Source of the DNA: Kangiella sp.
GTDB lineage: Bacteria; Pseudomonadota; Gammaproteobacteria; Enterobacterales; Kangiellaceae
NCBI RefSeq assembly: GCF_014762745.1
Contig: NZ_JABURJ010000036.1
Span: 1 to 39,436 of the forward strand
Length of the DNA stretch: 39,436 nt
Reading direction: 5' to 3'
The notes below the pieces were generated by a model. The model was not told the DNA's origin and made no database searches. It saw only the letters and a program-made list of their open reading frames with translations. Position 1 is the first letter of the stretch. The number at the start of each line of letters is the position of its first letter. Shown one piece after another: positions 1-39,436 of this stretch. Position numbers and translations under genes: made by a program.

Positions 1-1298
1 GACTTTCGTTCGTTAATATTCACGATGGCAGCTGCTTTAATCCTATTCAGGCAGTAGTCGATAATAATGTGGCTAATTATGAGTCCGAAGTAGTTAAATT
101 GACCGCTGGCTGTTCAGTCAAAGTAACTGGCAAACTGGTTGAGTCTCAGGGTAAAGGCCAGTCCTTTGAAATTCAGGCTACAGCTGTTGAGGTGCTTGGC
201 TGGGTTGACGATCCTGATACCTACCCTATCCAACCTAAACCACACTCTGTTGAATTCTTACGCGAGAATGCTCACTTACGTGCTCGCACTAACCTGATTG
301 GTGCTGTAACACGCGTGCGTAACTGTTTGGCACAGGCGATTCACCGATTCATGCATGAGCAAGGTTTTTACTGGATTCATACCCCTATCATCACAGCTTC
401 GGACGCAGAAGGTGCAGGTGAAATGTTCCGCGTCAGCACGCTGGACATGAATAACTTGCCAAAAGACGACAAGGGCAACATTGATTACAGCAAAGACTTC
501 TTTGGCAAAGAGTCATTCCTGACCGTTTCCGGCCAGCTTAACGTCGAAACTTATTGTATGGCTATGTCCAAGGTTTATACTTTCGGCCCTACTTTCCGTG
601 CTGAAAACTCCAACACCAGCCGTCATCTGGCTGAGTTCTGGATGGTTGAGCCTGAGATTGCTTTTGCCAACTTGTCAGATAACGCCGATTTGGCTGAAGC
701 CATGATGAAATACATCTTCAAAGCCGTTTTAGACGAATGTGCTGATGATATGGCTTTCTTCCAGCAACGCGTAGACAAAGACTGCATAAACCGCCTTGAG
801 AACGTCATCAATCATAACTTCGAACGCATGGATTACACCGATGTGATTGACGTTTTGAAAAAAGCCGACAAAAAATTCGACTACCCAGTTGAATGGGGTA
901 TCGACCTGCAGTCCGAGCATGAGCGCTACATTGCTGAAGAATATGTTGGCCGCCCAACGGTAGTTATGAACTATCCCAAAGACATCAAAGCCTTCTACAT
1001 GCGCATGAATGACGATGAAAAAACCGTTGCTGCCATGGACGTTTTAGCTCCTGGCATTGGTGAAATCATCGGTGGCTCGCAGCGTGAAGAGCGTCTGGAT
1101 GTTCTTGATAAGCGTATCGAAGAAATGGGCTTGCCGGCTGAACATTACTGGTGGTATCGCGACCTGCGTCGTTATGGCACAGTGCCACACGCTGGTTTTG
1201 GGCTTGGTTTTGACCGCTGCGTGTCTTATGTTACTGGCGTACAAAATATACGCGATGTGATTCCTTTCCCACGCGTACCGAATAACGTTAAGTTCTAA
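1..1298 (+). CDS. asnS: Asparaginyl-tRNA synthetase, 5' end cut off by the window
   Basis: Class II aminoacyl-tRNA synthetase that charges tRNA-Asn in the cytoplasm. The frame is already open at base 3 (reading [18 protein letters not shown]), so the start lies outside the window; the GTG at 69 is an internal codon. About 431 residues are present, against roughly 466 for the E. coli enzyme, so some 35 N-terminal residues are missing. The visible part begins in the OB-fold anticodon-binding domain and continues into the catalytic domain. Class II motif 2 is seen as [21 protein letters not shown]-like sequence near bases 597-655, and motif 3 as [12 protein letters not shown] near the C-terminus. 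The motif-2 sequence fits AsnRS rather than AspRS. No clear terminator follows; a REP-like palindrome starts 26 bases after the stop. Confidence 0.97.
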
Positions 1299-1323
1299 TT
1301 GCTAATAATTAGGTTTACGTAAA

Positions 1324-1348
1324 GTCATCCCCGCGAAAGCGGGGATCC
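1324..1348. repeat. REP-like palindrome
   Basis: ATCCCCGC (1327-1334), loop GAAA, GCGGGGAT (1339-1346), preceded by GTC and followed by CC. This GTCATCCCCGC...GCGGGGATCC form is a common dispersed palindrome in proteobacteria. A relative lies inverted at 4911-4942. It has no T-tract, so it is not a good intrinsic terminator for asnS, although it could protect the 3' end of the mRNA. Confidence 0.7.
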
Positions 1349-1404
1349 ATTCTCTTATTTATCATTCCCTTAAGACGTTTTTCGCCCCTCGGCGAGTACC
1401 TTTA

Positions 1405-1565
1405 CGAAATACATCCCTGTATTTCGCTAAAGCCAGCGTATCTTCACTCCGCTGTTCAAATTTGTTCCAGACAAATTTGTCTTTCATATAGGCACCACAA
1501 AATCATCAGGAACGATTTTGAATAGCGAAGCTAGCCCGAAGGGTGAAGTACAAGGATGTACTTCA
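1405..1565. repeat. Inverted pair of GGA-loop two-hairpin modules
   Basis: Four hairpins. (1) CGAAATACA (1405-1413), TCCC, TGTATTTCG (1418-1426). (2) CAAATTTGT (1457-1465), TCCAG, ACAAATTTG (1471-1479). (3) CAAAATC (1498-1504), a 9-base loop with AGGAA, GATTTTG (1514-1520). (4) TGAAGTACA (1544-1552), AGGA, TGTACTTCA (1557-1565). The GGA of hairpins 1 and 2 is on the minus strand and that of 3 and 4 on the plus strand. Each strand, read 5' to 3', has a long-stem hairpin, the linker TTTGAAYAGCGRAG, then an ACARGGATGT hairpin. The two halves are therefore diverged inverted copies of one module. Both ACARGGATGT loops match the CsrA SELEX consensus RUACARGGAUGU over all 12 positions (plus 1548-1559, minus 1422-1411). 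The structures are seen directly; any role in protein binding is inference. Confidence 0.7.
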
Positions 1566-1566
1566 T

Positions 1567-1884
1567 AAAGAAAAGGCCACCCCGTGATTGAGGTTTCGCC
1601 TTGCTCAACTACCTTCGTATCCGCCAAGCCTCTTAACGCAGGGTCTGCCCCCTTGGGTACCGCAAAATACGCTCCATCTCCCTAAAGGGATTCCTTTCAG
1701 TCACAGATTTGAATTGCTATGTCTTGGCTACTACTCAGCTCAATCAAAAGGGGTTATTGGTGCAATATTGATAAGCAAGACATATCTCGGAAAGAGCAAC
1801 CCAAATGGCAAGATTGTAAGTTGTAACTTCTTTTTCGTTATAACGTGAGCTACTATAAGCTCATAGTTAATAAAGGACACAGCC
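1567..1884. other. Gene-free stretch, nothing convincing
   Basis: About 300 bases between the hairpin modules and the next small gene. An 86-codon frame opens at 1588, but its product is low in charge, has no recognisable domain and no upstream ribosome-binding site, so I do not call it. Two weak AT-rich hexamers, TATAAC (1839-1844) and TATAAG (1854-1859), could serve the gene at 1885; neither has a good -35. Confidence 0.4.
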
Positions 1885-2061
1885 ATGTCAAGAAAGAACT
1901 ACACCAGCGAAATCACAGACTTTCTCAAAGAGCTTGATGAGACCATCAAACCGGACTCGCCTTCTCGCCGTGCTGAAAAGGCCAAATACGATGAAATCAA
2001 CGAAAAGCGCGATAATCCTGACTACAAAGATAAAAAATCAAAATTGTGGGAAGAGTTTTAA
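1885..2061 (+). CDS. Small conserved protein, CBU_0585-like family
   Basis: A 58-residue, highly charged protein beginning MSRKNYTSEITDFLKELDE and ending KLWEEF. The pattern of an N-terminal Y-x-SE-x-x-x-FL-x-E-x-D segment, a central SRR-x-E-x-x-KY-x-x-I segment and a short acidic tail with W-E-x-F is one I associate with the small gammaproteobacterial family named after Coxiella CBU_0585. Its function is unknown to me. The start is well supported: AAGGA at 1873-1877 lies 7 bases before the ATG. It has no signal peptide or membrane segment, so it is predicted cytoplasmic. It appears to be its own transcription unit, convergent with the nitroreductase. The family assignment is from memory of the sequence pattern, without a search. 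Confidence 0.75.
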   Translation: MSRKNYTSEITDFLKELDETIKPDSPSRRAEKAKYDEINEKRDNPDYKDKKSKLWEEF

Positions 2062-2102
2062 TCCTTCCCTTTTCCGGTCTGTCGCTCTATATAAAATATA
2101 AG

Positions 2103-2666
2103 TTAAACCCAACTGACAAAATCATCAACTTCAGGGATTGGCTTGGCTTTTAGCTCCATATCTGGAGTACCTATATAAATAAAGCCCACAATCGTATCAT
2201 TTTGATCAAGCCCAAGTAGCGGCTTTAAATGCTCATTAAAAGCCAAGGGCCCTGTCCGCCAGTAAGCGCCATAACCGAGGCTATCAAGACCCAGCATCAA
2301 ATTCTGCACGCCGGCACCAGTGGACAGCACTTCTTCAATATGCGGCACCTTGTCATGCCCACGAGCTTTTGCAACTGCAACGACCACCATAGGCGCTCTG
2401 TGTGGCAATAATAGTGCCCGCTCCTGCTTCTCCATTTCTATGTCAGGGTTTTCGGTCACACAGGCCAGCCGATACTTTTCGCCCAACTCAGTTAACGCTT
2501 TCTCACCTTCGAATACAATATACTGCCAAGGCATTAAGCGCATATGGTCCGGTGCCCTCAGTGCCGCCTTAAATACTTGGTTCATCTCTGATTTACTCGG
2601 AGCAGGCGCTTTTAAGCGGCCACACGAAACTCGATTAATTAGTGCCTCTAACATGTCAATGCTCAA
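2103..2666 (-). CDS. Nitroreductase family protein, YdjA-like
   Basis: A 187-residue flavin (FMN) oxidoreductase of the small single-domain nitroreductase type, close in length and layout to E. coli YdjA (183 residues). Recognisable segments are the N-terminal LINRVSCGRLKAPAP, the FMN-contact segment RAPDHMRLMPWQYIVFEG, and near the C-terminus YGAYWRTGPLAF and IVGFIYIGTP. Family members reduce nitro compounds or quinones with NAD(P)H; the natural substrate is unknown. The listed start is a TTG (2666) with AGGA about 10 bases upstream. An in-frame ATG at 2654 aligns better with the usual family N-terminus but has no good ribosome-binding site, so the start is uncertain by four codons. It stands alone and diverges from the methyltransferase. 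Confidence 0.9.
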   Translation of the reverse strand: MSIDMLEALINRVSCGRLKAPAPSKSEMNQVFKAALRAPDHMRLMPWQYIVFEGEKALTELGEKYRLACVTENPDIEMEKQERALLLPHRAPMVVVAVAKARGHDKVPHIEEVLSTGAGVQNLMLGLDSLGYGAYWRTGPLAFNEHLKPLLGLDQNDTIVGFIYIGTPDMELKAKPIPEVDDFVSWV

Positions 2667-2789
2667 ATGTTGTAATTCCTAAAATCGATAGCGACTATAG
2701 CATAAATTGATTGCTCAAAAATAAATAAAGTTTTAAGGTTTTACATTAGTTAGATGCTAATATAGATAACCTTTCGAGCAAGTAGCTGT

Positions 2790-3626
2790 ATGATGAGTGA
2801 CAACGAAAAAACCAGCGAGTTTCCCTATATTCATGGGTTCTCTGAACAAGAGCAGCAGCGTCTGCGTGAACAGTCTCGCTTCTCCGAACACCATGTCTAT
2901 AAGAATGTAGATTTCAGCAACATCACCAAGCTACTGGAAGTTGGTTGTGGTGTAGGTGCCCAGTCTGAAATTTTGCTAAGACGTTTTCCTGATATCCAGC
3001 TAACGGGTATCGACTTTAGCGAAGTACAGCTGTCAGCAGCTGACAAATACCTTAGCAGCTTGCCTGTCGCCAAAGACCGCTACCAGCTATTTCAGATGGA
3101 TGCGACCAATATGGACTTCAAGTCTAACAGTTTTGAAGGCGCGTTCCTTTGCTGGGTTTTAGAACATATACCCGATCCAGCAAGAGTGCTAAGCGAAGTT
3201 CGCCGAGTCTTGCAACCCGGTGGTATTGTTTATGTGAATGAAGTACAGAACTCAACATTTTTTATGGATCCCTATTCCCAGGACTTACAACAGTATTGGC
3301 TGGCATTTAATGACCATCAAAAAGAAGTTGGCGGAGACCCCTTTATTGGAGCAAAACTAGGGAATTTACTATTAGCACTCGGCTACCAAGATATTCAGCT
3401 TGAACACAAAACATGGCTACTGGACAACCGCTCACCCGACTTACGAAAGGATATTATTGAGTATTGGACAGACCTGCTTCTGAGTGCGGCTCCACAGTTG
3501 ATTGAAGCCGGGAAAGTCAGCGAAGAAATTGTTGCTGGCATGAAGTCTGATCTGAGAAAAGTCAAGAATGATCCTAATGCTGTCTTTTATTACTCATTCG
3601 TTCAAGCTAAAGCCAGAGCCTATTAA
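2790..3626 (+). CDS. Class I SAM-dependent methyltransferase
   Basis: A 278-residue Rossmann-fold methyltransferase of the UbiE/Methyltransf_11 type. The SAM-binding motif I is LLEVGCGVGAQSEILL (about residues 48-63), followed by the acidic end of strand 2 (LTGIDFSE), a D-A-T motif II region (QMDATNMDF) and CWVLEHIPDP in the motif III-IV region. The C-terminal third (about residues 170-278) is helical and lacks a recognisable domain, and probably shapes the acceptor site. The acceptor cannot be told from sequence. No signal peptide; cytoplasmic. The first two codons are both ATG (2790 and 2793). It is followed after 75 bases by a small membrane protein gene and has no terminator of its own that I can see. 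Confidence 0.88.
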   Translation: MMSDNEKTSEFPYIHGFSEQEQQRLREQSRFSEHHVYKNVDFSNITKLLEVGCGVGAQSEILLRRFPDIQLTGIDFSEVQLSAADKYLSSLPVAKDRYQLFQMDATNMDFKSNSFEGAFLCWVLEHIPDPARVLSEVRRVLQPGGIVYVNEVQNSTFFMDPYSQDLQQYWLAFNDHQKEVGGDPFIGAKLGNLLLALGYQDIQLEHKTWLLDNRSPDLRKDIIEYWTDLLLSAAPQLIEAGKVSEEIVAGMKSDLRKVKNDPNAVFYYSFVQAKARAY

Positions 3627-3701
3627 TTGTTTGATTTTTAATCATTTGTTGCGTATTTTAATTCTGAACACTAAAACAAAACACGACAATGGGGAATTAT
3701 T

Positions 3702-3905
3702 ATGAAAAATTTAGGTTCTTTTATCGCAATATTGGGGCTTGCTTCAATTGCACTGTTCTTTTTTGATTATGAGTTAAAAATTCTTGGCTGGATTAATAAC
3801 TGGGGCGAGAACATAGCATGGACAATACGCGGAGGCTTAGTAGTTATTGGTGCACTTTTATTTTTTATGGCACCTTCTGATAAAGAGCCAGAAGAAACGG
3901 CTTAA
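3702..3905 (+). CDS. Small two-helix membrane protein
   Basis: 67 residues with two hydrophobic segments: about 5-24 (GSFIAILGLASIALFFF) and 43-58 (GGLVVIGALLFFMA), joined by an amphipathic stretch with several Trp, and ending in an acidic tail (SDKEPEETA). Predicted inner-membrane protein with a short hairpin topology. GGGGAA lies about 6 bases before the ATG, and a strong terminator follows the stop, both of which support a real gene. I recognise no named family; small membrane proteins of this design are common and mostly uncharacterised. Confidence 0.75.
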   Translation: MKNLGSFIAILGLASIALFFFDYELKILGWINNWGENIAWTIRGGLVVIGALLFFMAPSDKEPEETA

Positions 3906-3923
3906 ACAAGCTATATATCTACT

Positions 3924-3952
3924 AAAAGCCTGATCATCTGTCAGGCTTTTTT
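3924..3952 (+). terminator. Intrinsic terminator after the small membrane protein
   Basis: AAAAGCCTGA (3924-3933), 7-base loop, TCAGGCTTTT (3941-3950) continuing into a run of six T. It begins 18 bases after the stop at 3905. Confidence 0.9.
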
Positions 3953-4027
3953 GTGGCTGGAAAGTTTATTAGATGCTCAGGCTAATATAGGCTATGACCA
4001 CCAGAGTAAGCCGAAACTTGAATCTGA

Positions 4028-4113
4028 CTGACAGGGACGTCAGGAATGACGAAAATGCAGGAGCAATTTTCGGTCTGCATTTTCGGCACTTTCGCTATCT
4101 GATCTCCAGAGAT
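4028..4113. repeat. GGA-loop hairpin module upstream of the duplicated segment
   Basis: CTGAC (4028-4032), loop AGGGAC, GTCAG (4039-4043); then linker GAATGA and CGAAAATGC (4050-4058), loop AGGA, GC-A-ATTTTCG (4063-4072, one bulged base). A third, ATCTCCAGAGAT (4102-4113), carries GGA on the minus strand. The first part, TGAATCTGACTGACAGGGAC (4019-4038), recurs exactly at 5071-5090, just upstream of the second 523-bp copy, but at a different spacing (1052 bases rather than 976). Confidence 0.65.
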
Positions 4114-4340
4114 GGTTCAAATCCTGTCTTGGCTATCAGTTCTGAGGGTCTTAAGGGCGCAGAGTTTTGCTCCTCGGCAACCGCTCCTGCGTTGCTCTAA
4201 CTCCTGCATCCATGCAGTCGTGCAAATTCTGCACTTCAACCATCTGACCTCCATGGATGGAGGAAATGCAGAGATTTGTCGGGAACAAATCCTGCCCTGG
4301 TGCTTGTCGAACGTGTTCTCCTGCCCCTTTCAGATGACAT

Positions 4341-4370
4341 AAAAAAACCCGACCTGATGGTCGGGCTTTC
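4341..4370 (-). terminator. Intrinsic terminator inside repeat block A
   Basis: Read on the minus strand: GAAAGCCCGACC, loop ATCA, GGTCGGGTTTTTTT. Plus-strand arms are CCCGACC (4348-4354) and GGTCGGG (4359-4365), with the A-run 4341-4347 giving the U-tract. It lies downstream of the first tRNA-Glu terminator, which suggests either read-through or a separate transcript starting in the hairpin block. An identical copy is at 5317-5346. Confidence 0.75.
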
Positions 4371-4560
4371 TTAATGTGGCACTGACCCACAGGGATGTGG
4401 GGAATGCAGCAACAATGCCGGGAGCATTGCACCACAGGCACTTCCTTCGGTCGGCTGTCCGTAGGGGAGGCAGAATTTTGCTCCATGCAAATTCTGCACT
4501 TCCGCCATCCATGGCGGTCGTCGAATTGTTTAAGGGCTCCGCTGCAAAATATCCAGATAT

Positions 4561-4588
4561 AAAAAAACCTGGCATAAAGCCAGGTTTT
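4561..4588 (-). terminator. Terminator of tRNA-Glu copy A
   Basis: Minus strand AAACCTGGC, loop TTTAT, GCCAGGTTT followed by a run of T (plus-strand A-run 4561-4567). It begins about 8 bases after the tRNA 3' end. Confidence 0.88.
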
Positions 4589-4595
4589 ATTTATA

Positions 4596-4671
4596 TGGCA
4601 TCCCGTAGGGGAGTCGAACCCCTGTTACCGCCGTGAAAGGGCGGTGTCCTAGGCCTCTAGACGAACGGGAC
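4596..4671 (-). tRNA. tRNA-Glu(TTC), copy A
   Basis: 76 bases with encoded CCA. The anticodon arm is CCGCC-CTTTCAC-GGCGG, giving anticodon TTC, and the T arm is AGGGG-TTCGACT-CCCCT. D-loop and overall sequence closely follow E. coli tRNA-Glu. The acceptor stem is GTCCCGT / ACGGGAT, so the first pair is a G1-U72 wobble, where E. coli has G1-C72. The gene has its own promoter (4708-4736) and its own terminator, unlike copy B. Confidence 0.97.
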
Positions 4672-4707
4672 ACAATGTTTGAAACTGTTCTCTCAAACGC
4701 GGGCGCA

Positions 4708-4736
4708 ATAATAATGCCCCTCCCCTCGTTTGTCAA
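4708..4736 (-). promoter_or_regulatory. Strong sigma-70 promoter for tRNA-Glu copy A
   Basis: Minus strand TTGACA (4736-4731), 17-base spacer, TATTAT (4713-4708), followed by the GC-rich discriminator TGCGCCCGCG. A consensus -35 with a GC discriminator is typical of stringently controlled stable-RNA promoters, so repression by ppGpp is expected (inference). The 5' leader would be about 30 bases. Confidence 0.85.
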
Positions 4737-4910
4737 AAAAATTATGGGGATTTTTTTGTTTTTTTCAGTTTTACACGCAAAATGACTATAAATCAGTCAG
4801 ATAGGTTAAGAAAGGTACAGCTCAGGCAAAGTCATGTCATACTGAAGAAAGTCAGACGATCAAAGAAAATTCAGACTCATCTAATAAATAGCAGAAGCCA
4901 CGAAAAGTCA

Positions 4911-4942
4911 CTGGATCCCGCGGTCACAGCCGCGGGATGACG
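4911..4942. repeat. REP-like palindrome, inverted relative of 1324-1348
   Basis: ATCCCGCGG (4915-4923), loop TCACAG, CCGCGGGAT (4930-4938). Its reverse complement begins GTCATCCCGCGG, the same outer sequence as the element after asnS but with a different inner stem and loop. Confidence 0.7.
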
Positions 4943-5316
4943 AGGTTTAGGTTTAACGGTCTGGCTACCAGGGATTCTCCACCCCCCATACAGAATGCAT
5001 AGATGGAAAAAGCCCAGCATAAGTAGCCTAGGTCAATATAGCGCTAGCTCTTCCGGGGGAGGCCGAAAACTGAATCTGACTGACAGGGACATGGGGAATC
5101 AAGTACTAACTTTCATTTATTAGGGCTTTAGGGCGCAGAGTTTTGCTCCTCGGCAACCGCTCCTGCGTTGCTCTAACTCCTGCATCCATGCAGTCGTGCA
5201 AATTCTGCACTTCAACCATCTGACCTCCATGGATGGAGGAAATGCAGAGATTTGTCGGGAACAAATCCTGCCCTGGTGCTTGTCGAACGTGTTCTCCTGC
5301 CCCTTTCAGATGACAT

Positions 5317-5346
5317 AAAAAAACCCGACCTGATGGTCGGGCTTTC
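5317..5346 (-). terminator. Intrinsic terminator inside repeat block B
   Basis: Identical to 4341-4370: GC-rich 7-bp stem with loop ATCA and a U-tract on the minus strand. Confidence 0.75.
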
Positions 5347-5536
5347 TTAATGTGGCACTGACCCACAGGGATGTGGGGAATGCAGCAACAATGCCGGGAG
5401 CATTGCACCACAGGCACTTCCTTCGGTCGGCTGTCCGTAGGGGAGGCAGAATTTTGCTCCATGCAAATTCTGCACTTCCGCCATCCATGGCGGTCGTCGA
5501 ATTGTTTAAGGGCTCCGCTGCAAAATATCCAGATAT

Positions 5537-5564
5537 AAAAAAACCTGGCATAAAGCCAGGTTTT
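5537..5564 (-). terminator. Terminator of tRNA-Glu copy B
   Basis: Identical to 4561-4588: 9-bp stem AAACCTGGC / GCCAGGTTT with a U-tract on the minus strand, ending the presumed tRNA-Ala to tRNA-Glu transcript. Confidence 0.88.
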
Positions 5565-5571
5565 ATTTATA

Positions 5572-5647
5572 TGGCATCCCGTAGGGGAGTCGAACCCCTG
5601 TTACCGCCGTGAAAGGGCGGTGTCCTAGGCCTCTAGACGAACGGGAC
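5572..5647 (-). tRNA. tRNA-Glu(TTC), copy B
   Basis: 76 bases, identical to copy A, including the encoded CCA and the G1-U72 acceptor wobble. It lies 182 bases downstream of tRNA-Ala. I see no strong promoter in that spacer, so co-transcription with tRNA-Ala is likely. Confidence 0.97.
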
Positions 5648-5829
5648 ACAATTCTTACTTTTTACAACTAATAGTATTTTGCTGTTAATGCGAGGCGAAT
5701 AGTGAGGAAGTTTCTCCTGCATATCTATGCACTAACAACTTTACTTACTTCTCTCGAAATACGCGGCAGTTTCGAGGGCCGTTTACATCAGTAAACAACT
5801 GAGAAACTAACAAAGTAGTTCGAAAAAGT
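5648..5829 (-). other. Spacer between tRNA-Ala and tRNA-Glu copy B
   Basis: 182 bases, long for a tRNA operon. It contains two small palindromes, TGCATATCTATGCA (5718-5731) and GTTTAC-ATCA-GTAAAC (5781-5796). They lack the GGA loop and T-tract, and may act as processing hairpins in the precursor (inference). Confidence 0.45.
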
Positions 5830-5905
5830 TGGTGGAGCTAAGCGGGATCGAACCGCTGACCTCTACACTGCCAGTGTAGCGCTCTCCCAGCTGAGCTATA
5901 GCCCC
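5830..5905 (-). tRNA. tRNA-Ala(GGC)
   Basis: 76 bases with encoded CCA. The anticodon arm is CTACA-CTGGCAG-TGTAG, giving anticodon GGC. The alanine identity pair G3-U70 is present (acceptor GGGGCTA / TAGCTCC). The sequence closely matches E. coli tRNA-Ala(GGC). It is the first gene of the presumed Ala-Glu operon, transcribed from the promoter at 5921-5948. Confidence 0.97.
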
Positions 5906-5920
5906 GAAACAATGGCGCGC

Positions 5921-5948
5921 ATTTTAGCACGGAGCTTGTTACTGTCAA
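5921..5948 (-). promoter_or_regulatory. Strong promoter for the tRNA-Ala / tRNA-Glu operon
   Basis: Minus strand TTGACA (5948-5943), 16-base spacer, TAAAAT (5926-5921), then the GC-rich discriminator GCGCGCC. Same architecture as the tRNA-Glu copy A promoter, as expected for a stringently regulated stable-RNA operon. Confidence 0.85.
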
Positions 5949-6034
5949 CTGTATTTTGAGGCAAATTATCGACTTAGCATAAAAAGCTCAGTATAGTTTT
6001 GGCCACCAAACACTAACAAAAGACAGAGTCTGTT

Positions 6035-8083
6035 ATGAAACCTTTATTGATATTATTTGGCTTACTGGCTTTGAACGCTGGTCAAGTTATGGCGGCCGAG
6101 CCTTTTACCGCTGAGGATATGGTCAGCATGAAGCGAGTGGCTTCCCCTGCTTTATCGCCTGATGGCAAGACTGTGGCCTACATGCTTCGTACTACGGATT
6201 TAGAGGCCGACAAAGGCACTTTTGATATTTACCTGACCAGTTTAGCCGAAGGGAATGCAACTGCAAAGCAAGTAACAACTGATCCCGCCGCCGATACCAG
6301 CCCAAAATGGTCGGCTGATGGCAAGTATCTTTATTTCTTATCAAGCCGTAGCGGTAGTAACCAGCTTTGGCGATATATTATGGAGTCTGAGTCAGTAGAG
6401 CAAATATCTGATCTACCTGTCAGTATTGGCACCTACAAGCTCTCCCCCAAAAATGATCGGGTAGTATTCAGTGCGTCGGTTTACCCTGAATGTGACTCTT
6501 TAAAATGCAGCAAAGAAAAATCTGAAGCCGCTAGCACTAGCAAGCAGGAAGGAAAGCTGTATGACAAAATCTTTGTCCGCCACTGGGATCATTGGTTAGA
6601 TGGTACGCAAAGTCGTTTGTTTAGTGCCAAGCTTTCTAAGTCGCCTTTTACAGATGCAACCGCCCTTTCTCATAGCTTGAATGGTAATGTACCCTCTAGT
6701 CCATTTGGCGGTGACGAGGAATACACTGTCAGTCCTGACGGAAAAAAAGTAATTTTCACTTTGCGTATCGCTGATAAAAACGAGCCGACGTCTACAAACT
6801 TCGACTTATATGAAGTTGCTATCACAGGCGGCAAAGTTAAGAACCTGACCAAGGAAAACCTTGCCTGGGATACTCAACCAGTATTCAGCCCTGATGGTAA
6901 AAAGCTGGCGTGGCTGGCAATGGATCGTCCTGGCTTTGAGGCTGACCGTCGCCAATTACATATTCGCGACTTAAAGTCAGGCAAGACCGAAAACGTTACT
7001 AAAGACTGGGATCGTTCCTTTTATGGCTTCCAGTTCAGCAAAAACGGCAAACAGGTTTTCCTTTATGGCAACCATATTGGTAAGAATGTCATCTGGTCCT
7101 ATGATCTGGCATCCAAGCAAAAAAAGCAGTTAACCGACGCGGGTTATGTGTCTGCCTTTGATGTTGGCCAAGACAAAATTGTTTATCAATATGATGATCT
7201 GAAAAATCCTGCTGACTTGTATGTCATGGACCTTGATGGTTCTAATCAACGTCAGCTAACGGCTGTGAATCAAGAAGTCATGGCTGAACTTCAGTTTGGT
7301 GATTATGAGCAATTCAGTTTTAAGGGTTGGAATGATGAAACCGTTTATGGATATATCGTTAAGCCTGTAGATTTTGATGAAGATAAGACCTACCCTCTGG
7401 CCTTCCTGATTCATGGTGGCCCTCAAGGCAGCTTTGGCGATCACTTCCATTATCGTTGGAATCCTCAGACTTATGCTGGCCAGGGTTTTGTTGCAGTTAT
7501 GATCGACTTCCATGGTTCAACAGGTTACGGTCAGGATTTTACTGATTCAATCACTGGCGACTGGGGCGGCAAACCGTTTGAAGATTTACAGAAAGGCATG
7601 GCTTACGTTGAAGCAAATTATGATTTTGTCGATACAGACAATGCCTGTGCACTGGGAGCTTCATACGGTGGCTATATGATTAATTGGATTGCCGGTAATT
7701 GGTCGGATCAATTTAAATGCCTGGTCAATCATGACGGTATTTTCGACAACCGCATGATGTACTACTCAACAGAAGAGCTTTGGTTCGTAGAGTGGGAAAA
7801 TGGTGGTACCTATTTCGATAAACCGGAAAACTTTGAAAAATATAATCCCGTTCATTATGTTAAAAACTGGAAAACACCAATGCTGGTAGTGCAAGGCAGC
7901 AAAGACTATCGCGTTCCTGAAACACAGTCTCTGGCTACTTTCACAGCGTTGCAACGACAGGATATTCCAAGCCAGTTACTGATATTTGAAAATGAAAATC
8001 ACTGGGTACTAAAGCCAAATAACAGTATTCAATGGCACCAGGTAGTCAATAACTGGTTACATCAGTGGCTGAATAAGGAATAA
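6035..8083 (+). CDS. Secreted S9-family serine peptidase (prolyl oligopeptidase / DPP IV type)
   Basis: 682 residues with a clear signal peptide (MKPLLILFGLLALNAGQVMA, cleavage near AEP), so periplasmic or exported. An N-terminal beta-propeller (about residues 25-410) has repeated LSPDGK / FSPDGKKLAW / FSKNGKQV strands (TolB/WD40-like). The C-terminal alpha/beta hydrolase domain carries the triad: Ser543 in GASYGGYM, Asp624 in VQGSKDYRV and His656 in ENHWVLK. This fits dipeptidyl aminopeptidase/acylaminoacyl-peptidase-type enzymes that trim short peptides. An insert near residues 150-180, with a Cys pair (YPECDSLKCSKE), may form a surface disulfide. The gene diverges from the tRNA operon and has its own terminator. 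Confidence 0.93.
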   Translation: MKPLLILFGLLALNAGQVMAAEPFTAEDMVSMKRVASPALSPDGKTVAYMLRTTDLEADKGTFDIYLTSLAEGNATAKQVTTDPAADTSPKWSADGKYLYFLSSRSGSNQLWRYIMESESVEQISDLPVSIGTYKLSPKNDRVVFSASVYPECDSLKCSKEKSEAASTSKQEGKLYDKIFVRHWDHWLDGTQSRLFSAKLSKSPFTDATALSHSLNGNVPSSPFGGDEEYTVSPDGKKVIFTLRIADKNEPTSTNFDLYEVAITGGKVKNLTKENLAWDTQPVFSPDGKKLAWLAMDRPGFEADRRQLHIRDLKSGKTENVTKDWDRSFYGFQFSKNGKQVFLYGNHIGKNVIWSYDLASKQKKQLTDAGYVSAFDVGQDKIVYQYDDLKNPADLYVMDLDGSNQRQLTAVNQEVMAELQFGDYEQFSFKGWNDETVYGYIVKPVDFDEDKTYPLAFLIHGGPQGSFGDHFHYRWNPQTYAGQGFVAVMIDFHGSTGYGQDFTDSITGDWGGKPFEDLQKGMAYVEANYDFVDTDNACALGASYGGYMINWIAGNWSDQFKCLVNHDGIFDNRMMYYSTEELWFVEWENGGTYFDKPENFEKYNPVHYVKNWKTPMLVVQGSKDYRVPETQSLATFTALQRQDIPSQLLIFENENHWVLKPNNSIQWHQVVNNWLHQWLNKE

Positions 8084-8134
8084 ATTTAACTATCAAACTA
8101 AACCTTTCATAGTCAATTACTATCTAAAAACATT

Positions 8135-8162
8135 AAAAAGGTGCCGTCGGGCACCTTTTTTT
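8135..8162 (+). terminator. Intrinsic terminator after the S9 peptidase
   Basis: AAAAAGGTGCC, loop GTCG, GGCACC followed by seven T (8156-8162). Confidence 0.9.
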
Positions 8163-8249
8163 CACATATAAGCTCTTAGACTATCCTATTGAAACATTTG
8201 TTAACCTTTTGTCATTACTGAACATTAGGCTCTGAAAATTATCGAGCGT

Positions 8250-8255
8250 TATAAT
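8250..8255 (+). promoter_or_regulatory. Possible -10 box for the RND efflux operon
   Basis: Perfect TATAAT at 8250-8255, 48 bases before the adaptor start. No good -35 lies at the expected distance, so an activator may be needed, or this is not the promoter. Confidence 0.35.
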
Positions 8256-8303
8256 AGCGAAGAGTTGGAGTAATCCTAAAATTTTTGAAAGCGGGAAAAA
8301 ATA

Positions 8304-9518
8304 ATGACCAAGAGAATCGTAATTGGCACTTCCATTGTTCTAGCAACCATTGCCTTATTTGTGGTGCTTATCAGTATGAAGCCTGAGCCACCGAAGAAAA
8401 AACCTTTTGTACAGGCCATTGTGGTCGAAACCAAAGCGGTTGAGACGGAAGATATTCAGTTCCTGGTCGATAGTCAGGGGCCTGTTTTGCCCGTTGAAAA
8501 TTCTACTCTGGTTTCAGAAGTCAGCGGCCGAATTACTGATGTTTCAGATAACTTCCGTGTCGGTGCTTTTGTCGAAAAAGGCGAAGTCCTTTTCACTATA
8601 GACCCCGCTAATTATGTTGCAAATGTACGCAGCGCAGAAGCAGCGCTGGCTCAAGCACAGGCAAACTATCAGGATGCCAAAGCAAGAACTGATCAGGCGC
8701 GTAAAGACTGGAAAAAAATTGGTACGGGCGAACCTTCCGACCTGGTGTTAAGACTTCCTCAATTAAAACAGGCTGAGGCGGCTGTTCAATCTGCCGAAGC
8801 TGACCTGATGCGTGCTCGCCGTGATCTGGATCGAACTAAAGTCAAAGCAACCTTCGATGCCCTGATACAAAGCAAGATGGTAGGTCTTGGTCAATTCGTT
8901 AATGTTGGTAGTCAGGTAGCCACCCTATACGGCACAGAGTACGCAGAAGTACGTTTACCCGTTCCAGATCAAGAGCTCGCTTTTCTTGAAATCCCAGAAA
9001 GTGGTGAGCAGTTACAGCCCGCAGTCAGACTCGTTGGTAGTTACGCAGGCAAAGAACAAAATTGGTTTGGTAAAATTGTTCGTACCGAAGGCGTTGTCGA
9101 ACAGACCAACCGCTTGACCTATCTGGTTGCACAAATTGAAGACCCTTACAACCTGAAAGAAACAGAAGATAAAGATGCACCACTTCGCTTCGGTACCTTT
9201 GTAAGAGCAGAGATTGCCGGTAAGCAACGCGATGGATTAATCGCATTACCAAGACAGGCTCTTTATTTTGGCAATACGGTTCTGATTCTTGAGAATGAAA
9301 GTGAAATTCGCTTACAGGAAGTAAGCCTTGCCCGAACTGAAGCCAACACGATCTACATTGATAGTGGTTTGAAGTCTGGTGATGAAGTGATTACCACACC
9401 GGTTCATAATCCAGTTAACGGTATGAAGGTTCAGAAGGTTGGAAGCCAGGCCAAGTCCAATACTGCAAATACCAATGACACCGCTCAAAATACGAGCGCT
9501 GACACAGCTAAGCAATAA
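8304..9518 (+). CDS. RND efflux periplasmic adaptor (membrane fusion protein, HlyD/AcrA type)
   Basis: 404 residues. One N-terminal hydrophobic segment (about residues 5-24) anchors it in the inner membrane; no lipobox Cys is present. It is followed by a lipoyl/barrel-sandwich half (VSGRITDVSDNFRVGAFVEKGEVLFTID, split here), an alpha-helical hairpin rich in Ala and Gln (about 105-180), the second lipoyl half and a beta-barrel domain. The C-terminal 25 residues are low-complexity Asn/Thr/Ala. It would bridge the RND pump at 9530 to an outer-membrane channel. The two genes are 11 bases apart and surely form an operon. No TolC/OprM-type channel gene is in the window. Substrate unknown. Confidence 0.93.
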   Translation: MTKRIVIGTSIVLATIALFVVLISMKPEPPKKKPFVQAIVVETKAVETEDIQFLVDSQGPVLPVENSTLVSEVSGRITDVSDNFRVGAFVEKGEVLFTIDPANYVANVRSAEAALAQAQANYQDAKARTDQARKDWKKIGTGEPSDLVLRLPQLKQAEAAVQSAEADLMRARRDLDRTKVKATFDALIQSKMVGLGQFVNVGSQVATLYGTEYAEVRLPVPDQELAFLEIPESGEQLQPAVRLVGSYAGKEQNWFGKIVRTEGVVEQTNRLTYLVAQIEDPYNLKETEDKDAPLRFGTFVRAEIAGKQRDGLIALPRQALYFGNTVLILENESEIRLQEVSLARTEANTIYIDSGLKSGDEVITTPVHNPVNGMKVQKVGSQAKSNTANTNDTAQNTSADTAKQ

Positions 9519-9529
9519 GGAATTCGCAG

Positions 9530-12500
9530 ATGGTCAAACAATACGATACACACAGCGGAATCATTGCCTGGTTTGCCCGTAACTCAGTTGCGGCCAACCT
9601 GCTAATGATATTCATCATTGCTGCTGGCTTGATTGGTTTAAGTAATCTCCGTCAACAGGTCTTTCCTGACATTATTGTCAACTCAATCAGTATTCAGGTT
9701 CCCTACCCCGGTGCAGCGCCAAGAGAAGTTGAAGAAGGCATTGTTATCCTGATTGAGGAAAACATTAAAGAGATCGAAGGGATCAAGGAAATCACCTCCT
9801 CAGCCTCAGAAGGCATGGGCAGCATCACGATTGAAGTCGAAGACGGCTATGACGCTTCTGATGTCATGGATGAAGTCAAAGTCCGAGTTGATGCTATTCC
9901 CAACTTACCAGATCTTGCCGAGCGCCCAGTCATTTATGAAAACCGTATGCAAAGACAGGTTATGCGCCTAAATGTTTACGGTGATGCCAACGAGCGTACG
10001 CTAAAAGAATATGCAAAAGATATTCGTAACGAATTATTGACCTTGCCTAACGTTGGTCTGGTCGAAGTGGAAGGCGATCGCCCTTACGAAGTAGGGATCC
10101 AGGTCAGTGATTATCAATTGCGCAAATATGGCTTAACACTACAGGATGTGGCCAATGCGGTGCGCAGTCACTCATTGGACTTGCCAAGCGGCACGATTAA
10201 GACATTGGGTGGGGATATCCTGGTTAGAACCAAAAATCAGGCCTACGATGCTTATGATTTCGCAAAAATCCCAGTCATAACACGCCCGGATGGTACCACT
10301 CTATTACTGGCAGATATCGCCTCAATTGATGATGGCTTTGCTGAATGGAATTACTTATCACGTTTTGATGGCCAGCCAACGGTGAGTCTGAGAATCCGCT
10401 CATCACTAGAATCAGATGACCTTCTGATTGCTCAACAAATCTATGACTATCTGGATACGAAAACTCCAACTCTTCCAGCGGGTATCGCTGTTGAGGCTTG
10501 GGGAGATGGTACTTACTACCTGAAAGGTCGTCTGGAAATGATGCAACAGAACATGATTGCTGGTGTCATTCTGGTGTTTATTGTTCTGGCACTATTTCTT
10601 CGATTTAAACTGGCCTTCTGGGTGATGATCGGTATTCCTTTGTGCTTCCTGGGTGCTTTTGCATTGATGTATATGTACCCGGCATTTGCGATGACCATCA
10701 ACATGATTACCCTGTTCGGCTTTATTCTGGTACTGGGGATCGTGGTCGATGATGCGATTATTATTGCGGAGTCGGCCTGGGCGTCGATTGAGGAAAAAGG
10801 ACACAGTATTGATAGCGTGGTTGAAGGTTCCAAACGTGTTGCAGTACCGGCAACCTTCGGTGTTTTGACCACCATTGCCGCTTTCTATCCGATGCTTGCT
10901 CTAAGCGGCCCCTGGAGCAACGCAATGGCCTCTATCGGCCTGGTGGTTATGTTCTGCCTAATGTTCTCCTTGGTAGAGTCGAAGCTGATTCTCCCAGCTC
11001 ACCTTGCACACATGAAGCTGAACAAATTAGAAGATACGAAAAATCCAAAAGTTCGTGCGGTAAAAGGTTTCTTCCGCTCTATTCGACTAAAAGTTAAAGA
11101 GTTGTTAACTCGCTTCATTAACAATGTCTATAGACCAAAACTGGAGACCTTCCTCAAGTATCGAGGCTTAACTCTGCTAACCTTTATCTGCCTGTTATTC
11201 ATAACAACTTTTGGTTTCATCGGCGGCGGCTGGGTGAAGACCAGTATGTTCCCAACGATTCCGAATGATGGTGTCTTTGTCGAGATTAAAATGGCTGAAG
11301 GTGCAACTGCACAGCAGGCCATGGACAATGTGCAAGTTGTCTGGGAAAAGCTGAACGAACTGCACAATGAAGTTGAAGCCGAACATGGCACAGGTGTTTT
11401 CCAGCATGCCTTTATGTGGACACGCGAAAACACTGGCGGTTATATGTGGACCGAGCTGGTTAAAAGTGAAAACTTACCAGTACATCAGTATGAATTGATT
11501 GACCGCTGGCGCGATATGGTCGGCACCCTGCCCGCCGTTGAGGAAATCAGTTTCGGCGGCGGTGGCGGTGGCCCCGGTGGCGATGGCGTTGGTTACCGTA
11601 TCATTGGTACCGACATTGACGAACTGCAAATTGTTACAGAGAAAATACGCGGTAAACTCGCTGAGTATGACGGCGTTTATGATATCAGTGACAACCTGTC
11701 CGGTGGTAAAGAAGAAATTGTGGTTGAAGTTAAACCTCATGGGTATAACCTGGGTTTATCCACACAAACTTTATCGCAGCAGGTGCGCAATGCTTTCTAC
11801 GGATCCGAGGCACAACGCTTCTTAAGAGATAACGAAGAAGTTAAAGTCTTTGTTCGTTACCCGCTCGAAGACCGACGCTCAGTTGGTAATCTCGAGCAGA
11901 TGCCAATTAGAACGCCATCAGGTGAATATGTGACTTTCACCGATGTGGCTGATTATAAGGTTCAAGAAGGCTTCTCAAGGATTTCGCGTATTGATGGCGT
12001 ACGTGCAAACCGCATCACAGCTGATGTTAGCCCACAGGCCACTATTACATCCAGCGAAATTCATGAAGATATGATGCAAAACATCATCCCTGGAATTCTT
12101 GCCCAGCACCCAACCGTTAAGCTTGAACCAGGCGGTCCGAGTGAGGATGCTGCACAAATTCAAAGCGAGTTGGGACAAGGTGCAGTGATTGCTCTGATCC
12201 TGATCTATGGTTTAATGGCTATCCCATTGAAATCCTATATCAAGCCAGTCGTCGTCATGTCTGCAATTCCATTTGGTATCATTGGTGCCATGGTTGGTCA
12301 CCTATTGCTAGGCATTAACCTGAGTATGTTCTCCTTCTTTGGTATTATTGCCTTATCAGGTGTTGTGGTAAACGACAGCTTGTTGATGGTGGACTTCATC
12401 GGACGTGCTCGCGCGGAAGGCATGTCGCGCATTGAAGCGGCTATCAATGCAGGCACAAGACGTTTCCGCGCTATTATTCTAACGTCTTTAACAACCTTCT

Positions 12501-12715
12501 TCGGCCTGTTGCCTATCACTACAGAAACAAGCTTGCAGGCACAGTTGGTTATCCCGATGGCGGTATCGCTAGCCTTTGGTATCGTGTTTGCGACAGTGAT
12601 TACGCTAATCTGGGTACCATGTTTGTATGTGACATTAGGCAGTATCAAAGACTGGTTCCTCGGTCGCGATGCAAAAAGCCTAAACAAGAATGAAGAAGCA
12701 TACGACAGTAACTAA
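9530..12715 (+). CDS. RND-family efflux pump permease (AcrB/MexB-type)
   Basis: 1061 residues, the usual length for hydrophobe/amphiphile efflux RND pumps. TM1 is near residues 18-36, followed by a large periplasmic loop. The proton-relay segment GIVVDDAIIIAES is in TM4 (about residues 400-412) with both Asp residues present. A second periplasmic loop and a C-terminal TM block (FFGIIALSGVVVNDSLLMVDF near residue 940) complete the fold. An unusual glycine run (FGGGGGGPGGDGVG) lies in the second periplasmic loop near residue 680. The pump works by proton antiport as a trimer with the adaptor encoded just upstream. Substrate cannot be inferred; no local regulator gene is visible. Confidence 0.94.
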   Translation: MVKQYDTHSGIIAWFARNSVAANLLMIFIIAAGLIGLSNLRQQVFPDIIVNSISIQVPYPGAAPREVEEGIVILIEENIKEIEGIKEITSSASEGMGSITIEVEDGYDASDVMDEVKVRVDAIPNLPDLAERPVIYENRMQRQVMRLNVYGDANERTLKEYAKDIRNELLTLPNVGLVEVEGDRPYEVGIQVSDYQLRKYGLTLQDVANAVRSHSLDLPSGTIKTLGGDILVRTKNQAYDAYDFAKIPVITRPDGTTLLLADIASIDDGFAEWNYLSRFDGQPTVSLRIRSSLESDDLLIAQQIYDYLDTKTPTLPAGIAVEAWGDGTYYLKGRLEMMQQNMIAGVILVFIVLALFLRFKLAFWVMIGIPLCFLGAFALMYMYPAFAMTINMITLFGFILVLGIVVDDAIIIAESAWASIEEKGHSIDSVVEGSKRVAVPATFGVLTTIAAFYPMLALSGPWSNAMASIGLVVMFCLMFSLVESKLILPAHLAHMKLNKLEDTKNPKVRAVKGFFRSIRLKVKELLTRFINNVYRPKLETFLKYRGLTLLTFICLLFITTFGFIGGGWVKTSMFPTIPNDGVFVEIKMAEGATAQQAMDNVQVVWEKLNELHNEVEAEHGTGVFQHAFMWTRENTGGYMWTELVKSENLPVHQYELIDRWRDMVGTLPAVEEISFGGGGGGPGGDGVGYRIIGTDIDELQIVTEKIRGKLAEYDGVYDISDNLSGGKEEIVVEVKPHGYNLGLSTQTLSQQVRNAFYGSEAQRFLRDNEEVKVFVRYPLEDRRSVGNLEQMPIRTPSGEYVTFTDVADYKVQEGFSRISRIDGVRANRITADVSPQATITSSEIHEDMMQNIIPGILAQHPTVKLEPGGPSEDAAQIQSELGQGAVIALILIYGLMAIPLKSYIKPVVVMSAIPFGIIGAMVGHLLLGINLSMFSFFGIIALSGVVVNDSLLMVDFIGRARAEGMSRIEAAINAGTRRFRAIILTSLTTFFGLLPITTETSLQAQLVIPMAVSLAFGIVFATVITLIWVPCLYVTLGSIKDWFLGRDAKSLNKNEEAYDSN

Positions 12716-12734
12716 CTTCACTAAAAGCATAGAT

Positions 12735-12759
12735 AAAGGGGCTATACGCCCCTTTTTTT
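12735..12759 (+). terminator. Terminator of the RND efflux operon
   Basis: GGGGC (12738-12742), loop TATAC, GCCCC (12748-12752), then seven T. Confidence 0.9.
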
Positions 12760-12896
12760 ATCGATGGTTTTATAAAAACTTAATACTGATCAATAGCAGC
12801 TCTTACCTTTTTTCACTACAATAGTGTTGTTTTTCTAACACTGGTCTTTACACTGTTACTTATCAAGCATGTCTATCCAAATTGAGCAGAAAATAT

Positions 12897-14342
12897 ATGT
12901 TTAAACGCACCAAAATCGTCGCCACCTTAGGACCCGCTACTGAATCCGACGAAACTATTCGTTCACTCATCAAAGCTGGAGCTAACGTATTCAGGCTTAA
13001 TTTTTCGCACGGCGAAGCCAAAGACCATATTCATCGAGCAGAGCAAATTCGTCGAATCTCTCGCGACATGAATCGTTATGTAGCCATACTTGGTGATCTA
13101 CAAGGTCCAAAGATCCGCATAGCCCGTTTTAAAAATGGCAAAATCAACCTGGAAGTTGGCGCGACTTTTATCCTTGATTCCGAATTGGAAAAAGAAGCTG
13201 GTGATGAAGAGCGCGTAGGCATTGATTACAAACAACTGCCAGCAGACTTAAAAGAAGGCAATCACCTGATGCTTGACGATGGTCGAATCCAGCTTGAAGT
13301 AAAGCGTTTAACGTCAACTGAAATTGTGACTGAAGTGATCATTGGTGGCGTATTAAGTAACAACAAAGGGATTAACCTGCTTGGCGGCGGACTTTCTGCT
13401 CCTGCTCTTACCGACAAAGATCGCGCCGATATCAAAATTGCTGCGGCCATGCATGTGGATTACCTCGCGGTGTCTTTCCCAAGAAGTGCCGATGATATGC
13501 ACGAAGCTCGCAAACTATTGCAAAAAGCTGGCGGTAATTGCAGTTTAGTGGCTAAAATCGAACGTGCTGAGACCGTTAATAATGACAAAATTTTAGATGC
13601 CATCATTATGGCTTCTGACGCGGTCATGGTAGCTCGCGGTGACTTAGGGGTAGAAATTGGTGATGCACAGCTAATCGGAGTACAAAAACATATTATTTCG
13701 CGTTCACGTGCGCTCAACCGGGTAGTCATTACGGCAACACAGATGATGGAAAGCATGATCCACAACCCTATCCCTACTCGCGCAGAAGTGTTCGACGTTG
13801 CCAACGCAGTTTTAGATGGTACCGATGCAGTGATGCTAAGCGCTGAAACGGCTACTGGCGACAACCCTGCTCGCACCGTTCAGGCGATGGCAAATGTCTG
13901 TTTGGGCGCAGAAAAACAATCCATGATTCGCATGTCGCGTCATCGTAACGAAATGTCTTTTGACCTGATTGATGAAGCAATCGCCATGGCGACTATGTAC
14001 ACCGCCAACCACCTTAAAGGTGTCAAGGCGATTGTCGCACTAACTGAATCAGGCTCAACAGCTTTGTGGTTATCACGTATTCGTTCAGGTATGCCAATCT
14101 TTGCACTGAGTCGCAATGAACAAACACTTCGCAAAGTCGCGCTTTATCGCGGTGTTGAGGCCATTGAATTTGACCCAACGGTTCTGGCCAAACATGACGT
14201 TAACCGTCTAGCGGTTGAAGAGTTGCGCTTAAGAAACTTCGTTGAAGATGGTGATCTGGTGATTATCACTAAAGGCGACTCAATGGGAGTACTAGGTGGC
14301 ACTAACGCCATGAAGATTGTTAGAGTTGGGCAGGTACACTAG
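12897..14342 (+). CDS. pykA: Pyruvate kinase (type II, PykA-like)
   Basis: Converts phosphoenolpyruvate and ADP to pyruvate and ATP in glycolysis; cytoplasmic. From the ATG at 12897 it has 481 residues, against 480 for E. coli PykA. Key segments are [12 protein letters not shown] at the N-terminus, [14 protein letters not shown], the active-site region LVAKIERAE and [13 protein letters not shown], and [10 protein letters not shown] with [23 protein letters not shown] and the C-terminal domain resemble PykA (AMP/sugar-phosphate activated) more than PykF. The frame extends five codons upstream to a TTG at 12882 that would give MSRKY, reminiscent of the MSRR start of E. coli PykA. Neither start has a strong ribosome-binding site; I prefer the ATG. 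Confidence 0.95.
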
Positions 14343-14358
14343 AACTTTTTTCTTTAGT

Positions 14359-15261
14359 CTAAGACTGACCACCACTGTTATAGACAAATACCAAGACGCC
14401 AAGGAAGGCTAGCACTACACCAGCCAATCTGCGCCGGTTAACTTCTTCTTTGAGGAATATCCAGGCAAACAGGACAATAAACAGTACTGAAGTTTCGTTC
14501 AACACCGAAGCGATAATAGCATCGGTATATTTATAGCCCGATAACCAGAGTATCATCGAAATGTAGGTGCCTAGGATGCTGGCGATTATCAAAATCCGCC
14601 AGTCTCTCGGTTGCTTTAATTCGTGAACCACTTTTAAGAATTTCTGCCCAATCAATAACAAGCCTATTGAGCCAATGATGCCGCCAATCAGACGCAAACT
14701 GATAATCCAGAAAAAGCCATCACCTTCCAGAATTCGTTTGACCATCACCACGCCAACAGCATTAAGGAAAACCGCTCCAGCAGCTAGAGCAAGCCCCTGC
14801 CATAAAACTGGTGCATCAACATTTTTACGGTTACGCTGCCAGGTGACCAGAATGATACCAAGGAGCACCATGGAAAAACCGATAAACTGAGCCCAATGTA
14901 GTGTTTCATTTAAGAACAAGACTGATAAAACGATAACAAATGGACTATAGAGGCTTGATACGATTGCCGTATTGCCAGCACCCACTTTTCTGAGCGCTAA
15001 AAAGTACCAGGTATCAGAGAGAGCTATCCCAATAAAGCCACTGATTGTCACTATCACCCATTGTGTAACATCAAGTTGTGGCAACTGAAATCCTTCAATT
15101 ACCAAAGCTGTAGGAACTAACAGGAAAGTTGCTAAAGTGTTTTTGAATAGATTGAGCGCAGTAGCACTTAAGGTTTCACCGGAGTGCTTGAATAATATAA
15201 TTGCTGTTGCCCAGCAGATCGCCGATGAAAGCGCAAACAGCTCACCCAAACCAAAAGTCAT
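14359..15261 (-). CDS. EamA-family (DMT superfamily) transporter
   Basis: 300 residues with about ten hydrophobic helices arranged as two EamA repeats (about residues 5-138 and 150-292). Repeat 1 ends LHWAQFIGFSMVLLGIILV and repeat 2 ends NRRRLAGVVLAFLGVLVFV, the usual internal homology. Family members export metabolites or amino acids across the inner membrane, and the substrate cannot be told from sequence. The gene is convergent with pyruvate kinase (16 bases between stops, no obvious terminator). It lies 96 bases downstream of the mesaconyl-CoA hydratase on the same strand, so it could be the last gene of that operon and export or import a related acid (weak inference). Confidence 0.88.
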   Translation of the reverse strand: MTFGLGELFALSSAICWATAIILFKHSGETLSATALNLFKNTLATFLLVPTALVIEGFQLPQLDVTQWVIVTISGFIGIALSDTWYFLALRKVGAGNTAIVSSLYSPFVIVLSVLFLNETLHWAQFIGFSMVLLGIILVTWQRNRKNVDAPVLWQGLALAAGAVFLNAVGVVMVKRILEGDGFFWIISLRLIGGIIGSIGLLLIGQKFLKVVHELKQPRDWRILIIASILGTYISMILWLSGYKYTDAIIASVLNETSVLFIVLFAWIFLKEEVNRRRLAGVVLAFLGVLVFVYNSGGQS

Positions 15262-15357
15262 AATGCCTTACTCAATGCAGTGCCAAAACAATACGCTTCA
15301 AGAGCGTCAAGAAAGCGCAACTTACCATAAAGTCAGGTTTACACCTATCGGAATCAA

Positions 15358-16419
15358 CTACTTTGGATCAGGGATCAGTACCGTATAGTCCAAATCTAGA
15401 ACAACGTTTTCAGGAAATTCCTTAGGGTTACTGGTTGAAGTAACTTTCTCTTTAATGGAATCCCATTGCACATTCTTGAAGCCGATAGTTCTAAGTCTCA
15501 GCGCCCCCATTCCAAAGCCTAGCTCATATTTATTCTGGACCTGAGTTGCTGCATAGATTGTATTTCCGGCGTAGGAAGGATTAAGGTGTGCTCCGCCATT
15601 GATGGCAGCTAGCCACTGGGCATTCGCAAGGCCATTATGAGAAAGACTGCGACAAAGTGAAATAATATGGCCCCCATACACGAGACGCTGTTGATGCTGG
15701 CTATCCTGCATCTGGTGATAGTTAAAGTGCACCTTGGCATTATTCTGATATAGTTTGGTGGCCATTGTGTGCTCGGTAGCATCAATCGTTAAACCATCAA
15801 TATGGTCAATCCACTCCCCTACCTGATAGTCTTTAAAGACGAACTTCTCACCACTGGAAATATAGCTGTAGTTGTCAGCATTGAACTGATCGGGCATAGC
15901 AAGATGCGCCGGACTTACTTCTGAGTTTAGCTGAGGTTCAACGGCATAAGTATTTTGCATGCCTTCTGCTTTTTTATGCACCATAACCCAACGTTTCCAG
16001 CTGGCCACCAGATGCCCATCCTGATTGGTTGCACGGGAGTGCACATAAACAATGCCCGTCTTGCCGTTTGAATTTTCCTTTAAGCCAATCACCTCAGAGA
16101 GAACTGAAATGGTATCGCCTATAAATACAGGCAACACAAACTGTACCTCTGCATAACCAAGATTGGCGACGGCATTAAGAGAAATATCTTGTACCGTTTT
16201 ACCGAAGGCAATATGAAACAGTAGCAGGTTGTCCACTGGTGGTCTGTCGAAACCCACTTTACGCGCAAGATGGTGGCTAGAGTATAAGCTAAAGCGACTA
16301 CCGGTCAGGGCAATATAAAGACTGGCATCCCCCTCCGTTATGGTACGTGGGATTGGGTGCTCTATGAGTTGGCCCAACGAAAAGTCTTCAAAGAAACGGC
16401 CGACAGATGATTTATTCAT
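15358..16419 (-). CDS. mch: Mesaconyl-CoA hydratase (beta-methylmalyl-CoA dehydratase), double-hotdog MaoC type
   Basis: 353 residues. The N-terminal half reads FFEDFSLGQLIEHP, PRTITEGDASLYIALTGSRF, then PPVDNLLLFHIAFGKTVQDI and NAVANLGYAEV. I recognise these as characteristic of the Mch enzyme of the ethylmalonyl-CoA pathway (Rhodobacter), which interconverts mesaconyl-CoA and beta-methylmalyl-CoA. The C-terminal half is a second, degenerate hotdog domain (VFKDYQVGEWIDHIDG, GGHIISLCRSLS). Cytoplasmic. It follows a CoA-ester lyase by 53 bases, and that lyase could cleave its product, beta-methylmalyl-CoA, to glyoxylate and propionyl-CoA. Function is from family resemblance, and other C4/C5 enoyl-CoA substrates are possible. 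Confidence 0.85.
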   Translation of the reverse strand: MNKSSVGRFFEDFSLGQLIEHPIPRTITEGDASLYIALTGSRFSLYSSHHLARKVGFDRPPVDNLLLFHIAFGKTVQDISLNAVANLGYAEVQFVLPVFIGDTISVLSEVIGLKENSNGKTGIVYVHSRATNQDGHLVASWKRWVMVHKKAEGMQNTYAVEPQLNSEVSPAHLAMPDQFNADNYSYISSGEKFVFKDYQVGEWIDHIDGLTIDATEHTMATKLYQNNAKVHFNYHQMQDSQHQQRLVYGGHIISLCRSLSHNGLANAQWLAAINGGAHLNPSYAGNTIYAATQVQNKYELGFGMGALRLRTIGFKNVQWDSIKEKVTSTSNPKEFPENVVLDLDYTVLIPDPK

Positions 16420-16472
16420 GCGTTATCGCTTTTTAGTTTGTCATTTCGTTAAAACACTACCTGAAATGATGC

Positions 16473-17378
16473 TTATCGGCTAGCCCCAATTAACTCATTC
16501 TGGCCTAACTCTTTGACCGTGTTATACAAAGTCAGGACCCGCTCAGCCCACTCTTTCAACGAGGGTTCGATTAAACGGTCATCAATGACGGCAACATTAC
16601 GCCCTTCTTCATTAGCCTGCTTAATTGCCGCAATAATGGCTTTGGCACGATTAATATCATCCAGCTTGGGGGTAAAGGCATCGTTGGTATATGCCAGCTG
16701 AATGGGATGAACTACCGCTTTGCCATCAAAACCTAAGTCGCGTGCCTGGCGACAGGAAAACTCGCAAGCCTGAATGTTTTTTAAATCAAAATGTGGCCCA
16801 TCAATGACGCACTTCTTGTATGCACGGGCTGCCAATACCACCAGCGATAAACTGGTTAATAGACCTGCGCGATCATTGGTCTGGGTGATTTTCAGTTCAT
16901 TAGATAAATCAGTCACGCCCATCACCACACAGGAAACACGTTCACTCGCCGCACAGATTTGTTCGGCATGCAGTACCCCAAGTGGACTTTCGATATTAAT
17001 CATGACTGAAATCTTGTCTTTTCGGACAGCATCGATTTGCCCAATATAACTCAAGAGTGAATCGGCTGATTCAATTCTTGGAAGCAGTATCGCGTCAATG
17101 TCTAAATCTTTAATCGCCTCTAAATCCTTCTGTCCCCACTCTGTACTTAACGGATTGACCCGCACAATACGCTCCGAGTATTCAAAAGTCGGTGACTGCT
17201 CAAACGCTTTAAGCAGGAGATCACGTGCCGTTTGTTTATGCTCGGGCGGAACCGATTCCTGTAAATCGAACACAACACTGTCAGCCGCCAGACCTCTGGC
17301 TTTCTGCAAGTAACGCTCAACATGAGTGGGCACATAAAGCATGGTTCTGCGTGGGCGATAATTAAGAGTGGGTTCCAT
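16473..17378 (-). CDS. CoA-ester lyase, HpcH/HpaI (CitE-like) family: probable malyl/beta-methylmalyl-CoA lyase
   Basis: 301 residues, a TIM-barrel lyase of the CitE/Mcl type. The magnesium-binding Glu is in MINIESPLGVLHAEQI and the Asp in VMGVTDLSNEL; the conserved GKAVVHPIQL segment is near the C-terminus. The N-terminal motif, usually DLEDSV, reads FDLQESVPP here, a change at a usually conserved acidic position. The family cleaves or forms malyl-CoA-type thioesters. Placed between the acyl-CoA synthetase (35 bases upstream) and the mesaconyl-CoA hydratase, it is the best candidate for cleaving beta-methylmalyl-CoA. The start has AGGTAA 7 bases upstream. Substrate is inferred from context. 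Confidence 0.85.
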   Translation of the reverse strand: MEPTLNYRPRRTMLYVPTHVERYLQKARGLAADSVVFDLQESVPPEHKQTARDLLLKAFEQSPTFEYSERIVRVNPLSTEWGQKDLEAIKDLDIDAILLPRIESADSLLSYIGQIDAVRKDKISVMINIESPLGVLHAEQICAASERVSCVVMGVTDLSNELKITQTNDRAGLLTSLSLVVLAARAYKKCVIDGPHFDLKNIQACEFSCRQARDLGFDGKAVVHPIQLAYTNDAFTPKLDDINRAKAIIAAIKQANEEGRNVAVIDDRLIEPSLKEWAERVLTLYNTVKELGQNELIGASR

Positions 17379-17413
17379 CTTGTTACCTATAAATTGATTG
17401 CTTGGTTTATGGG

Positions 17414-19057
17414 TTAAAGCAGGTATTGCTTTAAATCGTTCAATAATTTTTTACGAAGCACCTTGCCATTTTTAGTGCGCGGATAATCACGCACCAAATA
17501 CACTTTTTTGGGAGCTTTATACTTAGCCAATTGCAGCTGACCATACTCCAGAATCTGCTCCTCGGTCAGTGTTTTACCCTGCTCAGGAATAACACAGACC
17601 ACGATGAGGGTTTTGTCTTTACCCACTTCCTCGCCCAGAGCAACACAATCGGCCACATCAGGGTGTGCCTTGATCACTCGCTCAACTTCGTGTGGCGAGA
17701 CGCGAAAACCAAACGTATTAATGATGTCGTCTTTACGGCCCAGGAACCATACATAGCTCTGCGCATCACGCTTGGCATAATCGCCGGTAAAAAACCAGCC
17801 ATCATGAACTGCCTTGACAGTTTCTTCCGGCAGATTCCAATAGGACAGGAATAAACCCGGATCATCCGCTCGAATGCAAATCATGCCCTCTTCACCATTG
17901 GCAACCGGTTGCAACTCATCGTTTAATAGAGCTACCTGATGTCCCGGCTGGATAAACCCAGCCGCACCAGGAACAACCTTGGCTTCTTTATGTTGGGAAA
18001 TGTAATAAGAAATTTCAGACATACCGATGGCTTCATAGATAGGTGCATTAAAGCGCTCTTCCCACAAAGCCTGCATTTCGTCAGACAGGTGTTCGCCAGC
18101 ACTCATGCAGTGTTTCAGGGAAGGAAGATCTTTACCTGTGTAATCGGTTTTTTGAATAATCTGTCGATAAATTGTAGGGACACCAATGAAAATACTGCAT
18201 TCATGTTTTTGAATCAGTTTCGGCCAGGTGTGGGCATCATTATGCCCTTCATAGGCAATCACAGTGTGGCCATGCAATAAGGGATCCATCAGTGCCGAAC
18301 CTAACACATAGGTCCAGTTAAACTTGCCCGAATGCATGATTCGTTCAGTCACGCCTTCCTGAAAATCAAACCAGTAACGGCTGGCCGGTAATCGCCCCAA
18401 TAACGCTCGCTGGGCATGCAGCACACCTTTGGGATAACCAGTGGTACCGGAGGTGTAAACCAGATAAGCAGGATCATTAACCTTGGTTTTAATTGTCTCA
18501 AATTCGGAAGACGCCTCATTCAATGCTCCATTAAAATCGATCAGCCGAAACTTATCGGATTGCGGCAGCTCCCCCTCGCCCGTTAATACAATCGTATGCA
18601 AAGAGGTGTTTTTTAACTCGCCTGCCAGTTCTTGCCACATGGACTTATGAGTGACTAACACACTGGCCTGCGAATCATTCGCCAGATAGGCCACCTCACT
18701 TGCAGACAACAACGTCGAGGTAGGAACAGCAATGGCAGAATATTTTATGGCACCAAAAAATGCGATTGGGTATTCAACTGAATTTGGCAGACGAATTAAT
18801 ATTCGATTATCAGAGTCAATGTTCAAAGATTGCAAAAGGTTCGCAAACTGCGACGTTTTCTGAGCTAACTGAGAGTATGTAACCTGGCTGGTTCCAAGTG
18901 ATTCATCTTCAACAATCAGAGCTGCCTGATTGGCTTTATCATTAGCAGCATGCTGATCAACACAGGCTTCGCAAATATTAAAATGGTTCGGTAATTGCCA
19001 ATGCCACTCATTAGCTTCGCGGTTGAAATGAACAACATTTTCGAAGGTATATTTCAT
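17414..19057 (-). CDS. AMP-forming acyl-CoA synthetase (ANL superfamily)
   Basis: 547 residues. The phosphate loop is YTSGTTGYPKG (about residues 203-213), the A5 motif is YEAIGMSE, the A7/A8 region is WFFTGDYAKRD with GFRVSPHEVE, and the catalytic A10 lysine is in RTKNGKVLRKK. It activates a carboxylate with ATP and CoA. The sequence style (MHSGKFNWTYVLGSALMDPL) is that of benzoate-CoA ligase-like or medium-chain enzymes rather than acetyl-CoA synthetase. In this operon it would supply the CoA thioester used by the hydratase and lyases, for example mesaconyl-CoA (inference). AAGGGAT precedes the ATG, and the upstream lyase gene ends 8 bases before it. Confidence 0.9.
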   Translation of the reverse strand: MKYTFENVVHFNREANEWHWQLPNHFNICEACVDQHAANDKANQAALIVEDESLGTSQVTYSQLAQKTSQFANLLQSLNIDSDNRILIRLPNSVEYPIAFFGAIKYSAIAVPTSTLLSASEVAYLANDSQASVLVTHKSMWQELAGELKNTSLHTIVLTGEGELPQSDKFRLIDFNGALNEASSEFETIKTKVNDPAYLVYTSGTTGYPKGVLHAQRALLGRLPASRYWFDFQEGVTERIMHSGKFNWTYVLGSALMDPLLHGHTVIAYEGHNDAHTWPKLIQKHECSIFIGVPTIYRQIIQKTDYTGKDLPSLKHCMSAGEHLSDEMQALWEERFNAPIYEAIGMSEISYYISQHKEAKVVPGAAGFIQPGHQVALLNDELQPVANGEEGMICIRADDPGLFLSYWNLPEETVKAVHDGWFFTGDYAKRDAQSYVWFLGRKDDIINTFGFRVSPHEVERVIKAHPDVADCVALGEEVGKDKTLIVVCVIPEQGKTLTEEQILEYGQLQLAKYKAPKKVYLVRDYPRTKNGKVLRKKLLNDLKQYLL

Positions 19058-19065
19058 GCTATCCC

Positions 19066-20187
19066 TTAAATCATTCCGTAAGGCCAGTTTTCACGAATGA
19101 CATGCACCGGTAATCGTTTCAGTACATCCAGTGCAAAGGCTTTGTCTTTTTCATCCAGCGATTTCAAAGCATAAGCACGTAGCAGGCTTTGCAACGCTTT
19201 ACCGAACATCGGTGGGTCCAGCATCTCACCTTCAAACTTAATGGCACCACCTAACAATGCATCCGCATCGATTGCCGCCTGTAGAACTTTAACGTTACGC
19301 TCGATTTGTAACGGTGAAGGTGTGAAAGCCACTTTACATAAATGAATGTGAAATGGATGGATGACCTGTTTACCGGTCAAGCCCATTTGCGCTTCGACCA
19401 AAGCATGCTGATGCACAACGTGTGACTCTCTTTCGCCATGTAAATCCAACCAGCGGCGAACGTCATGTGGCTCGATATAGTTTTCAGGCATGGGTGTTTT
19501 GTTGATTAAGACTTCAACACCGCCAATCACACCCTTCCCTGCTATACGAGCTTCAAGCAGCAACATGCGCAGATAGGTTTTCAGCTCATCAATCCAGCCT
19601 TCAGGAGTCAGGTGAATCGCCATTGCTTTGGAGAAATCATGGATACCAAAAACCACATGACGCACAGTGGAATACTGCATCAGTTCAGGAGAAATTTTGA
19701 GCGAACGTGGATGCTCAATAATCGGCTGAATTTCAATGTTTGAATCAACGCTGACCAGCCATGAAGAAAGATCGCGTATTTCTGCTGCGCCATAAACCTC
19801 GCCAGCTTTAGCCAATACGATAACGTCAATATAATCTGACATATCACGAATCAGCTTTAAATCTTCTTCATACTCATCGGTGCGAAAAGGATTGATACGA
19901 AGGGCTATCTGAAAGCTTCGATTTTCGAATAGTGGGAGCTCCTGCCGTAGCAGCTCACGGCTCATCGCCTTCTGGCGACAGCCATCCTCTAGGTCAAACA
20001 GCAACGTGTGAGCGCTGGTGTTATGCGCGTACTTTCTCATCCGCGCGGACGCCTGCTCCATAGTTTCATAGACGCCATCAGCGGGAGAGTATTTAACTGG
20101 GGGGTAATACAACTGAATCCCTGGCCAGAAGCCTCCTAAAACCACCTGTTCGTCCACTTTTTCCAGAAAAGAATGCTCTTGCATCAT
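19066..20187 (-). CDS. Second CitE/HpcH-type aldolase/lyase, long form
   Basis: 373 residues, longer than the typical CitE protein of about 290-300. The N-terminus has FDLEDGCRQKAMSRE, with the acidic pair intact. The magnesium Glu is in IQPIIEHPRSLK and the Asp in VVFGIHDFSKAMAI; GKQVIHPFHI is the C-terminal family signature. The extra length is at the N-terminus (about 60 residues, GGFWPGIQLYYPP) and the C-terminus. It is the first gene of the minus-strand operon, starting 140 bases from the divergent lyase, with the tandem ATG-ATG start on a weak ribosome-binding site. Likely a malyl-CoA- or citramalyl-CoA-type lyase/synthase; substrate unknown. Confidence 0.82.
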   Translation of the reverse strand: MMQEHSFLEKVDEQVVLGGFWPGIQLYYPPVKYSPADGVYETMEQASARMRKYAHNTSAHTLLFDLEDGCRQKAMSRELLRQELPLFENRSFQIALRINPFRTDEYEEDLKLIRDMSDYIDVIVLAKAGEVYGAAEIRDLSSWLVSVDSNIEIQPIIEHPRSLKISPELMQYSTVRHVVFGIHDFSKAMAIHLTPEGWIDELKTYLRMLLLEARIAGKGVIGGVEVLINKTPMPENYIEPHDVRRWLDLHGERESHVVHQHALVEAQMGLTGKQVIHPFHIHLCKVAFTPSPLQIERNVKVLQAAIDADALLGGAIKFEGEMLDPPMFGKALQSLLRAYALKSLDEKDKAFALDVLKRLPVHVIRENWPYGMI

Positions 20188-20227
20188 TTTAACTAATCCG
20201 ACCAGTCATTTTGGATAAATAAATCAT

Positions 20228-20285
20228 ATTCAAACGATTATTTCAAATTTTTGTTTGAATTTTATTCGGTGCGCGCTAGTATAAA
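20228..20285 (+). promoter_or_regulatory. Divergent promoter region with inverted-repeat operator candidate
   Basis: ATTCAAAC (20228-20235) and GTTTGAAT (20253-20260) form a perfect 8-bp inverted repeat with a 17-base spacer. Its right arm overlaps a possible -35, TTGAAT (20255-20260), for the plus-strand lyase, with -10 TAGTAT (20277-20282) at 16 bases or TATAAA (20280-20285) at 19. It lies between the two divergent lyase genes, where a shared regulator would bind. No regulator gene is adjacent. Confidence 0.45.
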
Positions 20286-20351
20286 TTAGACCTCGTAGCC
20301 TACCGACAGGTTGCAAGTTAAATTATCTTGTTGATAAATAAGGAGAACATA

Positions 20352-21344
20352 GTGAGTTCAATGGTTCATCCAAAAGATGCATTATTTGATGCCGAAAAGC
20401 CATTTCCGGTGATTCCAAGCTGCGAACACTTCGCAGGTAGCGAAAAATTAATCCGTAAAGCACTCGAAATGCAGGACACCATTGGCCCCGTATTTGACAT
20501 CACCTGTGACTGCGAAGATGGCGCTCAGGCAGGCAAAGAAAAAGAGCACGCCGAAATGATCGCAGAAGTGCTCGCCAGCGACGCCAATAAGCACAAAATG
20601 GCTGGGGTGCGAATTCATGACTATCAGCATCCACACTGGAAAGCCGATCTTGAGATTCTAATTCCCCAAATTGGTCATATCGTTACCTATTTTACTCTGC
20701 CGAAAACCACCTGTGCCGCCCATATTCAGGAGATGGTCGACTACATTAAGTCTTTGTGCGAGAAACATGGAATTGATCGCAAAGTTCCGGTGCATGTTTT
20801 GATCGAAACGCATGGCGCTTTAAGAGAAGTCTGGGAGATTGCCAAAATTGATACGGTACAGGTTTTGGACTTCGGCATGATGGACTTCGTCAGCAGTCAC
20901 CAAGGCGCGATTCCAGCATCCTGTATGCGCAGCCCAGGTCAATTTGATCATCCGCTACTGGCTCGCGCTAAAGTTGAAATGTCAGCGGCAGCATTAGCCA
21001 ATGGTGTGGTTCCTTCGCATAACGTAACACTCGATCTTAAAAATCCTTACCAAACTTACAAAGATGCAGAGCGAGCTCGTAATGAATTTGGGTTTTTACG
21101 AATGTGGAGCATTTATCCCACTCAAATCCAGTCGATCGTTGACGCCATGAAACCTGACTACTCAGAAGTTAATGATGCCGCCAATATTTTAATCGCTGCA
21201 CAGGATAGTCACTGGGGGCCGATTCAATACCAAGGTGAGCTTCATGATCGTGCCACTTACCGTTATTACTGGCAATTATTAGAGCGCGCTCACGTCAGTG
21301 GACTTACACTTCCTGAAGAAGTACGACAACGATTTTTTGCTTAG
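20352..21344 (+). CDS. Third CitE/HpcH-type CoA lyase, divergently transcribed
   Basis: 330 residues from a GTG at 20352, preceded by AAGGAG (20340-20345) at a 6-base gap. An upstream in-frame TTG (20328) has no such site and is rejected. Conserved features are the acidic pair in CDCEDGAQAGKEKEHAEM, the magnesium Glu in VLIETHGALREVWEIA and the Asp in LDFGMMDFVSSHQGAIP. The sequence, with VHPKDALF near the start and FGFLRMWSIYPTQI, belongs to a subgroup I associate with beta- and gammaproteobacteria that is usually annotated as a citrate lyase beta-like or malyl-CoA lyase-like protein. It faces the lyase-synthetase-lyase-hydratase operon across 164 bases and probably shares its regulation. 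Confidence 0.85.
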   Translation: MSSMVHPKDALFDAEKPFPVIPSCEHFAGSEKLIRKALEMQDTIGPVFDITCDCEDGAQAGKEKEHAEMIAEVLASDANKHKMAGVRIHDYQHPHWKADLEILIPQIGHIVTYFTLPKTTCAAHIQEMVDYIKSLCEKHGIDRKVPVHVLIETHGALREVWEIAKIDTVQVLDFGMMDFVSSHQGAIPASCMRSPGQFDHPLLARAKVEMSAAALANGVVPSHNVTLDLKNPYQTYKDAERARNEFGFLRMWSIYPTQIQSIVDAMKPDYSEVNDAANILIAAQDSHWGPIQYQGELHDRATYRYYWQLLERAHVSGLTLPEEVRQRFFA

Positions 21345-21366
21345 ACAAAACTTAAGCTAAGCACAC

Positions 21367-21397
21367 AAAAAAGCAGCCTTTCCTGGCTGCTTTTTTG
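21367..21397. terminator. Bidirectional terminator between the lyase and DUF5916 genes
   Basis: AAAAAAGCAGCC (21367-21378), 6-base loop, GGCTGC (21385-21390) followed by six T. It works in both directions for the convergent genes ending at 21344 and 21410. Confidence 0.9.
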
Positions 21398-21409
21398 TTA
21401 GTAAAGAGA

Positions 21410-23653
21410 TTAAAACTGAAAGGCGTAACTGAATTTAGAGAAGAAGGTTTTGCCCGTTTTCTCAAAACGATTAACCGTATTATCCTCAAATCCATTATCC
21501 GAATAGCCCAAATAAAATACCGTTCGTGGATTCCATTTATAACCATATAGCAATTGCCGATCAATGATAGTTTCCTGACTAACCTGATTAGGATCAGAGT
21601 ACAGAGGTGCGTTATAGTCAACATCAGTATAGCGAATAACAAATTTTAGATAACTGTACTGATCGAACTGATAGCGCGTATCAAAGTTAAAGATATTGGC
21701 TTTAAATAACTGCCCCTGTTCAACATCAAAATCCGTGAACTGCCACTCGCCACCAAATGACCAGTGCTGAGTCACTTGCCAGTTACTGTAAACACCATAT
21801 TCCTGATAGGTTGCAGCACGAGCATTCCGATAGTCAACACCATCCCCCCAGCGGATGTTATAACCTACTCTCAACGCATTAACAGGGTAAAAAGAACCAC
21901 TGTGAGAATAGTATTTTTGCGGGAACCAGTTGTCCTGATAAAACTCGTAACTGACATTACCAACCAGTGTAAACCCAGAGCGGTATTCCCCATTCGCATT
22001 CAGGGTGACGGTTGCCAGATCCCATAATTTTTGATCGGTATATTCGGTAACTCGCTCACCTTTAACCTGTAAGCTGTAATCAGAAAAGAAGTCATTATTA
22101 GCTTGGGTACCATACCAGTTACGCTTCACTCCAAAAGCCTGACGGTCATAGCCTACCTGAGGCTTGTAACCCAGGTCGGTACGAAAATCATTATCAAAAT
22201 CAATATGGGTGGCAAACACATCCCAGTCACGACCATTGTGTGAATAATTTACGCGGTAACCCAAACCATCTGTGCTCGGTGCAATGCCATAGGCCTGTTG
22301 TAACTGCTCAGGATTTTCTGAATCAGAATACATGACTTCATAGCGTAACTCGTCAACATTGGTAAACATATACTTACCGTCAATTGCGGCCACACTGTTG
22401 TGATAGCCATCAGCACTACGATGGGTCAGCATGCCACCAATTTGCGACTTTTCTCCAAGGTCATAGGCATAGCGTGCGGCAAAAACATCAGACTCAAGAT
22501 CGCTACCATCAGCAGCAGTAAGCCGCGCTAAAGACGAGCTTAAACTACCTGGTATGAGAAATGAGGTTTGCTGATCGCGACTGGCCAAAACACCGAACGA
22601 ATGTCCATCGGTTTTACCAATATATTTAGCACCAAAATCTGGGTTGGCAATAGTTCGCGTGTTCAACAGGGTAAAAGGCGTTCTAAAGTATTCCGCACCT
22701 TCCAGAAAGAAAGGGCGTTTTTCTGAGTAAAAAAGCGAAAACTGGGTGTTAACGTCCAGCTGCGCAGCATCAGTTTCAACCTGCGAGAAATCTGGGTTGA
22801 TAGTAGCGTTTAAAACAGAGGAGTCGGTTACACCCCATCGAAAATCAAGCCCAGTTTCCCAGTCAACGCCCTCGCTCTGCCATGCAGGCTCTGCCGGTGG
22901 GTTACGAGTCTTTGAATCCTGGGCAACCAGATAAGGAGTCATCTCAAGATTGCGACCACTTTCAATACCTTCGAAACCTTCCGCTTTTTTTATCTGACAT
23001 ACGTAACAGTTGATATCTCTTCTTTGCGGCGAATAAGCTAACCGATACATATAGCCACGAGGATAAAATCGAACGAAGTCAATACCCCAGGTCTTTTTAT
23101 CACTGTTGTCAGGAAATCTTAATACCTTAAACGGGATTTTAATTTCTACGTTATAACCGGTACCGGTTATCTGAGCCGCACTGAACCAGATACCATTCCA
23201 GGAAGTATCCTCAGACAAACTCACGTCATCTTCAATACTGTCAGACTGAACACCCACTGGATTAACAAAGAAGTTATAGGCTTTGCGAGCGTCATTAAAA
23301 GTATCAATTTTAAAGCCAACCTGATCATTGCCCCAGCCGTCACGATCCTGAAATGAATAATGCAGCTTGGCAGGCTCTGGATCTTCTGCAACAAAGGCAA
23401 CCAATAAGGAATCACCATTTTGTGCAATATAGGCGGTGGTTTTAACTGGAGCAGGTGTGTTCTCACCCGGGCGAGTTTCATAATCAAGACTGACCTTCGA
23501 AGCCTGCTTCCAAATCGCCTCATCAAGCTTACCATCAAGAGTAATATCGCCTTGAACTTCTGGAATATTCAGGCTATCAATTTTCTCAGCGAATACAGCA
23601 GATGAGCTAATCGCAAGCATTATAGAAATAAAACAGCTTTTCAACAGTTGCAT
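21410..23653 (-). CDS. DUF5916 outer-membrane protein (CBM9-like domain plus beta-barrel)
   Basis: 747 residues with a signal peptide (about residues 1-22, ending SSAVFAEK). The N-terminal domain (about 30-215) resembles the CBM9-like fold: ITLDGKLDEAIWKQA, the tryptophan-rich GWGNDQVGFKIDTF, then NPVGVQSD. The remainder is a predicted beta-barrel with alternating aromatic strands, including FSQVETDAAQLDVNTQFSLF and YSEKRPFFLEGAEYF, typical of DUF5916. It ends in Phe (YAFQF), the usual C-terminal signal of barrel proteins inserted by the BAM complex. The function of the family is not established; uptake or surface carbohydrate/peptide binding is possible. It lies downstream of a terminator, so it has its own promoter. 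Confidence 0.88.
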   Translation of the reverse strand: MQLLKSCFISIMLAISSSAVFAEKIDSLNIPEVQGDITLDGKLDEAIWKQASKVSLDYETRPGENTPAPVKTTAYIAQNGDSLLVAFVAEDPEPAKLHYSFQDRDGWGNDQVGFKIDTFNDARKAYNFFVNPVGVQSDSIEDDVSLSEDTSWNGIWFSAAQITGTGYNVEIKIPFKVLRFPDNSDKKTWGIDFVRFYPRGYMYRLAYSPQRRDINCYVCQIKKAEGFEGIESGRNLEMTPYLVAQDSKTRNPPAEPAWQSEGVDWETGLDFRWGVTDSSVLNATINPDFSQVETDAAQLDVNTQFSLFYSEKRPFFLEGAEYFRTPFTLLNTRTIANPDFGAKYIGKTDGHSFGVLASRDQQTSFLIPGSLSSSLARLTAADGSDLESDVFAARYAYDLGEKSQIGGMLTHRSADGYHNSVAAIDGKYMFTNVDELRYEVMYSDSENPEQLQQAYGIAPSTDGLGYRVNYSHNGRDWDVFATHIDFDNDFRTDLGYKPQVGYDRQAFGVKRNWYGTQANNDFFSDYSLQVKGERVTEYTDQKLWDLATVTLNANGEYRSGFTLVGNVSYEFYQDNWFPQKYYSHSGSFYPVNALRVGYNIRWGDGVDYRNARAATYQEYGVYSNWQVTQHWSFGGEWQFTDFDVEQGQLFKANIFNFDTRYQFDQYSYLKFVIRYTDVDYNAPLYSDPNQVSQETIIDRQLLYGYKWNPRTVFYLGYSDNGFEDNTVNRFEKTGKTFFSKFSYAFQF

Positions 23654-23772
23654 TATAATTATTAAGTTTCCTTGAAATGGTGATTATTGTAATTTAAACA
23701 TGAGCTTATGGCGGCAAATCTTGTAACAGGATATTACAAGCAAGATTGAACTACAAGACGCTCTCCCAGAAC

Positions 23773-23802
23773 AAAAAAAGCAGCTGAAAACAGCTGCTTT
23801 TT
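23773..23802 (-). terminator. Terminator after the choice-of-anchor H gene
   Basis: Minus strand AAAAAGCAGCTG, loop TTTT, CAGCTGCTTTTTTT (plus arms 23779-23786 and 23791-23798). Confidence 0.85.
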
Positions 23803-23823
23803 GAGGTTGAAACTCTAGGCTAA

Positions 23824-25056
23824 CTAGCGACGTCTCATCCAGGCAAACAAGCCCAGCAGCGACAAGCCTAACAAGCTCCAGCTACCACCGCCTGAACCGT
23901 AGCTGGTCGATGATGGAGGAGGCGTTACAACAGTACCGCTGGTATCACGTCCAGCATCTTCCAATGGAACTTCAAGCAATGATGAAAATTCACCGGAAAC
24001 GTCATCTAAAATCTCACCAGTATTGGCATCAATCAATTCTATACGGAAGTCATAATAATCGGTCGGATAGCCTGACTGCCATTCAGCATCAATAGAAATC
24101 ACATCATCAGCACTGGCACCAACCACAGTAAATACAGCTGTTTCAGTTTCATATTCCCAACTGTAGCCAGGTCTCTTTTGATACAACACAGCATAGACAT
24201 CTCTTGAGCTCTGCTCAGTATCCACGTCAAAACTGATGGTGAAATCACGGTAGAAACCATCGTTATCATTATCCGTCCAGATTTCCGTTTTTACGGTAGT
24301 AACCCAGGTGTCGCTCGAAACATTGCCTGATTCATAGGTTTTGTCTTCCAGTGGCAACCAGCCCAAATCATTGTCATCATAATCTGAATAAGTATCAACA
24401 ACCCCTGAATAGCCATATTCAAACAGGTCAATTAACACCTCATAACGGCCAGGAGGAAAACCACTGTTCAGCTTTGTGGTTACCGTATAGTCATCAGAGT
24501 AGTTGTCACCATAAATGGTAAATACATTAGTCGTGTAATAGTGGGTCCATTCACTTTCCCCACTTTTACGAATAAACATTTCGGCATAAACATCGTAATA
24601 TTCATCGTAATAGGCGTCCACATCAAAGTTGACACTGAGCTTGGTGTAATAACCGTCAGCATCGTAATCCTCTGATAAGTACACCGATGCATCATAAACA
24701 TATAGGTGGTTCATGCTGGAGCTCATGCTCTTTTCCGACTTCTCAGGCAGATCACTTTTCTGAGCACGCATCTCACTACGCGTTTTCGCGGTAGATTTAT
24801 CAAGCTCAAGCTGCAACTCTGTTTTTAAATCTGTGATTACCTGCTTTGAACTATAGGAAGAAGTGCGATTTACATCGACCGCTTCAGTACTCACCTTTTT
24901 TGCATCCTTCTCAGATTGTTTTTTGTTTTCCCCAACACTGCTAGTCGGTGACTTGCCAGAAATACGCACTTGCGGATCTTCTGCAGCAGCCGAACCGACA
25001 AACAAAATCGCGGATAAGGTCACACCTAAAGGAAATAATGTTTTTGCTATGTTCAT
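23824..25056 (-). CDS. Choice-of-anchor H family exoprotein with GlyGly-CTERM sorting signal
   Basis: 410 residues. Signal peptide about 1-25 (VGSAAAED); then a charged, Ser/Lys-rich, probably disordered linker (about 30-115). Two tandem repeats of an Asp/Tyr-rich beta domain follow at about 118-235 and 252-365; compare YYTKLSVNFDVDAYYDEYYDVYAEMF with FYRDFTISFDVDTEQSSRDVYAVLY (excerpts in register). The C-terminus is YGSGGGSWSLLGLSLLGLF followed by AWMRRR, a classic GlyGly-CTERM tripartite signal that is cut by rhombosortase in type II-secreted proteins. The protein is therefore likely released or surface-attached. AGGAG sits before the ATG. No enzyme motif is visible; function unknown. Confidence 0.87.
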   Translation of the reverse strand: MNIAKTLFPLGVTLSAILFVGSAAAEDPQVRISGKSPTSSVGENKKQSEKDAKKVSTEAVDVNRTSSYSSKQVITDLKTELQLELDKSTAKTRSEMRAQKSDLPEKSEKSMSSSMNHLYVYDASVYLSEDYDADGYYTKLSVNFDVDAYYDEYYDVYAEMFIRKSGESEWTHYYTTNVFTIYGDNYSDDYTVTTKLNSGFPPGRYEVLIDLFEYGYSGVVDTYSDYDDNDLGWLPLEDKTYESGNVSSDTWVTTVKTEIWTDNDNDGFYRDFTISFDVDTEQSSRDVYAVLYQKRPGYSWEYETETAVFTVVGASADDVISIDAEWQSGYPTDYYDFRIELIDANTGEILDDVSGEFSSLLEVPLEDAGRDTSGTVVTPPPSSTSYGSGGGSWSLLGLSLLGLFAWMRRR

Positions 25057-25244
25057 AATAGACTCCTAAAACCCCGTCTCGATTTTACCCTCTAAACAAT
25101 GTCAATAGAGACAGATAAAATCCTGAAATTACTCAATCATGGCTTCATTAAAGCAATTAGCAACTGAATCTATCCTGAACTGAATTCAGTAGAATTTGCT
25201 AATGGCTAGACGCTTTGGCGTATGGAAATTTCACTGCTATAACC

Positions 25245-25250
25245 TATAAT
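25245..25250 (+). promoter_or_regulatory. Possible -10 box for the ferredoxin-NADP reductase-like gene
   Basis: Perfect TATAAT, 30 bases before the chosen ATG at 25280, giving a leader of about 22 bases. No convincing -35. Confidence 0.4.
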
Positions 25251-25279
25251 GATTGCAAAATGAAAAATTGAGAGCCTTT

Positions 25280-26011
25280 ATGCCATTACCCACTTTTCGC
25301 GTACAACTGACCGAAAATGAGCAGATAACCCCAAAAGTTCACAAGCTTGTGTTCAAGTTTGTGGAGCCACAGCATTTCACCTACATACCCGGGCAGTTCG
25401 TTTCTTTTATCCTGCCACACGAAGGCGACAAGCCCTTAAAGCGTAGCTATTCCATCGCCAATCTTGAGCAAAGCCCGGAAAACACCCAGTATCTTGAAAT
25501 TGTTGTAGCTTATGTTGAGGGCGGCAAAGCCACCGAATTTTTCTTTAATGCCAAACCTGGTATCGAAATAGACATTACCGGCCCATTTGGTTTGCTCTAC
25601 CTCCCTAAAGAATTACCCAAGCGCGTATTTCTCATTGGCACGGGTACTGGCGTTGCTCCTTACCGTTGCATGCTCAACCAGCTCAAAAATTATCCAGATA
25701 CCGAGTTCCATATTTTATTTGGTGCTCAATACGAGCAAGATATGTTCTACCTTGATGACTTTAAGCATGCCGCCGAACAGGACAACGTCTTCTTTCACCG
25801 CTGCCTAAGCAAACAGGAGCCATTACCGACTGGCTGCTCCAAAGGCTATGTTCAAACTACACTGGAAAGTTTCAACCCCGATCCTGAAACTGATATGGCT
25901 TTCCTGTGCGGTAACCCCAATATGGTTGATGATGTGTTTAATCTGCTAAAAGATAAAGAATTTGGGGTTAAGCAGGTTAAGCGAGAAAAATACGTATTTA
26001 GTAAATATTAA
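25280..26011 (+). CDS. Ferredoxin-NADP(+) reductase-type flavoprotein
   Basis: 243 residues. The FAD-binding barrel (about 1-100) has the RSYSIAN motif (RxYS, FAD phosphate and isoalloxazine contacts) and GGKATEFF. The NAD(P)-binding domain has FLIGTGTGVAPYRCML and, near the end, AFLCGNPNMVDDV. It ends KYVFSKY with an aromatic residue that can stack on FAD, as in plant-type ferredoxin reductases. It moves electrons between NAD(P)H and a ferredoxin or another small carrier in the cytoplasm. The start is an ATG with GAGAG upstream; a TTG at 25253 lies directly on the -10 box and is rejected. It is followed 35 bases later by the M49-like lipoprotein gene. Confidence 0.87.
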   Translation: MPLPTFRVQLTENEQITPKVHKLVFKFVEPQHFTYIPGQFVSFILPHEGDKPLKRSYSIANLEQSPENTQYLEIVVAYVEGGKATEFFFNAKPGIEIDITGPFGLLYLPKELPKRVFLIGTGTGVAPYRCMLNQLKNYPDTEFHILFGAQYEQDMFYLDDFKHAAEQDNVFFHRCLSKQEPLPTGCSKGYVQTTLESFNPDPETDMAFLCGNPNMVDDVFNLLKDKEFGVKQVKREKYVFSKY

Positions 26012-26046
26012 GATAACTTGGTTTCAAGTGATAACAGGACACGACT

Positions 26047-27789
26047 ATGAACAATACACATACTCAAAAAGCGAAAGGCTTTAAACATAAAATCTGCACA
26101 GTTTCCTTTGCTATAGCACTGGTATTAGGTGGTTGTAGCAATGACTCTGAACAGCCCCAAACTCCAGTTGCTGATGAGCAAAAAATGGAGGCTCTGGCAC
26201 AGCAAAACGATACAACAGAAAAAACTGAATCAGCAGAAAGTGATTATAGCCGTTTTGATATTTATGCTCCTTTCACTTTAACCAGTGATTTATCCCACCT
26301 GTCGGACAACCAGAAACAAATGATCAGCTTGCTGATTGATGCAGCGAAAATCATGGATAATCTATTCTGGAAACAGGCTTACGGCGATAAAGAAGCACTA
26401 CTGGCCAAAATTGATGATCCAAAAGCAAAACAATTCGCCATCATCAACTACGGTCCCTGGGATCGGCTGGACGGCAATCAACCCTTTATTGATGGCTATG
26501 ATGTCAAAAGTAAAGGTGCTCAGTTCTATCCTTCCGACATGACCGTTGCCCAATTTGAAGCCTGGGAGCAGGAAGATAAAGATGGCCTTTACTCACTGGT
26601 TCGTCGTGATGAAAACGGCAACCTCACGCTAGTACCCTATTCGGTAGCTTTTAAAAATGAACTGGAAGAAGCCAGCAAGTTATTAAAAGGCGCGGCACAG
26701 TTAGCAGAAGATGAAGGCTTTAAACAATACCTTGAACTGCGCGCTGATGCATTATTAACCGATAACTACCAGCCTTCAGATTTGGCCTGGATGGATATGA
26801 AATCTAATCCTGTCGAGTTAGTGATCGGGCCAATCGAGAACTATGAAGATCAGCTCTTTGGCTACAAAACCGCTTTTTCAGCTTATGTATTAATCAAAGA
26901 TTTGGAATGGAGCGAACGCCTGTCACGTTTCGCAGCCTTCTTACCTGAGTTACAACAAGGGCTGCCCGTAGATGAAAAGTATAAGAAGGAAATGCCGGGC
27001 ACAGACAGCGACTTAAACGCCTATGACGTTGTTTACTATGCTGGCGACAGCAATGCTGGCTCAAAAACCATTGCCATTAACTTGCCCAATGATGAGCAGG
27101 TACAGCTGGCCAAAGGTACTCGTCGCTTGCAGCTGAAAAACGCCATGCGCGCCAAGTTCGACAAAATTCTGGTACCTATCTCGGAACAGCTGATCCACCC
27201 GGATCAGCGCAAGCACATCACTTTTGATGCTTTCTTTGCCAATACCATGTTCCATGAAGTGGCGCATGGTCTCGGCATTAAAAATACCATTGATGGCTCA
27301 AATACCGTTCGTGCAGCACTTAAAGAAACAGCATCGCCTCTGGAAGAAGGTAAAGCCGATATTCTAGGCTTGTACATGGTCAGCAAGCTGTATGAAAAAG
27401 GCGAAATCAAAGATGGTGAGCTGATGGATAACTATGTCACCTTCCTGGCAGGTATCTTCCGCTCAGTGCGTTTTGGTGCATCCAGCGCACATGGCCGTGC
27501 CAATATGGTTCGCTTCAACTTCTTTAAGGAAGCTGGCGCTTTCAGTCGCGACCCAGAAACAGGCTATTACAGCGTCAACTTTGACAAGATGACCGAAGCT
27601 GTTGACGCCCTTTCCAATAAAATCTTAACGATTCAGGGTGACGGAGACTATCAGGCCGCCAAAACACTTCTTGAAGAACAAGGTATTATTGATGACCAGT
27701 TGGCCAGTGACCTGAAAATGCTTGAAGAGAAGCAGATCCCTGTGGATGTGGTATTCAAACAGGGCAAAGACGCACTCGGCCTAAAATAA
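26047..27789 (+). CDS. Zinc-dependent peptidase-like lipoprotein (dipeptidyl-peptidase III / M49-like)
   Basis: 580 residues with a lipoprotein signal: hydrophobic stretch then LVLGGC (Cys near residue 35), so membrane-anchored; the next residues SND give Asn/Ser at +1/+2, an outer-membrane type. The mature protein has the zinc motif HEVAH (residues 403-407, followed by GLG) and the downstream Glu motif EEGKAD (433-438). This spacing and the surrounding sequence fit the M49-like family (dipeptidyl-peptidase 3 family). However, the zinc motif is the five-residue HExxH, whereas classical DPP III has HExxxH. It probably degrades short peptides in the periplasm (inference). It may be co-transcribed with the reductase upstream; a strong terminator follows. 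Confidence 0.85.
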   Translation: MNNTHTQKAKGFKHKICTVSFAIALVLGGCSNDSEQPQTPVADEQKMEALAQQNDTTEKTESAESDYSRFDIYAPFTLTSDLSHLSDNQKQMISLLIDAAKIMDNLFWKQAYGDKEALLAKIDDPKAKQFAIINYGPWDRLDGNQPFIDGYDVKSKGAQFYPSDMTVAQFEAWEQEDKDGLYSLVRRDENGNLTLVPYSVAFKNELEEASKLLKGAAQLAEDEGFKQYLELRADALLTDNYQPSDLAWMDMKSNPVELVIGPIENYEDQLFGYKTAFSAYVLIKDLEWSERLSRFAAFLPELQQGLPVDEKYKKEMPGTDSDLNAYDVVYYAGDSNAGSKTIAINLPNDEQVQLAKGTRRLQLKNAMRAKFDKILVPISEQLIHPDQRKHITFDAFFANTMFHEVAHGLGIKNTIDGSNTVRAALKETASPLEEGKADILGLYMVSKLYEKGEIKDGELMDNYVTFLAGIFRSVRFGASSAHGRANMVRFNFFKEAGAFSRDPETGYYSVNFDKMTEAVDALSNKILTIQGDGDYQAAKTLLEEQGIIDDQLASDLKMLEEKQIPVDVVFKQGKDALGLK

Positions 27790-27805
27790 CCGGCCATGAG
27801 TCTAT

Positions 27806-27829
27806 AAGGCGCCTGCGGGCGCCTTTTTT
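27806..27829 (+). terminator. Terminator after the M49-like gene
   Basis: AAGGCGCC (27806-27813), loop TGCG, GGCGCCTT (27818-27825), then T to 27829. Confidence 0.9.
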
Positions 27830-27920
27830 GTGCCCATAGTAAACAAGCCATGATGACTAGGCCTTGGTCAACCACTCTGCTAAAATGCGCACATCTTTGC
27901 AGTGAGCGATCAAACAACCA

Positions 27921-28313
27921 ATGGCAACCTTTTCATTACTTGTTACCGCTAACCCCTACTCTTCTCAGGGGCAGTTTAGCGCTATTCAGTTTGCAAGAAC
28001 TTTGTTAGAGCAAGGTCATAGCCTTATGCGGGTATTCTTCTATGCCGACGGTGTTCTGGTGGCCAGTCGTTTGCACGCGCCTCCTGCTGATGAAATTAAT
28101 CTGACCAAAGCTTGGGCGAAGCTGGCTATTGAAAAGGATATCGAGTTAATCGCTTGCGTAACGGCAGCCAATAAGCGAGGCATCGTTAACGCTTCAGAAG
28201 CCGAACGTAATGCCTTAACCGGTGACAACCTTGATCCCGCATTTGAAATCAGTGGACTGGGTCAATTAACCGAAGCGATGCTGGAAAGTGATCGCCTGAT
28301 TACATTTGGATAA
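27921..28313 (+). CDS. tusD: Sulfurtransferase complex subunit TusD
   Basis: 130 residues. Member of the DsrE/F family; the TusBCD complex relays persulfide sulfur from TusA to TusE for 2-thiolation of tRNA wobble uridine (mnm5s2U34, with MnmA). The active Cys is in ELIACVTAANKRGI (about residue 78), followed by the usual helix. The C-terminus ISGLGQLTEAMLESDRLITFG is typical. First gene of tusDCBE; the next start is 5 bases after its stop. The tRNA-Glu genes in this window encode one of the thiolated tRNAs. Confidence 0.95.
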   Translation: MATFSLLVTANPYSSQGQFSAIQFARTLLEQGHSLMRVFFYADGVLVASRLHAPPADEINLTKAWAKLAIEKDIELIACVTAANKRGIVNASEAERNALTGDNLDPAFEISGLGQLTEAMLESDRLITFG

Positions 28314-28318
28314 TCGCC

Positions 28319-28684
28319 ATGAATAAATCCATTTGCATCATCTTCAACAAAGCACCTTATGGCTCGCAAGCGGGCCGCGAACTTTTGGATATTGCCTTGA
28401 TGGCGGCAGCTTTTGATATGCCGATCACTGCAATCTTTGTTGAAGATGGTGTTTATCAGCTACTCAACAATCAGCAGCCGGATATCCTGCATATTAAGAA
28501 TCACTCATCCACCTTTAAAGCACTGCCGCTGTACGGCATTGAAGACGTTTATGTTGCTCAGGAAGATTTGGATAAATTTAAACTGGACATGGGGCGGCTA
28601 CTTGATATTGACGGAATACAGCCAGTAGCAACCGATACCATTAAGAGCAAAATTGCCCACAGCAATTTTGTGTTAACGCTTTAA
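28319..28684 (+). CDS. tusC: Sulfurtransferase complex subunit TusC
   Basis: 121 residues of the DsrE/F family, the structural partner of TusD and TusB. The N-terminal KSICIIFNKAPYGSQAGREL is diagnostic of TusC, followed by the FVEDGVYQLL segment. As in other TusC proteins there is no active Cys at the TusD position. Follows tusD by 5 bases and precedes tusB by 9. Confidence 0.95.
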   Translation: MNKSICIIFNKAPYGSQAGRELLDIALMAAAFDMPITAIFVEDGVYQLLNNQQPDILHIKNHSSTFKALPLYGIEDVYVAQEDLDKFKLDMGRLLDIDGIQPVATDTIKSKIAHSNFVLTL

Positions 28685-28693
28685 GAACCGCTT

Positions 28694-28966
28694 ATGAAAA
28701 GCCTTTATATTATTAACCAACCGACAAAACTCAACCAGGCTCTTCCTTATATGGCTGAGCAGGATGCTGTTTTGCTGACTGAAGATGCGGTTATGTTGGC
28801 GACCAGCGAGCAAGCGGAGCTCCCTGACTTAAAACTGTATGTTTTAGAAGAAGATTTGATTGCCCGCGGACTGCAAGACCAGATTGTCGATGGCTGGCAG
28901 CTGGTGGATTACCCACAGTTTGTGGAGTTAACCTTATCCTTCGATAAGTCAGTCTCCTGGTTATAG
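28694..28966 (+). CDS. tusB: Sulfurtransferase complex subunit TusB
   Basis: 90 residues, the smallest DsrE/F-family subunit (DsrH-like). Pattern: [13 protein letters not shown], then [13 protein letters not shown] and the C-terminal [17 protein letters not shown]. Located between tusC and tusE, with 8 bases to the next ATG, so it is translated from the same message. Confidence 0.94.
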
Positions 28967-28974
28967 GTTTTACT

Positions 28975-29301
28975 ATGAACGAAATACTGGCCAATCTTCC
29001 GCGCGACAAGCAAGGTTATTTAACGGACTCCAGTGTTTGGAACGAAGCGATCGCCAATGCCATCGCTGAAGAAGAAGGCATTGAACTGAGCGATGATCAT
29101 TGGCAGGTCATCTGGTATGTTCGCAAGTTTTATGAAGAGTTCAATACCAGCCCGTCCATTCGCCCATTAGTCAAATATCTGGCTAAAGAATGGTCAGCCG
29201 AAAAAGGTTCCAGCATCTATCTGCATATTCTATTTCCGGAAGGTCCCGCCAAACAGGCAACAAAAATAGCCGGATTACCCAAGCCTGCGCGCTGCATCTA
29301 A
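28975..29301 (+). CDS. tusE: Sulfur relay protein TusE (DsrC family)
   Basis: 108 residues. TusE accepts persulfide sulfur from TusBCD and hands it to MnmA for tRNA 2-thiouridine synthesis. It has the family segment [14 protein letters not shown], then [17 protein letters not shown] and [11 protein letters not shown]. It ends GLPKPARCI with the functional Cys in the penultimate position on the flexible C-terminal arm. The DsrC-type second Cys ten residues upstream is absent, which fits TusE rather than dissimilatory DsrC. Confidence 0.95.
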
Positions 29302-29514
29302 CTTGAGAAAACTTTCCTAACTTACTGATAAAACATACATTTTTATAAAATGTAAATATCGCACAGGCTGTTACAAAATTCACATTAAGCGTGCGTTAAG
29401 TTTAATTGTTTAGGATAGCTAGCAATAGTAAAATAACCGCCTTTCGATGAATGGCACAATATGACGTTATTGACGTCTCAATAACAACCCAAGATTAAAG
29501 GTTAAGGTGAACCC

Positions 29515-30171
29515 ATGAAACGCATTGTTAATCAAATGCTTACAATAATAGCTATTTTTGGAATCAGCTTTACGGCTACTGCCAAAGTTGATCCAAAGGT
29601 ACACTTAGAAGAAGTAACGCAGCAAATCAGCGGCGAAATCCTTGCCAATAAGGAAAAGATCAAAGCTGATGCGGATTATGCTAAAGGTTTAATAGAAACT
29701 TATCTGCTTCCAGAAGTGGATACTGAGTATATGGCAAAGCGCATCCTAGGCCGTGAATACTGGGAACAATCAACTGAAGAACAGCGCGAGACCTTTATTC
29801 AGGAGTTCATTGGTTTATTGCTTAACAGTTATGCCAAAGGTTTGGCCAACTATGACGGTCAGCCAATTACTTATGAAGAAACTCAGTATTCTACTAGCGG
29901 TAATACCGCTAATGTCCGTTCAGTTATTGTTCCACAGGAAGGTGAGCCAATTCTGATCGACTACCGCCTGAAATACGGCTCTGATGACAAGTGGTTGGTC
30001 ACTGACGTTATTATCGAAGGTGTTAGCATGGCTAAGAGTTATGCCACTCAATACCGCGAAAGAATCGCTCAGGTGGGTATCGAAGCAACTCTGAAAGAGC
30101 TTGCCGAAGAGAACAAAAAAGCCAAAAAAGCCACTGAAATCAGCGACGAAAAGCCAAACGAGAAATCATAA
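29515..30171 (+). CDS. mlaC: MlaC-type periplasmic phospholipid-binding protein
   Basis: 218 residues with a signal peptide (about 1-23, GISFTATAK). The Tol_Tol_Ttg2/MlaC domain covers about 30-195: ILANKEKIKADADYAKGLI, then YMAKRILGREYWEQ, the FIQEFIGLLLNSYAKGL helix and the strand pair VRSVIVPQEGEPILIDYRLK. MlaC ferries phospholipids between the outer-membrane MlaA complex and inner-membrane MlaFEDB. The other mla genes are not adjacent, which is unusual because mlaC normally follows mlaD. The C-terminal 25 residues are a Lys/Glu-rich extension. It lies 213 bases after tusE and is followed by a terminator. Confidence 0.9.
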   Translation: MKRIVNQMLTIIAIFGISFTATAKVDPKVHLEEVTQQISGEILANKEKIKADADYAKGLIETYLLPEVDTEYMAKRILGREYWEQSTEEQRETFIQEFIGLLLNSYAKGLANYDGQPITYEETQYSTSGNTANVRSVIVPQEGEPILIDYRLKYGSDDKWLVTDVIIEGVSMAKSYATQYRERIAQVGIEATLKELAEENKKAKKATEISDEKPNEKS

Positions 30172-30191
30172 GTTTGGCCTATTGGCTAAAC

Positions 30192-30220
30192 AAAAGGCCA
30201 GCTGCAAAGCTGGCCTTTTT
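30192..30220 (+). terminator. Terminator between mlaC and the peroxiredoxin gene
   Basis: AAGGCCAGCT (30194-30203), loop GCAA, AGCTGGCCTT (30208-30217) ending in T. The A-run on the left lets it act for the convergent peroxiredoxin gene too. Confidence 0.88.
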
Positions 30221-30239
30221 AATTACCGAGCTGGAAAAA

Positions 30240-30713
30240 TTAAAGCTTGCTGAGAATATTTTCCGCTGAGCTTTTCTCGAAGCCCTTCTCATCCACTTCC
30301 AAAGCTTTTACCACGCCATCATCAACGATCATGGCAAATCGCTTACTGCGAACGCCCATACCAAAACCAGTGGCATCCATTTCAATACCCATAGCTTCGG
30401 TAAAATCCGCGTTACCATCTGCCAACATCATAATCTCGTCCGCATTCTGCGCCTTGCCCCAGGCGTCCATAACAAAGACATCATTAACAGACATACAGGC
30501 GATTGTATCTACACCTTTGGACTTTATATCATCTGCATTAACCACAAAACCCGGCAGATGCGCCGCGCTACAGGTCGGTGTGAAGGCACCGGGAACAGCA
30601 AACAAGACGACTTTCTTGCCTGAGAATATTTCATCGGTAGTAATATCTTTTGGGCCATCTTTGCCCATCACTTTTAACGTTACATTAGGTAACGTATCTC
30701 CTACTTTAATCAT
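30240..30713 (-). CDS. Peroxiredoxin, Prx5 / type II (AhpC-TSA superfamily)
   Basis: 157 residues. It reduces H2O2 and organic hydroperoxides. The peroxidatic Cys48 lies in the signature PGAFTPTCSAAHLPGF; a second Cys, Cys73 in TIACMSVND, is 25 residues later. That is the spacing of the resolving Cys in type II (Prx5) enzymes that use glutaredoxin or thioredoxin. RSKRFAMIVDDGVVKAL is typical of the C-terminal half. Cytoplasmic, no signal peptide. Divergent from gamma-glutamyltransferase, a glutathione-metabolising gene. Confidence 0.93.
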   Translation of the reverse strand: MIKVGDTLPNVTLKVMGKDGPKDITTDEIFSGKKVVLFAVPGAFTPTCSAAHLPGFVVNADDIKSKGVDTIACMSVNDVFVMDAWGKAQNADEIMMLADGNADFTEAMGIEMDATGFGMGVRSKRFAMIVDDGVVKALEVDEKGFEKSSAENILSKL

Positions 30714-30818
30714 AGTTTTCCTCTATTTGACTGTGATTTCTGGCCTATTATCTTAACGCCATATTTATTTCCAGAGCAAAGTTTATTAGAGTGCTATGAC
30801 ACGCACAGGAGAAAATTA

Positions 30819-32561
30819 ATGAAACTATCATTTAGAAACCTCGCTTTGTTCACACTTTCGCTTGGACTATCCAGCACTATGCTGGCAACCAGTATTCAGG
30901 CCGCAGACCGTGTGACCGGTAAAGAGTTCGCCACCCGATCCGAAGTCATTGCACAAACTGGTATGGCAGCAACCAGTCATCCGCTTGCAACTCAAATCGC
31001 CTTAGACGTTATGAAACAAGGTGGCAATGCCATAGATGCAGCCATCGCAGCCAATGCGGCGCTTGGCTTAATGGAACCAACCGGCAACGGTATTGGTGGC
31101 GATTTATACGCCATTGTCTGGAGTGCTAAAGATAAGAAGCTACACGGCTTAAATGCCTCTGGCCGCTCTCCACTGGGTTTGTCCTATGATCAGCTCAAAA
31201 TAGAATTAGATAAATTAAATCGTGACGACCTGCCGCCCTATGGCATGTTACCGATTTCTGTACCGGGTGCCGTCGATGGCTGGTTTGAGCTGCATGATAA
31301 ATTCGGCAAGATGCCAATGAAGCAGGTTTTAGCTCCCGCAATTGATTACGCTGAAAAAGGGTTCCCAGTCACTGAACTGATTGCCTACTACTGGGATCTC
31401 AGCGTTCCTCGTCTGAGTCCGCAACCAGGAGCTTTCGCAGAAACCTTTACCATTGACGGGAAAGCACCTCGTAAAGGCCAAATCTTCAAAAATCCGGATT
31501 TAGCCAATACTTACCGCATATTGGCCAACAAAGGCAGAGATGCTTTCTATAAAGGCGAAATTGCGCGCAAGATTGATGCTTTCATGAAAAAGGAAGGCGG
31601 CTATCTGCGCTATGAAGATTTTGCCCAGCACACCTCAGACTGGGTTGAGCCATTGGGCGTCGATTACAAAGGCTATACCCTGTGGGAATTGCCGCCTAAT
31701 GGTCAGGGCATCGCAGCACTACAGATGCTACAAATCCTGAAGAATTTTGACCTGAAGGCAATGGGTTTTAACACCACCGAATCTCTACACACACTGGTTG
31801 AAGCTAAAAAGCTGGCTTTTGAAGACCGAGCCAAGTTCTATGTTGATACCGACTTCAGCAAACAACCCATTGATGAGCTGATTTCAGAAGAATACGGCAA
31901 GCAACGCGCTAAGTTGATCGGTGATCGTGCAGCACGCACGGTACAGGCCGGTAACCCAAGACTTGAAGAAGGTGACACCATCTACCTGACCACTGCTGAC
32001 AAAGACGGCAATATGGTTTCGTTGATTCAAAGTAACTATCGCGGCATGGGTTCCGGCGTGGTCACGCCAGGCCTTGGCTTTGTATTCCAGGATCGCGGCC
32101 AATTGTTCTCGATGGATCCTGAGCATGCCAATGTATATGAACCTGGCAAGCGCCCTTTCCATACCATTATCCCAGCCTTTATCACCAAAGACGGCAAACC
32201 TTTCATGAGCTATGGTGTCATGGGCGGAGCCATGCAGCCACAGGGCCATGTTCAAATTCTGATTAATATGGTGGATTATGGCATGAACCTGCAGGAAGCA
32301 GGTGACGCCACTCGCTGGCAGCACATGGGCTCAACAGAACCAACCGAAAGCCAGGCAGCCTACCTGAAAGATGGCGGCTATATTGAATTTGAAACCGGTG
32401 TTTCCATGGAAACATTCCGCGAACTTGAAAACCGAGGCCATGACGTACGTTTCGGTAACGGCGGTTTCGGCGGTTATCAGGCCATTATGTGGGATGAAGA
32501 AGAAGGCGTTTACTACGGTGCCTCAGAGTCGCGTAAAGATGGTCATGCGGCTGGTTACTAA
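30819..32561 (+). CDS. ggt: Gamma-glutamyltransferase (Ntn hydrolase)
   Basis: 580 residues with a signal peptide (about 1-27, ending SIQAAD), so periplasmic. GGT hydrolyses or transfers the gamma-glutamyl group of glutathione. The proenzyme self-cleaves before a Thr that becomes the small-subunit N-terminus; here it is Thr387 in EEGDTIYLTTADKDGNMVS. The large subunit has ATSHPLATQIALDVMKQGGN and GNGIGGDLYAIV; the small subunit has the oxyanion region YGVMGGAMQPQGHVQ. The cleavage context is GDTIYLTT rather than the TTHYS of E. coli GGT, so the enzyme belongs to a divergent subgroup and its substrate preference could differ. Confidence 0.92.
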   Translation: MKLSFRNLALFTLSLGLSSTMLATSIQAADRVTGKEFATRSEVIAQTGMAATSHPLATQIALDVMKQGGNAIDAAIAANAALGLMEPTGNGIGGDLYAIVWSAKDKKLHGLNASGRSPLGLSYDQLKIELDKLNRDDLPPYGMLPISVPGAVDGWFELHDKFGKMPMKQVLAPAIDYAEKGFPVTELIAYYWDLSVPRLSPQPGAFAETFTIDGKAPRKGQIFKNPDLANTYRILANKGRDAFYKGEIARKIDAFMKKEGGYLRYEDFAQHTSDWVEPLGVDYKGYTLWELPPNGQGIAALQMLQILKNFDLKAMGFNTTESLHTLVEAKKLAFEDRAKFYVDTDFSKQPIDELISEEYGKQRAKLIGDRAARTVQAGNPRLEEGDTIYLTTADKDGNMVSLIQSNYRGMGSGVVTPGLGFVFQDRGQLFSMDPEHANVYEPGKRPFHTIIPAFITKDGKPFMSYGVMGGAMQPQGHVQILINMVDYGMNLQEAGDATRWQHMGSTEPTESQAAYLKDGGYIEFETGVSMETFRELENRGHDVRFGNGGFGGYQAIMWDEEEGVYYGASESRKDGHAAGY

Positions 32562-32582
32562 CTTATAATCGTTAACTATAAA

Positions 32583-32626
32583 AAAGCCTCTGCAAGATTC
32601 TCCAACCTTGCAGAGGCTTTGTTTTT
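32583..32626. terminator. Terminator between ggt and the PspC-domain gene
   Basis: AAAGCCTCTGCAAG (32583-32596), 10-base loop, CTTGCAGAGGCTTT (32607-32620) followed by GTTTTT. A 14-bp stem placed between convergent genes. Confidence 0.85.
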
Positions 32627-32636
32627 CCTACAGGCT

Positions 32637-32816
32637 TTATTCTTCAGGCAACACAATCCATAAGATCAGATAAACCAGCACACCCGCAAAAGCAGTGAAA
32701 ATACTTAGTAAAACGTAAACCAGGCGCGTGGGATTGGGTTTCCAGCCAAGCCACTTGGCCAAACCACCGCAAACACCAGCAATCATACGATCCTTACTAC
32801 GTTTAAGTTGTGCCAT
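32637..32816 (-). CDS. PspC-domain mini membrane protein
   Basis: 59 residues: MAQLKRSKDRMIAGVCGG, then LAKWLGWKPNPTRLVYVLLS and one hydrophobic helix ending LIVLWIVLPEE-like (IFTAFAGVLVYLILWIVLPE). This is the minimal PspC domain (N-terminal RSKDRMIAGVCGGLA plus a membrane segment). Full-length phage-shock PspC has about 120 residues with a C-terminal regulatory part that is absent here, so this is a stand-alone PspC-like protein. AGGGGAA lies 4 bases before the ATG. No pspA or pspB is nearby. Probably an inner-membrane protein of unknown role. Confidence 0.88.
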   Translation of the reverse strand: MAQLKRSKDRMIAGVCGGLAKWLGWKPNPTRLVYVLLSIFTAFAGVLVYLILWIVLPEE

Positions 32817-32939
32817 ACCATTCCCCTTGTCTTTACTTGATTACTATTTAGCATAACAACAGCTAAGGCATTGACCAACCAAGAGTTTGTAAATCTTTGT
32901 ATTAGTTCATGAATTTAAATAAGCGATGTGAAAAAGGAC

Positions 32940-33240
32940 GAGTCGCTATAGACTGCTCAGTCATACAGTCAGATAGCGACTCTGGGGTAGAACCTTTAAT
33001 AAAAGGAAAATGTTAGCTTTCCCTTCAGCTATAAATTGATTGCAGCATTTCAGCGAAGAAACAGGTAAGTCAATTTGAGTTGGCTTATGCGAGAAATAAG
33101 CAACTTACCTGCACAATCCCGAACGATTTTCGCGACTTTAGTGATTTCCGAGTTTCCTTCTCAGTTTAACTAAAGTAGTGCAACCAATAGTGGAAAGCGA
33201 ACGGAAAGCATTGTAGAGAAATTTCTCAGATATATCTACA
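32940..33240. other. Gene-free region with consecutive long-range hairpins
   Basis: GAGTCGCTAT (32940-32949) pairs with ATAGCGACTC (32973-32982), enclosing GACTG / CAGTC. CAGGTAAGT (33062-33070) pairs with ACTTACCTG (33103-33111), enclosing CTTAT / ATAAG. ACTTTAGT (33135-33142) pairs with ACTAAAGT (33169-33176). TGTAGA (33212-33217) pairs with TCTACA near 33234-33239, enclosing AAATTTCT. None has a T-tract or GGA loop. The 137-codon minus frame here overlaps the pheA leader and is not called. This may be a structured untranslated leader or an independent small RNA; no family recognised. Confidence 0.45.
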
Positions 33241-33344
33241 CAGCTCTGCCTGATTGGATAAGCGTATATAACCATAAGCAATAACGCATAAGGGTGGAAA
33301 GATAAAGTGTTGACAGCCTGAGCCCAGATAAATAGGATTAATCC

Positions 33345-33422
33345 ATGAACAAGCAAATCCAACAGTTTTACTTTTATTTCTTTACTCTGAAATCTTCGGA
33401 GGAGTCTTGTTCGGGTCACTAA
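33345..33422 (+). CDS. pheL: Phe/Tyr-rich leader peptide of the pheA operon
   Basis: 25 residues (MNKQIQQ, then FYFYFFTLKSS, then EESCSGH). Six consecutive codons, TTT TAC TTT TAT TTC TTT, encode Phe or Tyr. It lies 82 bases before pheA, and its stop is 21 bases before a terminator hairpin, the arrangement of E. coli pheL. AGGA (33334-33337) is 7 bases before the ATG. Scarcity of charged tRNA-Phe or tRNA-Tyr would stall the ribosome on this run. The GGAGG at 33398-33402 could then pair with CCTCC (33449-33453) of the terminator, an antiterminator. TTGACA at 33310-33315 is a possible -35, but its -10 (TAGGAT) overlaps the ribosome-binding site, so the promoter may lie further upstream. Confidence 0.82.
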   Translation: MNKQIQQFYFYFFTLKSSEESCSGH

Positions 33423-33443
33423 AAGTAAAACAAAGAACAGCTG

Positions 33444-33473
33444 AAAAACCTCCCTTCTGGGAGGTTTTTTTTT
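33444..33473 (+). terminator. Attenuator terminator of the pheA operon
   Basis: AAAAACCTCCC (33444-33454), loop TTCT, GGGAGG (33459-33464) followed by nine T. It lies between the leader peptide and pheA, so it must be read through for expression. Confidence 0.88.
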
Positions 33474-33504
33474 GCTCGCAACTATTGAATGAAGAGAGTG
33501 CGAA

Positions 33505-34701
33505 ATGAATACACCTGAAACCGATCTTATGCAGCTTCGTGAAGCCATCACCAGGCTTGACTCAGAGCTCCTGAGAACTTTTGCTCAAAGGCGCCAACTG
33601 AGCCTGCAGGTGGCCGCCTACAAACTGGCCAATAATGGGAAAATACGCGATGAGGCCCGCGAGAAAAAACTACTTACCAGGCTGGTCGAAAAGGGCCTGG
33701 AATTTGGAATTGCCCCAACCACCACCCTAACTTTATTCCATAATATTATTGAAGACTCGGTTCGAAGTCAGTATGACTATTTTATTGAGCAAACCAAGGA
33801 GCAAGGATTAAATGCTGTTAAGGTTGCAGTTTTAGGGGAACCAGAATCCTACAGCCACATTGCATTAAATAATCACTTCTCAACAAAGAAGCAGCAACTT
33901 GAAACCGTTCACTGTCACTCATTCGTGCAAATCTTTAAAGAAGTTGATAATGGCTCGGTGGATATGGGGATTGTACCCATCGAGAATACTACCTCCGGAA
34001 ACATTACCGAGATCTACGACTTACTAACCGAGCATCATCTTAAAATCGTTGGCGAGGAAAAACTTAAAGTACGTCACTGTTTAGTAGGCACTGAGCAGGC
34101 GTCTATCGAAACACTAAGGGATGTCTATTCACATCCTCAGGCTATCGCTCAGTGTAAAAATTTTTTCCTTGAGCATCCTTACCTCAAAAGCCACTTCCGA
34201 ACAAGTTCAAGCTCTGCAATTAAACTGGTAGCCGAGTATCAGAACCCAAGCATTGGAGCCATTGCCAGCGAACAGGCCGCCGAACAGTCGGGACTGAAGG
34301 TTTTGTCTTATGCCATTAATAACTATCAGGAAAACTACACTCGATTCTTACTGATTGCCAAACAGGACCTTAAGGTTCCGCCTGCAATACCTGCCAAAAC
34401 CACGATAGCTTTGGAAACAGGACAAGAGCCGGGCGCCCTCCTCAACTGCTTGCAGATCCTGAAAAACAATCAGATTAATATGAGCAAATTGGAATCAAGG
34501 CCAATTCCAACCCAACCCTGGCATGAGCGATTCTACATCGATCTGGAAGCTAATATCACAGATACCAACCTCTCAAATGCTCTACACGAACTTGAGCAAG
34601 TCGCCAATAGTCTTCATTGCTTAGGTTGTTATGCAAAACATGATGTGATCGCTACCAAGCTTGACACTTCTATTATTAAACACTCGGGGCAACGCCAATG
34701 A
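33505..34701 (+). CDS. pheA: Bifunctional chorismate mutase / prephenate dehydratase
   Basis: 398 residues. Converts chorismate to prephenate and prephenate to phenylpyruvate in Phe synthesis. The N-terminal AroQ chorismate mutase domain (about 1-90) has LREAITRLDSELLRTFAQRR. The prephenate dehydratase domain (about 105-285) has VPIENTTSGNI and the catalytic TRF (ENYTRFLLI). The C-terminal ACT domain has the Phe-binding signatures PGALL and LESRPI, so feedback inhibition by Phe is expected. E. coli PheA is 386 residues. It is transcribed behind the leader peptide and attenuator, and its last four bases, ATGA, overlap the DAHP synthase start, which implies translational coupling. Confidence 0.95.
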   Translation: MNTPETDLMQLREAITRLDSELLRTFAQRRQLSLQVAAYKLANNGKIRDEAREKKLLTRLVEKGLEFGIAPTTTLTLFHNIIEDSVRSQYDYFIEQTKEQGLNAVKVAVLGEPESYSHIALNNHFSTKKQQLETVHCHSFVQIFKEVDNGSVDMGIVPIENTTSGNITEIYDLLTEHHLKIVGEEKLKVRHCLVGTEQASIETLRDVYSHPQAIAQCKNFFLEHPYLKSHFRTSSSSAIKLVAEYQNPSIGAIASEQAAEQSGLKVLSYAINNYQENYTRFLLIAKQDLKVPPAIPAKTTIALETGQEPGALLNCLQILKNNQINMSKLESRPIPTQPWHERFYIDLEANITDTNLSNALHELEQVANSLHCLGCYAKHDVIATKLDTSIIKHSGQRQ

Positions 34702-35759
34702 ATTCTGTTAATGCAAAACCAGTCAAAGGTTGGAAAGTTGAGAATACCAACATCGAACGGCTCGATCTGCTGACAACGCCACAACAGATCAAACACCAAC
34801 TGCCACTTTCAGGACAGGCCAAATCTACAGTCTTAAACAGCCGCTTGACCATTCAAAATATTTTAAACAGTAAAGATGAAAGGTTAATCGTTATCAGTGG
34901 CCCCTGTTCGATTCATGACATAGACAGTGCTAAAGAGTACGCGCTCAAACTGTATCGACTTCATCAACAGCTTAACGATAAACTGTTCATCATCATGCGA
35001 GTTTACTTTGAGAAGCCAAGAACTAATGTTGGCTGGAAAGGTTTAATCAACGATCCTGATTTAGATGGCAGCAATAACATTAACCTTGGCCTGCGCAAGG
35101 CGCGCTCCTTATTACTCTGGTTAGCCGAATTAGGCCTTCCAGTAGCCACGGAGGCACTTGACCCCATCACTCCACAATACATATCCGATCTTATCAGCTG
35201 GTCAGCGATTGGCGCACGCACCACAGAGTCACAAACTCACCGCGAAATGGCCTCAGGTTTATCCATGCCAGTAGGCTTTAAAAACAGCACTGATGGCTCG
35301 CTAGATTCGGCCACCAATGCCATTCTGGCTGCATCCTCTCCGCACAGTTTTATTGGTATCGATAACAGCGGTCAAACCGCCCTGCTTCACACCAGAGGTA
35401 ACCCAAACTGTCACATTATTTTACGTGGTGGGGCTAAACCTAATTATGACTCCCGCAGTGTTGCTCAATGTGTCGATAAGTTACAGCAAAAACAGCTCAA
35501 TACTGCGGTAATTATTGATTGCAGTCACGGTAACTCGAACAAGGATCATAACAATCAACCAAAGGTCATGCAGGAAGTGGTTAAACAAGTCATCACAGGT
35601 AACCAGCACATTAAAGGCGTCATGTTGGAAAGTCACTTAAAAGAGGGGAATCAACCGCTTGCAGCGAAACTAATCTATGGACAATCGATCACAGATAGTT
35701 GTATTGGTTGGGAGGTGACAGAAAAGCTGCTGAAAGCAACCTATGATAGCCTAATCTAA
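34698..35759 (+). CDS. 3-deoxy-7-phosphoheptulonate (DAHP) synthase, type I alpha
   Basis: 353 residues. Catalyses the first step of the shikimate pathway (PEP + erythrose 4-phosphate). Conserved segments are VISGPCSIHD, the RVYFEKPRTNVGWKG loop, NDPDLDGS, ATEALDPITPQY, SQTHREMASGLSMPVGFKN and IIDCSHGNS, the AroF/AroG/AroH family pattern with the metal-binding Cys and His. I cannot assign Phe, Tyr or Trp sensitivity from sequence alone. Its place behind a leader with both Phe and Tyr codons suggests control linked to those amino acids. Start overlaps pheA by 4 bases; stop overlaps the convergent arfB stop by 4 bases. Confidence 0.95.
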   Translation: MNSVNAKPVKGWKVENTNIERLDLLTTPQQIKHQLPLSGQAKSTVLNSRLTIQNILNSKDERLIVISGPCSIHDIDSAKEYALKLYRLHQQLNDKLFIIMRVYFEKPRTNVGWKGLINDPDLDGSNNINLGLRKARSLLLWLAELGLPVATEALDPITPQYISDLISWSAIGARTTESQTHREMASGLSMPVGFKNSTDGSLDSATNAILAASSPHSFIGIDNSGQTALLHTRGNPNCHIILRGGAKPNYDSRSVAQCVDKLQQKQLNTAVIIDCSHGNSNKDHNNQPKVMQEVVKQVITGNQHIKGVMLESHLKEGNQPLAAKLIYGQSITDSCIGWEVTEKLLKATYDSLI

Positions 35760-36172
35760 ATTTGTGGCTTCTTGCGCATTGATTTTTTTTGTGAATGTTG
35801 AGTCTTTTTCTCAAGGCGTTTCTCTTTTGACGCCTTGGTTGGCTTGGTCTTGATACGCTTCTTTTTAGGCTTGGCAACTGACTGAATTAACAGACGTAAA
35901 CGTGACAATGCATCGTCACGATTACGATCCTGGGTACGGTGTTTCTGGGCTTTAATGACCACCACGCCATCCTGAGTAATGCGATTATCATTAAGCGCTA
36001 GCAACTCAGTCTTATAAAACTCAGGTAATGAAGAAGCGTGAATATCGAAGCGCAGATGAATCGCGCTGGCCACCTTGTTGACATTCTGGCCACCTGCGCC
36101 TTGCGCACGGATGGCTGTTAACTCTATTTCAGAATCAGGAATAACAACATTGTTAGAAATGACCAGCGACAT
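35756..36172 (-). CDS. arfB: Alternative ribosome-rescue factor ArfB (YaeJ)
   Basis: 138 residues. Peptidyl-tRNA hydrolase that releases ribosomes stalled on non-stop mRNA. It has the release-factor GGQ motif in RAQGAGGQNVNKVASAIHLRFD (excerpt near residues 23-44), and lacks codon-recognition domains. The C-terminal tail (about 105-138) is very basic (KPKKKRIKTKPTKASKEKR), the part that occupies the empty mRNA channel. Length matches E. coli ArfB (140). It starts 3 bases after the trhO stop, so the two are probably co-transcribed. Confidence 0.95.
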   Translation of the reverse strand: MSLVISNNVVIPDSEIELTAIRAQGAGGQNVNKVASAIHLRFDIHASSLPEFYKTELLALNDNRITQDGVVVIKAQKHRTQDRNRDDALSRLRLLIQSVAKPKKKRIKTKPTKASKEKRLEKKTQHSQKKSMRKKPQI

Positions 36173-36175
36173 GAT

Positions 36176-37246
36176 TTAACCTTTAGCCTTTTTCTTTTGC
36201 GCTTGTTTCTGCAGATCTCTCATACGCTTTTTCTGTTGCCGACGCATAGCCATTGCGGTCAGCACGTCAGAGCCAATATGCTCTTCACCACGCGCTTTAG
36301 CGAGCTGAACCTGACGCTCACGCTCAGCGTAGCGTTGGCGTTGCTCTGGCGTCTGCTTGTCATAACAATGTGGGCAGCTAACGCCTTTCTCATACTTCTC
36401 GTGCTGCTTTTCCTCTTCGGTAATCGGCATACGGCAAGCATGGCATTGATCATACTGACCTTTCTTTAATTCGTGATCGACTGCAACACGATTATCGAAA
36501 ACAAAGCACTCGCCTTCCCACATAGATTCTTCTTTCGGCACTTCTTCCAGATACTTTAGAATACCGCCTTCGAGGTGGAACACATTTTCAAAACCCTGCT
36601 CTTTTAAATAGGCCGTCGACTTTTCACAGCGAATACCGCCAGTACAGAACATCGCTACTTTTTTGTGTTTATTCGGATCAAGGTTTTGTTTTACGTACTC
36701 AGGAAACTCACGAAAAGTTTCGGTATTCGGATTGAGCGCACCCTTGAAGGTACCGATCTGTACTTCGTAGTCATTACGCGTATCAACCAATACCACTTCA
36801 GGATCTGAAATCAAATCATTCCAGTCTTTTGGTTTCACATAGGTGCCGACCACGCGCTTCGGATCAATCCCCTCAACGCCCATGGTGACGATTTCTTTCT
36901 TCAGCTTGACCTTAGTGCGATAAAATGGCATTTCTTCGTCATAAGACTCTTTATAGTCAATATCCGCCAGACGCTCGTCATGCTTAAACCAGGCCAGAAG
37001 AGTATCAATCGCCTGACGCGTTCCTGCCACGGTACCATTGATACCCTCTTTGGCTAGCAACAAAGTACCTCTGATCTCATTCTGCAACATCACATCCAGC
37101 AACGGCTGACGGATAGCCTCGAAATCCTCAAGGGTGACAAACTTATACATGGCGCAAACGACAATCGGATGCGTCGTTTCGTTATAAACAGAAGAAGATG
37201 TAGACACAGCAGACGATTCTGCTGATACAGATTTGGTTTGACTCAT
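36176..37246 (-). CDS. trhO: tRNA uridine(34) hydroxylase TrhO (YceA, rhodanese-related)
   Basis: 356 residues. Oxygen-dependent hydroxylation of U34 in several tRNAs to ho5U, the precursor of cmo5U/mo5U. The N-terminal acylphosphatase-like domain (about 25-125) includes [20 protein letters not shown]. The rhodanese domain (about 145-240) has the catalytic Cys in [16 protein letters not shown]-terminal zinc-type Cys cluster has CHACRMP and CPHC. The first 20 residues are a Ser/Ala/Thr-rich extension ([12 protein letters not shown]) of no recognised function, so the true start could be downstream, although no better ribosome-binding site is evident. Confidence 0.93.
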
Positions 37247-37360
37247 TGTTACCTCTCGCTCGCTGGAACGTAAAACCAGTGCAAAATTCAGGCGCGATTG
37301 TAACGGTTATCGAGGGATTTGTGTAGGGTTTGTGGTTATTTTTTAGACAAACAAGAAGAG

Positions 37361-37392
37361 CCGTAGGTTGGTAATGAGCGGAGTAATCGTTA
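37361..37392 (+). repeat. Dispersed repeat, diverged copy left of the Imm32-like gene
   Basis: CCGTAGGTTGGTAATGAGCG followed by GAGTAATCGTTA. It matches the first 20 bases of the repeat at 37741 with one difference (A for G at the 13th base), then diverges. Confidence 0.75.
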
Positions 37393-37465
37393 CGTTATGA
37401 GTTGAATTATAGAAAAAGTACAACTACTCTACTTGAAGTAGAATACATGAGGAGCAAATAACAGC

Positions 37466-37711
37466 ATGGAACTGATTGGATACCCAACTGAATTTAATGA
37501 AGATGAAGGATTAATACCAATTGATATTCAGGACTTGCAAATCAAAGCAACATCCGAGGAATTGAATAAACTAGCTAACTTCCTAATTGAGTGTTCAAAC
37601 CAAATAGAGCGAAATACATTCGATGACGAATCCATAGAACTTATAGACTCAAAACCTAATCCAAAGACAGGTATCTGGGTTCAAGTGCTAGCTGAAAGGG
37701 AAGAAGGCTGA
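37466..37711 (+). CDS. Small acidic protein, Imm32-like immunity family (orphan)
   Basis: 81 residues, acidic, no signal or membrane segment. It begins MELIGYPTEFNEDEGLIPID; the central LQIKATSEELNKLANFLIEC segment (a strand then a helix of the type 'x-A-x-PEEL-x-x-L-A-x-FL') and the C-terminal WVQV strand resemble Imm32-type immunity proteins of polymorphic toxin systems. AGGAG (37450-37454) is 11 bases before the ATG. No toxin, effector or secretion gene lies beside it. Repeat copies flank it on both sides (37361, 37741, 37798), which suggests arrival as a small cassette. The family call is from pattern memory and should be confirmed with a profile search. Confidence 0.6.
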   Translation: MELIGYPTEFNEDEGLIPIDIQDLQIKATSEELNKLANFLIECSNQIERNTFDDESIELIDSKPNPKTGIWVQVLAEREEG

Positions 37712-37742
37712 GAACTACCGTCGCCTCTAAAAGCGAGGCCCC

Positions 37743-37830
37743 GTAGGTTGGTGATGAGCGTAGCGAATCTCAACAAGTTATATATTTGATAAGTTGATGT
37801 TGGGATTCGCTACGCTCATCACCAACCTAC
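37743..37830. repeat. 33-bp inverted repeat pair (dispersed GTAGGTTGGTGATGAGCG family)
   Basis: GTAGGTTGGTGATGAGCG then TAGCGAATCTCAACA (37743-37775), and its inverted copy at 37798-37830 with one mismatch (T against C, a G-U pair in RNA). The loop is 22 bases. A transcript would form a 33-bp hairpin, large enough to block read-through between the convergent genes at 37711 and 37852. The GTAGGTTGGTGATGAGCGTAG-type sequence is one I have met as a dispersed repeat in diverse bacteria. Confidence 0.88.
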
Positions 37831-37851
37831 CAACTACAAAGGGTAAAAAGA

Positions 37852-38532
37852 CTAACACCAAACCCTATGCCCATGCTGTTTAAGCCATTGCTCTGACTCT
37901 TGATAGTCGGGACAATTGGCTTCAACCAACTGCCAGAATGATTTTGAGTGATTCATATATTTAAGGTGGCACAGTTCATGGATGATTAGATAGTCCCGTA
38001 CTGAGGCTGGAGCCATCATTAAAAGCGGGTTAAATTGCAGCGCACCTTTAGTAGTACAGTGCCCCCACTTGGTTTTGGTCTTACGGAATTTAACCTCTTG
38101 CACCTTGTCATCTAAACCCATAACCGACGCGATTTGCCATACTCTGGGCTCAAAGTTTTCTTTAGCTTGTTGCAGCAACCATTGCTGGAATTGTTTTTTA
38201 AGATAGCCTTCTTCCAGTTGACGAGATCGGATGTACAACTTGTCCTGCTCTAAGCTTATCTGGTTTTTGCCTTGGGAAAGCTTTAGCTCATAAAGTTTTC
38301 CACAATATAAAATCGTTTCGCCCTCTTCGAGTTTCAAGCGTTCGCTATTCTTTTGCTGCTGAAGTTTGAGCTTTTTTAGAATCCAGGGCTTTTTCAGTTC
38401 GACAAATTCGTCGATCCAGTTTTGCGGAGCCATTAATGGCGCGCGCACCTCTACTCCATCATCACGAATATAAATGACCAGGGTTTTGCGTTTACTGCGC
38501 GTAATGGTTAGTTTAAAAGGTTCGTGCTGCAT
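37852..38532 (-). CDS. YgjP-like metallopeptidase (M48/WLM-type fold)
   Basis: 226 residues. The zinc motif is HELCH in LIIHELCHLKYMNHSKSFW, with the third ligand His ten residues on, as in the YgjP/SprT-like families. The N-terminal half has DDGVEVRAPLMAPQNWIDEFV and KKPWILKKL, typical of YgjP (DUF45). FRKTKTKWGHCTTKGALQFNPLL precedes the zinc helix (excerpts). Cytoplasmic; the function of these proteins in gammaproteobacteria is not well defined. Followed downstream only by the repeat hairpin. Confidence 0.9.
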   Translation of the reverse strand: MQHEPFKLTITRSKRKTLVIYIRDDGVEVRAPLMAPQNWIDEFVELKKPWILKKLKLQQQKNSERLKLEEGETILYCGKLYELKLSQGKNQISLEQDKLYIRSRQLEEGYLKKQFQQWLLQQAKENFEPRVWQIASVMGLDDKVQEVKFRKTKTKWGHCTTKGALQFNPLLMMAPASVRDYLIIHELCHLKYMNHSKSFWQLVEANCPDYQESEQWLKQHGHRVWC

Positions 38533-38556
38533 TGACTCTGATTTATAACCTGTGGC

Positions 38557-38850
38557 TTATAGCTTTATTTTACTTTTAGGAGGGATTTCATTAACGATTA
38601 GCTTACCGGATGCTAACAGTTTTTTCTGCTCTCGGGTCAATCGCTTGACTTTAATCTCTGCTTTAAGCGCTTCGGATTTGCTTTCAAACTCAGTGTGATA
38701 AATCATGGTCAGAGGCTGACGCCCACGCAAATACTTGGCACATTTCGGCCCATTCGACTGATGCTCTTCGAAGCGTCGATGCAGATCATTGGTGATGCCC
38801 GTGTATAAGGTGTCATCACCACAACGTAAAATGTACAGATGCCAGCTCAT
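38557..38850 (-). CDS. GIY-YIG nuclease-family protein (YhbQ-like)
   Basis: 97 residues. A minimal single-domain GIY-YIG protein: WHLYILRCGDDTLYTGITND is the GIY-YIG core (LYIL and YTGIT), with the conserved Arg in LHRRFEEHQ and a Glu in FESKSEALKAEIKVKRL. The length and KYLRGRQPLTMIY segment match the YhbQ/UPF0213 group. Whether these small proteins cut DNA in vivo is not settled. Lies 24 bases from the YgjP-like gene and 20 from the lipoprotein gene on the same strand, so all three may be one operon. Confidence 0.93.
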   Translation of the reverse strand: MSWHLYILRCGDDTLYTGITNDLHRRFEEHQSNGPKCAKYLRGRQPLTMIYHTEFESKSEALKAEIKVKRLTREQKKLLASGKLIVNEIPPKSKIKL

Positions 38851-38870
38851 AGCATTGATTTACTCATGAA

Positions 38871-39389
38871 TTACTCTTTGTAGAGTCTGCCAGCGCGTAT
38901 CAGACGTGGCTTAAAGTAAGGGTTGTCCATAGTCGTAATCGAGACAGCTTTGCCGCTTGATGGCGCGTGGACAAACTTTTTCTCGCCGATGTAAATTCCA
39001 ACATGCGATGGCTTACCATTAATACGATAAAACAATAAATCACCAGGCTGCAGCTCATTCAGTGTTATTTTACGAGAAGCGTACAACTGATCGCGAGATG
39101 TTCTTGGAACGTAGTCACCAACCTGAGTGTGGGTGAAGTAAACAAGTCCGCTACAGTCAAACCCCTGCTGTGGTGATGAGCCACCATACAGATAGCGCTT
39201 CCCAAGCATGGATTGTGCCATCAGGGCGATATTGTCGCCCTTAGCCGAAGCTGGCTGTGGGAACTGATACCCTTCCTTTATGGTCTGGGGTTGAGTTTGA
39301 GTCTGTAGCCGCTCAGGCGCACTTGAACAAGCAAATAGCAAAAAGCTAGATACCAAGATAAGGATGTATTGTGGAAGTAACTTATTCAT
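38871..39389 (-). CDS. NlpC/P60 (C40) family lipoprotein, probable peptidoglycan endopeptidase
   Basis: 172 residues. Lipoprotein signal ends LLFAC (Cys21) and is followed by SSAP, an outer-membrane-type +2 residue. The NlpC/P60 domain (about 55-172) has the catalytic Cys in GFDCSGLVYF, His in KPSHVGIYIG and the third polar residue near FVHAPSSGKAV. It probably cuts DAP-containing cross-links or stems in peptidoglycan, like MepS/NlpC. The size matches small NlpC/Spr-type proteins. The start has no other obvious candidate. Confidence 0.93.
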   Translation of the reverse strand: MNKLLPQYILILVSSFLLFACSSAPERLQTQTQPQTIKEGYQFPQPASAKGDNIALMAQSMLGKRYLYGGSSPQQGFDCSGLVYFTHTQVGDYVPRTSRDQLYASRKITLNELQPGDLLFYRINGKPSHVGIYIGEKKFVHAPSSGKAVSITTMDNPYFKPRLIRAGRLYKE

Positions 39390-39436
39390 TGCCCTACCCT
39401 AGCAGATGAAAACTGAACTTACCCTAAACCAGCGCA

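Follow-up and report, generated by a model that had tools for sequence, protein, structure and literature searches.

The small RNAs CsrB/CsrC and RsmX/Y/Z display several GGA motifs in hairpin loops and in other single-stranded parts, and each is one transcribed gene. In the portions of the literature accessible to us, the CsrB repeats are given as CAGGA(U/A/C)G (PMC7652899) and the RsmE optimum as (A/U)CANGGANG(U/A) (PMC6849547). Accessible accounts of SELEX for CsrA report RUACARGGAUGU, mostly placed in hexaloops of hairpins that mostly have four or fewer contiguous pairs, and describe CsrA bridging as needing 10-63 nt between sites. Binding of CsrA to paired GGA hairpins is known from CsrB and RsmZ, and the available text on TwoAYGGAY (RF01731) and Bacillaceae-1 (RF01690) proposes it for their GGA-loop hairpins from two motif matches each (PMC4333381). 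Dispersed hairpin-forming repeats are also known. The R0/R2/R178 intergenic repeats of Pseudomonas fluorescens, another gammaproteobacterium, comprise five families with inverted repeats round a variable core, as far as the accessible description goes, by which alone we compare them (PMC2718517). REP/BIME/REPIN elements associated with RAYT proteins are short intergenic palindromic repeats that occur in mixed orientation and form composites. REP/RAYT repeats have a conserved tetranucleotide of the GTAG type at the stem foot. Among the matches listed from the open-licence literature, judged by title or the start of the abstract, none described a dispersed repeat made of paired GGA hairpins.

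We analyzed a 39,436-nt contig of Kangiella sp. (NZ_JABURJ010000036.1, positions 1 to 39,436; hereafter the window) that carries such a repeat. The five modules described in an earlier note on this DNA are all present in window 4019-5652, with A, B, and C on the plus strand and D and E on the minus strand, and they are copies of a dispersed, structured, mobile repeat family of Gammaproteobacteria of about 49 nt, a larger observation than the one first stated. The repeat unit consists of a short hairpin of 5-6 bp with the loop CANGGANG, a short linker that often contributes a third GGA, and a longer hairpin whose loop is NGGA. The family consensus is TGAC-NNN-CANGGATG-NNN-GGAATGCAG-hairpin 2 (GGA loop)-CTG. 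Unlike CsrB/CsrC and RsmX/Y/Z, the modules are dispersed on both strands and have no Rfam match; unlike REP/BIME/REPIN elements, they conserve loop and linker while their stems covary.

Module A (4025-4072, plus strand; 38.8 bits with model R1, described below) consists of hairpin 1 at 4028-4043, with GGA at 4035-4037, the linker GGAATG, and hairpin 2 at 4050-4072 with the loop AGGA at 4059-4062, although its minimum-energy fold prefers an alternative long pairing over hairpin 2. Module B (4245-4294, plus strand; 43.4 bits) has hairpin 1 at 4248-4263 with the loop TGGA and hairpin 2 at 4268-4294 with the loop CGGGA. In module C (4383-4429, plus strand; 44.8 bits), hairpin 1 lies at 4386-4401 (ACAGGGATGT), and hairpin 2 at 4413-4429 (loop CGGGA) was identified by reading and is absent from the computed fold. 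Module E (4470-4520, minus strand; 41.1 bits) has hairpin 1 at 4502-4517 and hairpin 2 at 4470-4497 with the loop ATGGA. The common two-hairpin layout proposed earlier holds, except that module D (4159-4219, minus strand), which model R1 did not list, is a composite: beside hairpin 1 at 4204-4217 it contains a nested hairpin at 4177-4195, whose loop includes AGGA, and a remnant arm of the outer hairpin 2 at 4159-4173. By reading, this nesting is of the same type as in loci L288 and L103. The linker is similar to the GAATG or GAAGTG-like sequence reported before, and usually overlaps the third GGA (GGAATG, GGAAATG, or GGAAGTG). Compared with 200 dinucleotide shuffles, fold z scores were -3.57 for A, -2.92 for B, and -3.89 for E; with scores of -0.51 and -0.62, modules C and D are singly no better than chance.

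Part of the block has been duplicated in tandem at an offset of 976 bp (window 4147-4671 and 5123-5647), giving two tRNA-Glu genes and doubling modules B to E. The second copies of B (5221-5270, plus strand), C (5359-5405, plus strand), and E (5446-5496, minus strand) are recognized by model R1, and that of D lies at 5135-5195 on the minus strand. The sole second occurrence of module A is a remnant with a broken stem (CTGACAGGGACATGGGG) at 5077-5099 on the plus strand, found by repeat comparison within the window. Two loci in relatives (L076 and L079) share the neighborhood of the duplication and differ in module content.

A blastn search with the window block as query returned further copies in the source genome (2.79 Mb, 146 contigs). 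We then used model R1, built from 11 training copies and restricted to hairpin 1 and the linker because the first alignments misplaced hairpin 2. In the source genome it listed 18 places, 7 on the window contig and 11 elsewhere, of which the 11 training copies match by construction. The model search of host and relatives that the earlier note had suggested recovered copies in 16 of 20 genomes of the genus (E 0.001), 31 of 61 genomes of relatives (E 0.05), and at least 45 of 370 genomes of the class (E 0.0001), each count including the source genome; the last is a lower bound because at most 20 candidates per genome were scored in the class-wide search. A sequence pattern with three stem pairs left free, GACNNNCANGGAYGNNNGRARTGCNG, had 68 matches in 26 of the 370 genomes, and its reversed control had none in the table of the same genomes. 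A pattern that set no conditions on the free pairs found at least 117 stretches in named genomes. The 80 of these with titles include Pseudomonas, Methylomonas, Methylobacter, Zooshikella, Shewanella benthica, Microbulbifer, Vreelandella, Oceanisphaera, and many uncultured Gammaproteobacteria. Three of the 80 titles fall outside the Gammaproteobacteria: the stems are incompletely paired in those titled Synechococcaceae (L114) and Phyllobacterium (L131), and the module is fully paired in a contig titled as an alphaproteobacterial MAG (L159). A blastn search of the phage collection gave no match.

Copies may be crowded: a 9-kb span of one strand at L072 (G058:C1:1239000-1258000) carries numerous modules, and L077 has tandem copies at 50 bp. 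Cassette (attC) arrays were considered for the module clusters in relatives and dropped on reading L072-L081. Separately, two genomes have modules about 0.5-0.7 kb past the 3' ends of 5S rRNA genes (L073 and L155).

The claim that the stems are under selection for a single-strand structure is supported by their covariation. The three free pairs of stem 1 were all formed in 62 of the 68 copies matching GACNNNCANGGAYGNNNGRARTGCNG, window copies included, compared with a shuffled mean of 30.6 and a maximum of 41 in 2000 shuffles. Counting distinct strings only, they were formed in 40 of 44. In a genome-scan sample, 90 of 101 distinct copies were paired, 80 of them by Watson-Crick pairs, with nine different triplets. 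Both stems covary in an alignment of 48 copies of one geometry, chosen out of 96 distinct 49-nt copies for having GGA in one set position and a CTG-like foot. Pairing is present in 94.0% of its pair cells, and both sides have changed in 117 cells, against a shuffled mean of 38.7. Every slid version of this alignment was far worse. A four-pair foot of hairpin 2 together with the CTG-like end was found in 47 of 104 copies (shuffled mean 6.2). A looser pattern in viral contigs provides a built-in contrast, since stem 1 was paired in 16 and unpaired in 21 of its 37 distinct matches. As a test of strand, stem 1 mismatches were G-T rather than A-C in 11 vs 6 and 12 vs 5 cases, which is suggestive only.

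Hairpin 1 carries the loop CANGGANG, in which neither N is constrained. When the loop itself was left free and only outside anchors were used, CANGGANG occupied 18 of 20 eight-letter loops, or 18 of all 23 matches; the three remaining matches, of other lengths, look like chance. The base preceding GGA in hairpin 1, which the pattern does not fix, was T in 43, A in 26, G in 21, and C in 10 of 100 copies. The loop of hairpin 2, also unfixed, contained GGA in 78 of 100 copies. In modules A-E, the two GGAs start 24-28 nt apart, about 26 nt. Compared with the CsrA/RsmE site, the core CANGGANG is present in those 18 of 20 loops and in 19 of 21 opposite-strand loops described below, and the outer A/U and U/A occur in some copies only.

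No overall sense-strand bias was detected. Beside 3' gene ends, sense and antisense copies numbered 31:40 in the named genomes, 7:3 in the source genome, 20:15 in relatives, and 0:4 in viral contigs, and between tandem genes 28:32, as judged with a crude ORF caller that placed 40 of 204 copies inside ORFs of at least 150 aa and 24 of 204 at 200 aa. Replication-strand bias, assessed by local GC skew, was likewise not found (74 vs 73).

We tentatively favor recognition by CsrA as the likeliest reason that the loops are kept while the stems drift with compensation, although we would place it slightly short of an even chance. The proposed link between GGA loops and CsrA is strengthened, because CANGGANG is free at exactly the two positions that are free in the RsmE consensus. 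A module copy would be transcribed within a UTR or a read-through transcript; a single CsrA dimer could then be held by its two hairpins, whose GGAs start about 26 nt apart, and the bound copy may act as a cis docking site or as a scattered decoy, with a presumed effect on genes. Docking of CsrA is consistent with the loop consensus, the paired sites within bridging distance, the presence of other GGA-paired families, and the presence of csrA in 55 of the 58 carriers that were searched, namely the full class-wide set of 45 and 13 of the other 30 among the carriers in relatives. No csrA match was found in the other three carriers (G166, G388, and G394; assemblies of 120-470 contigs), which argues against it, as do the lack of an overall sense bias, antisense modules in two Mu-like contigs, and composites with hairpins on both strands. 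Moreover, insertions into GGA loops would suit a recognizer acting on DNA, stem 1 is slightly longer (5-6 pairs) than most SELEX hairpins as described in the accessible accounts, and stems of about 8 bp or longer occur in the further families. As a separate observation, one genome (G401) had twelve CsrA-family matches, some partial.

The main rival explanation, credible but in our judgment somewhat doubtful, is that the modules are elements at the DNA level, with hairpins that would arise in cruciform or single-stranded DNA. A putative mobilizing enzyme would read their GGA loops, which would belong to the element and at the same time be what the enzyme targets; the likeness to CsrA sites would then be coincidental. 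The dispersal of copies on both strands with no overall sense bias and the tandem copies at 50 bp fit this explanation, and so do nested copies. L288 differs from the uninserted L282 by a clean 48-nt insert within the hairpin 2 GGA loop, with 0 mismatches in 62 flanking bases and at most one ambiguous base as a target duplication. A related insert occupies the homologous hairpin 2 loop in three Zooshikella copies (1-2 mismatches of 60), and in L009 the hairpin 1 loop is interrupted by a 49-nt module (2 mismatches of 58). In a third family (L347, L358, L365, and L367), a different 24-nt repeat (TGTGACCNAAGGGAATCCCTTTAG) occupies a GGA loop, with 2-4 mismatches of 45. Since 48-49-nt copies sit in the GGA loops of other modules, the modules move, and the earlier alternative of a structural DNA repeat stands in part, as one linked to transposition. 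As a test for MITEs, the five nested copies of 48-49 nt were inspected for target-site duplication, and none was found beyond one ambiguous base. The apparent preference for loops is biased, however, because the search would miss nested insertions into stems. Against this explanation, no mobilizing gene emerged from the 30 fetched Y1_Tnp loci, local GC skew showed no replication-strand bias, and it leaves unexplained why the loop varies at precisely the positions where the CsrA consensus does.

Mobilization by a Y1 transposase of the RAYT kind, the way REP/BIME repeats of enterobacteria and Pseudomonas are moved, would account for dispersed palindromes in mixed orientation, but is already largely refuted and now seems very improbable. 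Y1_Tnp had 53 matches among 14 carrier genomes, occurring in 12 of the 14, and one broken Y1 frame (G058:C1:1252641-1252997, outside the fetched loci) is separated by about 0.3 kb from two modules, in a region rich in them. However, none of the 30 Y1_Tnp loci fetched of the 53 contained a type-I module, with 5 chance CAGGATG hairpins in their 98,962 bases; by eye, none of the other matches lay within 1.5 kb of a module among the modules listed. G013 (12 copies) and G060 (8 copies) had no Y1_Tnp match, and the Y1 transposase genes of the source genome (L002 and L003) are flanked, by eye, by different repeats of their own, of the GGATGGGTTACGC and GGTGCGTC types. In the modules, the foot reads TGAC and the linker GGAATG; the search pattern itself sets both.

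A single structured RNA gene of the CsrB/RsmZ kind, built of modules downstream of tRNA-Glu, seems highly unlikely, for although D and E share the strand of the tRNA and are, by reading, downstream of a hairpin resembling a terminator, A, B, and C are on the opposite strand and modules also occur alone elsewhere. At gathering score, Rfam matched only tRNA in the whole window, and the CsrB, Rsm, and TwoAYGGAY models had no match in 16 loci. Up to E 10, window 3900-5700 gave 59 weak matches, none of them CsrB, Rsm, or TwoAYGGAY, the last of which shares GGA-loop hairpins with the modules according to the accessible text. A decoy RNA gene, one reading in the earlier note, is therefore unsupported, because the modules are dispersed, without overall sense bias, on both strands and without such a match.

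Docking of CsrA and a DNA enzyme that reads hairpins could both be true at once. Paired GGA hairpins also occur beyond this family. A SELEX-like pattern had 32 matches in the source genome, compared with 5 for the control, and two further dispersed families there (window 1405-1565; loci L342-L371) combine a CANGGATG hairpin with another GGA-loop hairpin, of the AAATTTGTCTGGAACAAATTT and AAAATCGTGGATGATTTT types. In the window, the second family occupies 1405-1479 on the minus strand, with a hairpin with the loop CTGGA at 1457-1479 and a long hairpin around CAGGGATG at 1405-1426, and 1498-1565 on the plus strand, with an imperfect hairpin AAAATCATCAGGAACGATTTT at 1498-1520 and a hairpin around CAAGGATG at 1544-1565. 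An upstream hairpin of at least 6 bp was present in 28 of 30 contexts of the two families, and its loop contained GGA in 20 of 28 and TCC in 1 of 28; for 1498-1565, the count picked another hairpin, which was not scored as GGA. Where the stem was at least 8 bp, the loop contained GGA in 20 of 22, compared with 12 of 195 (TCC 19 of 195) in control hairpins from the same loci, which required 8-bp stems rather than 6 bp and came from partly overlapping loci. Because the copies of any one family are related by descent, these counts are not independent events. The CANGGATG hairpin of the second family and the partner hairpins of both families each have a stem of about 8 bp or longer.

In G278 and G375, the module lies inside a larger composite with an additional GGA hairpin on the opposite strand. 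The loops of these hairpins read CANGGANG in 19 of 21 and varied at both N's, among the 13 of 14 G278 and 8 of 10 G375 loci caught by the expression. Because the hairpins lie on both strands, no single transcript displays all of them.

A broader proposal, which we consider rather unlikely, is that in gammaproteobacterial genomes several unrelated mobile families converged on paired CsrA-type hairpins, forming a scattered system that seeds CsrA sites in cis and a distributed reservoir for CsrA. Dispersed repeats are seldom tied to a defined RNA-binding protein. If the modules bind CsrA, mobile repeats would shape the regulon of a global regulator, and the amount of transcribed repeat would set the pool of free CsrA. 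If they do not, a mobilizing enzyme of a class that reads hairpin loops is still to be found.

Mu-like phage contigs carry the modules too. The paired viral rows number 21, related ones included; 8 are sense and 13 antisense. In two Mu-like contigs, L236 (2926, 3860, and 9251) and L231 (123 and 13444), all five modules run antisense to most of the phage genes, and in four of the five the second hairpin is itself a CANGGATG hairpin. By PHROGs and Pfam, L236 encodes MuA- and MuB-like proteins, and L231 a portal, protein F, and terminase. The contig L227 (module at 1633) resembles these two, a likeness noted without a protein search.
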